Positions 1-64,000 of a stretch of 64,000 nucleotides of DNA are shown piece after piece (within the stretch, counting starts at the first letter, position 1; the number at the start of each line of letters is the position of its first letter). A model generated the notes under the pieces. It was not told the DNA's origin, made no database searches, and saw only the letters and a list, made by a program, of their open reading frames with translations. Source of the stretch: Pseudoscleropodium purum (lineage: Eukaryota > Streptophyta > Bryopsida > Hypnales > Brachytheciaceae); the NCBI GenBank assembly GCA_963969395.1, contig OZ017798.1:7060173-7124172 (forward strand), in the 5' to 3' direction. The position numbers and the translations under genes are program-made.

Positions 1-3000
1 ATTTTAACATTTACCTCAATTCGGTAACGTCAATTTCGGCAAATTGGCACGATTCCGGCGCCGAAAGTTGCGACTCGTATGTACAGATATATGTTCCAGA
101 ACGCGCGTTCTGGAAGGTGCTAAAGTGTTGGAATACCGCCAATCGAACGAAATTGATGTTTGCTAAAAGCATTGCTAAATGTGCAGAAATTCAAAATTTA
201 ACAGTCTGATTTCACATATGAAGTTTTGGCAGAAGAAGTAGTTTGCTCGCACACCCAAAGTGGGTGTTGTGGGTCACGTGCTTGGCCAGAGGGGTTGCAG
301 CAATATTGAAGGAATGGTAGGGGGCAAGGTATGGTGGAGACGTTGGCATGATTCAGCTGACAACTTTCCTCCACAAAAGCTTACATTCTGTTACTCATTA
401 AGGATCGATTTGGGAATGAAGCACAGCACAGCCAGTGTATGTTGACTCGGCCCCACAGAGAAATTAATAATAGGACTCTCGCTTGGTTAGATGCATGTAC
501 GCAATAAGTACATCATCTCGTACATCAGTTTAGTTGATTGAATTTTAATTCCTTTAGCATCTCCTCAACCCTCTCCGTAGAGGGCAATTCGAAGTTCACT
601 GGCTTGCTTTTTGACATCTGATCAACACCCTTAGCTTTCCCGATCCACGTTCTGGGATGAGTGTCCTCTTACGGCAGTAAACTAGCCTCAGAATTTGGAG
701 AGGATTCCTAAAGTACCGATCGAGACCTTTTCAGCACTACTCAAAAATGTTAAACGCTCACTTTTTAAAAGTAAACTTTTAATTTGTTCTTACACCAAAG
801 CAACTGCACCATGTTGTTTGAATGGGAATATTCTATACGGTTCAATAGTCGCCTCAATCAGAGTAAAGATTCAAAACTCCAAAAGTAGTGTCACACACAT
901 GCCAGTCATTCTGACTGCAAACTGAAGTGCAGCCAGATTTGGTGGAAATGGGCCGAAGTGATGTATCTCCTGTGAACATATTGCAGAGGATGGGTACGTG
1001 ACAAGGGACGCAATACCGAGAGTCAAAGGCAAAGACTCGAGACTGCATGCAGTCCAATGCTCGTTAGCAGTTCAGAGGGGAAGCATGGCGCTGCAAGCTA
1101 GGAAAGGATCAGCTGGTGGGGGCTGTAAGAGTGATGATAAGATGGCTGCACCGCCCATTGTGGCTTTGGTCCCTAGTAAGCTAGCTAGCTAGACCTGGAC
1201 TTCATCTTCAGCTACACTACATTACTGATAAGTTAAGTTCAAGATCCAAGGCAATAGAGCCTGCAGCACACAGCTAGAGAGCTCTGGAGCATCTGGGGGC
1301 GGCAGGCTGGGTGCAGCCAGGACCAGCAACTGCAGCCTGCAGGCAGAAAGAGGGGACCGAGGGAAGGACCGAAGGAAGGAGACTACTGCATGTAGCTAGG
1401 AACCTTAGTTCGAATCTCCTCCTTCAGTCAGCTGATCATCGATGAACTTTACTAGCTTTCGACTGGTGAATAAATATCTCTCTTGGACTGTAACAACGCC
1501 TGCAATTAGCGGTACCTCGGGTACTGCAGTCGCCTAGCTTCTCACATGTCTAGCTCTTACAACAAGTTCACAGTAAGTTGTATCTCAAGTGGGACTGAAG
1601 ATGTAAACTTCAATTTCGTTAAATTCACGGAATTTCACAACTTCGACACTTTTCAGGGCACACTCCCTCAAACACAAATGTATACCAGTCTCACCTTTTA
1701 CCTTTTGGAGCTTTGGATATTTCTACGAATGTCTCAGGTTTGCGTGCCCAGAGTCGTGCCAACGAATTTAACGAATTTAACAAATTTGATTCTTTCTCTT
1801 CTGTTACTTCCTTGGGAATCAAGTTTCTCAGTCTAGTTATTTAACATTGTGAAAAATCAACATGCTGAGTGATGGATGGTAGGGTATGATGTTCTTTCCA
1901 GGAAAGACTATGTACTTTCAACTTACGGTGCACGGACTCTCAATGGTTAGATCGTGTTCAATCATGCACATCAAGGGTTTAAATTGAAAGACATCTGGCT
2001 AATAATTAAAGGACAAGATAACAAGATACAACCATGCCCTCCATGTCCAGTACTTCGTTGCCACTTTTACAGAAATGTACTTCATTGAGGTTTTGGGTCT
2101 CCCACTCTCTTGTTCACAAGTAAGTTAAGTGCTCTCTAAAATGTCAGATATTACATGGTGGTAAAGCTCTACCTTATGAGACAGGTGTGACATTTAAGCA
2201 TTGCAATCAGTACAGAAGTATGTATCAGCTTCCAGGCTGAATTAATATAATTGTGCTTGGGAACTGTTTTGACTGGTAGCTTTAGGCAGGACTTACATTA
2301 ATTCCTTGGGAAGCTAGATTTCTGTCCATCCCACCTTCATTTACAAGTGATGGCAGTGCCCAAAAAATGAAACATGGAGCTGGCTGGGGTTGTGTGAACA
2401 TGAAGGAAGAGCTGGATTTCCATTTCGTCATTTGGTCAAGGCGACCACTTTGACAATGAAAGTGCATGGGCATGGAAGGAAGTACAATGATTTGGTGCAG
2501 ACAGAGGAGCCTTAATTTGTTGATTGTGATACACAGCAGACGAGGAGGGCCAGACACCCAGGTAGGTCCTTGGGACACGCAATGTGGAATAAACAATGGG
2601 TTTACTTGGATTTGAACCCCATCTGGAAGACTGGAACCAAAAGAGAGCATCTGAGAAAGGGATGCGTTAAGTAGCAGCTGGGCAGGGAAATGTGGTAGGC
2701 TGGTAGTGTAGGCAAAGGGCATGAAAAAAGACTGTCCAAGTCCCCCGGAAAACACGTCTGTAGATTGCTACCTAGCTCTAGCTAGCTGGATCATGGACTC
2801 AGCATTAACTACCAGAGACTTCCATTGCAGTCAAGATGGACAATGCAATAGTCCAGCCTCAAAGCTTCAAGTCATAGATTTTCCGTTTTGTGGTACCTGT
2901 AATTGGCAAAAGGCAGCGTTACATTATTTCTAAAGTGGCACATCTTTTGAGAATTTGATGCAATTTTGCACTCCATCCAGCTAGCTAGCTTACAGTAGCT

Positions 3001-3640
3001 ATGTGCACTGAGGTTATGAGGAAGTAGTTGTGTCAAGGCCACATAACTTAATGCATGTTAGACATTAACTTATTACACACAGATGTTTAACTTACTTTCA
3101 CTATATACAGTACTGATTAGTCCCTGTATGATGTAGGTGGTATGTGCATGTTTTAATGCGGATTGAAGCACAAGCAAATTCTGGAGTGGGCTGACCAGGT
3201 GACTCTGCAGGTGAGTAAGAGGGAACATTCCTGAACAATTTTCAGATGGCCATGCATGGGAAACACCATTTCCAAGGTCCGTCTGCCCTGACAAAATCTT
3301 ATTGCTGGATTGATACCATGGATATGGCTTCTTCCCCCAGGGATTATGAAGTTGCCACACTTGGCACCAGTGCGTGCAGCAGGTCAATGTCAAAACTCAC
3401 TACCTTTTTCTTCTTCAGATCTTTCTTTTTGTTGAAACGAAGGAAACTGCAACGAAATTCCATTTCATTTTGTTTTAAAAAAAAACTAAAAAAAAACACA
3501 CAAAGGCAAAGGCAACTGAGTTTCATTGCAAAGAAATAGTACAAGACCGACCTGCTACAAGTGGCCTGGCTGGTGGGAGAAAGGAAACAGACACACAAGC
3601 AATGTCAAAACTCTTTGAAGAAATTGGGGAGGGGATGCAT
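1..3640. other. Moderate-GC stretch with no recognised gene
   Basis: This stretch is visibly richer in G and C than the following 43 kb. It contains short AGCT-rich runs near 1180, 2775 and 2980 and a purine-rich patch near 1340-1380. The longest open frame is about 157 codons (2282-2755, minus); its translation shows no family motif I recognise, and the overlapping frames on both strands look equally random. It may be low-copy spacer, a decayed gene or untranslated sequence. I assign no product. Confidence 0.5.
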
Positions 3641-3677
3641 TTAAAAAACCATTTATTGATATCCAAGAACTCAATCT

Positions 3678-5337
3678 TGTACTGTGTGGTACTGGCTGGC
3701 AACTCTCAACTGTCCACCCTATTCGGCCAAGTATTTAGCCATTCAAAGAATTTTGCATAACATAGAATACAATTGCCAATTTTAAATGTCGTATAATTCT
3801 TATGCAATCCCAATTCAAGCATACCAAATTTGGATTTTTTAAAAGAAATTTTTTTTGGGGGTAAATATTTAAAGTCAATTTTCATGAATTTTTTTATAAT
3901 AATTTATTAAAAATAATTGGTAACAAATTATTTTATTTCAATTGCATAAATATAAAGGAAATATTCATATGTAGATCTTTCATGTTGAAAAATATCCTAT
4001 TAAGTAATAAAAATAAGATCTATGAAGTATTTAATGTGAAGTGTCATATGACCAAATTTTGTAAGATAGATATTTCTAGATTTTAACTAGCATTAGAAAA
4101 CAAATGAGGTCATGGGAGGGCTACGAGTTTGGGGCGGGGAGGGGGGGGAATGATTTCAAGTGCTAGCCCGTTGGTTGCCCGTGCACGGTGTCCAATGTCC
4201 GAGTTGGTTTTATTAGTGCCAACATAATTCTAGGAAATATGAAGATGGTTTGCCAAAAATTCAGAAAATTAATTAGAAAACCATTGGACAAAGTACCAAC
4301 TCATCATTTGAACATTTGTATTCAAGCCAATTTCTGAAGGCAAAGTAAAGAAATTTATCCATTGATGCACAGTGGTAGTAATGAGTGAAGAGGTCATTTT
4401 TATAATGAAATCCATTGTTCATTTTGAGTCTTCAAAAGGTATGGGATAGATTGAAGGTAAGAATTCGATTGCTCATTGTCAAAACATAGGTCAAGCTCTT
4501 ACTAATCCTACATATCCCACATGAGTTGTTTTTCCTCCCACCACAATACTTGTATAAATACCTTTCGTTGACTTCCTATCACATGATTTGGCCATGAATG
4601 TGACTCATTCTGAAGGTAACTCTTTCTCAATTAGTTGGATCCTAAAATACTTTATAATTTTCACTTACGTATCAAATTCCTGAAAATTAAATAATAAAGT
4701 GCCAAAAAAGGAAAAGAACTAAGTTTGCAATTTCATCTACACGATCCATTCCTGAGCTGGTTGTGCATTGCACACCCATCAAACTGAGCGGGTATAAGGG
4801 AATAGTACACTTCTAAAAAACAGTGACGAGGATGAACAAATCTTCTTAACAATCTTCTACAAGGCTGAAATTTTTTGTAATGATTTTGCTATTGATCTTC
4901 TCACTAGACTAATTTTGTACCTTTAAGCACAATGGTACAATTATATTGATAAAATCTAGTTAAAATGCAGAAATATGTATATTACAAACTTTGGACATAC
5001 AACACTCAACATTGATAGTTCATAGATCATATTTTTGTTACCTAATGGGATATTTTTTTTTGCATGAAAGATTTGCGTATGGAAGTTTCCTACATATCTA
5101 TGCAATTGGATTAAAACAATTCATTATCAATTGTTTTTAATAACTTATTATATAAAACAATAAAAATTGACTTTAAGCATTCACCAAAAATGGTATGCTT
5201 AAATTGGGATTGCATAAAAATTATGCAAGACTTAAAATTGGCAATTCTATTCTATGTTATGCAAAATTCTTTGAATGGAAAAATACTCAATGGAATAGGG
5301 TCTACAATTGAAAGTTGCCTAGTACTATACTATACTC
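3678..5337. mobile_element. Foldback/MITE-like element with ~400 bp terminal inverted repeats
   Basis: The left arm (about 3678-4100) matches the reverse complement of the right arm (about 4948-5337), with small indels and an estimated identity of 75-80 percent. The best-matched block is 3739-3790 (CCATTCAAAGAATTTTGCAT followed by an ACATAGAAT-type run) against 5235-5280. A unique centre of about 850 bp separates the arms and carries no open frame with a transposase motif. Long arms around a non-coding core are typical of non-autonomous Mutator-like or foldback DNA transposons. I could not recognise a target-site duplication, so the outer limits are good to about 10-15 bp. Confidence 0.75.
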
Positions 5338-5339
5338 AA

Positions 5340-7869
5340 TAGCTAAGATATAAATAGACAATTTTTGAGCTACCACCTTTGGAAAGATTGTGAAATTCAA
5401 ATTGTTGTCATATAATCAAATTTTCATGAAATTGAGAACAATAAAGTGCAGTAGAATGCTTGTGAGGACTATCTTTACATTGGATATTATTTTTATGTAA
5501 AAAAATATAAAATGTACATCAATTTGGATTGTTTTGACATGGTGTCTACCATCAAGCCATCATATACTACTACCTTGAGCATCAATAACCTTCATTATTT
5601 GAAGCATCATGGAAATGAGAACATTAAGCATATTTTTGGAGTGAGCTTTGGAGACTATTTCCTATGTATATTGAATTGCAAAATCTATTTGCCTTATGTT
5701 TTACGGCTAATACTCGTCATAAACATACTCTCTTACAATTTTCTATAGTTTTTGTGCAGGATTCAAATTTGGTGAGCTAAACAATCAATTTAAATTTCCA
5801 TTGTCCGATCACAGTCATCAATAATAATCATGTCATTTGAATGATCATAGAAGAAATAAAAGTCAAATGATGCTCCTTCATATACAATGTCAATAAAATC
5901 AACAACAATTCTTCTTCTTGGAATGATGACTATAGAAGACTTATTATAGCTACAAAAGTGCCACATATCATGACATGAATATGACTAGAATTGAAGGTAG
6001 GGCATAAACAATTCCATGAGTACCTTTTATAAACTCGCCTTTGAACTTGTATGAACCACAAATTATACTTGCCAACTTTATAGGTTGATTTATCCATCCA
6101 TATAAGATTTATCCATATTAAATTCTATCCACACTCTAGTGAGCAAATGCAAGCCTTTGTGCCTTTATACATCCTTGAAAAAATACTTTTTTATTGGCAC
6201 AAGAGAATTGTTGAAGCCAAGATCTTGAGTCTAGTTTGTTGTCATTTGGGTCTACATTGTAACAAGTTATGTGCAAACATCAACAACTACAAGTCATACC
6301 AACTACCACTAAATTATCAAAAAAAGTTGACTAAAAATCTTCTACTTCTATCTTGGACTATATTTATTAAAATGAGCAATTTGGAGTCTTATATTATCTT
6401 TGATTTTACATTTAGAAGATAATGTTCAAGTATTTTATATTGAGATAATTCAATTTATTGAAACTCCAATATGCTAAAACATCTATAAACCTTTGATGCA
6501 ATCATTAAATGATGATTAATTTATAATGAAACCTTTCATTCATAAGAATGAAGGTTTTGATAGTAGATCAAAAGTCTCAAAATGTGCATTTTGTCTCAAT
6601 TTAATGAATATAGCCTTAACAGATGATAATCCCTCAAAGCTTATATTGCTTCATAATATTAAAAACAATTTGGCATGCTACACTCAATTCACATTCAATT
6701 GAACACTTGAGAGTCCTACTTTCTACATACCAACAATATAAGCTTTTTTTCTTGTAAAAAATCATAGCTTCATTGCAGAGAGAAGAATTGGCTACAAAAT
6801 ACCTTTGAATTGTCACAACTCTTCTTTGAAAATGATTCTTTGAATTCTTCTTTCCCTCAATTTGCCTTGAGGAAACATCATAGTGTACAAGCACAACTCC
6901 ATTGTGCTTTATAAAAGTTGGAATGCACATATCTATGCCAACATTGATTTGTGTCCAAGATGAGATCACCAAAATAAATTAGAAAAAGAATGGGGCTTCA
7001 AGAGGGCCATTAGACTTTAGACTAGCTATGTTAGAAAGTTTGGGCTCTATAGAAGGCCATTTGACTTCTAGTGGATGTGAATATACAATGATTTTTAAAA
7101 AATAATTAAAATTAAAATTTTGAAATTGAAAATCTGACTGGGTATAGAATTTGATTTTCACTAGTTTCAACTGACAATTTTTATATTTACATAATTTTTA
7201 TACAATCAAACGGCCTAGCCAAGGCCTAATTTTTTTTGGTAATGTAGTGCAAAAGGTGTAAATAAAAAATAATATTTTTTTCAAATGTATGCCAAGTTAG
7301 ATTGCAATTTTATTTAATTTAGTATTCTTTTTATTTGCTCTATTAATGTAGATCTAGCAACTGTATTGAGGCCCCACTTTTTTTTTTAATAAACACATAT
7401 ATCACCTTCATCAGCTAAATGTGACTTTTCACACTTTTATATAAAAAAATGAATACAATATTCGAGGCTCAAATATTCCTAAATGGAAAATAAATCCATT
7501 TTTGTAGTCACATATATGTTTCCTGTTTCGGAAAATCCTATAGACATTAGGCAAAAGCAATCTACATCATAAAGATTTTAATCAAATAAATCTACTTGAA
7601 ATTATTGGGTAGGATCTGTTTTATTTAAACCTATTGGATCTCAATTTTTTGTACGATGCTATAAATGACATAAATATTTTAAAAAAAATTCTATATGTTA
7701 TTGTTTCTAAATCTCCATGTTGTAGAAAATAGTGACTTGAGTTATTTCTTTAAAACTTCTATAGTTTGAATGGTGTGTTGTTCTTCTTTAAAACTATTGA
7801 GATTGATCACGTAAAAACAAACATGGCTTATGAGATGCATTGTATGAAAACATATGGAATGCCAAAAAT
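5340..7869. other. AT-rich intergenic stretch, no gene recognised
   Basis: Open frames here are below 115 codons, overlap each other on both strands and show no family motif. The segment around 6990-7080 contains two diverged copies of a GGCCATTWGAC-like phrase. I see nothing else I can support. Confidence 0.5.
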
Positions 7870-8430
7870 GCAAGTATTCAACAAGCTTTTGACTAAGGAG
7901 TGCAATCACAATGAAAAGAACTTTAAGTGAGTCACTTACCTATGGCATTTTATTTACTTACTTCCAAATAAAAATACTTGGTGTACTAGTTGATTTTACT
8001 TATTTGTATATAATATAAATGCCATTTCAACTATATGCTTTTAATATTTGTTTCCAAACATTTCATTAGCACATAGTGTTGACAAGTCTAAAGATCAGCT
8101 CTTCTCTTTCATTTTCATGTACTAATTTTTAGTCATCATCATAGTAGCAAGTAAACCTAATCTTCAATAAGGGTAGCATAAAAGAGGCCATGATTTCTAT
8201 TAGATGTAGTGTAATGCAATTTTGTGTGGATTTATTTATTTTGATTTTAGTAGAAAGACTGAAACAACTAATGATTACTTTTTATTTCATTGATTTTTAA
8301 TTCAAATGAAGTTATTTTTTGTACTTTTATTGTGAAAAATTCAATATGAAAAGTATATATGAGAGAAAACTTGCATAGTTTAATTTTATTCATAGAATTA
8401 TTTGACTTTACATCGCTCATATTGGATGAG
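7870..8430 (+). repeat. Dispersed repeat F3, copy 1 (inverted partner at 29.0-29.6 kb)
   Basis: This segment matches the reverse complement of 29020-29565 over most of its length, at roughly 75-80 percent identity. Anchor blocks are the ATTCAACAAGC/GACTAAGGA phrase near 7878-7900, the CATGTACTA/ATCATCATAGTAGCAAGT phrase near 8118-8150, and the AACTAATGATT to AATGAAGTTATTTTT stretch near 8256-8320. No terminal repeats or coding frame are evident. It is probably a relic of a transposable element of unknown class. Confidence 0.65.
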
Positions 8431-8754
8431 AATATTTTTGCATGGTTTTAGGACCTTAAGACCCATAGTCACAAGGCTTCACTTTCTTAATACTAAATTT
8501 TCTTTTTAAATTACTTAGAATTTTTAAATGACTATTAGAAAAGTAACAACTAAATCAATGAGAATTCAACAAATATTTGTTATTTTGATACATTGTAACG
8601 ATTGTTTTTACAATTTTTTGAATATTCAATAAGATCTAATGAAATGGCCACTTGATTTTTGTTAACTTCAATAGTGCAACAACCAAATCAACAAAAATTT
8701 AAGAATATTTTTGAATCTTTGGTAAAATATTTTTTGGAATATTTTAGAATATTT

Positions 8755-8960
8755 TTCAAAGTTTGAATTCACTAATATAGAGTTTAAATTCTAATCAAAT
8801 TATTTGAATGAAATTTGAATTAGACTTTGAATTAGATTCAAATTTGATTCAAATTATCTAAATAGAATTCAAACTCTAATTTAACTTTGATTCAATTTTC
8901 ACTTGATGAAAATTAAAATTCTAATTCAAGTCCAATTCTATTTTCTATAGAATAGATTTT
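8755..8960. repeat. Low-complexity AATTCAAAT-rich tract
   Basis: The tract is built almost wholly from permutations of TTGAATTAGA, ATTCAAATTTG and TTCAAACTC, giving many small self-complementary pieces. It looks like a decayed short tandem repeat rather than coding sequence. Confidence 0.5.
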
Positions 8961-10138
8961 AACTTCAAATAATTATATTTTTATTTATTTTTATTTTGAC
9001 CTTGGAAAAAGAAAAAGAAAATCAACACTTTTCTATTGGACACTATCCAAGTCAATGTGACCAAATTATTGGAATAATTTAGTGTAGGCAGTTATTGCCT
9101 CTTTTGAGGTGATAGTGTAAAACCATGTACAAGCCTAATAGTAGGGTAGTTAGGGAATAGTTTTTGTACACGTGGCATGTAGCCATTGAACAAAAACCAT
9201 TTCCAATTCCCTACATTGAAACACTTAATTTCCAAATTCACTTTTTTCCTCCTCAATTGCTTTCTTCTTGCAACAAACCCTAAATTACATTGAAAAATTC
9301 AATTTCTCATTTTTTCATTTCATATAAAACTTTTACATTTAATCCTAAACCCTAATCTTTTCAACATTTTTTTCTTCAATCTTATGCTACTAAAATATGT
9401 CTTTTTCATATTGCTAAAACTCTCAAATGAATTAATTTGAATTTGTTATGTGAAATGAATTGTACAAAAATATAATGAAATCCTTCAATAAATTTAGTTT
9501 TAGTTATTTTTCTACAACTAATTACATTTTTCAAAGTCAATTGTATTGCCTAATTCACAAATCAACAAAACTAATTAATTTGAATATTAGATTTACATAT
9601 TACATATTTATATGAAGAAGCATAAACAAAGTCCTATTGTCACTACCACATACATATATTACATGACCAAATCACACCATAGTTGACTTTCTAAAAAGGA
9701 ATTATTGTTTCCTTTTCAAATCATGCAACTAATGCAACTCCAATGACATTTTTTCTCTTAATTCACATCGCACAGTAGTGGAGGGTGGTCTTAGGTTTTT
9801 TTTTAATCTCATTTGACAATTGTTATTTTTTCACTTTGATGGGGATAAAAATAAGTTGCTTGACACATCTCAAGAGACAGTGACCTAATCAACAAACAAA
9901 ATCAATACTTTTTGTTAATTTTTTTTGTTGATTTGGACACAAAAGTTTTAGTAGTGTTTGCTATATTTTTTATGCTCTACACTCATTTAAAAGCATTTGT
10001 GATGGCCAACCTCCATATCCCTAAAAATACATTCGAGTCCAAACCAAAAGCCACCAAATCTGAAGAGAGTAGAGGAAGAAGAAGTAAACAAAAATGTTGT
10101 TCAATGTAACATGTTTATAATGATTAAACATTTGTTGT
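8961..10138. other. AT-rich stretch, no gene recognised
   Basis: The sequence is AT-rich with poly-T runs. A short open frame at 9912-10109 has no recognisable domain and abuts the hairpin at 10139. Nothing further is supported. Confidence 0.45.
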
Positions 10139-10189
10139 AACATGTCTTTTGTGACTCAAAATCAATTTATGAGTCACAAAAGACATGTT
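10139..10189. repeat. Perfect 20-bp-arm hairpin
   Basis: The left arm 10139-10158 (AACATGTCTTTTGTGACTCA) is exactly complementary to 10170-10189 around an 11-nt AT-rich loop. Outside it, AATGATTAAA near 10118 pairs again with TTTAATCATT at 10189-10198 across a small asymmetric bulge. Likely readings are a tiny MITE or the tip of a foldback element. A small-RNA precursor is possible but has no direct support. Confidence 0.8.
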
Positions 10190-10569
10190 TTAATCATTAA
10201 GGACATATTCCGTAAGACAAGATTTCTTTTTTAAGACTATTTTTGCAACAAATTTACAATGTCTTTTGAAGAGGGCCTATACAAATTTTTCATAAGAGTC
10301 ATCCATCATTTATTGCAGATTCTTGACCAACTCTGCTCACCATCTCTAAGCCATTGATTGGAAGCCCAGCCATCACCGCTCAGCTTTCACGTTCAAAACT
10401 GCCAAAGCGGTGCTGTCAAAACTCAATAAGCCGAATTGAAATTCATAATGGCATTCATCGGTTGAAGAACAAAACACTAGAACTCTCTCATTCATTTCAA
10501 GGCCTCATGAACTAACCCAAGATATATCAATGTAGTGGAAATTATAATGTTTCAAATGAGGATGTCTTC

Positions 10570-10870
10570 CTAGGAGGTTTAATAATTATAGTGTCATAAG
10601 AGGTTGTAAAATATCCAGAAGCCAACAACGCTAACGCATGATTGTAGAGATGCAAGTCTAACTACGAGCCTTCAACATAGTTGTAGGCATGTAACTACAA
10701 CCATTTGAAGGTGTTTATAACATATATACCTATGACATAGGTACTCTATAATATGGAAGGAGTTTACAACATAGGTACTTATAATATAAACACCTATAAC
10801 CATATAAGATTTTTATAATATAAGCTATTAGGCTTATGGGCTCATAGATTCTATACTCATATGGCTAGCA
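10570..10870 (+). repeat. Dispersed 'GTACCTATAA' repeat, copy 1
   Basis: It shares the order of many short blocks with 26150-26400: GAGATGCAA, ACAACCATTTGAA, GTTTATAACAT, ATAGGTACYTATAA, GGCTTATGG, CTCATAGATTCTATA and GCTAGCAAT. A third, inverted copy is at 26770-27010. The body has repeated short palindromic phrases (CATAGGTACCTATAA type) that could form cruciforms. No coding capacity is seen. Confidence 0.7.
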
Positions 10871-10879
10871 ATCCCTCCA

Positions 10880-13220
10880 TCAACTAAATTACAACCCCTT
10901 CTTCAAGAACCATTCATGAACCAAATTTGTAATGAACTTCACATGATTGCATAATAATCAATTTTCAAAAAAATTACATGTGGCTCTATGAGCATTTACA
11001 TATTGTGGTTGTTGCTAGGTGGTGAAGGTTACATAATTGCATTAATTCCAATATCTTTATAACAAATTAACAATTAGTTTGCATTTGAGGTGTTGTAATC
11101 TCATCACTAAATTGTTAAAAATCTTCACCACTAGTGGATATCTTCATATCATGAACAATATCATTATGTATTGAATATAGAATCATATACAATATAGTCA
11201 TTCATGACAAGAAGTCTTGCAATTAGAGTCACTTTTTCAAATGGATGATGACATGAGAGTAGTTTAGATGTCGTTTTACCTTCCCAAATCTAAATTTAGC
11301 CCTAGATTGCTTAATCAATCCAAAATTCTTACCAAAATATTTTCTTAGTTTTCTAACATTTGTGTATTGTAGTTTTTTAAAATCCTTCTTTGTAAACATT
11401 ATAAATTCAAAGAGTGCAAGTGTATTTCAACATAAAAATTAACTTTTCCAAATAGCACTTTAAAAATTTAATTATAAATTCAGAAAAAAATTAGTAAAAA
11501 AACCTTACAAAATGATCATAATTTATATTTATAGCTCATTAAAAAAAAATTTAATCACAAATATTCAATGTAATAAATTATAATTAAATTTAAAAGACAT
11601 TTTTTTAGTTTAGTTTTGTATTTTGTCAATAAAATTTGGTAAATGTAAGTTTACATTTTACATTCAACCAAATGGATATTATCTACAGGTCTTGCTTTCA
11701 TAAATTTGGTTTGTAATTCATCACTAAATTATTTGCCAAAGCTAAAAGAAATATAATACATCTTCATATTATTGAAGTTTTGACTAGTTTGAGTACCTCA
11801 AGAGCCTTTTGACATTAGAGGATTTTTTCACTCCCGGATGGTTGTGGGTTCCTACATTGTAAGAATAGCCCCACAAGGGGCGCGGTAGCTCATTGACATG
11901 ACATGGCAACTACCACGTCCGAAAAAATAATTTTTTTTTCTGCATTTCAAGAGTAAATTTTTTTATTTTTTATTTTTTATTTTTTAAATTTTTATGTTGA
12001 AAACAACCGTTCCCCAAAACTGCAGGAAAAGGTAGTTCCTGATGCACCTACTTGAAGCAGCCCTCCTTGAACCCAGAAATCTTCTAATGGATTAAAGTCC
12101 AATGTGAAAGCCAACATTTAAACAATGAATTCCAAATTTCCATGATGTTAGAAAGACATTTACTTATTAAAAATAAGCAATTACTATGATTTGGTCTCTT
12201 TAGTCATTGATTTGTTTCAGATTAGCTTAGCATAATCTTGAGGAAGAATTTGAGACTTAATTGAAAGTCTTTTCTAATGTTAAATTCTTTCGGTAATTTG
12301 AGACTATTATTTTCATTTGGTTTAGGATTGCTATTATACGTTTATATTACAAGTATATGCCAAAAAATCTTAGGGCATGTTTAGAATTTCCTTAATCATA
12401 TATAGCAAGTACATAATTTCTAAAACTTAGGGTGAATAAGATTCTTAAAAAAGGATCAAATTATTTTTTAAAGACAACATTATAGTGTAATTGATTTTTA
12501 TATGTAAATGTAGTCACTAACCTTAGATATATATCAAGTACATTTTTAAAACTTAGGATGAATAACATTAAAATAAAGGCTCAAATTAAATTATACATTA
12601 AAACAACATTGTGGTATAAGGGATTCCTATATGTATGTGTACTCACCAACTTTAGATTGTTTCTACCTAAAGCAAATGTTCTTCTAATCAAGGCAACTAA
12701 TAGTCATTTGGTTCAGTTACAATATCTATGTACAAAAGAATAAAGGTTATACCTTCAATTGTGCCTAAAATGAGTACCCTCCAAACTGCTACTTTTGATT
12801 TTGTACCTAGTTACTCTTATTAGATTGGTCAAGTTTCCAAATTTTCCTTGTTGGCACTTGAAAGGAGATTCCGACACACTAGAGAATGTAATGCAAATGA
12901 ACCCATAGTCAATCATTTAAGGGATTTTCTAGTAGATCATGAGCAATTTAAGTTGCAAGAAATTTTTAGCATATAGAAAGATAGGAAATATGAAGATTTC
13001 AAATTATTCATAATTTTATTTTCAAAATTGAAATTACTTGTGAATTTTGGGAGCCAAAAAGCATTCATGACCAATTGCCAATTTCTAAATTCTTTCAATC
13101 TCGATCATACAAAAATTGCTTTTCTATTCATTAATTTTATTTTTTTCCTACTACTTTAAAACATGTAAAATAACTTATTAGTCCCAACCTTAAAAAAATA
13201 AATTCTAAATTTTTCATCCT
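10880..13220. other. AT-rich intergenic stretch with a possible SINE-like scrap
   Basis: No open frame with a recognisable domain is present. At 11874-11925 a GC-richer patch reads AGCCCCACAAGGGGC and then GCGGTAGCTCATTGACATG. This resembles a tRNA-like A-box head and is followed by A- and T-rich DNA, but no B box follows in the right place, so the SINE reading is weak. The rest is AT-rich low-complexity sequence. Confidence 0.35.
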
Positions 13221-13222
13221 TG

Positions 13223-13235
13223 CACTATAAGAAAA
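13223..13235 (+). repeat. CACTA-like terminus (single end only)
   Basis: CACTATAAGAAAA resembles the end of plant CACTA (En/Spm) transposons, and GTGAC/GACTGC-rich phrases follow at 13290-13520 as in subterminal regions. I could not find a matching opposite end or a 3-bp target duplication, so this may be chance or a solo relic. Confidence 0.25.
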
Positions 13236-13539
13236 TGGGCATAAACACAATTGTAGAAGAATGATTGAATGTCGGAAATGACTTATAAATGACTGCTACT
13301 CCCTAATTGCACCGACATTGGAGGGTCCACAACATCACAATCAGCAAGCACTCGTGTTTGCGACTGCAAGATGAGGAGGTCACAAGGTCGACACTTCATC
13401 CACAATATATGGTGTCTTCAACTTTCTAATGTAGACTTGGGTATTTTCATTTGGTAGGCTCCAGTCATTTTGTAATAAACTGCAATACTATTTTGTGACC
13501 GTGTGTGACTTCAAAACAAGTGTTAAATGACTTAGAGCC

Positions 13540-16450
13540 TCCCCACATTGGATGGGAGGGGAATTTTTCTTTCTAGATGGATAGAGAAAAAAAAATGGCT
13601 ATTGTCATCCTCCAAGTGGTTTCAGAACATCTTTAACAAGCTAGTTTCACTGTCAAGTCACTCTAGAATGACTGATTTGTGACTACACCATACTTTGGAA
13701 GGTGTCACCAACTAGGATTGTTTTTTTAGGGTGATTCCATGCATTGCCTTCTCAATTAATACTTATAGCTTTTAGAAGATGGTGTGTGCACGACAAATAA
13801 ATTAATAAAAGACAATCTTCAAAACTGGTCTTTTTTCTTTTTTCTTCTCCTTCTCTTCTTTTCCCACTCAAAATTTTTATTTGTCTTCTTTATTTGTCAT
13901 GGTATGTTTTTGCCATCATACTTTTTTTTTTAAACTTTTCTTCTTCTTTTTCCTCTTTTTTCTCCTTTTTTATATCTTTGGGTTGGAAATAGCGGACATT
14001 AGTTGGAAATAGAGCACCCTACAAGTTGGCTATGGGTCGTGGTTGATAGTGGGTGCCTCTATCTTGACATTTAAATATTGTATGCAAAAGTTATAAAGGA
14101 ACAAAGTGCTCAATTGATATTGAAGATGCAGGCAAAGTGAAGATGGTAGTTTAAGGATAGTGGTGCATTTGGGAGTGCTCGCCTTATCCCCTGTGGCGAT
14201 TGGGGTTTTTCCCTTTTCCCAAGTCCCCACGGCAGCAAAATACAAGGTCCCGGCGGGATTGGGCTTCTCCTGCCCTTGGCAACAAAAAGAAAATTTAAGA
14301 CCACTGGCTGATGTATTGTAAGAGTCTTACTTGGACTATATATCACAAGTCCCATACTGCAGAGGCATCCAATAACTTTTCGAGTTGAAGTTCGTGCCTG
14401 TTGTGTCTGTGCCTGTTGTCTCTGTCGTGCACGAAAGATACTCAAGCGTACGACTCCTTGAATTGCTGAATATATGTAACTTAACTTAGAGCCCAGACAG
14501 TGCCCATCCAAAACGCCAATCCAAGTCGAGAATCAAAAGATCGGTCACCTTTTCTTCGAACATCTTACACTTACAGTATTGGAGACAGTAAAGAATTTGC
14601 ATGACTTGGTGTTGCATTCACACACCAGATACTTACTAACCTAAGCCCAAAAATTGAGTGCTAGAAGATTCCATTCACTGATGGAATGTTGTAACTACAT
14701 TTAATGGTGGTGACAAATCCAGACTACAAAAGCCGGAGGACAAGCTTGTGCACCTCTCCACCCCTACACTGTACACAACAAGATAAATTAAATGATTAAC
14801 AAGATAATCTTCTTTTTATCTGTGATTCATGCTAACATTACAAGCTTAGGCACCCAACTGTATCTGACAGTAACTCACAAACAAATAAAGCTTTGGAGAA
14901 ATGGAGATACAATCATACAATGCCATTGCTCAAATTGACAATTTCGTTAAATTGACACAATTCTAGGTACAGGAAATCACTGTGACGTGCACTTGCTCAA
15001 AGCTCATATAGATATAGTTTTGAGTCACTCACTCTGAAAAGTGCCTTGGTTGCAGACTTCTGCCAATTTCTTGGAAATTTTGCATTTCAGGCTTCAACTG
15101 AACTCTGCAGACAGGACGACCATACCACCTATTGGATAATTAGATCATATTCACAATACTTGCAACCTTTAAGGAAGTGGGTGGTGCTTATGATCATGAT
15201 TTGTAAAGTATCAAATTATAGAGCATGTGCTGGGAGAGAAACGTATGCACCGACCATCTTTCAACTTGCTTTGTCAGAATTAGGTTCTAGTGGGATCAAG
15301 AATACCACCACTTGGCTGCGTGGAAAGGTCTTTGTGCAGTTCAGTTAGTATCGTGAATTCCTAGTCGCGAGCAAATGATCCAGCAGGCTTGCAGTTTTTC
15401 CAACGTACATGCTTTTGTGGTTGTCGGTTGAAAACGAAATCGAAGGTGCACAAATCCAGTGTTGGTTACCAAAGATGACTACAAAACCTGGAGAGGCCCA
15501 TTCTACTCACAGTCACCACTCAATGGCGTGGTCTCCCTAGTACCCAAACTTTTGTTCCAGACCTTTTGTCTCTAGTTTCTGACTCAGCCTCGCAAGCAGA
15601 CACCTGAGCACGAAAGAGTCACGGTGATGTGCGATTTATATATGGTAGCCGCCTACTTTTGATCAGTGGCTAGAAAGTTCCTTAAAAACAATTCATAATT
15701 GCTAGTGTGCCATTGATGTTGAGAAGAAAAGACTCAGAAGAGAAGAGAGGAGAAGTTGGACAGTAAGATACAGGCAAGCCCACTTTGTTGTAATTCAAAT
15801 AATGCCCTGAAAATGTGTTGAATATCTGCTTCCCGGGAGGTTTCCTCCTGGTTTGTTATGCACGCATTTCGAAAAATATTGGAAAAAAACTTGTGAAATG
15901 TTCATAATTATTGAGTTCTGGTCAAGAAGGGGCGGAGTGGCCTAACTTACATACTTGGAGGTGGAGAAAAGATGCTGAAGAACAAGGCCACTTAATTGGT
16001 GCTCGCCTTGGTAGTCAACACAAGAAAACTTGGGTGCTTTGATTCAAATGAAGCCCATGACGGTGTTCTGTTGGATTCACTCTTTGAAGCCAACCTTCGA
16101 AAGGCAAGATGATCGAAAAGGAGTTTGGTGCAACGAGAATCGGCACAACCATAATCTGATCTTATTAAAATCAAACAGCTGGAAATAAGTCCATTTTCAT
16201 ATGGCCTGCTGCGCAATATGCTTGAGTATTGCAGGAAGACCATATTGTGGTGGGTCCAAAAAACATCATGGAAAATTTATAATTAAGTTGACAATTTGGT
16301 TGACACAAAAAAAAATTATACTACACGAGTATCATTTATCCTAGCACCCATCAAGCAATGCTTTGCAAAGTTCAATTGTGTAACGTAGTCTGCTCTTGAA
16401 GCAACCATTTACAGTAAGAGCTGATTGCCTTTTCAAGGAAGCTACTTTCA
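13540..16450. other. Higher-GC block, no gene recognised
   Basis: Between about 14.0 and 16.3 kb the sequence is less AT-rich than its surroundings. Open frames of 133 codons (14110-14511, minus) and 100 codons (15046-15348, plus) lack recognisable domains and have overlapping rivals. The block could be a decayed gene, an LTR-like relic or low-copy spacer. I see no paired LTRs and no reverse-transcriptase or integrase motif. Confidence 0.4.
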
Positions 16451-16459
16451 GTTAACTTT

Positions 16460-16580
16460 TGGAGGAAGAAAAATGGAATTGGTATCTACCCCACATTGTT
16501 TCATATTTTTTGGACCTTTGCAGAATTAGTTATGAATTTTCAAAGTTGGAATGCAATTGTCATCGAAAGCAACCACCTCC
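16460..16580 (+). repeat. Dispersed repeat, copy 1 (direct partner at 34.62-34.75 kb)
   Basis: This segment matches 34620-34755. Shared blocks are ATGGAATTGG, GGAATTAGTTATRAATTTTCA, AAGTTGRAATGGCA-like and CCACCTCCT. In the other copy the repeat leads straight into the hairpin at 34739. Confidence 0.6.
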
Positions 16581-17394
16581 TAAAATATATGCTATTGATA
16601 CATTGAAGAAAGCAATATTTACCTTTGTGTCATGATCGCTTATAGAACAAACTAAGGAGTGGACATTGTGACAAGGTTCATGAAATTGTCCACAAGAATT
16701 AGGGGATCCTATAATCCCTAGACAAAGTGTGTTTTTCAAATGAATTTGGCATTTTTTGGCGCATTGATAAAAAATGTTTTTTTTCAAATGGGTTGAAATT
16801 TGTTCTACTCATTGTCCACATGGTTGACAACAATTTTGAATGGTTGGAGTTCAACAAAAAAGATTTTATTTTATTTTTGATAAATATACTAAAGAATTGT
16901 AGACCTTGAGTCCCCATGGAGTTTTTGTTTTTGCTCTATTCACAATGGAGTCTCCACACCAGTGAGTACCACATCACTTTTAGATACAAACATGCAAAAT
17001 ATCAAAAGAAAATAATAGGGAAACCTTACTTTAAATCACCCTACAATATGGGAAAGTCTAGCTATTTTATTGATGATTTCTCGTGTAGTGAGTATTTAAG
17101 AGAAATTCAAATGGTAAAAATATAGTGCTAAATAATTAGAATATGTGGAAAAATTTCAAAATCTTTGACTATATAAATCACAAGATTGAAGCAATTTGAA
17201 GTTAGAAGAATTTTTTTTTTTTCCAAAATTGCTTTATAGGATTAATAAATTTTGACTCTTTCCTCTTGGAATAATATTTTAGAACTAAAATTAATTTTTT
17301 TTTACAATTGGATATAGGGATACAACATCATATTCATTTTGTACATGCCAAATTTCAAAGTAGATGGCATATTTAGCACAAACTCATTAGAAGA

Positions 17395-17670
17395 AATTTG
17401 AGGGCTCTAGAAGCCCATTTTGGGCATGTTCCCTCGTAGCGAAGGGAATGGTATGTTGTCAGAAACTTTTTTTTCAAAAAAAACTTATAATTCTTCAAAT
17501 GTAAAATAAAGTTGAAAAAAAAATTGGACAATGACATGGCAAGGTCTCGGCCACATCAGACCACTACAAGAGTATAGTTCCTAGAGTTTACAGTGCTGCA
17601 ACTAGTATAGTTATTAGAGTTCACATGTCTTAACTCATAGGCTCTTAGAGCCCTCAAATTTCTTCTAATG
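17395..17670. mobile_element. Small MITE-like element with 24-bp perfect inverted ends
   Basis: Positions 17395-17418 (starting CATTAGAAGAAATTTGAGGG) are the exact reverse complement of 17647-17670. The 276 bp between the outer ends has no coding frame. Inside, 17568-17630 has a local duplication of a TATAGTTNNTAGAGTTYAC phrase. The size and ends fit a non-autonomous DNA transposon. Immediate flanks do not show an obvious target duplication. Confidence 0.7.
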
Positions 17671-18819
17671 GCCTAAATTGCCTAAGTTGCTTGAATTTTT
17701 TTCAAGCACTATAATTTTCCACCTAGGCATCCAATTAATTTTTTTTCCTTCAAAATCAATTAGTATACTACATTGTGTCAAAATGTCAAATAAGTCCTTT
17801 CAAAATTGGCTCATAGTAAGCTATGTGAATATTCAATCGTTTATTCAACAAACAATTCTCCTTAAGGAATCAAGGTAATTGCATCTAATTATAAATCTAT
17901 TTTGAAAATCAAATTTTATAAATTTTGCCTAAAATATTTAGCTTATCAACATGAGAGTCTAGAAGCCAATTTTTAACACTTTGAAATTTCATAGTTCATT
18001 CACACTATTTGATTGTTAAAAATGCAAGCTTATTTATCTAAAATTTTCTTTTAGAATTTTCCCTGATTTACAATAAGATCCAACAAATAATAAAAACCAT
18101 GCTCAATTGCTTATTTTGTCAACTTTAGATGTTCTTATTTCATTTTATACCAAGATAAATAAACTTTAATCCTTTACCACTGAAAGTCTTGACACTAAAT
18201 AAATATGGTGTGACTCTATTTCATCTAGAAATCACTTTTCAAATGCCATTGTGAATTTGTTACATTGTAAACTCTTCAAAGACATTTTCATTGAGCAATC
18301 ATTGTTTTGTTTACTTATTAGTTTTAGTTTTACAAAAGCTTAGCTTATTAGGCTAGAAAATGCAACTCTCTAGTAACCATTCTCCTAGTCTTTTGTATTG
18401 AAGCCTAGATGATGGATTGCACTTATTTTTGATGGATGATGATTTGGATCAACCTTTACTAAATTTGCCATACATAACATAGATGTACTATCTACAACAC
18501 CATAACAATTAAATTTTGAGCAACTCTTTTTTAGTTTCAATATCAAAGATTTTATATAGATTCTTATGTTAAGACTCATTTGTATCTTATAAATAGGATG
18601 TACCTCTTGAAGTTACCATTTTAGACTCAAAGTCTTATTTTTTTTTTGTATTTAGTACTCCTTCCATCCTCAAATGATCTTTGGGTTGCTAAAAAATGAT
18701 CATTTTTGTAATTGAAGATTCAATGAATGGATAGTAATTTCCTTAAAATACTTAGAAATGGGTTGGAATAACATTATTTTCATCTTTGACTCTAAAGGTC
18801 AGAGACTATGCTTTCATTA

Positions 18820-19427
18820 GAAATGCTTCAAAACTACCATTTCTAATATAAGTACCAAATTTTAGAAGAAAAATAGTTTTGGACATAAATAACTATAGGA
18901 TCTTGAATTTTGCTAGTTCAAAAAGATGTGGAAAAATTTTCAGAAATTTCCACCTTGTAGATTGCAAGCTATTAGTCTTTGAATTCACAAAAATCTTATT
19001 TTAGGCCCTGGAAAAAACTAGGCAATTGCACTTTACAAGGTCATATTTGTAAGGAAAAATATCTATAATGGTGGTAATTCTTTGAATTCATTTTTCAAGG
19101 CAAGTTTCCTACATGCTTGAAATTTTTTAGATCATTTGGAATTGCACAACATATAGGCAAAAAATAGTAAGTAGAAAAAAGTAGAGATTGATTTAAATCA
19201 CTAAATTATTAAGAATTTAATTATGAAATTTAAAAATGCCAATACCAATATTTATAATGTAATAATAAACAATCTACATTTTATGCTTTTATTTTTTCAA
19301 AAAATATTGAAATTTGAGTTAAATAAAGGACTTCAAAGTTTATTTGAGAGTAGGTAATCTATAATTGCATGCAAACAAGAATACCTCATAACTTTCATCT
19401 CATAAATTCAAATGGAATGATTCAAAT

Positions 19428-19487
<60 letters not shown>

Positions 19488-19720
19488 AATTTTTATTTTT
19501 TATTTTGAAAAAAGTGATTTCTTAAGAAATTTTTAGGCTACCTACTAAGCATAGAAAATTTAATATCATGCAAAAACTTTTGAACCATGTAGTCAAAAAT
19601 TTTGTAAACTATTGGGCCTTAAAACTATTCCTTAGGCACTTGTGTGAAAATTTCAAAGAAAAAAAACAAAAATTTTGTTTGTAGTGAACTGCTCAAAATC
19701 ACTATGTTGTTAGAAAACGC
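18820..19720 (+). repeat. Dispersed repeat G, copy 1, with an internal (TA)n tract
   Basis: It matches the reverse complement of 44395-45325 in colinear order: GCAAGCTATTAG, GGCAATTGCACTT, AAGAATTTAATTATGAAA, CAATCTACATT, AAATATTGAAATTTGAG, CTCATAACTTT and CAAAATCACTAT. A shorter direct copy is at 31440-31930. No coding frame is seen. It is probably part of a larger decayed transposable element. Confidence 0.75.
19430..19485. repeat. (TA)n microsatellite
   Basis: An uninterrupted run of alternating T and A about 54 bp long sits inside repeat G. A second (AT)n run lies at the corresponding place of the inverted copy at 44.6 kb. Confidence 0.95.
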
Positions 19721-20539
19721 AATTTGGTCCTTAAATAGGGGTTAGCATACTAAACATTTGTCCAAAAAAAAGATTATTTGGGAGTAGAGGGAGGAATTTT
19801 TTAAAATTTTGTGTGTCAAAGAATGTGTTACATAAAAAATCAAAAAGCGTAACTAATTCTAGATTTTGTTCCTAAAAGCTTCAAGAGTCTTATTTTGTTA
19901 AATTTAAGTTTTCAATGAAAACTTATCAATCAAGGTGCAATACAATATCCATCTAAGATAAAAAATAGAATTTAGCCCAGTAGTCAATATTAAGCAAGGT
20001 GTCAAATGGGTATTTGACGCTCTTAAAATTGATGGATTGTTTTGGAATATAAAACAATCTAGGAGTCTAACACTATCAATTTCCAAATCTTCTTCTATTA
20101 TCAAAAGATGTTTTTTTCCAACCACCTACCCTATGACAATCATGATAAGAATTCTCACTTTAAGTATGCAAATTAGAAATAATAAACTTGTACATATAGT
20201 ATTGTGTACTTAGAATTAGTAGAAAGTATACTATTAAATTTAGAATTTTTTGGCCATAAACTCACAAAAAATAAACTCTTCACATTTTTAGCCATAGGGC
20301 TCATAGTATTATATGTTAGCAATGCCCTTGCAAATCCAAACCATCAATTCAGTATTATGCAGTACTATAGATTGTTGCAGGGTGCTATAGAAGCCGCTAG
20401 GAGCAGAAAATAGTAGAAAGGATTTTGTGGACCTTTCCATTTTTAGTAATTCACAAAAAATTCACAAAAAATTCATAAAATATGATATTTTGCAAGAAAA
20501 GATTGCACTTTCATTGCACTAAAGAATTTATGTAGGAAT

Positions 20540-20760
20540 TTTTTTCCCTCTTTGTAGCCTAATAAATAAATTAGTCTATAAATAACCACATGTTGATATT
20601 TATTCTTGAAAATAACCTACAAAGAATTAGTCTATAGATAACCACATATTGGTTATTTATTTCTAGAATTTTTTTCCCTCTTTGTCTTTTTCATGTGCAA
20701 AAGTTAGTCTTTGCATAGGAAATTTTTTCCCTCTTTGTCACTTTGACTCCACATGCACAA
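20540..20760. repeat. Local duplications of TTTTTCCCTCTTTGT and ATTAGTCTATA phrases
   Basis: The phrase AATTTTTTTCCCTCTTTGT or a close form occurs three times (near 20536, 20668 and 20722). TTAGTCTATARATAACCACAT occurs twice (near 20571 and 20628). This indicates a small, partly scrambled tandem array. No gene is seen. Confidence 0.6.
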
Positions 20761-20819
20761 CCTGCATGTTGCTATTTTCATAAAAAAAATCATTGTTAGT
20801 CCTTGTAATGTTCTTGTAA

Positions 20820-21100
20820 ACATCCAGTATGACTTATTTGTGGCTTTGAATTTGCATTTTGGATCAAAATAGGACTAAAATCCCTCAAAATGGGGAATGT
20901 AGATACCCAATTGAGGGTAGGTTAAAAATAATAAACTAATACGAATTTTTTTTTTAATTATTCAATCTTTGCAACTACCACATGTACCTGCACTCCAAAT
21001 TTCATGCCAAATGGACAAACAATGCAAAATTTATAAGCCAAAAAACACCCATCCAACGGCAAACAGACAAGAAATAGAACAAGTGTGTCTTGCAATTACC
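20820..21100. mobile_element. Right part of a ~700 bp TIR family element
   Basis: The body matches 28560-28813 in order (AATAGGACTAA, AATAATAAACYAA, CTACCMYATGTACCT, ATGCCA, ATAAGC). It ends ACAAGTGTGTCTTGCAATTACC at 21079-21100, close to the family terminus read in reverse. I could not place its left end; the copy may be truncated. Confidence 0.55.
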
Positions 21101-21794
21101 TATAAATATAAATAAAATTTAGAGAAAAATAAGATAGATGTTTTAATTTGGTCATTTAGAACAAAATTTCAAAAGTTTTGATAACAACATGTACCTAAAG
21201 TAGAAGATTTAGGGCCCATCAAATAAACTTGGGACCACATTCCTCTAGCTAATAGCATTTTGGCAGCTTTGGAGGTCCAACTCAAGCACAAGTGCTTTGT
21301 AGTCATGCATGATTGAAAAATAAGGAAAAAGGATCTAAATGACCAATTTTGGCCTTTTGAATCCAATAGTGTAATTAGATTTTTATTTAAAGTAATACAA
21401 AAATAAAATAGTGAGAGTAATGAATCTATGCCATTGATTTTTTTAACCACTTTCAATGGCATAGATTGAAAAGAGGCAGCTTAGTGTTGTGTTATTCTTT
21501 TTCTTGGTTTTGTTAAACTAAGTATCCTTTATATTTTGTCTAAGTTATAGTTTTTTAGAATTAATAAGCCCTTTTGTGTTGCTGCATCATGCAAAGTTAA
21601 CTATTTCTTTTTATTTTGTTGCAACTTCATGCTTGTAAAGATAATTATTTCTTTTGAAGTTGTCTCATTATATTTTCTTCCTTGATTCATCAAAGAGATT
21701 TTCAATTTTTTTATTGTTATTGTTATATGAACCTTTACTAAAAAGACTTAGAAATTCAATTTACTCATTGATAGCCTATTACAATAGTATCAGA

Positions 21795-22497
21795 GGGTCA
21801 TTGCAAGAAACACCAATCCTATTTTCCATCACAATTGCAATAAAGTTGTTGTCTTTTAGTATAAATTTTAAAACCCAAGTGCTAAGAACTTGAAATTTTT
21901 ATTGGAGATGTCTAACTTGATGGTAATTAGATCCCTTATTTTTTAGAAATTAAAAAATCATTTTATGTATAAAATTCAATTTTGTTAATTTATCACACTT
22001 TGACATTAAGGGGTTTTCACTACATTCAAAGTATCCAAATTGAATGATTTAGGGTTGAAATTTTGTTGGTCTATTTCTACACTAGATGGGCATATGCCTA
22101 CTAAGGGATTATTAAAAATATATTATTTTATGTCCTTTAGGCTCATGCAAATAGGGCTCCCTTGCATGAGCACTTTTGAACATTGAAAATGGTATCAACT
22201 TTAATTTTTTTTTGGTGAATTTTGATCACCATCAATTCCTTTCAAATGGCCAATTTTTAGTTTTTTTAATTCATGGTTTTCTATTTATTATTAATTTATA
22301 TTTCATTGTTTCAATTTTCCTATGACATTCTTTTTTTTTTCCAATAGTATTGTTTTAGTACTCACAAGTAGTTCAAGAGTACTATTTGTTGTCAATTTTT
22401 CCAATCAATAGCTAAGATTATTATAGTACCCTATAGCAAAAATGCAATTTTTACGAAAACGCTACGCAAAATGGCAAGGTGTTTCTTACAATGACCC
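21795..22497. mobile_element. 703-bp element with 20-bp TIRs, best-preserved copy of its family
   Basis: It begins GGGTCATTGCAAGAAACACC (21795-21814) and ends with the complement of GGGTCATTGTAAGAAACACC (22478-22497), a 19/20 match. There is no coding capacity. Related ends occur at 28087/28813, 45335/46003 and 21100, and less clearly at 37466. Flanking 8-9 bp do not match, so the superfamily (hAT, Mutator or other) stays open. Confidence 0.75.
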
Positions 22498-22799
22498 TAA
22501 AATATTTACTAGGTTAATTTAGAAGTTACCATTAGAAGGTATCAAAATAATTTGGGTAGTTATTGGAATGGATATGAGGATAATTTTGGAAGTTATTAGA
22601 GTTGTGAATGAAAAAATGACTAATCTATGAAATTTAAAAGTCAAAACAAAGTTAATAGTACACTTTAAGAAAAATATCAATTATTAAAAAACTTCTAAAA
22701 ATGAGTCGAAACTTCAAAGATTATGCTAGAATGAAGATAAGTAGTTTAACCCTAGACCGCCCAAGAGGACAAAAAGTGTCCTTACATAGTTTTAAGTCC

Positions 22800-23290
22800 A
22801 ATTGAAAGTTCTGTAACTTTTGCATCTAATGTCCGAATTCAATAAAACTTGTTGGAAAAGTTGTGCTCTGTCTTCTAGTTTGTGTGGTAAAATTTTCAGA
22901 TCAATCCAAGATGAATAAAGTTTCTGGAAGCCAATCGAAGTTCACAAGTTCAATTTGAGTTCACCAAACTGCATTTGACAGCTGCAACTTTGAGGGCTTG
23001 TATCTACTTTGTCAAATGTCTGTTTTCAATCAAATTTGTTGGGTTATGTTCCCCTTTTAGTTTAGTTATTGTGATGAAATATTCAAGTAAATTCAAGCCT
23101 CTTTGAATGTTTGGGAGCAATTCGAAGTTCAAAATTCAGACATTTTTGGATCACAAAGAACTTCGGCAGCTTGTTTCTTGTCCATACAATGTCCGTTTCC
23201 AATGTTTTTTTTGGTAAAGTTGCGCATACTAGTCTAGTTTGTGTGGATAAAATTTCACATCAATACAAGAAGTTATGAGTGACTAAAAAG
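22800..23290 (+). repeat. Three diverged tandem units of ~175-190 bp
   Basis: Three successive blocks share ATGTCYGTTTYCAAT, a TTGTTGG or TTTTTGG phrase, AAGTTGYGC, CTAGTTTGTGTGG and AAAATTTCA...ATCAA in the same order. The GTCC/GTCT anchors fall near 22831, 23018 and 23190. The arrangement looks like untranslated sequence of an old retroelement, but no coding part or LTR can be tied to it. Confidence 0.6.
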
Positions 23291-23299
23291 CATTTTAGT

Positions 23300-26140
23300 A
23301 GGAGGTTTTGGCTCATGTGTTTTTGGTAACTTTTCTTGCTATTTTTTGACATTTCAAAGCCATTTCACAAACACATTGAATCAATTGAATGATATTTTTT
23401 TCACCAATGTGTTTGTATGTTGGTTTTGAATCACTTCATAGCTTCAAATTTTTTCATTTGAGTAGGTTTAGAAATCAAATTTCACCTCAAAATGTGTTGC
23501 TAAGAAAATTTCAGCATCTTTTTTCAACATTAAAACATTATAATCTTGCAATCCATGCAATCAAATGACTCCAAATTTGACTTATGTTATCTAGAACATA
23601 TTCTCTACAATAATGCTTGGTTGAGATTTCTAAAACTTAGTGACATTTAGATTTATAGCACTTCAAAAGCAATGATATTTTTGAACCCAAAATGACCTTG
23701 GGCCTTCTAGAGTTAACGTTGATACCTTTATAAAAAACCAACAAATATTATGAAGTCTAGAATGAACTAAAGGCCCTTGTAGACATCAAAGACTAATTTT
23801 CAAGACTATTAAGAACTTAAAAAATGGACAAGAACTATAGAATATATGGATGGATGAAGTTTTTTATAAGAGCTTAGAGGTCTAGAGAACAATAAGGAGA
23901 TTTTAGAATGATGAAAAAAATTAGATTTGAATAAAAACTACAAAAATAGAACAAGATGAAGTTTGAGAGTTATAATTTAAGATTTTGAATGAAAAGACAC
24001 ATAGCAATATTAGTGGATTTCAAAAATTAAAGAAGAATGTTGAGACTAAATCACACATTTGCTAAAAAAAACTATGATTTAGATTTAAACTCTAGAAGTT
24101 ATCAATATATGAAGTTTTGAATGTTTGTATATCATCTAAACCTCAAACTCCAATAACTTTTGGTAGAAAAGTCTAATTAGGGTCAGCCTCACCATTTTAG
24201 AATGGAATGTTTAGATCATCACCTATTACTTTGAGTAGTTGAAATAGGTAAAAAAAAAAATCTAATTTTGAGGTTCACATTTGGAGTTGTAGACAGATCT
24301 AAAAGGCATAAATTCTAATTTTTATCAATTAGGAGAACGTTGAATTCTTAAGAGCCTTTTCACCTCTAAATCTTGCTCATTGCTTGGAAGACCATTCAAG
24401 CAAATGCATCACACCATTCAAAGTAGTTTTTTTTATTACCTAGGAATCTAAACAATAAATAATTCAATTTTGTGAACTATAGCTTTAGAAGTCAGATCAA
24501 GAATACTCACATGGAATTCTTGTACTATTATTCTACATTGCCATATCTATTAAGAATTAGTTTACAAAATAAGAACAATAGGTCTACTTCTCTTTATTTA
24601 CCCCCTAAAGGCCAAAAAGTCCCCTCAGAGGACTTTTGAAGGTTCATACCTGTATCTATGATCTCAATTTTTGATAAGATTTTTTAAATTTATTTTAAAA
24701 TAGTAAAATTCATTAGCTCTCTAGGAATATAATTTTTATTTCAATTGGTAACCGTGAGCAAAAATTATGCCATAATAAGCTTGAAATAAGCAAAATGGGA
24801 AAAACCCCAAAAATTTTGAAATAAATTTTTATAATACCTTCATAGATTTCTTTTTCTAGATATATTAAATAGAAATATTTAATTCATTTTCTTTTTATAG
24901 ATAAGTGATGTCAAAATTGTGAATCGTATTTTGCAAGCAATTTTAGCAAATTCTTGAGAAAATGAAGTGCTGAATTTTTTTGACTCAATTTTAGCAATTT
25001 AAAAAAAGAAGTTACACATGGTTGAGTTTGCAAGTTTCTAGAACAATCTTATCATTGGGATAAGAGGGTTTCAACTTCCATCTTAGGGCTATCAACAATT
25101 TTTTAAAGAATGAAAACCATTAGTTTGTTTTTTTGAAATTTTTCTTCAAACTTGGAATTCCATTTTTTAACTTAAAAAAACATTCAACTTATAATTTGTA
25201 GTCCACAAATTTTAAAGGTTCAAGCTAAGCCTTATAATCTAGTTAGACTAGGAACAAAAAACTCATTTTCTTCTACATATTTTATAGTAGTTTAGTCCAG
25301 GATCCTATGGTTGGATATGTAAAAGAAACAAATGTTTAAACTTTCTATTGTTTGCATTGGAATGGTAGTTTTGAATGATTTTGAGTTAAAAAAATGGCTT
25401 TAAGGCTCTAGGGAATGAAACATTCCCTCAAAGGAACCTATTTCTAAAGAGGTTGCAATAAAGCCTTGGATGTGGAGAGAACATGGTTATATCTAACATC
25501 TATATATCCAAAGTTGCTTGAAAATATATTAATCTAAATTATTATGTTGATTTTCAGTCAAGTGCAAGCATTTATAATTGAAACGATACAAACATTTAGT
25601 CTCATCCTAGAATCATTTGGTGTTGTCATTTAAAATCTAATTAGGAACAATTAGGAAATGTGAGCTTATCAGATCTAAGTGAATTTCTAAATGCGATTAT
25701 TCATCTCTTGATTTGAAATTTGTACAACCATGTATTATAAAAAACTTGAAGAAGTAAATTTGATATTGAATTATAAACAAAATTTGTAGATTTTAAATGG
25801 TGGATTACCTTTATATAGTTAAATTGATTATTTCTACCACCAAATGTTATTAATAAAATTAAAAATTTACAATTGAAATTTTTCCATAATAATGACATTC
25901 TAAGTATTGACAATTTAATAGGATTTTCTTATAATGAGTTTGCAATCATAAAAATCTAAATGAAGTTATCAGTTTACTAAGAATTTAGGATTACTTTGCT
26001 ATTTGTACTACCAATGATAATCAATTGAAGGATTTGAACTTTACAAACTTTAGTGAACATAAATTTTGAATGAATTTGAAAATTTATTGAAAATTGAATT
26101 ATAAATTTGTAATTTTGCAATAGATAAGCATGTATTATAT
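23300..26140. other. AT-rich stretch, no gene recognised
   Basis: All open frames are short (70 codons or fewer) and without motifs. No clear repeat pairing was found beyond short A/T-rich phrases. Confidence 0.45.
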
Positions 26141-26149
26141 TATTGTAAA

Positions 26150-26400
26150 AGATAGAGATGCAATAATACTAGCATGCTAGCGCAAGGATATAAGCCTACA
26201 AGCCTCGAATCTAATTGTAGGTATATACAACCATTTGAAAGTATTTATAACATAAGTACACTATAACATGGAGAGAGTTATAATATAGGTACCTATAACA
26301 TAGACACATATAACTATAGAAGGTGTTTATAATATAGATTCCTAGGCTTATGGTCTCATAGATTCTATATTTACATGCTAGCAATCTTTAATAGAGATGT
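26150..26400 (+). repeat. 'GTACCTATAA' repeat, copy 2
   Basis: It is colinear with 10570-10870. It faces an inverted copy (26770-27010) across about 370 bp, so the pair could fold into a long stem of about 230 bp per arm. Confidence 0.7.
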
Positions 26401-26769
26401 ATACAAATGGAACAACCAAACTTTGTTTAGGTTTATACAAAAAGACATTTTGAGTACATGTGTAGGACATAAAGGGATTTTAAAAATTACAATGTATTAA
26501 AAAAAATTCTCTTTAAAATCTCCAAATCCTATAATCTTTAGGTGATCATCACTATTGTGAAAGACATCTACTAGTAGAAAATTGCATTGAGAGAAAGAAT
26601 ATTTGGATGACATTTGTATTTTCAATGACATGAAAATATCAAATCCTATGCAAATTTCAAAATCGAGTGCATACACCAAGGTATTGATATGGAGGTATTA
26701 TTTTTTAGGTACAATTAAGAAAAACCTAGTGTACTTTAGGAAATTATCTAACAATCCTTAATTTCGGTG

Positions 26770-27010
26770 AATAGAATCAAGGAGTGTAGTAGCTAACATA
26801 GGACTCTACACTATAAACATTTTTTATATTTATAGGATTCTATATTATAGGTACCTATATTATAAACTCTCTCCATGTTATGGTGTACCTAAATTATAGA
26901 TATATGTATTATAAATACCTTCAAATGATTGTAGGTACATACCTAAGTTCAAGGCTTGTAGCTTCATGTCTTTGTGCCCAAGCCTTAACATTGTTGTTCT
27001 AACTTGTAGT
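26770..27010 (-). repeat. 'GTACCTATAA' repeat, copy 3 (inverted)
   Basis: Read on the minus strand it contains ACAAGCCTTGAA, TGTACCTACAATCATTTGAA, GTATTTATAATA, ACATGGAGAGAGTTTATAAT and AGGTACCTATAATATAGA in the same order as copy 2. Copies 2 and 3 may be the two arms of one element or two separate insertions. The free-standing copy at 10.6 kb favours separate insertions. Confidence 0.7.
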
Positions 27011-28086
27011 ATCTTGTCGTTAGTTTAAACTTTTTTGGAGAATCACATACATAAGCCTATATTTGCTATAATTCACTTAGATAATATGCTTATGTACACA
27101 TGTAGATTTAGAGAAATAGAAAACAATAATTCTAAAGACATTGCACACCTTAATATACTTGGTGCTGCAACATAGTTGTACTGCCATCACCAAAGATGTA
27201 GACAACCTATAAGTAAAAATTTGACAATGCCATCATCCAAATTGAGAGCAAGATCAATTATGTTAAATACACAAAAATGCAAGTGGAAGTATCATTCAAG
27301 TGTCAAAAAATGCTATATACAAGGAACCTACAAATTGAATTCTATAAATTCACAACGACTTTTCACAATCATGTGATAAAAAAAATCCTAAGATTGATAT
27401 CTTATGGTTCCTTGTTTTTATAAAATAAAGGTAGTACAACCTAATTCTAAGTCACCAAATCTTTATATTAAATATAAGAATTTTCTAATGTATCCTTTTA
27501 ATTAGTTAATATCCTTTGTTACATATAATACCTTCAATTTGGTATTTTGTACCTATTCTTAGAATTAGCTTAGGTTTGTATATATTATTAGTTGAAGTTG
27601 ATAATCAAACCTTGTGTTTGTGTATACTCACATTGTGTCTAATAAATGTTTAGTACCTCCCCCTACTAATGTGCATAAAGAAGAGAATATTGGAGTGATA
27701 GTTTCAATTAAAAGTCTTTGATTGTAGTATGAAGAACATTGGAGCTTTTACTCTTTAATCAATGCTAAAGATGTAGAAATCGATTATTTTAAATGGCCTT
27801 TAAATTTCAAGAAAAAACTTCATACCTCTTATTTAACTTGATCAACACCAACAACTTCTATCTTTTTACCTTTAGGTTGCTACCTTTTGTCACACATTCA
27901 AGATATATGGTCCAATAATTTTTTCAATGTTTGTGTTTCAATATGAAATTAGAATAATATTTATTATTCTTATAAATTGCAACTACCATTCAATTACTTG
28001 AAATGGCCCCTAGAATAACTACTATCACAAGCTTGTTGAATTTGAGTTTTTTTTCTCAAAAGTTAACATTTAGAACTTACATTTTA

Positions 28087-28813
28087 GGATTGTTGTAAGA
28101 AACACCTATTGTTTTTGTTTCAAAACGGCCTAATTCAACAAGTTATATGACTTTTGAAATGAATTTTTTTTAAATAAAATAAATTATGCATAATTTATAA
28201 AATATTAAAGATAATGCGTTTGTAAAAATTGAGACCTAGAAATTGTTTATCTCTAAAAGTTATACACAAAATAGAGCAATGGAAAATGCCAAGAAAATGA
28301 ATTCTAGGATGTTTGCATTTTAGAAAATTATAAAAAAAATTCAATAAAATAAAACAAAAAATGATCATTTATTTCACTTGAAGGTGCTCTTTCTCAACTA
28401 TTTGCATCTTTGGGAAAAAAAATGGTGTTCTTTACACTTGTGCAGAGGTACTACACTTTGAATACATGTGGAAGGTGTACAATTCACTATTTAAAAAATC
28501 TCTTCTCTTCAAGCTTGTGTAACTCTAATAGGAATCTTCATATCCTAAATTTGACCTTTAGATTCAGATTTTTGTGCCAAAAATAGGACTAATGTTTTGT
28601 AAAAGTAGACATCCAATTGATTGTTTCAAAAATAATAAACCAATTTTTTTTTTAAATAGAAAAATATCTACATATCTACAACTACCCTATGTACCTTTAG
28701 TTCAATTTTATATTAAAATTGATGTGCCATGCAAAAGTTATAAGCAAAAAATCAATTTTCCAAAGTCACTTGAAAGGGACAAAAACAAAGACAAGTGTTT
28801 CTTGCAAATACCC
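28087..28813. mobile_element. ~727-bp element of the GGGTCATTG-TIR family
   Basis: The left end contains TTGTAAGAAACACCTATT (from 28094) and the right end TGTTTCTTGCAAATACCC (28796-28813), inverted relative to each other. The body is shared with 20820-21100 and with 45335-46003. A short frame at 28574-28858 has no recognisable domain and runs past the element end, so I do not call it a gene. Confidence 0.65.
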
Positions 28814-29019
28814 TTAAAAAGAATTATATGGATTAACTTGAAAATGGTAATACACTAATAGTGCAAGGCTACAAGCAAGGAATGTTGTTGCATGAGTGTA
28901 GAACATAAAGTGGAAATTTCAATTCTTTTTTTTGTTGAATTTAGAATTTAGATAAAGTAAAGGCCTATGATTATAAGTGTTGAGGTCCTTAAATTGTACA
29001 AGAAATTGGTGCACACAAT

Positions 29020-29565
29020 CTAAATGGATGTGAAGCCAAAATAATTCTATGAAAAAAATTTGACTTTTCGAGTCATATTTGTTGTATTTACAATTTAATA
29101 TTAAACTTATGACACAATGGAAGTACAAAAATAACTTCATTTGAATTAGAAATCAATGAAATAAAAAAAAATCATTAGTTTTTTGAATCTTCCCATTCAA
29201 ACTAAAACAAATAAATCTGCACAAATTTCATCACACTACATTTGACAAAATTTATGGCCTCTATTGTAATATCCTTCATGAGCAATAAGTTCACTTGCTA
29301 TTATGATGAAGATTAAAAACTAGTACATGAAGGTGAAAAAGAAAAGTTTATAAACTCATCTCCACTATATGCTAATGAGGTAACTACCAACAAATATTCA
29401 AAACATGTAGTTTGAAATGGCATTTATATTTTATATAGATAAATAATATAAGTTAACTAATAACCAAGCATTTTGGGGGAAGGAATTAAGCAAAATGTTT
29501 TAGGTTAGTGACTCACTAAGTTATTTTCATTGTAATTGCATTCCTTAGTCATAGCTTGTTGAATT
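29020..29565 (-). repeat. Dispersed repeat F3, copy 2 (inverted relative to 7.9-8.4 kb)
   Basis: The reverse complement matches 7870-8430 through its whole length, including the ATAGAATTATTT, CATTGATTT and CATGTACTA anchors. Edges are approximate because divergence is high. Confidence 0.65.
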
Positions 29566-29569
29566 ATTA

Positions 29570-31435
29570 GACCCTAAACTATAAAATTGAATTATTAATT
29601 ACAATTGTATATTGAGTGTGTAATAGATAGGAATATCCATTAAGTCCATTTTCAATGATCATGTTGTGTTTTCTTTTGATTTCCTATAAATAAATGAATT
29701 TAATAATTAAAGTTTATTACAACGTACTAAACTAATTGAACCCTCGAGGATTCAATTTTTTAATTCATTCATACATTAAAGCTATAAAAATAATAGATAA
29801 AGAGTTCTAAAATTCATATTGTAGCTTCCTAGTAGCTTGGTTAAAAAATAAATAATTACAAGCATGTGCCTAAATTTTTGGGAAATTATTAACCTAGTTT
29901 GTCCATATATGTATATTAAGAGATTTTCTAACTTATAGAAATTGAACTTACTCTACAATCTTGCATCTCTTCTTTGTCAACATCTATAAACATATATTGC
30001 AATTTTTTTACCTTACTATTTTGACAATTTTAAAGCACAATCTCTTACAAATAAAACATGTCTCTCATGTACAACAAACCCTAACACTTAACAAAACTCC
30101 AACATGCAAAGTAGACGGTTGAGGGTTTAGAGGTGAAGACAAAGGTTTAGATAAATTCAATCACATTAAATGAAAGTAGCAACAACCATCCCAAAATTAT
30201 AAGAATGCTAATTTGAATGAATGCCTAATTTATTTTAATTATAATTTAAAAAAATACAATTTTAATATATATATTTTTGGGTTGCCTAAGTTTTTTTGCA
30301 CTTCAATTAATTACTAAATAGAAAGTTGCCAAAGTTTCTAAAAGCTATAATAATAACTTAACTCAACTATTCATTTAAAAACAAAGTGATATGTATTTTG
30401 CTTAAATAAAGGCAACCTTGACAATTTGTAACACATTTCTGATTATGATACCTCTAAAGTTATTGTAGTGTTTTTATTTGTGTCTCAAATACGAGGAAGA
30501 TTGAATGTATAGTGCAAGGTAATTGTGCACTACAATGTCCACATTTGGGGGATGCATTATTGTATGCATGAAGCACTTGATTTGCACTAGTTTTGGACTA
30601 AGTAATACATCTTTGCACCAAAATTTGCACTAGAAAATCTACTCCATTTTGCCACAACTACTTTATGATCTTTATTAAAAATTTGAAGAAATTTTCCACC
30701 TCATAATTTGTATAAAATGCACACTAGAAAAAAATGGGAAATATTCATTTTGAAATCTTTATTTAAAGTCCAATCAAAGACTTTGAACATCAAAATTAAA
30801 TTTAAAAAAAATTAAAAAATCCTAAAATAATTTTACCTTAAAAAATGAAATTCTTATGAAGGTAATTTATCTATATTAAAAAATCCAATTTTTCCAACCA
30901 TTACCAATGAGATTTCTAAATTTAATATGTATGATGCATCGTGATGAAGCACCCTTTTGTCTTTTTTTTCTTCATTTAGTCTATGTAGAGATTATTTCAT
31001 TGATTTTTTCAATGTGATTATCTATTTTGAATAGGCCCAATTTGCTTCTATCTCAAATTTAATAAATATTTAATGAAATAAAATTTTAAAGTTCTTAAAA
31101 CAATGTATAATAGTGCATTGTGATAGAAAATTTGGTTTACCATAGTATACAAATAGCCTATATGAAATTCAAATTTGATTCATTTGATTTGAATTTTGAG
31201 TCCATTGTTTCATTCAATATTTAAATAAAAAATGCAATAAAAAAAATTTCCAAAACATTAGAGAGATTGTATTAAATTGAATATAAGTTTGTATTTATAA
31301 GGTTTCAACTAGTTAAAGAGACCATATTTCATCTTTTTTTAAAACAACTTGTAATTTAATTGTCTCCTTATATATCAACTTCCAACATCTAAATTTTTTA
31401 TTTTACAACTTCTTTGAATTGATTTAAGCAATTAC
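29570..31435. other. AT-rich stretch, no gene recognised
   Basis: The region has poly-A and poly-T runs and no open frame worth naming. No repeat pairing was spotted. Confidence 0.4.
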
Positions 31436-31439
31436 ATCT

Positions 31440-31930
31440 TTAGGGATTCAATTAGTTTAACCCCTAAAGTTCTATAACTATATTTTCACCAAAAACGCTA
31501 AAAAAATGTCATTTTCAATCTACATCCTATGATTTTATTTTATTTCAAAAATATTGAAAATTGAGTAAGGTAAAGGACTTCAAAGTTTATTTTAAATTAG
31601 TGAATCCATAATTGCTCACAAGCAAAAAATCCTCATAACTTTTGACTTATTGATCAAAATGGAATGGTTCAAAGCTTTTCACGTATTTATAATTCTAGAA
31701 AATCAATTTCAATTTTTTTAATCTTGCCCGGACTATCCATTTACAAAATAAAATAAAATATCAGGCCATAATTTTTTACTTATATTTTCAAATGCTATGA
31801 AATTTAGTACATATGAAATATATTCCTTATTACTGCATTCTATTAAAATTTGGGCCAAAAATCTAGAAATCTCTAGTCATACATACCTTGCCCAAAATTG
31901 CTATGTAGCTGAAAAAACGCAAGATGGTCA
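31440..31930 (+). repeat. Dispersed repeat G, copy 2 (internally deleted)
   Basis: It shares CCTAAAGTTCTATAACTAT with the complement of 45290-45315, CAATCTACAT...AAATATTGAAAATTGAG with 19270-19320, and CCTCATAACTTTTGAC with the complement of 44700-44720. It lacks the middle part present in the 19 kb and 45 kb copies and has no (TA)n run. Confidence 0.65.
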
Positions 31931-31934
31931 ATAG

Positions 31935-33698
31935 GGTATGATGTGCTCCATTGAATATGAAATTCACTTACTTATTGGATGTCGAAGGAAAAACATGATA
32001 TGGATATTAGCACTAGTACAAATCCACCATGGGTTGAAATTATATATTGATGAAATTGTATTAAAACACAAATTGAGTTGAAACTAACATAGAATTAGCA
32101 CAGAATCAATTCAAACTGTCAATGGTGGGTTTATACTAGCAAGTGCAGAGATGGACTTGTGAGGTGTTTTTTTAACTGAATCTTTTGATTATTTGACATA
32201 AGTTTTGAAGTAAAAATTTACAGCACTGTGATGCATGCTTTTAGGCAAACAAATCCATAGTTTATGATGCATATTTCAACACATTTGAACATGCAAATAA
32301 CCTCTGAATCTCAAATTATGAGGAGAGCCTAGCTTATGAGATGATGATCTTCCAGTACTAGCACAGGAAACCCTAATCAAACTGTATTTCAAATAACCCT
32401 GCACCCTAACAAAGGTATAAAAATCCAGATGCTAACATAAAAATGCTGTAAAACAAATTCACTGTCCACACAATACATTCCATCATGGTTACTGCGTTGC
32501 ACACTGATGTTGCTTTTGAACAATCTATCATGCAGGAGGAACGATGGAAAGGGGTGGCAACCATGGATTGTCTTTGTGCTAACTTGTAAAATTGTAGCTT
32601 ATGTACAGTACATTCCATATTTAGTCAAGTGCAGGAATTCAGATTGCCAGGCATCAGTTTTTTAATGATCCTGAAATTGATGAGAACAAATTGTTCTTTG
32701 TACAAAAATCTGAACTTCCAGAACACATCATATGGCTCTAAAATATAAGTTAAATGCATTGTCCTATTCATCAAATATTTCAAATGCAAGGGTAGTAAGT
32801 AAGAAATAACAATGGCTAATAGGTTACAACCTATTAGTACTCTCTTTACAATGGCTAATGCAATTCTATGATCTCAATTTCTCCAAAAAATCAAATATTA
32901 TGAAGACTCAACATCATTTGCATGTCTCTTAAAATTGTGAATAATTCTATAAAGGTCAACTTCAATTTTTGTATACAATAATCTAAAATGATGTATACCA
33001 ACATGGCAACTAATAAGGCACAAAAACTTATTTTAGACTTCTTAGAAAAAATCAACAAAATTTAAAGTAATTTCAAATTATAGTGCATAAAAATGAGTTT
33101 TAGATACAACTAATTTTGGAATTCATTATCTTTCAAATCACAACTAATTCAATTTTTTTTAAACACAACAATACGACTTCTAGATTGAAAGCTTATGATG
33201 TTTGTTCATGAGAGTATTACAATTGTGAAAGTGATTTGAAGTCTTTCAATTCTCTTTTTACATATCAAATCTAAAAACTTGGTCACCAAACATAACAAGC
33301 ATAATTCCGATCAATTTTTAACTTCTCAAAATCTTTTCTACAATTAAAAATAAATAAAATTCTCTTCAAGATGCAATATATTTGAGGCTCATTTCCATGA
33401 ACTATCTCAACAATACAAAAAGTCAAGATTACAATGGACACCCTTGCATAAAATCATGAATAGAAAAATCAAAATCAAATTTTGATGCTAAAACTAGATT
33501 TCAAAAAGAATTTTTCAAAAATATAAATGACTAGAAATAACAACTTGGTTAGGTTTTATTTAACTTCAAAGTGTTGTGATAGCCTCAGCTCCTTTGCTTT
33601 TGGCTTCTTTCTCTCATCAGCCAGCCATGTCAGATCATTGGTCTCACCCCTCACTTGTGTCCCAAGTGGTTGCTCTCTTGTTGTTTTTGTTATTGAAT
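31935..33698. other. Intergenic stretch, no gene recognised
   Basis: A GC-richer patch at 32.38-32.64 kb has no supportable reading frame. The remainder is AT-rich without clear structure. Confidence 0.4.
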
Positions 33699-33845
33699 CA
33701 ATCCTTGTGGGTCTTTGTTGTGCCCGTAGGCCACTTGTGGTTGGCAGTTGTTGTTCCTTCCTTTTGCAATGCAATCCTTGTGGGTCTTTGTTGTGCCTGT
33801 AGGCCACTTGTGGTTGGCAGTTGTTGTTCCCTCCTTTTGCAATGG
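33699..33845 (+). repeat. Two-copy 73-bp tandem duplication
   Basis: The unit beginning CAATCCTTGTGGGTCTTTG at 33699 is repeated from 33772, with only about two differences visible. Near-identity makes this a recent duplication in an otherwise old, decayed landscape. Overlapping frames on both strands cross it, as expected for a stop-free duplicated segment, and I do not call a gene. Confidence 0.85.
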
Positions 33846-34619
33846 AATTCCATTTCATTGTTTCAAAAAAAGAAAGAAAAAAGTGTCATTGACACCAAAA
33901 TTTGTTGTCTCAAACATTTAAGAGTCAGTGTGTTGTATATTGCATACTGCAACTTCTGGATAGGGTATCTACTTTTGGACTTTGCCCATTGAAGCTTACG
34001 GTACGGTTGTTTAAATGAAATAGTTTCAAATCTATCACAATACTCAAGTTTGTTTGTCACTGTACTTTGCCAAAGAATAATATCTAGTCCCATGCGTGGC
34101 ACCAAATAATTGGTCTGCACAGTTCAATTGCTGTAGTTCAGCCACATCACCATTGTGAACCCTTCATAAAAGATTGGGGCTCTCCTTTGCACACCACTCA
34201 CTAAGTTAAAGAATCTGCCCAGTGCCATTATTTCCATTCTAAAAGACTTAAAAATTTTAAAAACTTGGTGGCAGAGTCCCATTGGTCTAGACGGCGACAT
34301 GCATCTATATGGACAAATCAGAAAAAAATCAGAAAAAATCCAATTTTTACTGTAAATAGCATTAGCATATGACCAACTGAAGTCTGAAGGTGGATAATAA
34401 ACTCTAGATATTGCTGAATCCCTTCACCGACCAGTGCAAAAATACAAGGATGAAAAAATGAGTTCATTTAAAAATGAACAAACATTCAATAACCTTGAAA
34501 ATGCAACATGTGGCTTGCCTGCACAAGTGAGAGTCGCAGCAAGCAACCAAGTGGTAGGAGGTCCATGTAGAGCTGCAACGTAAATTTGGGGAGGTGAAAC
34601 TTCCTGAAATATTTTTCAA

Positions 34620-34755
34620 TAATTTTTCTTTGAAAAAAATATGGAATTGGCATTTAAGCCAAGTCATTTCAAATAGTTTGGAGCTTTGTGGAATTAGTTA
34701 TAAATTTTCAAGTTGAAATGGCATAAGGTTCTAAAATCGCCCACCTCCTCAAATC
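34620..34755 (+). repeat. Dispersed repeat, copy 2 (partner at 16.46 kb)
   Basis: It shares ATGGAATTGGCA, GGAATTAGTTATAAATTTTCA and CCACCTCCT with the earlier copy and merges into the left arm of the next hairpin. Confidence 0.6.
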
Positions 34756-34827
34756 TACACTATTTGTACATTACTTGTACAACCAAAAAATAACATGTAC
34801 AAATAGTGTACATTTGAAGAGGTGGGC
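34739..34827. repeat. Hairpin with ~33-bp arms
   Basis: The left arm 34739-34771 (GCCCACCTCCTCAAATCTAC and onward) pairs with 34795-34827, with about three mismatches, around a 23-nt loop. The size resembles a very small MITE or a small-RNA-like foldback. The same left arm occurs unpaired at 16.57 kb. Confidence 0.75.
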
Positions 34828-34829
34828 AA

Positions 34830-37460
34830 TTCAAAGCATGAGTGCCTTTAGAATCTCCTACCTTACTTTGCATTGTTTTAGTCCCTTTCACTTAGCCCCT
34901 ACATTATTAGATCAATCCTAGATTCAATTGTTTTTATTTCTATATATAGACTCAAAATGTCAAAAACGTTGTAGGAAAAATTTCCAAGTTCTAATGATAT
35001 AAAAGAAAGATTATAAAAGAAATTTAAAATTTGAATTGAATTTTCTTAATTTCCTTTTAGCTATAGTTGAATGAGTTTTTAGTAATAAATTATCAAAGAA
35101 AGTATAATTTTTTAGTGCATTAATATATTTTAAGGGAGTATAAGTGTATAATAGACATTTTGTGGTCAGTTTCCTAAATTTCAAAAATGACCAAATTTTA
35201 GGTATTAAAAACTTCAACAATTCAAAATAGAATCCAAAATGAATGAGAATTTCATAAATTTTATAATTAAAAAAATAAGCTAATGTGTCAAAAATGTGAA
35301 ATTGTCAATTTGTGACTGCATTTTTGAAATATTCATAGTACGAAAACACTTAACATGTCTAAACTTGGAATATTTTAAGCCCAAACATTATTATCAATGG
35401 CATAATTTAGTGGATATTTTACACATTTAGATTTAATTGCCAATTCAAAGATCAAAAGTATTTGTATGAAAAAAGCATTATGTTTGTTAAATTAAGACTT
35501 TTGCATGAATGTGGGACCTTCTTTTTGAACAAATGGAACAACCATTGCATGAAAAAACCACGATACAAAACAACCAAGCCAAAGGTTGGACAATGAAGAG
35601 AAATGAGCACAAACTAAAAAAGAACTAAAATAGAGCTCAATGAATAAAGGAGGAGGGGCGATGCTATTCTAAACAACCTAGTCCCCATTTCTAATAGCTC
35701 AAACAAGAGAATGAATCAAAATACTATACGAAGTTATGCCAAATAGCATTGGCTTACTAGGGACAATGATGGGCTACCAAATTTGCCTTCACTTGTGCTA
35801 CATGACAAGAATCTAGTAGAGCATTCCAATGAACTTTTTGGGAAAAATCAAGAGGCCACCTAATATTGATTGAAAACCCTGTTGTTCTTAGAAATCTATA
35901 TGATCTACAAAGAAGAGTCCCTAGGAGGGTCCAAATGGTTTTGAGGCGATAAAATGTCTTGGAAAGGCAGATCCACAAAGACATTGGAAAAATTTAGAAT
36001 TGGTGACTTTGACCCCTTGGGATTCAAGCTATCAATTTTTGTACAATGGGTGAAGACAAATATATTCCAAACATTTACCATCTTTTTTTTTTCTTTTCAT
36101 TTCATTGGTTGTAGACTCTTATATTAATTATCTAACATTTATATTATATAAATTTTGAAGATTTTGTTTTGTAAATATTCAAAAATTCAAATGATATTAA
36201 GTAATTTTCACTATAAAAATGAACTTTTTTAATTCAAAAAACTATTGTTTGAAAAGGACTTGAACAAATTAGTAAAATCAACATTGTAAAAAGTCACCAT
36301 AATTTGAATTAGGTATTTTGAATTCTTGTAAAAATGAAAAATATTCAATTTACAATGAATTAAAAAAAATAGTTTATTAATTTAAATTTAATAATATATA
36401 AATTAATTAAATAGTTAAATCACCCATATGGTCATATGGTTATAATCTATAGATAATATTAGGGCTCCATTACTCTTTGCACTAGAAGAAATGACCCAAT
36501 TATGATTTTGATGCTTTATCACTAGATGATAAAATGAAACTATGACAAAAATAGTGGAATGAAACCATAAAAAAAATGGAAGAATGAAGTCATGATGGCA
36601 TTAACATAATTTCAAAGTTACGCATTTAAAAGAAATTCCATTTGAGTAATTTTGTCTATGATCTTAGCAATTGAGAGGAAACTAAAGATTCATAATTTGC
36701 ATGGTACTTGACTTGCTTTAGATATTGCCACAAATAATTTGCAAGTGAAGACTTGTCGTTAAGGTTGTGTGAGATTTGAATGATAGAAACCTTGAGATGA
36801 AAGAGCTAAGAAATAAATAAACTACTCTATAGCTAATGAGTTGAAGCTTTTTTGTTTATGTTTGCAAAATGGAGTTGAAGTTTGATGAAGAGTGTTTTGG
36901 AATTTTGTATGAATAGTAATTATGGTTTGGGATCTTTTGTATGTTTTTAAGTCACTTGATAGAAGAATGGATTATACAATTGTTTTTACAAATTATGTTT
37001 GGAGATAAATTGTGCATTAATTTGTTCTTTTCAATCCAAAGAATTTTGACAAAGATTATAGAATTAAAACCTTAGATCAAGTTTAGGTCAAGAGCAAGTC
37101 ATATTTAGGGTATGCAGTTTTAGGGGGATAGGATTTTTGAGCAAATTCCTCTTGAGCTCTACAAATTTCATATTGGAAAATTTTCAACTTGATAGGTTAT
37201 CCTTGAATAACTAGATTAATTTTGGTAGAAAAAGGGTGTGCTAGAAGGTGCCATTTTAGTTTCTCAGGATATTTTTGGGGAACATTTAAGGAATTGTGGA
37301 TGGAATTGTTGGAAAATATTAGAATGGTTGAATTGAATTTTTGAGTTTGGATATGGATCACATTGATGTTGCATTGCAACTAAGTAGCATGTAATAGATA
37401 TGTTTATTGTCTAAAGTAATTAGATGATGGTGAGATTGTATATTGTGAAAGATGACATTT
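34830..37460. other. AT-rich stretch, no intact gene
   Basis: A less AT-rich patch at 35.5-36.0 kb holds a 75-codon minus frame (35757-35984) without a recognisable domain. The rest is AT-rich with no supportable feature. Confidence 0.4.
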
Positions 37461-37465
37461 GTGAT

Positions 37466-37800
37466 TGCTAAATTGTTACAAAAACACCTGTTATTTACTT
37501 ATTTTTGGTCTCTTTTAATAAATATTGTTTCTTTTGGATTAAAGTTTTTTAAATAAAATAAAATACAGAAAATTTATGAACCATTCAAAATAATATGGAG
37601 TGAAAATTTAAGCCTAGAAAAATTTATCTTTCTAAAAAATCGATAGAAAATATTTAAAAAATATATACTTTGATGTTTGACATTAAGAAAATAGTAAAAA
37701 GAATTTCAATAAAATAATCTAAAAACTAGCCATTTTTTCTAACTTGCAAATGTTTATACTCAACCACTTGCATCTTTAGAAAAAAATTGTACTCTTTGCA
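37466..37800. mobile_element. Probable left part of a GGGTCATTG-TIR family copy
   Basis: Near 37476 it reads TTGTTACAAAAACACCTGTT, resembling the family left end. The body (AAATAAAATAAAATACAGAA...ATTTATGAACCATT...AAGCCTAGAAAAATTTATC) follows the same order as 45400-45500 and 28170-28250. A right end was not found. Confidence 0.45.
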
Positions 37801-37809
37801 CTTGTGGAA

Positions 37810-39985
37810 GGTAGATAGCAGTTCAACGTTTGATATCTTCAAAGACTACCAAAGCCCCCACCAACATTGAATATGACCTGATTTTCTAGAGTAAATTATA
37901 TTACTACTCATGAGAATGAAAGATGAACCAATTATCTCTAATCAAAGTAATCAATTATCATATAGTCCCAAGTCTGTTAACTGTCTTTTGGTCCGTAATA
38001 ATCCAACAACAGTCATTAACATTTAGCCAATTTCTAGCTTAAAGTTTTAACTATAAATCTTAAAATAATAAATAATAAGTATTGGACAAATGCATGGTAC
38101 AATTAACCATCTTTTGAACAAAAATTCAATACAAGTTGTTGCACTTTTAAGTTTAATGTGCATATTTGTTGAAAATACAAGTTTTTAAATCAACTTAAAA
38201 AACATATAGCTTATTACAATGAAAGATGAAATAAACCATGCATGTATTTCAAATATATATCAATAATAGAACAAATTTCAACATGTCAGAAATAGATTTA
38301 TCTTGAAGTTTTTTAATTTTTAATTTTATTATTACTTTGACCAATTTCTAGCTAAAATTTCATTATAGACATGATTCAAATTTAATGAAAAATTTTAAAA
38401 TTTATGAAAATTCAATTTTGAAAGAAAATCATTTTAAAAATCATCTAAAGTAATTCCACCAATTTTGTAAAATATTAAAAATATTAAAAATTTTCAAATT
38501 TTCATTACAATGCATAAATGGCAATTTTGTGTTTGTATGCATACAATTTTTTTGGCCATTTTTCCAAGAGAGTAATAAATTTCTAAGCTTTTGTAGGGAA
38601 TCAACGTAAGGTTTGAAATGGAATTATTATAATGGCTTTAGGACTCGAGTTGGTTTAGAAGTTGACTTGTGTTATTGTGTAGAATCTATTTGTCAAGTGC
38701 TAGAGTTTTATTGAGCTTGCTTTAGGCTTTTTACAAATTTGACCACACTCTAATAACTTTATATTTTTAAATTTCTATATATGATTTTTAGAATAATTTC
38801 TAATCATTCACCAAGTTCTACAAATATGATTTTGTTTTATGCCATTCCAATTATTATTACAAAAGTCATAGGATTCTTACTATTTCCATTTCTACAAGTA
38901 TGGACCAAAGATTAATGATTTTAAAATGACCAATTTTTTAGTTGAGTATTAAAGAAAAATGTTGAATGTTGAAAATAAGAGATGTATTCAAAGTGACCGA
39001 TGTTTTCATTAACAAATCAATATTATAATTAAATTTGCACTTGGACAATGAATAATTCTTCAAGACTTAAATAACTCTTAAAAGGTCAAATTTTATTTTT
39101 ATAAAAATAATACATATGTGGAATTAAGGAATATACAAATTATTTGATGCAACTTGTGAAGGAACTTGTGTGGCTTCAATTCATAGCTTTAATTGATTGG
39201 CCTTATGGTTCAAGTATGGCTAAGTTGTCACTACAGAAGATTTCAAACTTCAATTGGGTCATTTGATTGCATGAAATTGTGTAAATAGAAAAAATATTAC
39301 TCAATGTCTCACAAAGTCAAATTTTGTGCTTTGTCAGATTTTTAATTAAAAAAATATTTTTATTTATTTAAAATAATTATAATAATTTTAAAAATATTAC
39401 AAATATTCAATGGTTTTGCACATCTACTTAAAGTCAAACAACCTTCTATAGGGCCTAAGACTTTTTGTAATGTGGCTTCATTTCAATTTCAACCTAAAAG
39501 TTGCCACTAGAATTTATAAATTTTGTTTGAAAGTCAATTTTAAATTACAATATGATTCTAAATTGCATTTAAAAATAGATCTTTAGAATTTTAGAAATTT
39601 AAACTCATCCATCTTTTGTAGAGGTTAAGTAATTTATATAATCAACATTAAACTTTTTAAATATCCTATATTCAATATAATATTATAGATAAACTTAGGT
39701 TGTCATTTAAAAACTAAACCCAAGCTATTAGTAAAAGTTCGTTCCTAGGGAGGCTAATATAACAAGATTACATCTAATTAACTCTTAATAGGTCATTGCA
39801 ATTGTAGAATATTATAGAAAATATGCTCTTTAACCACATACATAAATAATTCTCCTCACGCGATGAAGCTAATTACTAAATTTCTCACTCCACTCTTAAA
39901 AGCCACAAGGGTTAAGAACTCTTTCAAATTGATGTTTAATTTTTATCTTTAAATCCTTTATCAACATCTTTTTATCTTTCCAGCT
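37810..39985. other. AT-rich stretch, no gene recognised
   Basis: There is no open frame with a motif and no paired repeats that I could identify. Confidence 0.4.
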
Positions 39986-39989
39986 TTAT

Positions 39990-41700
39990 ATTTTTTTTTA
40001 TCTTTATTTTTCGTTTTTTATTTCCTTATTTTCGTCTTTTCTAACTTAGAAGTAATTCTTTGCTCCCTAATAGGCCAAGACTGCCATCACAACATTGCAA
40101 CTAGTCAGCTAAGTTTCTCTTGCTCCTAAATTGGTCTTGAATTGAAACCAATCGATATGACTTTGTACCACCAAATTGGATTGAATCTACTTGATTCAAT
40201 CTTTGTCTCCTAATAGGACACCATAGTATCTGATTTATTCATTTCATTCCCTCTAATTGTTACTCTACAGACACTAAGCATACACTCCTACTCAATAAAC
40301 ACTAAGCACACTTATTGACTCAACTTGGGCTTCAAACACAGATGATTTCCAATTTGATTTCCACATACAATTTCATTTATAGATCTGATACCAAATCAAC
40401 ACTCACAAGACAACATCCAATCTTATTCACATGCAGACTTGGACTATTGCAAATTAACTTCAAATATTCCGATTAGGACTCATATACATATTAAATCTTA
40501 TTTAGCAAACATACATTAAAACATGATATAAATCACTCGACTGATCTCTAACTTAAGCACTTTGTAAATATACTACAATGACATTCATAACACAATTTGG
40601 ATGAATCTAAGTACACACAAATACGAATAATTTCCAATTGAGCTCATCACTAATTCTCAATAACATTCATATAATTAGGATTTAACATTAAACACTCCAC
40701 ATACACTTGCATATGTTTACTGATAACACAAATCATATTGTACCAATTTGGCTAAACATATATTTATATTAGCTTTCAAATTGGTGATCAAATCACCATT
40801 ACAATTTCAATAATTTTCCTCATAACCAAAATTTATAACCTATCTATCAAATTTTGATCCTCTTCTCCAACTAGTACATTTCATCGTCATGACTCTATAA
40901 ATTTCAACTAGGATTTGCTAATCTTCTCAGCTTCAACTACCCATTTGGAAATTTTCTTCATCACACAATCTTTACAATTCTACACATCTACATTGCCATG
41001 CACTGGCACCACACATGACACATCCCCAACTAGGTTACAAACTCACTCACACCGATCCGAATTTGGATCCACACTGACACACTTTCCAATTGGAAAATCA
41101 AACACAAACAAATACGCACACAAAGAACGCAGACACAACAAAACAAATTATACAACCTTGACCGATTAGAACTCATACTAGATTTTATTCGACAACGGGT
41201 GAAAGAAACAGATTTCAATTCGGAACCTAATAGGATTCATAAAGACAATTACCATTCGAAGAAGACAACCAACTGACAACAACCTCTAACTTGGGATTTC
41301 ACATGACATAACATTGATATACATTCAAGACCAGCAATTGACCCTTCATCCAATTCGGCTGAACACAATTAATTCAAAACCAAACACTAACTTAGTTGGC
41401 ATTCACTACTGACCCACCAACTTGGGACTGACTAGACCTTCGCTTGGAAATTGCAAACACATCACCAACTAGATTGATTCCAAATTGAATTGACGAACCC
41501 TACCAACCAACAGTATCCAATTTGAAATTAACTTTCAACTTTTACCCTACCAACTAGGATTCTTGTTAGAACATCGACCCACTCGGTAACAAAAAGACTC
41601 CCATTAGGATTAAAACACTTAGTCCAAATCACCCAATTGGACAACAAAAACAATAAACTACTACTAAAAATTCCCAAAATACTTTTCAATTAGCTCCAAA
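39990..41700. repeat. G-poor tract with recurring CCAATTTGG/CTAGGATT phrases
   Basis: The plus strand becomes rich in A, C and T and poor in G. Variants of CCAATTTGG, CCAATTGGA, CCAACTAGGATT and CCTAATAGGA recur roughly every 40-70 bp (for example near 40170, 40350, 40745, 41028, 41088, 41235, 41355, 41405, 41465, 41560, 41600 and 41632). It looks like an old, strongly diverged tandem array. Small frames in it have no domain. Confidence 0.5.
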
Positions 41701-44390
41701 AATTTACAAAATTTATCCGACTTCATTATCTACAAATACTTTATTGTCAATAGTTTATCTCTATGTACACAATTTTCATATTATATGTAGGGATTATTGA
41801 AATTGAAGCGGCTTAGAGGATAACTTTTAAAAATTTGTATTAAGTTAAAAGGACCCAAAAGTTAGGTGAATATTAAATTAAATATAATGAAATGTAGAAA
41901 ACATTTGGTTATATCTTTATTAAAAAAATTTATAATATGTATAAAGAATTGAGACACCTATGTATAATTTAAAAAATTTGTACAAGAAGTTCCATCCAAT
42001 TGAATTAAAATTTGTTTGTAATATTTTTTTCACAATTAAAAAAATCTTAATTTTTTTGTTAAAAAGCCCTCAAAGTTGGATAGCTTGTTATATCATACAT
42101 TATGTAGAATATTGTAAATGTAGACATTATGTAGAATATGTATATTCACATTTTTTAGATAGGTTTGAATATTTGTAACATTATATAAAAAATGACATCA
42201 TTTGAGGTGGCTTCAAGGTGACGCTTTCTCTTTGCTGTTATAAACAACTATATAGAGAAGGATTCACTTAAAAGCTTCATCTCATTTGATATTTTTCTTC
42301 TTTGTTTTTTATTTAAATTATACCATATCAAACTGGAGGGGTTTTTTTGAGTCTCAAGATGAAGAATCTTAACCAAAGCGTGAGTTTGGATTTTCTTTAT
42401 TGCAACTACCGGATTAGTCACAACTATTATTGGGTCTTTCATTGCTACATGGGTGATCAAAAGATGAAGCTAGACCATCTCGACCATTGAAATACCTTTA
42501 TGTGGAGAAATGATGGTACGGTCATTTTCAACGTGACGTATGGCCATTGATGATTTTATTGTAGGTTGAATGTGTTGAGCTTAGCAACCGTGAAGTCACA
42601 TTTGAAAGATGTTTTTAAGGTTTAAACGATGAACAATATTATTGCATAGTAAGGCCTATCGAAGGGAATCGTGGTCACTAACGATGGTTAAAAGAGCCAG
42701 TCAATCCTTTAACTAAGGCAGATTGGCCAATTATATGGTTGCTATTGTCAAACGCATTCTCAAATTCTTGTAGATGAAGTCGTATTTTAATTGAAGCTCT
42801 AGTTTTTTACTTCTATTAAATGTATGTTGGAAATTAGTTCTTCATTCCATAGTTGAAATGATTTTTTACAATAATTTTGTATTTGTGAAGTAGTATGAAG
42901 GAAATATTCAAATAATTTACCTTTTAGATAAACTTGAAATGAATTTTTTTCAAAAATAAAGATAAAGAAATAGTTGTGAGCTAAATAAGTGCTCAATTAT
43001 TGATGTTGTAGCTTTGGGAGTAAATTAGGGGCTGACTCTACTTGATTGTGTGGTTAGAGTGGATATAAGGTGAAAAAAAGGTAGACACTATTCATCTTCT
43101 CTCCTGTTATGAATTTAGAAAGGCCCTGAATGTTTGGAGGCTTCGGATGTTTGGAGGCTCATTGTATTGTGAGTTTGAAGAAGTTTTAAATCAAATTTAT
43201 AGGAGTTGTGTATCATGGTGTGAAGTTTCTAAATTGATTTCACTTGTTTAATTTGAAGTTGTAAATTAAAAGTTGTGTTTGTTTGAGTAGAGAAAGGTTT
43301 GTTGTCTTTAAAATTAAAAGGCAGAGACTTCGACCATCCATAAAAGATGGACAGATTCTTTGTTTACAATGAGATTTGGAAAAAATGTAGGAAATTGTGT
43401 TTTCTTTTCATAAAGATATCACTCATTCTATTTGAAGTTTATATGAGTGAGTTGTGAGTGTGAAAGTAAAGGAGGGTTTGTTGCCCTTCTTTTCTTAAGG
43501 CCAAAATTTTGGATGGCTATAGAAGTTGGACAGAGTTTTAAAATTACTTGAAATTTGGAAGTGAAATAGAAGTTTGTGTTAAATTTTGTATTAAATTTTC
43601 AAAAAGCTATCACTCACCTTATTTAGAGTTGTGAAACAATGGCAACACTCATTCAAAGTTCAGCTTGAGAATTGGAGGTTGAAGTTGAGAATTGAAATTT
43701 TTTTTGAAAACTTGTGTGTGCGTATATGGCTTGTGGTTTTGTAAATTTTTTTATTGCGGGCGATTTGGATTACACCAATGCTAGTCTCATTTTGTATCGT
43801 GGGTAACGAAGTGGGATTAATTATTTACATGGTTGAGACTGGATAATGAAGTGGGATTAGTGATCTACATGATCGAGACTTGCTTGTTCTCACTGTGAAG
43901 CTAGATTTTTAAAATTGATCATCGGAAGTTTAAAAGTTTAAAAACCAATCTTTCAAGCGGTTCAGCTCATGGTCTAGCTGTCCTGTTTTACCCGTTCGAA
44001 GCCATGGGATCTTATCACACACCTTAAACCTTACATCCATTTAGAGCCAATCAATATAAGATAGATCAACAAGTAACAGTTCGACGGTAGTTTAGAAGAT
44101 TTGATGTTCAAGTTTGAAATAGGATGAATCTACAAGTGATGAATTCACTTTTGTTTTTTATTATCTTACAACTTCCTTCATTCCCAAGTCATTTCTGGTT
44201 GCAACCAAAATCTCTGTAATTTCCCGAGGCAAACGCTCTCAACACGACGTGTATTAAAAAATTCATATAATTAAATTTTTAATGCTATTATTTTCCTCAA
44301 AAATATTCATTTCATGTATATAATTAAATTTTTGAATTCCTTGTTAAAAGGGTTACAAGAATTTTTTACATTAACTCCTAGAAGATTAAC
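41700..44390. other. Intergenic stretch, no gene recognised
   Basis: The sequence is mixed, with some GT-richer phrases at 42.9-44.1 kb. Open frames are short and motif-free. The 43.1-43.7 kb part repeats GTTTGTTG and TTTGAAGTT-like phrases loosely, but I cannot define a unit. Confidence 0.4.
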
Positions 44391-44394
44391 ATGT

Positions 44395-44626
44395 GTTTTT
44401 TTCACAACTATATAGTGATTTTGGGCAAGTATGTACATCTAACTAGAGATTACCATATTTTTGATCCAAATTATAATAGAAAGTGGGGACAAGGAATATC
44501 TTTTATATGGACTAAATTTTATGACATTTGAAAATATTAATCAAAAGTTATGGTCTAATTAATATGTTATCTTTTTTTTTTGGTAAATGGGCAGTTTGGG
44601 TAGACAAAAAGATTACTTTTTCAGAG

Positions 44627-44670
<44 letters not shown>

Positions 44671-45325
44671 AAAGCTTTGAATCATTTTATTTTGATCAAT
44701 GAGTCAAAAGTTATGAGGATTTTTTTTGTTTGTGGGTAGTTATGGATTTTTTATTCTAAAATAAACTTGGAAATCCTTTCTCTTACTCAATCTTCAATAT
44801 TTTTAGAAAAAAATAAAATTAAAGAATGTTGATTGTTTAGTACAGCATTGTAACCATAGGGATTGACATTTTTCAATTTTTCAATTAAATTCTTAACAAT
44901 TTAGTATTTTCAATCATTCTCTATTGTTCTCTACTTATTATTTTTTTCATGTATGTTGTACAATTTCAAATGATTTGAAAATTTTCAAGTAGTTGACGAA
45001 TCTATCAAGGAAAATGAATCCCCCAAAGCACCTCCATTTTGGACATTTCTTTTTATAGAAAAGTGAGCTTGTGAAGTGCAATTGCCTTGTTTTTTGCAAG
45101 GCCTAAAAATGATTTAGTAGATTTGAATGCTAATATCTTGCAATGCACGTGGTGGAAATTTTTGAAATTCTTACCACATGTTTTCAAGTCAATATATTAT
45201 AAGATCCTATGGTTACATGTGTTAGATTTTTTTTTCAAAAATTTGGTTCTTGTGTTAAAAATGGCAATTTTTAGCATTTTCAGTAAAAACATAGTTATAG
45301 AACTTTAGGGATTAAAATAAATTAT
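44395..45325 (-). repeat. Dispersed repeat G, copy 3 (inverted), with an (AT)n tract
   Basis: Its reverse complement runs colinearly with 18820-19720. At its outer side it directly abuts the TIR element starting at 45335, so it could be the flank into which that element jumped or part of a composite. Confidence 0.75.
44629..44666. repeat. (AT)n microsatellite
   Basis: An uninterrupted alternating A/T run of about 38 bp. Its flanks are complementary to the flanks of the run at 19.4 kb. Confidence 0.95.
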
Positions 45326-45334
45326 ATTTCTTGA

Positions 45335-46003
45335 GGGGTGGTTGTTAGAAACATCTATAGTTTTTGGCTTAAAATGGCTTTAACACTAGAAGGTTGTGAC
45401 TTTTTGAATAATTTTCTAAAAATAAAATAAAATATGGATAATTTATAAAGCATTAAAAATAACATATGAGAGAAAATTCAAGCCTAGAAAAATTTATTTC
45501 TAAGAGTTATGCATAACAAAAGAGAGATAAAAAATGCAAAAAATAGGTATTTTTGAATTTGATTTAAAAAAATTAGTAAAATATTCAAAGAATTTAAGTA
45601 ATTTTTCCTTACCTGAAGATGCTTTTTTCCAACCATTTTTTATCTTTGGCAAATAAAAATTGTATTCTCTACATGTGTACCTAGGTAGTGTACTTTGAGC
45701 ACATGTGGAAGGTAGACAATTTGCTATTCTTAAAAAATCTCTCATAGATTTGTGTAACTTTAGTATAATTCCTTGTATTCTAATTTTCACTTTTAAATTT
45801 GTACTTTTTGGTAGAAAATAATACTAAAATCTTCTAAAATGGCTATTTAAATTGGAGGGCAGTTTAAAAATAGTAAATAAATTTTAAGAAAATAAAAAAA
45901 TTATTGAATGTCTAAAACTGTTACATGTATTTTTCCTTCAAATTTCATAGAAAATAGACATATGACACAAAAGTGATGAGACATTTGTTTGAGATCAAGG
46001 TAA
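45335..46003. mobile_element. ~670-bp diverged copy of the GGGTCATTG-TIR family
   Basis: The left end reads GGGGTGGTTGTTAGAAACAT (45335-45354). The right end, near 45980-46003, is a degraded complement (ACATTTGTTTGAGATCAAGG). The body shares AAGCCTAGAAAAATTTAT, GGTAGACAATT and TACATGTATTTTTCCTTC-like blocks with the 28 kb copy. Confidence 0.55.
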
Positions 46004-46009
46004 GGTTGT

Positions 46010-46500
46010 CACATCGGGTGAATTTGGATCATCGGATGGGATGGATGTACGGGTGGTACATCGGATAGCTTTTACAATTTGGGGCTTCAAATTTTGTCAA
46101 GTAAAAAGAAAATTACCATGAGTTGTATTTACTACATGAGATGGCACTCTACGCTGGAGTCTGGACATGGACGTATTGGTCGGGTGCGGATATAGTTGTG
46201 TGGGCGCCAACAAAGACGGGCGGGAACTTTGAAGTCATGGGCACGGACGTTGAGGTTCGGGTGGAGACTTAGGTGCCTAGGCACAGATAGAAATTATGAA
46301 ACCGAGTAGAAACCCGAAAGGTTAGGGCGCAAACTTAAGGTACAAGACGACGACATTATTGTATGGGCATGGATGTCTTTGTGCAGGCACGAATGGAAGT
46401 AGTTTGGGCACGGACACAATCAAGCATGAACGTTGTTTGTCTAACGGGGACCTATGTCAATTGGAGTGTGGATGTTGTGGGCTGCAGTTGGATGTGCTGG
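46010..46500 (+). repeat. Degenerate G-rich minisatellite
   Basis: Variants of GGGYRYGGAYGTTG recur about every 25-40 bp (CATGGACGTATTGG, GTGCGGATATAGTTG, GGGCACGGACGTTGAGG, GGGCATGGATGTCTTTG, GGGCACGGACACAATC, GTGTGGATGTTGTGGG). The tract is sharply more GC-rich than its flanks and has no open frame of note. Confidence 0.6.
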
Positions 46501-46504
46501 CCTA

Positions 46505-47122
46505 TTTTCTAAATGCTTAAGAGGTCTTCAAGCTTTCTAAATAAAAATAAATAGTTTTGTAATAAGTTGGTTGCAAGTTTTTGACATTGTCAATTAGAAA
46601 TTGTTAAGTATAAAGTATATAGTATTTCTTTGTAGTTGACCATTGACTACATAAAAAGGGTTGTTCAAAGGTAGTTTTTTAGTAGTATCTCTTCTAAAAT
46701 TTTGCTAAATTATTTTTAAAGGTCATTATTTATAATCTTATATTTAGGTGTGGATGTAAAAAATCATTTAAAACAAACCTTTCTCTTGTAGTGATTGCAC
46801 TTCGTATGTAATCATGCATGAGCAATAAATAACCTATATTCATGCAATTATAATTATGATAACCAAAAATATTTATAGATTTCATGCAATTGAACGTACA
46901 GTAACAATATTATGAACCTATACTTCTATAATACATGGACCCTATATTGGTTATCAAAATAACTCCTTTTCTAACATCTTAGAACCTTCAATCTGAGATT
47001 CAAGTGCTAAAAGTGTCTTCATAAGGATCCTCATTTGCTTGATCTACTAATGTTGTCATTGCATTATTCAAATGACCTGACTTGTGGACTTCCTGGGTAG
47101 AGACCTCCACCCAATGAGCATC
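46505..47122. other. AT-rich spacer downstream of the hAT relic
   Basis: I see no gene here. I looked for a hAT-type terminal repeat matching something beyond 50.03 kb and could not identify one. Confidence 0.4.
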
Positions 47123-50030
47123 TCAAATGCACACATCTTCATCTACTAGTGCTTCATCACAGTTGCAGTTATCATCATCTTCTTCATCTTCACTTCTAGA
47201 ACCTTCTTCATTGTCAACACCATGTAATGAGAGATGCCCCTCGATCTCTGAATTCTCATTTTGAAGCTCTATAACGACTCTTTCTCTTTTATGATTAGTA
47301 TTCACTATCTTCTTATGCCATTTTGCTGCAGGATCTTATGCATTTGAATTTATAGTCAGGCCCTTTTGATCTCTACAAACAACAAATGCTGGTGTCGTCA
47401 ATGTGGGCTCTGGAGTAAATATTTCTAGAAATGGTTCTACCATGATGCCAACGCGTGGTGTTCCAATTCTATGGGGTGGAGGTTTAGGAGCCTTAGATGA
47501 TGATGCTTCGAGAGTGTTCTTTCCTCCACGAGTACTACGATGTACTAATTTATATTTATCCATGGTGATTGTGCGAGGAGCTTGAGGGGGTCTACCACCC
47601 CAAACAATATTAGAAACATTTGCATTGGAACTTGAGCATTCCCCACTGAGCCTAATCCTTCTTCTACATGTTTGGAGGTAGGATTTGAAGTTCTTGTAGT
47701 AGAAGGCAATGTAGAATGTTGCCCTAGTGAACTTCATCCACGACCAATGGTAGACAACCTCATCTGTACAGTAGCATTTGCACTAATTTGCGAAGGACAT
47801 GGAATGTCATCCTCTTCCACATGTACATGTGAAAGGTCAAAAAGCATTGCATAATCAACGTCCATTTCATTTATTGGAAGTGGGCAAGCCATAGGTGTCT
47901 TTCCAATGTCTCTACCATTGTGACCTATTGGAAATTTGTTGCCACTAGCTTGGCCACGCACATGTCCCTTGCTACCACTACCATCATGGCTTGACAACCC
48001 ACTATTCAAAGTTGTACGATTTATGACGTTCTTTCTATTTCCATCATTGTAGTCATCTTTGTTTCTAGCATTGGTTTTTGAAAACACATGATGAGTGTTG
48101 TTGTCCTCATTGGGGGGAGGATCATCATTGCTACAATCTCCTGTAGTATCTTCATTGTTCTCCAAAGGCAAGGGCATACGTTTGTCAACCGCAAGACCTT
48201 CATTCGGAAGGGGAGGAGGTGAGGAGTTGCAACGAGTGTTTGAACCTGAAGGTCCCAAATCATAAAGAGCAATATCATCATTTTCATCTAGGCCTTCCCC
48301 ATAGTAGTTTCTTGCTTCCTCAAAGTGATCAGTACCTTCTGCCCACAAATTCATATGTGTCCAAGCCATAGAAGGTGCCCAATTTGCTTCGATGTCATCA
48401 TCTTCTACATCATGTGCTTACATTATATTAAAGGTGCAATCCGGTTCTTCCACCAGGATAGGGCCAAGAGCATTTGGATCAGAATCCTTTGACTGAGTGT
48501 TATCATCATACCAACAAGCCGAATCGGCCCCTAGTTTTTCATAAAGCATATGATTGTTGGTATAGATGTATACCAAAGATTCTACCTTTTCGGGCGCAAG
48601 GTGGTTCTTGCTCCTATTGTGAATATACAAATACATTCTCTAGTTCTATTCACAAGATGATGCCAAATATGTAAGTGATAGAACACGCACAACAATTTTA
48701 GATAAGGCCTAGTCTCTAATCTTGTGCCACCATTGGTGGGGTTGCAATTTGCCCACATGAATGTTGGGTGATTCTTCAGGGCTATAGGCTCTACAACGCT
48801 CTTTGTATTGCGTTAGTTCTAGCAAGCAATCATCAAAATTCAAACGTACTCACTTCTCTAATGCATGGATAACACGATACAATGCACAGAGTGCAATTCC
48901 GTTTCCTTTCAGATATGGTGTGTTCCTGAGGAATGGATTCAAAAGTGCACCGACATAGTGAAGATCGGTAAACGTCATGTTCCACCTCATATTGAAGGTT
49001 GTCTCCAAAATGTTAGCCACATGATCGGGTAAGGAGAAGAGTGGCTCTCTCAAACCATGCACATATCTATATAAGTTGTGCATTGTGAGCCATGCTTTAC
49101 CCATCACTAGCTTTTTTCCATCAAACATGCACAAGGCCTTCAACACATCTTCCAACATGTACACATAATCCCAACATCGGTGCCGAAAGTTTTCATCTTT
49201 AATGGTGCCCACATTATATACTTCGTTGGTTTTGGCCTTTACACCATATTGCACATCCTGTAAGCCCGCTATAAAATTCTTTACATGAGGACGAGCAATC
49301 ACTTTGACTAGCACTAGTCTCAATTCCAACAATTGCTGTATCATGAGTAATTAAAAGCAAAGTGAGTTTCACATGGTGTTAGGAGCTGCTTGTTGGGACT
49401 GAACTGGCAAAAAGTGGCCATTGTCACATGATGCCTTTTGATGTATCTGCACAACCGATTTGCCTTCTTGATTAAATCTTTGAATAATTTTATTTTAGCC
49501 CAATCCTCCAACAATAGATCTAATGCGTGTACTATGCAGCCTTGCTTGAAGATGTGCGGGTACATTATAGTAATATCGTCTAGTGCTCCAAGCATGTTCA
49601 TCGCATTGTCGGTACAAACTTGGATTACATTTTTTGGTCCCACTTTTTTGATGAATACTTTATTTTGGTCAGCTATGTACATCATGCTTTTCGTCTCACC
49701 AGTCATGTCAATGGATCCGATAAATACATCACTAGTAGGACATGACATCATTATGTTCATGAGAGCACATTGATTAACATCATCCCAACCATCACTGCAT
49801 ATACTCACCCCATAGTTCTTCATTGCAAAATTCATTTTGGCTTTGATCTCATTTTCAATTAGCAATCTCATGGATTCAATCAACTGAGTCTTTAACGCAT
49901 GGTAGGAAGGAGGAGAGTATTCAAAATGTGCCACTAAAGTTGCATGCACTGCCTCAATAAATGCCAAATTTCTAGCCACATTGAACGGCACATTTGCTTT
50001 ATAGAAGTAACTGGCCCACTTCTCATAACG
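47123..50030 (-). pseudogene. Broken hAT-superfamily transposase (DUF659 type)
   Basis: A hAT transposase would cut and paste a DNA transposon in the nucleus. Reading from 50030 downward, the frame opens with WASYFYKANVPFNVARN, typical of DUF659 hAT proteins. It continues with SDGWDD (49.80 kb), VCTDNAMNM (49.61 kb) and CIVHALDLLLEDW (49.53 kb), which hold the catalytic-core Asp residues and the CxxH. At 49341-49344 the frame stops and continues one base over (MIQQLLELRLVLVK). That second frame carries the C-terminal dimerisation region QWWHKIRD...VRVLSLTYLASSCE...IHNRSKNHLAPEKVESLVY, interrupted by stops at 48847-48849, 48709-48711, 48646-48648, 48640-48642 and 48415-48417. A further shift near 47735 leads to a GGRPPQAPRT AT-hook-like tail and an acidic end. 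The N-terminal BED finger is missing. It is almost certainly inactive. Confidence 0.85.
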
Positions 50031-50033
50031 TCA

Positions 50034-50545
50034 TATTCAATAAAATGGGAGGGTAGGGCACTCCCAAAATAAACTTTGGCTAAATAAGTGAATCAAAATG
50101 GGCTCAAATGAAGCTCAATACTCTCATATTTTATTAGTTAATTATCAATTTCCATTAAAATGAGAGTCTTGCAAATAATACATGTCCTTTAATAAATATA
50201 AAATTGTTTCAAATCAAAAACTTCTTTCACAGTAAAACAAAATAAACAAGAAATATAACATGAGATACAAAAGGACGGTATATGTATAATGGTTTCAATT
50301 GCTAATACAATATAAAAACCTGTATTTCTTATAAGAGAACTATAAAATAATGTAATCTTACATACAAAAACTAGCACTTCAACATTTGTAAATATAAACG
50401 TCTACATTTACAAGTATGAAAGAACATAGTATTCTACTTCTCTCACCATCATCTGAAGGCATATTGCTCATTTATTAAAATCAACTAGCATTGTATGAGA
50501 TAGATTTAACAATGCAAGAAAAAACTTATAAAACTACCGTTGCAA
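50034..50545. other. AT-rich gap between the hAT relic and the DUF7869-type gene
   Basis: No coding potential is seen. On the minus strand an AATAAA lies at 50471-50476, about 70 bp past the stop of the upstream gene, placed as expected for a poly(A) signal. Confidence 0.5.
50471..50476 (-). promoter_or_regulatory. Putative poly(A) signal AATAAA
   Basis: The canonical hexamer on the minus strand lies about 70 bp downstream of the TAA stop at 50546-50548. In AT-rich DNA this can arise by chance. Confidence 0.35.
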
Positions 50546-53419
50546 TTAAGACTGAGGAAAACTAGCCAAACTTTGGTTGATGACTTCGATTTGAGCAACA
50601 GGGATCTTGATCATACATTGTCGCGTATCCTTCCTAATCAGAGACTTCCACGCTGTTATAAGAGCGTCCGTGTGTTGCCATAATGGCGGTTCGCTTTCAT
50701 CAATTTTCCAACGCAAACCTCTGTCGCTATCCCATCCAGTGTAGAAGTTTTGAATGCTCTCATCTCTTGAAGTTGGACGGAAATACTGAATTAACACACA
50801 ATTTGTTTTTTCAAGATTGCAATTGGGATTAGACAAAGCCCTTGCAATCCAAATTGGATGACTATCACCATCTGCTGGTCGAACCGCTACGAAGTACCCT
50901 TCAAAGAGATCACGTCCCACCCTAAAAGATGGTTGTGGGCGACCACTCAAAGGCCCGACATATGCTTCATCTTCTCCAAACTCTTCGCGAACTTCACCTT
51001 CTTCATTTAGTTCATCTATTTGAGCTACTCGAATTCGAGTCGTCGGCCAAAAACCATCCTTCAAAAAAGTAAATGCAGGTACTGGATCTTGTAGCGCTAC
51101 CTTCACATCACGCCAGTAGTGTACCACATGTTCATAGCGCCTTCGACATTCACCACTGCTGTCCGCATTGTATAGGTTCTCCCAGTATTTTATAAATCCA
51201 GATATACCTTTCACAATGTCTTCAACGCCTTTCATTGACTTCAATGAAATTGGTAATGGTACACCACGTGGCCACAAACTTTGTCCTTGAGCATCTTCTT
51301 TCCACAACTTAATGCCTCTACCACCCTCCCCTAACCAATCCCCATCAGTGCACAACAACTTGTATTTCATAACAGGACACCCTGTTGAATCTAAATAGAA
51401 CTTTACTTGTTGTGGTCTTGTGTGTCCAACGAGCATGTCAGCACCATCTACAAATGCACCAGCAATGAAATTCTTGAAATCAGGCACCTCTTCTATAAGG
51501 TGAGGAATAGTCGGAGTGGAATCCACATCCATAAATGATTTCATCAACGCTGGCACTGTAGGGAAGTTCTCTTTCTTTAGCTGCATACTCCATCTTCCAA
51601 ATAGTGCATCAATGTCATCGTGCGTATGACCAACAATCATGAAATTCACATATACTTCACGAAAGATCTTGTTTGCAACAAGTAGGGACCAAAAACAAAA
51701 TACATATCTGTTTTTGTTGTCTCCAGTGGCATTATCCATCTGCATAATAAGAATAGGTGGCAATGGTGTCGCCGGAATTGAGGTTGTTGGGACTTCAGGA
51801 AGCGAACCTTTGCAAATCTCACTTCCCTTGAGCACCGCCTTAAACAAATTCGTGGACTTCGAATTCATAAACAACTCTCGAGACGACGCCTTTGGTGGCA
51901 ATTCAAGATCTCGCAACAACTTTGCCACAAAGCCAATTGTATAATTTGAATCATGGGGAAAGAGATCCAATCCATAATGTGCATACCGCACATCACCATG
52001 GCCATGCGCAATCATTCCAGTGACCGATACAGGCAACTTCATCAAGCCATCAGTGTCTTTACTCTTGTGTGAGAAAACCGGACAAGCAGTTTTAGAATGA
52101 TCCATCTTGTCATGCATAATTGTGAGGCACTCGTGCAGAGAAGTTAGCGACCAGAAACGATTAATATAGTACAAGTCCCGGTGAGCACGAGCAGTAGAGA
52201 GGTGATTGTCCAACCTCCGTTGCCACATCAAAGCACTGCTGGAACCAGCAAGAGCACCCTTCCTGAGCTCTTTGTATTTGTCACAAGTAGCACATCGCGC
52301 GAAATTGTCCCCGGGCTTCTTGACTTCATACTCCGGAAACTTTGAAGACCTGATCTTACTTAAATTTGAAGTTGAAATATCCTTCAATCCAAAAGCTGCA
52401 TTAAAATCATTGATTTCTTGCAACTTTCCCTTCCACTGAAAGGTAGAGGGAAGACACATGGAAACAACCTTCTCCCCAGACTTCATAGTTCGAGTACGAT
52501 GTGGCATATAATCGGCTTCTTTCTCAAGGATGCACTTCAATGAAACAGCAGCTTGTTGAGTATGTTTCCTCGGTTTTGACATTCCTGTATTACCATGTTC
52601 CATTGCTTCTCGATGACCTTTCACGTGTGTTTGGTAGCGAAAGAATGTGGATTGTGGAACCCCAGAAATATGCATCCAAGCTCGCATACAGACAGGGACC
52701 TCTTCAACTGTGACCATCCTTTTCCCACGGGAATCGTAATGATATTGTCTGTGGACATCCAGCTTCATGAAGGATCTATGCTTGAATGTAGAATTATAAT
52801 ACATGCGCTCACGGAAAGCCCGAATCTTCTCTCTAGGAAATGGTTGAACACAATTTCGACTACAACAAACTTTGCTAGACACTGCATTGATGGATTGTTC
52901 TGTAAGCAGAGCCTTCGACTTCAGAGAGGTTTCATGAGGCGGGTTTCTTGACGTGCTTGAATACTGTCGTATCGATGTAGAAGAGTTTGAGTTCAAGGCT
53001 TTCGCTTGGAGAGAGTTGTACCTATCTCGGACTTCGTGGTCATGAAAACTTGCTCCTCGATAGTGAACGAGTTTAATAGGCCAAGCTATGAGTGAATAAA
53101 TTTTCTCTCTTGAGATATCGACATCGGAATGTGACTTGGAAATATACACTACTACATGAGTGTCATCAAGGGGACCATCTGCTCCGCTGACAAGGTCTGA
53201 ATTTACATTATGGCAAGTACCTTCACCAACAAGTACTCCGTCTTCATTGAATAGGGTGACACATTTCATGTTCCATAACGAACGCGGAAGCCCTTCGCAG
53301 TCTGGTAAGTGCTCCATCATTTCCTCATGAACATGGAACTCCTCATCTGATTCATCCATCTCCCCGACTGGCATGCCAGTCGAAGATATATCACCAGAGT
53401 AAGACGAAGAACGGAACAA
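50546..53419 (-). CDS. Intact large DUF7869-type, DDE/RNase H-like protein (putative transposase)
   Basis: The frame is uninterrupted for 957 codons. The first codon at 53419 is TTG; the first ATG is codon 16 (53372-53374), so the natural product is probably about 942 aa unless an upstream exon joins. Seen along the protein: an acidic N-terminus (20-40); a Cys cluster (185, 186, 190); an HTH-like stretch around 240-270 (VCMRAWMHISGVPQSTFF); CATC at 376-379; HDKMDHSK at 436-443; MQMDNATGDNK at 559-569; VGHTHDDIDALFGRW at 596-610; and a Tudor/BAH-like segment at about 838-905 (FEGYFVAVRP...PIWIAR...VLIQYFRP). MDN plus GHTHxDID is what I know from DUF7869 proteins, common in transposon-like genes of plants and animals. 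D440, D562 and D601/D604 are candidate metal ligands (inference). Intactness beside a ruined hAT gene suggests recent activity or selection. Seven GC palindromes lie immediately upstream. Confidence 0.8.
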   Translation of the reverse strand: MFRSSSYSGDISSTGMPVGEMDESDEEFHVHEEMMEHLPDCEGLPRSLWNMKCVTLFNEDGVLVGEGTCHNVNSDLVSGADGPLDDTHVVVYISKSHSDVDISREKIYSLIAWPIKLVHYRGASFHDHEVRDRYNSLQAKALNSNSSTSIRQYSSTSRNPPHETSLKSKALLTEQSINAVSSKVCCSRNCVQPFPREKIRAFRERMYYNSTFKHRSFMKLDVHRQYHYDSRGKRMVTVEEVPVCMRAWMHISGVPQSTFFRYQTHVKGHREAMEHGNTGMSKPRKHTQQAAVSLKCILEKEADYMPHRTRTMKSGEKVVSMCLPSTFQWKGKLQEINDFNAAFGLKDISTSNLSKIRSSKFPEYEVKKPGDNFARCATCDKYKELRKGALAGSSSALMWQRRLDNHLSTARAHRDLYYINRFWSLTSLHECLTIMHDKMDHSKTACPVFSHKSKDTDGLMKLPVSVTGMIAHGHGDVRYAHYGLDLFPHDSNYTIGFVAKLLRDLELPPKASSRELFMNSKSTNLFKAVLKGSEICKGSLPEVPTTSIPATPLPPILIMQMDNATGDNKNRYVFCFWSLLVANKIFREVYVNFMIVGHTHDDIDALFGRWSMQLKKENFPTVPALMKSFMDVDSTPTIPHLIEEVPDFKNFIAGAFVDGADMLVGHTRPQQVKFYLDSTGCPVMKYKLLCTDGDWLGEGGRGIKLWKEDAQGQSLWPRGVPLPISLKSMKGVEDIVKGISGFIKYWENLYNADSSGECRRRYEHVVHYWRDVKVALQDPVPAFTFLKDGFWPTTRIRVAQIDELNEEGEVREEFGEDEAYVGPLSGRPQPSFRVGRDLFEGYFVAVRPADGDSHPIWIARALSNPNCNLEKTNCVLIQYFRPTSRDESIQNFYTGWDSDRGLRWKIDESEPPLWQHTDALITAWKSLIRKDTRQCMIKIPVAQIEVINQSLASFPQS

Positions 53420-53486
53420 GGAAAATTGACTTGAAAGAATTTTACAATTTCAGGAGGAGTGCATTCAGTGAAGTAAAGAAATGCAA

Positions 53487-53507
53487 TTCAGCGCGGTTCG
53501 CGCTAAA
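53487..53507. repeat. GC palindrome, copy 1
   Basis: Arms TTCAGCGCG and CGCGCTAAA around loop GTT, with one arm mismatch. It lies about 110 bp upstream of the first ATG of the DUF7869-type frame. Confidence 0.9.
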
Positions 53508-53964
53508 ATACAATTCCACAGAGAACAACACAAATAATACATACACATTCCAATAACATTGATTTTCATATTACTTTTACAGAGTTCGATTAAAAAGTAA
53601 TATCTACTTCCATATACTGGAATTTAGTAGAACACAAACCAAAAAGAAAATCACATAAATTTCTATCGATTTTCATTTTGAATTTGGAAGAAATGAAAAT
53701 CATGTATCTATAAAACATTTGTCCACCACAATTGTAGAGGACAACAGGGAAATAACAATTTCCCGTGTATCATAGTGAACTTAAATTTTGAATGAATTCT
53801 CCAAAATTTTGAATGGATTAATGAACAATCGTATGCATTTAGAGAGAATGCACGGAAGTGGAACAATGACATAGTACTGATTAAGTAAAAACACATGACG
53901 ACTTCACACATCACACCTGCAGGCATCCAGAAATTTAGTATTAAACGAGTATAGTAGAATGCAT

Positions 53965-53985
53965 TTCAGCGCGAGTCGCGCTGAA
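53965..53985. repeat. GC palindrome, copy 2
   Basis: Perfect 9-bp arms TTCAGCGCG/CGCGCTGAA around AGT. Outer flanks TGCAT and GTGCA extend the pairing with a single T/G mismatch (a wobble in RNA). Confidence 0.95.
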
Positions 53986-54180
53986 GTGCAATTCAATGAT
54001 CATTTTCCGACGACAGCGTGCATGAGAATGGAGGCCGTATTATAATACATAATGAAGATCAATAACATCATTTTCGTTGTATTAGCTATTAAGTAACATT
54101 ACTTCCCAAATATGAATCTGAATTCCTAGTCATCTTCGGACACTTCAGAATGCACGTAAATCTAGACATACATAAATGCA

Positions 54181-54203
54181 CATCAGTGCGAGTCGCGCTA
54201 ATG
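54181..54203. repeat. GC palindrome, copy 3
   Basis: Variant arms CATCAGTGCG and CGCGCTAATG around AGT, flanked by AATGCA and TGCATT, which pair with each other. Confidence 0.85.
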
Positions 54204-54293
54204 TGCATTTCATTCCACTACCATAAAATTCAATATCAAGACATATATTGGATTTCCCAAACATGACAACAAAATTGGGACACGATAATGCAT

Positions 54294-54314
54294 TTCAGCG
54301 CGAGTCGCGCTGAA
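54294..54314. repeat. GC palindrome, copy 4
   Basis: Perfect core arms around AGT. The pairing extends to 16-bp arms (AATGCATTTCAGCGCG on the left) with one T/G mismatch. Confidence 0.95.
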
Positions 54315-54402
54315 GTGCATTTCTAGTCCAAATCATGAAATATATTGCGTTTTATCAAGACTGGATTCTTGATCCATTTCAAACAGAATTCGTTGAATAC
54401 AC

Positions 54403-54423
54403 TTCAGCGCGACTCGCGCTAAA
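54403..54423. repeat. GC palindrome, copy 5 (loop in reverse orientation)
   Basis: Arms TTCAGCGCG and CGCGCTAAA with loop ACT, the complement of the usual AGT. This copy is therefore inverted relative to most others. Confidence 0.9.
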
Positions 54424-54507
54424 TTGATATGCTGTTTTCTAAATTAGTGGCGAGACTGACTTCATCTCTAATCTCGATTTTCTTCATTTAAAAATCAGGA
54501 CTTGCAC

Positions 54508-54528
54508 TTCAGCGCGAGTCGCGCTGAA
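54508..54528. repeat. GC palindrome, copy 6 (longest perfect arms)
   Basis: Perfect arms TGCACTTCAGCGCG/CGCGCTGAAGTGCA (14 bp each with the outer flanks) around AGT. The base pair that is T/G in copies 2 and 4 is C/G here. Confidence 0.95.
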
Positions 54529-54613
54529 GTGCATTATGCAATCTAGTTTCATAATGGGAAGACTTATAGGAACGTGTAGAAATGAAATTGAAAAAGACAC
54601 TGCTTGACTGCAT

Positions 54614-54634
54614 TTCAGCGCGGCCCGAGCTAAA
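54614..54634. repeat. GC palindrome, copy 7 (decayed)
   Basis: Arms TTCAGCGCG and CGAGCTAAA around GCC, with two mismatches; flanks GCA and TGC still pair. Confidence 0.8.
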
Positions 54635-54639
54635 CTGCA

Positions 54640-55420
54640 AGTAAGAGAATTACTCATATATCACTTCCGATTTAGCACTTCGACATCGTAAATTTCAAAC
54701 GTGTAAACCTCCTATTTTTAGTAATTCCGAAATTTAAGGAAAATTCCCATCGGACAATAATAGTCTCTGACCATTTGCAATCTCAGATCAAGCTTCGAAA
54801 TTGAAAATTCTTTGCAATGCAATTGACACAACATGGAAAGCGTATATGACAAGTGAAGACATGCGCACTGTAATTGTAGGGAGAGGAGTGACAGATGACA
54901 TAAACCTTGTCTATGCTAAATAAGTTACGAAAACTTCTATATTGACGAAGAAGGTGGAGTGCATTACAGGCGAAGGTGTGCGATGCAGTGCTTCCTCGTT
55001 GAAGGCGGCCGACGAGAACAACGTGATAGTAATACAGAGACAATTCAGAACTTCTCCACTAAACCAAACAACACAAGGGAAAGACGCCCACGAACTATGC
55101 AACGCTCACTGAAGTCCTTTCAGTGGAGGGAAAAGGTAGAAGGAGATGTCTGCAGTTGGGTTAGCGACGTACATTGTACATCCTGGCGGGAACGAAAGGG
55201 CGCCAACCGTATCCAAGATTTTGAACACATTCCTTCTAAATTCAGATGTCCCGAGATTCCTCATGCCTATGACAACTGTACATTGTAAAGCGTCTTCTAA
55301 TTCTAGATTAAACCACAGTCCCCACAATTGGTAGTGGGTGAGCTGCCTTTCCAAGATTCTGATTATTAATGCTCGTTGACTTCCAGCAAGTGATGTGTCT
55401 TTTTGTCATTGGGACATTGT
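54640..55420 (-). promoter_or_regulatory. Likely 5' region of the DUF7869-type gene (inferred)
   Basis: The stretch 54.78-55.40 kb is clearly more GC-rich than the AT-rich DNA beyond it. It lies upstream of the minus-strand gene and is separated from its coding frame by the palindrome cluster. It may hold a promoter and a non-coding or short coding 5' exon, which would put the palindromes inside a leader intron, as proposed for the gene at 60-64 kb. Minus frames here (for example 55106-55354, 82 codons) show no family motif. I could not settle on a donor/acceptor pair. Confidence 0.35.
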
Positions 55421-55424
55421 CCAC

Positions 55425-57140
55425 AACGGAAGGCGCAATTGCAATGCATACAGTGCGTTTTTTTATTTTCGTTTTTTAGCACTCTGACTAAAATGACTAA
55501 AGGGTGTTATTAGCAAGATAACTGTCAATTTGATTCTCCAAGTACGATGCCCTTACCGTATTTTGTCTTACATGGACTACTTAAAAAACACATACTAAAA
55601 ACTTTTCATTATTTATAGAGGAATGGAACTTTGTTGCAAAGATTTTGGAGTTCTTTTCGAAGTCGGAATTACTGTTTTTTTCTTATATTGAGTACGACTG
55701 CAGAGATGCCTTCTCCAGGTCTTCTGGTTTCATTTCTCCTGAAATGCAGAAGTCACGATATTAGTTTGTAGTACTAGAGCTTTTAAATTCGAAATTTTCT
55801 GACGATTTCATCCAAAATCTTACTAATTGTTTTTAATAGGCTTGGTGTAGAGAAAATAATTTTGGTGCAATTTCGCTCCAAATCGCCAGAAAAAAGAACC
55901 GTGCCCATTTAGCCTATAGTAAATTCGTACTTTGTGGTAAGGAATATGACTTCGAATTTTTTTCAAAATAGATCGATTTTAAGGTTATGTTTTCTTGAAG
56001 ATCATATTTTGCATTACAATTTAGGGTTTCATAGATCTTAGTAATAATATCTATAACAATGTTGAATGAGGTCAATTTCAAATGGTACCAAAAAATAGGG
56101 AGTAATTGTTTCATATACTTGAAATGTTCACATATCAAAAAAAAAGATACTGCATGCACCACCACATTGCATCAAGTTCTACATTTCTGTATTAAGTGAG
56201 TACAATTCTTGAATTCCTCATTCTATTTTTGTGGAAGGTTGAAAATGAATTGGTGTAATAGAATAGGAGAACACTGATTCGTTGCACTTTAGATGTTTGC
56301 GTGCCCCCACAAAATAAAATTCACTACCACATGCAAGAGACAATTCTTTCATCAAGTTCTACATTCATTTTCTGTTGCAATCTATGAGATTTTCATTTCA
56401 ATCTTTCAAAAGGTCAACATTATATGGGTGCCAAAAAAATTGGAGAGTTCTTGTTTGTTCTACTTTAGACGTTCATTTGTTTCAGAATATTGAAATGCAC
56501 TGCCACATGCAGGAAAAGAGGAAATTTGTACATACTGTTGATCCGTACAATTTTCTGTTTAGGATGATGTAAATGAAATTGAAATTGAAGACATGAAAAA
56601 TTTGTATGATTTACCTTCCCTTTTTATTAGGGTAGTTTTATTCATGAAATTTTATATTTTCACATTCTTATTTTCTCAAATGTAGTTGGTGCTAGGTTTG
56701 CTACACAATATGTATATTACTTTCATCAATTTTGCATGTAACAGAATGTAGATGAAAAATGTATGTCTAATTCTTATATGAAAAGATTGACATCCTCATA
56801 TATTACATTTGCAATTGCAATATACATAGACATTGCACTTGAAAGCAATTAAAGAAAACCAATTAAGAAGACATGTCAAGTGGCTTCTCTCCATATCTAC
56901 CAATAGAATAATCCAATGTTTTAAGCATTCAGTATATGAATGTATTTACCTTGATATGAAGTCAACTAAGATCCAACTTTTCCGTGAAGTACTTTCATTG
57001 TTTAAGATTGTTACCGTTTTGAACCTTTACTTGATATTTGAGATTCAAATTAGTAAAATGATGTAGTAATTTAAAGAAATGAAATTAATCATAATCCTAT
57101 AGTGCTATGCAAGATGGATTGTAGATATAGGTTTAGACAT
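55425..57140. other. AT-rich stretch, no gene recognised
   Basis: Phrases such as CATCAAGTTCTACAT (56172 and 56350) and CCACATGCA (56329 and 56507) are duplicated, suggesting an old duplication between about 56.04-56.20 kb and 56.30-56.52 kb. No palindromes of the GC family occur here. Confidence 0.4.
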
Positions 57141-57149
57141 TTTTTTGTT

Positions 57150-57520
57150 TAATCAAGACAACTTTTATTTCAACAACCCATATGCTGTAATTTATAAAGG
57201 TGAAAGCCCAAAAGACATGACAAAAACTAAAAAGAAGAGGTAAAAAAAAATAAAGAAGACTTAGCAAATAAAGTAAACCTTGGGAATTCATGACAAAACT
57301 AAATTTTTGCTAGTTGTAGGCCTTTTCCTACGCAAGAAAATTTGTATTTCAATAATCCATGTACTGAAGTTTAAAAATGGGAAAGCCAAAAACACTTCAT
57401 ATGATTAAATAAATAACTAGAAAAAATATATGTAGAAGTTGCAAATGAGGTAAACCTTGGAAATTCATCACAAAACGAAATTTTTGCTAGTTGTAGACCT
57501 TTTTCTATGCATGAAGAAGC
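57150..57520 (+). repeat. Two diverged tandem units of ~177 bp
   Basis: Both units contain TTTCAAYAAYCCATRTRCTG, AAAGCC, GTAAACCTTGG and AATTTTTGCTAGTTGTAG in the same order. The TAAACCTTGG anchors lie at 57274 and 57451. No coding meaning is seen. Confidence 0.75.
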
Positions 57521-57529
57521 ATATAAGTA

Positions 57530-60005
57530 CCATCAACTTTGTAGAGCTTTCTTGTTTTTGATAATTTAGATTGTTGTTGTGACACACCCTAGAACATGCA
57601 AGTATTTTTATGGGGCCTATGTAGAATTTATTGTAGATAAAAAAGATTTTTTAGAACTTTTCAATGATTAATCGGGACATGTTTGAGTTGAAATTGCATG
57701 ACTTTGGTGCGTTTTGTCTTGTAAAGTATAGTGAATTTGGAAAATTAATCATGTGGAATATTAATAATCAGAAATAGTAGACATGGCTTTTCAAAATAAT
57801 TTTTAGGCACTCTGAGTTTTTAATTTAAGAAACAACCATGCTTGATATTTTGGAATTCTTGACAACATCAAGCATATAATAAATGAATTGTCGTTATGAT
57901 TGAAATGAGCATTTTTATTATATTTTTGGTCTAAAATGGTGGATAAGGAAGTTAAAAAAAAAATTTCACGTAGAATTGATTTATGGATTCTAAACTTGGA
58001 AGTTTATGATGTTTAAAGAACTCATCATATTCAAAATTATGAAATTAGAGACTAAACTTAGTTTATGATTGTCATGACATGTAATGAACACCTTCTAGAT
58101 TTTTATTGATGATGAAAAGGAGACATGCAAGTTCAAAATAATATTTTAGCATTCATTTCATTTCTGGAATGACCACTAAGGAGTGGATGTAATTAAAAAA
58201 AATCATGAAGGTTGTATGAATAGAATGATTATACCTATTATTTAATGAATTTCATGAAATAGAATCATTATTAGTACTTTATAGATGTCATGGTGTGGAG
58301 TCATGATTACTTTCTAGTTTCTACAAAGTGAAGCCTTCAAATTTTATTGTATTTTAGTTTATTATTCTAAGTGACCTACAATGTTATAGAATTTGTATGT
58401 AAAAGGTCTTATAATTATAATTGAAAATATTTAAATATTTAGGGAGTTGGCATGCAGGAAAGAAACAAAATAATACTATGTCTTCTTAAATTTTACATAC
58501 ATGGAATTCTTGTTTTTTCACTTTGTTGTACTTTTTTTTTTAAACCACAATGTCTTAGAAATTCAATGTAAAGCCATTTAAAAACTAACCATACATCTTT
58601 GAAATAATTACTCAAAATTGAATGATTTTATAGCAACTTCATTCATATTTCTTTCATTCACTTGTAATTAGATAATGAAGTCAAATGATTCATAATCAAA
58701 ATATTTTTTTCTTAAACTTGATTTTGTATTGTCCTACAATGCTATGGAAGATGCAAAAAAAAACCTGCAAAAAAGTTGTGATATTTTTAGGAATTGGCAT
58801 CCTACAAAATAATGAATAAATTTTATTTTTTTATCCACATTGAAATATTCACTTTGATTTGGTTGTAATTATTCACTCTAAAACCACAATGAACATACAA
58901 TTTATAACCAAATGGATTCTAAATAATTAGAATTGTTACAATTTATGGAAATTGTATTCATATCGTTCTTCACTCTAAACTTGTTATTTGAGATTCAAAT
59001 TAAAAAAGATCTTAGGAATTTAAAAGAATGAAATGAATAAAATTATCAAACAATGCCATGCAAAATAGATGGAAACCCCCCCAATGAAGTTGTATGAAAT
59101 AGCAAAGAGTTTAGATTAAAAACAATTTTTAAAAATTGAAATTTGTCATTGAATTGATTTACACAAGTATTTAAATCAATTGAATGAATATTGAAGTAAC
59201 CATTGAATGATTGTTGCATTTAATGGTGCCTACTTATTTAAATGTTGATACTTTTTACAAAAATAATTAAAGTAAGTCAATCTTTTCTATGAAAATAATT
59301 TAATTAAAAAGTTCTTTTTTCAATGGGATAGTGTTTGCAAAGGATAAGAACACTCCAAATTCATAAAAAATAATTCTTAAAATGACTTGTGATTAAAATA
59401 ATAAATTCTTCTATCTTTTGTGTTACTTTCAAGCATGCATTCCATTCAAAAAGTAGTTAAGCTCTTTCTAAACAATTGCACAATAAGACCCCTCAACCAA
59501 ATGCAATTGTTATTTGTGGACTATGAATTTTATATTAAAAGAATACTAATATTGATTGTATATCCCTAACACATAAATATACTTTCTAATTTTGAAAGCA
59601 AAATTTTTTGGCTAGAACAATTAAAAAATTAAACAAATTCCTCCATATTGTAATCTAAAGCACTAATTTAGTGTCAAACATCGACAAAATTAAAAATGTG
59701 GGCCAACAAAGTTCTCTATATTCGGTGTAAACATTATACTACAATTTGTGTATGAAGAATAATAATGATACGCACTTGAAAGAGTTGTGTGAACCTCAAC
59801 ATGTTATTAAGGATACATAACAAAACCTATTAAGAAGTTATATATGAAACCTAAATGGTAGAATTACTATATGAGATCCTAAACTACAATAAGGGGTTAC
59901 AATATGAATCCAAAGATTTGAAGTATTTTTGGGTGAAAACAATAATTAAAAATTGTTATGGCATAGTTATTAATATCTTTGTAGTAAGAATAATTATTAT
60001 TCAAT
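57530..60005. other. AT-rich stretch, no gene recognised
   Basis: This is a long AT-rich segment with short motif-free frames, separating the two gene regions of the right part of the window. Confidence 0.45.
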
Positions 60006-60010
60006 GTTAT

Positions 60011-60187
60011 GGGAAGGCGGGTATGGGAAGTTAGGATCAGGCGGGTATGGGAAGGCGGGTATGGGAAGTTAGGATCAGGCGGGTATGGGAAGGCGGGTAT
60101 GGGAAGTTAGGATCAGGCGGGTATGAGAAAGGCGGGTACGGGAGGGTCTGGGAAGGCGGGTACGGGAGGGAAGGCGGGTACGGGATT
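60011..60187 (+). repeat. G-rich minisatellite, 38-bp unit, about three full copies plus scrambled end
   Basis: The unit is two copies of GGCGGGTATGGGAA followed by GTTAGGATCA. The GGATCA anchors at 60034, 60072 and 60110 are exactly 38 bp apart. The right end decays into GGCGGGTACGGGAGG variants. Many GGG runs on the plus strand could form G-quadruplexes. It lies directly before the putative 5' region of the ParB-like gene. Confidence 0.9.
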
Positions 60188-60189
60188 AG

Positions 60190-61127
60190 GTGAGTGGCCG
60201 CTAGGGTTTGCATTCCGCTGTGCCGCTTTTTTTTTTGTCTCGCTCCTCGTCTCGCTCCTCTGTGCCGCTCCTCTGTGCCGCTCCTCTGTGCTGCTCTTCT
60301 GTGCCGGTCCTTGTCGCCACTCCAATTGGCATTCAGTTAGGGTTTTGCTCCGGAAGCAACGAGTCTGTTTGTGCGTGATCAGTCTCCTGTAGTCTTCAGT
60401 GTAGATTGCATTGGCATTCGGTGACGGATTTTTCGGTTCGAGAGCGGTACGAGGCTTTGATATTCCGTGTATAGTGAGGATTTCGTGGAGCACGCTCGAA
60501 AACTGCGTGCAGGGACGGAGCATTGCCTTGGATTGGTGGTGGTTTAGTTCTCAGGTACTTCGGTTTTGCTTCGACTTTGAGTATTGGTTGTGGTCGTGCT
60601 GGTCCTCCTTGTGCTTGTTTTTTTACTTTGTTTTGCTCTGTATTTTTTCTTTCATTTTCATCCTTGCTTCTCACTTCATAAGCAATCACTTTATTGTTTG
60701 TGTTCAGTTGTTTTCATTGTTTTCATGCTTCTTGTTTCGATCCGACGTCTGCATGTAATTTACTGATTACGAGACTTTGGAATTTTCAGAATAAATTGCT
60801 GGATTGCGTGCAGCGAGTTACGATTGGCACTTCGGTAAGTTTGCTGAGGTTTTGCTTTCATTCCTCTTTGTTTATTGTATGTTGTTTCTGTTTTCTTGTT
60901 TATTGTATGTTGTTTATTGTATCTTGTTTATTGTATGTTGTTTCTGTTTTCAGAGTTTCTTGATCAAGTCAGCAGCGCTTGATCAACAGTAGTTCATAAT
61001 TCAGGGTTTAGGGTTTAAGGGTTTAGGGTTTAGGGTTTAGGGTTCCTGGCTCTTAGTGCTCGTTCGTGTGTGACCTGTGCAGTTCTGTAGAGCAAATCTC
61101 CAGTGCAAATCCGAACTTCCATTCCAG
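60190..61127 (+). promoter_or_regulatory. Putative promoter and spliced 5' exons of the ParB-like gene
   Basis: The block starts with a GC-rich, pyrimidine-rich leader with CTCTGTGCCGCTC repeats and telo-box-like AGGGTTT motifs (60201 and 60340), as in plant housekeeping promoters. Splice signals are good: CTCAG/GTACTT (donor at 60555), TTTTCAG (acceptor ending 60789), CTTCG/GTAAGT (donor at 60835), CTGTTTTCAG (acceptor ending 60953) and TTCCAG/GTACTT (donor at 61128). These give candidate exons ending at 60554, 60790-60834 and 60954-61127. They contain no long common frame, so they may be untranslated. The next acceptor could be TTCAAG (ending 62095) or CTGCAG (ending 62104), which would place five palindromes in one intron. 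This is a prediction from signals only. Confidence 0.5.
61004..61044 (+). repeat. Interstitial plant telomere repeat, ~6 units of GGGTTTA
   Basis: Six consecutive GGGTTTA units with one extra A after the second and a CC ending lie within the candidate exon 60954-61127. Short arrays of this kind are common near plant gene starts as telo-box motifs. Nothing suggests a chromosome end. Confidence 0.9.
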
Positions 61128-61353
61128 GTACTTGCCGTCATCCCTTTTTTTCCCCCTTCTGCAATATGATCTGCAATGCTTCTCTGTAGTTACAGTGTTG
61201 GTGTTGACTTTTTAGATAGAGAAGTAAGCATTCTGATAGAAGTAGTAACCCTAGCCCTAAACCTTCAGATGAATATGGGCAAACCCTGAAATGAAAGCAA
61301 TGAAAGAGGAATTTACCAAACTAGAATCCATTCTGAATCCTAGCATTTGTCAT

Positions 61354-61374
61354 TTCAGCGCGGCTCGCGCTGAA
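61354..61374. repeat. GC palindrome, copy 8
   Basis: Perfect arms TTCAGCGCG/CGCGCTGAA around GCT; it lies in the putative leader intron. Confidence 0.95.
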
Positions 61375-61488
61375 ACGACACATGCTCCACTATTAACTAA
61401 CGTCGCAGACGTTAGTTCATAAACTTAACTAGAACTCACGAACAACGGTTGCACAGGTATGACATGCTGTATATAAGATGCACGACAG

Positions 61489-61509
61489 TTCAGCGCGAGT
61501 CGCGCTAAA
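61489..61509. repeat. GC palindrome, copy 9 (outer arms replaced in concert)
   Basis: Core arms TTCAGCGCG/CGCGCTAAA around AGT. The outer flanks are GACAG on the left and CTGTC on the right, which differ from other copies but still pair with each other. Confidence 0.95.
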
Positions 61510-61715
61510 CTGTCAATCATCACCATTCCTACGACATAATATATTCATAAAACTCATTCCATTTCCTATCCAATTCTCTAGAAATAGAATATGACGAATT
61601 ATTAATTGTGCACTAAACGCTTTACATTACCAATTCATTTCTCAGGTAGAAGAACAGAAATGATTCCAAAAAATACATTACTTTAGAAGTCCATCCGCAT
61701 ACAAATAGGATACAA

Positions 61716-61736
61716 TTCAGAGCGAGCCGCTCTGAA
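61716..61736. repeat. GC palindrome, copy 10 (compensatory core change)
   Basis: Arms TTCAGAGCG and CGCTCTGAA around AGC. The C to A change in the left arm is matched by G to T in the right arm, leaving the 9-bp arms perfect. Confidence 0.95.
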
Positions 61737-61818
61737 ACGACATTCTATGATCTTAAAAGCAAAGCAAAGCAAGTTTCACAAACCAAATAATAAACAGCGA
61801 TAACGACGAATAAAGCAG

Positions 61819-61839
61819 TTCAGCGCGAGTCGCGCTAGT
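61819..61839. repeat. GC palindrome, copy 11
   Basis: Left arm TTCAGCGCG, loop AGT, right arm CGCGCTAGT. The inner six pairs are intact and the outer end has decayed. Confidence 0.85.
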
Positions 61840-62035
61840 ATGCAATTGGAGAAAATGATGAAAAGTTATTCTACCGGATGAAATTACTCTCAGTGTCACC
61901 AAAAACAAATATGAATCTGACAGTCGCCGCCACAGAAAACAGTGGTTGAATGAGAGACTCAAAAATATGTACGTAAATTCATCCACTATAAAGTTTCTGT
62001 AATATTTACAGAAAGATTGTAACAGTAAGACCATA

Positions 62036-64000
62036 ATGGAACACTATAAATGTCATTTCAGCGCGAGTCGTGCTGAAATGCATCATTATTTTCAAGAACT
62101 GCAGTGCTTCCTACAACTCTCTTTCCACGAGAAGATCAAAGACATCGAGGCTGACGCCCACCCAATGATCAAAATCAAGTGTATGACAACGATACCCGGC
62201 GAGTCAAGAAGGGACCAATACCACTTTGCTATCTGCCTCGACTCGGTGTTAATTCCCTTTAACTTAAGTCCATTCCTAAGCAGCCTCGAGCCAACTCCAT
62301 ACCGAGACGAAGTGAAAGAGCTAGAGAAGAAATTGGACAATAACGAGTGGAAGAACGCGAACGGAACTCCGTTGTCCTGGAAAAAGTTGTGTAGCAAAAT
62401 CCGGCTCCTATTCAACGACTTCTACATGCTGAAGGGGAAGATGGAAAAGCAGAATGAAATGAACCAACCACGCACTATATCAAGGGAGATAATGAACCAA
62501 GGCGTAAGTCAAGGTTCAAAACTGAACGTGGGTCAACAGTCAGGTACCAGTCGGGGGCAGAGGAAAAGTGTACAGAAAACTCCACAAAAGAAAGGCAAGA
62601 AGGATGCTCCATCTTCATCAGAACGGAAACCGGTCACTCGAGACTCTGAAGTGTCCGAGGTCGCTAAAGGGAGCTATGCGGACGAGATGTCCAATGTTCC
62701 TCATTCATGGGCAACAGAGAAGAAACCTAACTACGAGCAAGTGAGCCAGGTCTATAAGAAATTTTGGACGACCTGCGAGGACGCATACATCTTCAAGGTT
62801 GGGGAGAAGAAAGTGATTGACGTCTCACAATTGGTAGATCCACCGGCAACTTTCAATATACGCTCCAAGCAGGACAACATTGTCGAAGATATGGTCAATT
62901 ATCTGCTCAATATCCCCGACAAAAGCACGAAGCAGACACTTTGCGTTATGCCTGTTGGGCACGACACAATGCCCAAGAATTGGGAGGATATTGAGAATGG
63001 CCAATTCTATATTATAAACGGACAGCACAGTCTTGCAGCTAGCAAATTTATGCTAGACGAGAGGAACAAGGTGAACGCGGAAGAAAGAGAGCACTTCCGT
63101 AGGTGGAACTGCTTCGTTGTTTGGTCGAAGGATGCGGAGACGCTGAGATGTATCTCTGCCTACTACAATCGAACCAATCACTTTGTGGCAGTGCAGCCGT
63201 CGTGGGCGACTAATATTTTAGGAGCTCGATCGGTATGGGAGGCAATGGGAAGACCGAAGAATCCCACTCCAGCAAAATCTGTGGGAGCTGTTACCATCAG
63301 TCGGCGGACTGTTGAGAACAAGAAGAACCGCGAAATTTTCCAGGTATGCAGTTTAGCGCGAGTCGCGCTGAAGTGTTCCTCCTTGAGTTGATTATGGTAT
63401 ATTGCAATCTCTCAATATGTGGATTGAGTGCATAATATAATTGATTTTCATGATATTTTGTAGGCGTTTGAGAAGGCTATGTACGTAAGATTTTCACTGA
63501 TCGAGGTTGTGAAGAGCCTGAAAATTTCCAAGACTAAGGGGAGGGAGGAGAAGCTGAAGCTGACGAACGAGTTGCGGCTGATTACTGCACCTGATGACGT
63601 CTATAAATTGTGGAGTGAAGTAATCTCTGCAGCTGCGCATGGGGAACTAATTAACCCCGACACGGACAAGATGTTTAACGCACGGGCGGGCTGGAGCCCC
63701 GAGAATTGTTTGCTGAATCGGGAGTTCTTCAAGCACTTGGGCAATCTCAGCTATGAGGAACTATCCAAGCTTGCGAAACACCTTCTAAATCAAATGGGTG
63801 GAAAGCACAGGCATTCATATCCTAAGGTGACAGTGAAGGCAATCTCTACAATGCAAGATGATTGTTACAGCACCAAGGAGTGGGTAGAGCGCCGTAAGCG
63901 AAAGAATCTCGTCATCAAGGAGCTCCACGCGATTGATCCCAGCCTTGGCCTTCTCAACTCAGGGACCAAGGTGATCAGCGAGAATTGGAAGGCGTTTAAG
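62036..64000 (+). CDS. ParB/DGQHR-like protein, two exons, incomplete at window end
   Basis: Exon 1 (62036-63343, 436 codons from the first ATG) and exon 2 (63464-64000, 179 codons, open to the edge) join in phase 0 across a 120-bp GT-AG intron. The true start is uncertain: a splice acceptor at 62095 or 62104 could replace the first 20-23 codons, which contain a palindrome copy. Residues 140-230 are a basic, low-complexity linker (QKTPQKKGKK). Residues 255-385 show a ParB/sulfiredoxin-like pattern: KVIDVSQLVDPP, IVEDMVNYLLNIP, LCVMPVG, then FYIINGQHSLAAS (324-336) and YYNRTNHF. NGQHS resembles the DGQHR/ParB nucleotide-binding motif with the Arg replaced by Ser. Exon 2 (AFEKAMYVRFSLIEVVK...) is helical and basic with no domain I know. 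Family members bind or hydrolyse nucleotides or nick DNA; the role here is unknown. Confidence 0.7.
62057..62077. repeat. GC palindrome, copy 12
   Basis: Arms TTCAGCGCG and CGTGCTGAA around AGT, with outer CAT/ATG pairing. It overlaps the first codons of the open frame starting at 62036, where it would encode HFSASRAEM, so it bears on where translation truly starts. Confidence 0.9.
63344..63463 (+). other. Intron of the ParB-like gene containing palindrome copy 13
   Basis: The donor CCAG/GTATGC and acceptor TTTTGTAG/GCG flank a 120-bp AT-rich interval. Reading through would add 15 codons and stop, while splicing keeps 179 further codons open, which strongly supports the intron. Confidence 0.85.
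63352..63372. repeat. GC palindrome, copy 13 (in intron, next to the 5' splice site)
   Basis: Left arm TTTAGCGCG, loop AGT, right arm CGCGCTGAA, with one mismatch. It begins 8 nt after the first base of the intron. Confidence 0.95.

Follow-up and report, generated by a model that had tools for sequence, protein, structure and literature searches.

Palindromic sites in a giant moss transposon keep one frame and carry a prevailing core in each divergent family, and may serve as recognition sites

Why does a GC-rich palindrome recur around two genes of a moss, one of the DUF7869 type and one ParB-like? The question was raised by an earlier note on a 64-kb stretch of DNA from Pseudoscleropodium purum (the window), which counted 13 palindromes and found none in the rest of the stretch. 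Both observations are borne out. A search of the window for TTCAGCGCGNNNCGCGCTGAA with up to three mismatches returned 12 sites (four exact, five with one, two with two, and one with three mismatches), and the 13th site has four mismatches. The same search returned no site in 100 shuffled sequences. A shorter core, AGCGCGNNNCGCGCT, was found with up to two mismatches at exactly 13 sites in the 64 kb against a mean of 0.05 in shuffled sequences, and at this level no site lies elsewhere in the window. These controls rule out a chance origin, which the note had already considered hard to defend.

Seven of the palindromes lie upstream of the DUF7869 open reading frame. They occupy positions 53487..53507, 53965..53985 (exact), 54182..54202 (the site with four mismatches, found with AGCGCGNNNCGCGCT), 54294..54314 (exact), 54403..54423, 54508..54528 (exact), and 54614..54634, and their start-to-start spacing is 105-478 bp. 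The other six, spaced 103-1295 bp apart, belong to the ParB-like gene. Five of them precede its surviving exon part, at 61354..61374 (exact), 61489..61509, 61716..61736 (whose core is altered on both arms, GAGCG/CGCTC), 61819..61839, and 62057..62077, and one lies in its first intron at 63352..63372, with its centre 18 nt past the first base of the intron. All are given without strand. Judged by sequence, all 13 lie outside the inferred exons, in agreement with the non-coding or intronic placement first proposed. The symmetry often exceeds the 9-bp arms and reaches 13-15 bp from the centre, and the sites have little in common beyond about 31 bp. A tandem array of ~108 bp was rejected because the spacers, judged by eye, look unrelated. 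The impression that the palindromes match no known feature holds on the RNA side, as an Rfam scan of the window gave no family at gathering score. Likewise, a tRNA search of the window found none.

The note had described two separate gene neighbourhoods. Instead, the DUF7869 gene, the ParB-like gene, and all 13 palindromes belong to one DNA transposon. Six copies of it were compared, five of them with both ends (copy E is without its left end in the DNA compared), and the five measure 17,573-19,299 bp. The window copy is 18,622 bp long. It runs from window position 50,027 to window-equivalent 68,648, so that 50027..64000 lies inside the window and the element ends 4,648 bases past it. The transposon starts with AAC, ends with GTT, and carries an imperfect 25-bp terminal inverted repeat whose left copy (50027..50051, + strand) has 18 of 25 positions in common with the right end, as counted by hand. 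All five complete-ended copies are flanked by 4-bp target-site duplications (TCAT, AACT, ATAA, TAAG, and TCTT). In the window, TCAT stands on both sides of the element, on the left at 50023..50026. The element interrupts a DUF659 hAT-like gene, since the flanks without the element and one TCAT form an open frame of 275 aa. The DUF659 gene is therefore the interrupted target and was rejected as a component of the element. The transposon resembles giant Sola-1 transposons and is provisionally assigned to the Sola superfamily.

The DUF7869 gene (50546..53419, - strand) was recognized from its open reading frame, family match, and structure model. It encodes a protein of 957 aa, which in predicted-structure comparison (alignment of the window protein and 43 of 107 relatives) models as a putative DDE transposase with a DDE/integrase-like fold, and its closest named relatives are in the mosses Physcomitrium patens and Ceratodon purpureus. 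The ParB-like gene lies on the + strand. Its surviving first-exon part (62090..63343) was defined by homologue comparison and misses its 5' part in this copy; residues 1-63 of homologue P0108 are unmatched in the window copy and matched in copies B, D, and E. The first intron (63344..63463, GT..AG) was inferred from the sequence, and the Physcomitrium patens protein P0128 reads through at the same point. Frame and homologue evidence places the second exon at 63464..64000, extending past the window. The ParB-like protein is predicted to adopt a ParB/Srx fold (structure alignment of the window and 40 of 102 relatives); its C-terminal part, considered for a parS-binding HTH, models with low confidence. 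Searches against Pfam, NCBIfam, and PDB sequences gave no match for the protein (PDB profile search: 0), and among the Pfam matches of the element's scanned frames there is no transposon family besides DUF7869. A viral origin was considered and rejected: the lone IMG/VR contig matching the exact palindrome has a single site, as chance would give, and when IMG/VR was scanned with the two protein alignments, the 6 and 69 pattern matches yielded 0 confirmed relatives.

Does the association hold elsewhere in the genome? A scan of the 313-Mb genome, in which the window is C42:7060173-7124172, covered the CG core and found 122 exact palindromes, against 0 for a reversed-sequence control. Among the matches listed (50 of 122), all 50 lie within copies of one transposon, in aligned pieces 92-99% identical to the repeat; these were examined as six multi-site regions (28 places) and six single-site regions (6 places), with the remaining 16 places covered by surrounding stretches. 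At least 47 places in the genome are ≥92% identical to the DUF7869 gene of the window, and a ParB-like place stands beside a DUF7869 place in 47 of 48 scored. The suggested tie to both genes thus extends beyond the window. The note had also allowed that the palindromes might belong to a known kind of repeat. This is true of their host, which is a transposon; the palindromes themselves are internal parts of the element and not a mobile unit.

The sites occupy homologous places in the copies of the element. With up to five mismatches, the window copy has 17 sites and copies B, C, D, and F have 18 each; the site that follows 61489..61509 in those four is absent from the window copy. Copy B carries seven sites before the DUF7869 gene, six before the ParB-like gene, one in ParB-like intron 1, and four further right, two of which lie in the second intron of the ParB-like gene. 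None falls in an exon of copy B as inferred from frames and sequence.

Evidence from more distant relatives comes from proteins. Predicted ParB-like homologues often read past the exon into the intron. Such tails were taken from the 47 listed of 92 aligned proteins, less P0128 and P0140, whose reading continues into the following exon, and tails of <10 residues were left out (40 of 43 typed tails were scored with a fixed centre and 44 of 45 with a free centre). Fifteen of the 40 are compatible with a palindrome of ≥8 pairs whose centre lies precisely 18 nt inside intron 1, the same position as in the window, against 0.87 for shuffled peptides. The free-centre test was weaker, with a mean of 8.45 pairs versus 6.66 in shuffles and with nine of the 44 tails at ≤5 of 100 shuffles. 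The frame YAGnnCG-NNN-CGn'n'CTR, picked after inspection of such tails, fits 27 of 51 intron-1 tails (0.55 for shuffles; P0128 and P0140 dropped) and 15 of 77 intron-2 tails (0.72 for shuffles; P0297 and P0327 dropped), ratios that are not probabilities because related proteins are not independent. By the tails, the clade of the window has a CG core, and AT, GT, GG, or CT cores occur elsewhere. On a protein tree of 26 rows (the window and 25 of the 27 proteins that fit the frame, with P0142 and P0148 excluded for their odd cores) the cores need 7 changes versus 15.2 when shuffled. CG forms one clade (support 100/99), GT needs 2 changes, CT needs 4, and AT is not clustered on this tree (134 of 500 shuffles as low). 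One tail, that of P0181, implies two cores within one intron.

In DNA of the same genome, frame and position persist in divergent families, and a single symmetric core prevails in every family tested. Five such families, covered over 9.4 kb, have 25 sites that match TTYAGnnCG-NNN-CGn'n'CTRAA with up to three mismatches, against 1 site in 46 kb from the window used as a control. The family C44 (56% ParB identity) has six sites with a CT core (one tied) in stretches upstream and at the first and second introns. The two C41 families have six sites each, with CG or tied with CG in C41:14049419 (64%) and with GG or tied in C41:14173526 (43%). Five sites in C48 (46%) are GG or tied, and two in C49:10900226 (46%) are GT. 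On the same scale, the 18 sites of copy B comprise 14 CG, three tied with CG, and one AG. GG is common to two families and CG to one family and the window; thus, families do not each have a core to themselves. A further family, C49:2773811 (DUF7869 71%), has three TG-like sites before its DUF7869 gene and none in the 1.45 kb before its ParB-like match or the 0.37 kb after it. A stretch guessed to hold the transposase end of the C44 copy contained neither gene nor sites.

What are the palindromes for? It appears probable that they are dyad recognition sites of a Sola-1-like element, bound by a dimeric protein with a putative anti-silencing outcome like that of VANC in VANDAL elements. A dimeric candidate protein would attach to the sites in non-coding DNA of the element, both in introns and in the regions that precede the transposase and ParB-like genes, and would mark, activate, or protect its own lineage. 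This binder is most likely encoded by the element because the listed sites are confined to it; the ParB-like protein is the simplest guess and thus the first candidate. Lineages have replaced the two bases of the core in both arms, and at nearly every site together, which suggests that sites and reader protein co-evolve. Such co-evolution with a dimeric, sequence-reading protein would leave a single prevailing symmetric core in each family, kept upstream and in introns and altered on both arms from one family to another. It is as if every family carried an address, spelled in its mirror-image core, that a protein could recognize. Several observations weigh against this reading: some cores recur in more than one family, no site stands near the ParB-like match of C49:2773811 in the stretches covered, P0181 implies two cores in one intron, AT is unclustered on the tree, covariation between arms in copy B is not significant, the free-centre test of the tails is weaker, and the ParB-like protein is without a sequence match in Pfam, NCBIfam, or PDB.

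Known systems offer partial parallels. VANDAL elements are Mutator-like elements of Arabidopsis. As far as the available text of PMC5735166 and PMC10398659 describes them, VANC motifs are short, often in tandem repeats, and lie in the introns of VANC21 and VANB21 and upstream of VANA21, and the related VANC6 has different motifs. The moss element similarly has family-specific motifs in non-coding parts, with cores common to some families, but its sites are dispersed ~31-bp dyads with a ParB-fold candidate, and it is another kind of element, with 4-bp duplications and a DUF7869 gene in place of the Mutator type with VANC. The moss element also resembles giant Sola-1 transposons such as Sola1-1_Ec32 of Ectocarpus, which per the available text of PMC12477816 measures 21.5 kb and carries a ParB-like gene on the strand opposite the transposase. 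Sola elements, as described in PMC10741241 and PMC9033089, have 4-bp duplications and a DDD transposase, sometimes exceed 15 kb, and occur in Physcomitrella. The moss element likewise exceeds 15 kb, has its transposase and ParB-like genes on opposite strands, and makes 4-bp duplications. Unlike Sola1-1_Ec32, it is without a methyltransferase family among the Pfam matches of its scanned frames and has a NIF/FCP1-like phosphatase gene instead. The available text of PMC12477816 proposes that the ParB-like accessory proteins of giant algal transposons bind their own element, and in its treatment of giant Sola-1 it names no palindromic sites. The moss palindromes are concrete candidate sites for such self-binding, and mirror-image cores that differ between lineages make the idea testable. 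If true, self-addressing of the kind that VANC performs in Arabidopsis would have arisen in a second and independent case.

Bacterial ParB-parS is a segregation locus with palindromic sites clustered near the gene. The moss element resembles it in its predicted ParB/Srx fold and clustered palindromes and differs in being a transposon and in having a core that varies between lineages; for the moss protein, an HTH and CTP binding are hypothetical. A eukaryotic self-recognition of the ParB-parS kind, in which a ParB-fold protein would load at lineage-coded palindromes, spread, and shield the transposon from silencing, is conceivable but doubtful. The element type, the accessory ParB-like gene, and motif-based self-recognition (in another kind of element) all have precedents. 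What is new is that divergent families keep TTYAGnnCG-NNN-CGn'n'CTRAA upstream and in introns, each with one prevailing symmetric core (CT, CG, GG, GG, and GT). The portion of the literature searched held no description of lineage-coded palindromes, and a text search gave no match for one core spelling of the palindrome or for DUF7869.

Could the palindromes instead act as RNA hairpins in element transcripts, for splicing, export, or as small-RNA decoys, with folding rather than DNA sequence under selection? Several sites are predicted to fold as hairpins of 14-16 bp (to -25.9 kcal/mol), homologues likewise have one site 18 nt inside intron 1, and the core changes on both arms between lineages. 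However, other sites fold weakly (to -6.1), and one prevailing core per family is not required by structure alone. The eighth pair is also uneven, with C on the left arm in 12 of 13 window sites and A on the right arm in 6 of 13; the two clusters show this on one and the same strand even though the genes are divergent. Arm-to-arm covariation among the 18 sites of copy B was not significant (p 0.16), which speaks against purely structural selection, so that within one element the sites resemble repeated copies of a single dyad sequence; among the 13 window sites the observed score was reached by 13 of 500 shuffles. We consider the hairpin explanation unlikely.

Slightly less likely again is that the DUF7869 transposase itself binds the palindromes as dispersed internal sites, for transposition or autoregulation. 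The subterminal repeats of En/Spm are an analogue, an autonomous element needs its transposase, the predicted fold is DDE-like, and seven sites lie just 5' of the transposase gene; yet the sites nearest the ends are 3.4 kb (left) and 1.1 kb (right) away, and several sit in introns of other genes. A functionless repeat spread inside the element by hairpin mini-insertions or template-switch correction is very improbable, since its agreement with the lack of similarity outside about 31 bp and with decay at CpG and CHG sites is set against a distance from the splice site that is kept to the nucleotide and against cores that hold throughout a family in divergent relatives.

Recognition by a dimeric protein is preferred, and variation within the window family is among the points against it. 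A comparison of ten copies of the upstream region shows most variation at CpG and CHG positions, as expected if the copies are methylated and decaying. Over all positions, diversity is not lower in the palindromes (0.041) than in the flanks (0.037) because the palindromes are rich in CpG. Class by class, the palindromes are only moderately less variable than the flanks, with diversities of 0.102 versus 0.124 at CpG, 0.073 versus 0.151 at CHG, and 0.013 versus 0.027 at other positions.

A DUF659 hAT-like gene was found to be split by the element, with one part lying at 47336-50026 of the window and the other in the right flank (from position 822 of L008, a fetched stretch that covers DNA past the window end). 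An open frame runs across the reconstructed empty site of this gene. Within the transposon, a further gene encoding an NIF/FCP1-like HAD phosphatase is located past the window end (L007:8800-9627, in another such stretch).

When window positions 53421-54786 were compared with the other copies of the element, CpG and CHG positions were several times more variable than other positions, the same pattern as in methylated decaying repeats. A run of TTTAGGG repeats, the plant telomere-type unit, is present in the element at 61000-61050, ahead of the cluster upstream of the ParB-like gene. A GC-rich minisatellite of GGCGGGTATGGGAA units occupies 60008-60190, and alignments between element copies were interrupted close to it.

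The majority of ParB-like matches below 70% identity fell on C49, a 12.7-Mb contig of the same genome, possibly a sex chromosome or a contig rich in repeats. On this contig, three TG-like palindromes, spaced exactly 58 bases apart, sit upstream of a divergent DUF7869 gene (positions 467, 525, and 583 of L054, C49:2776600-2778100).
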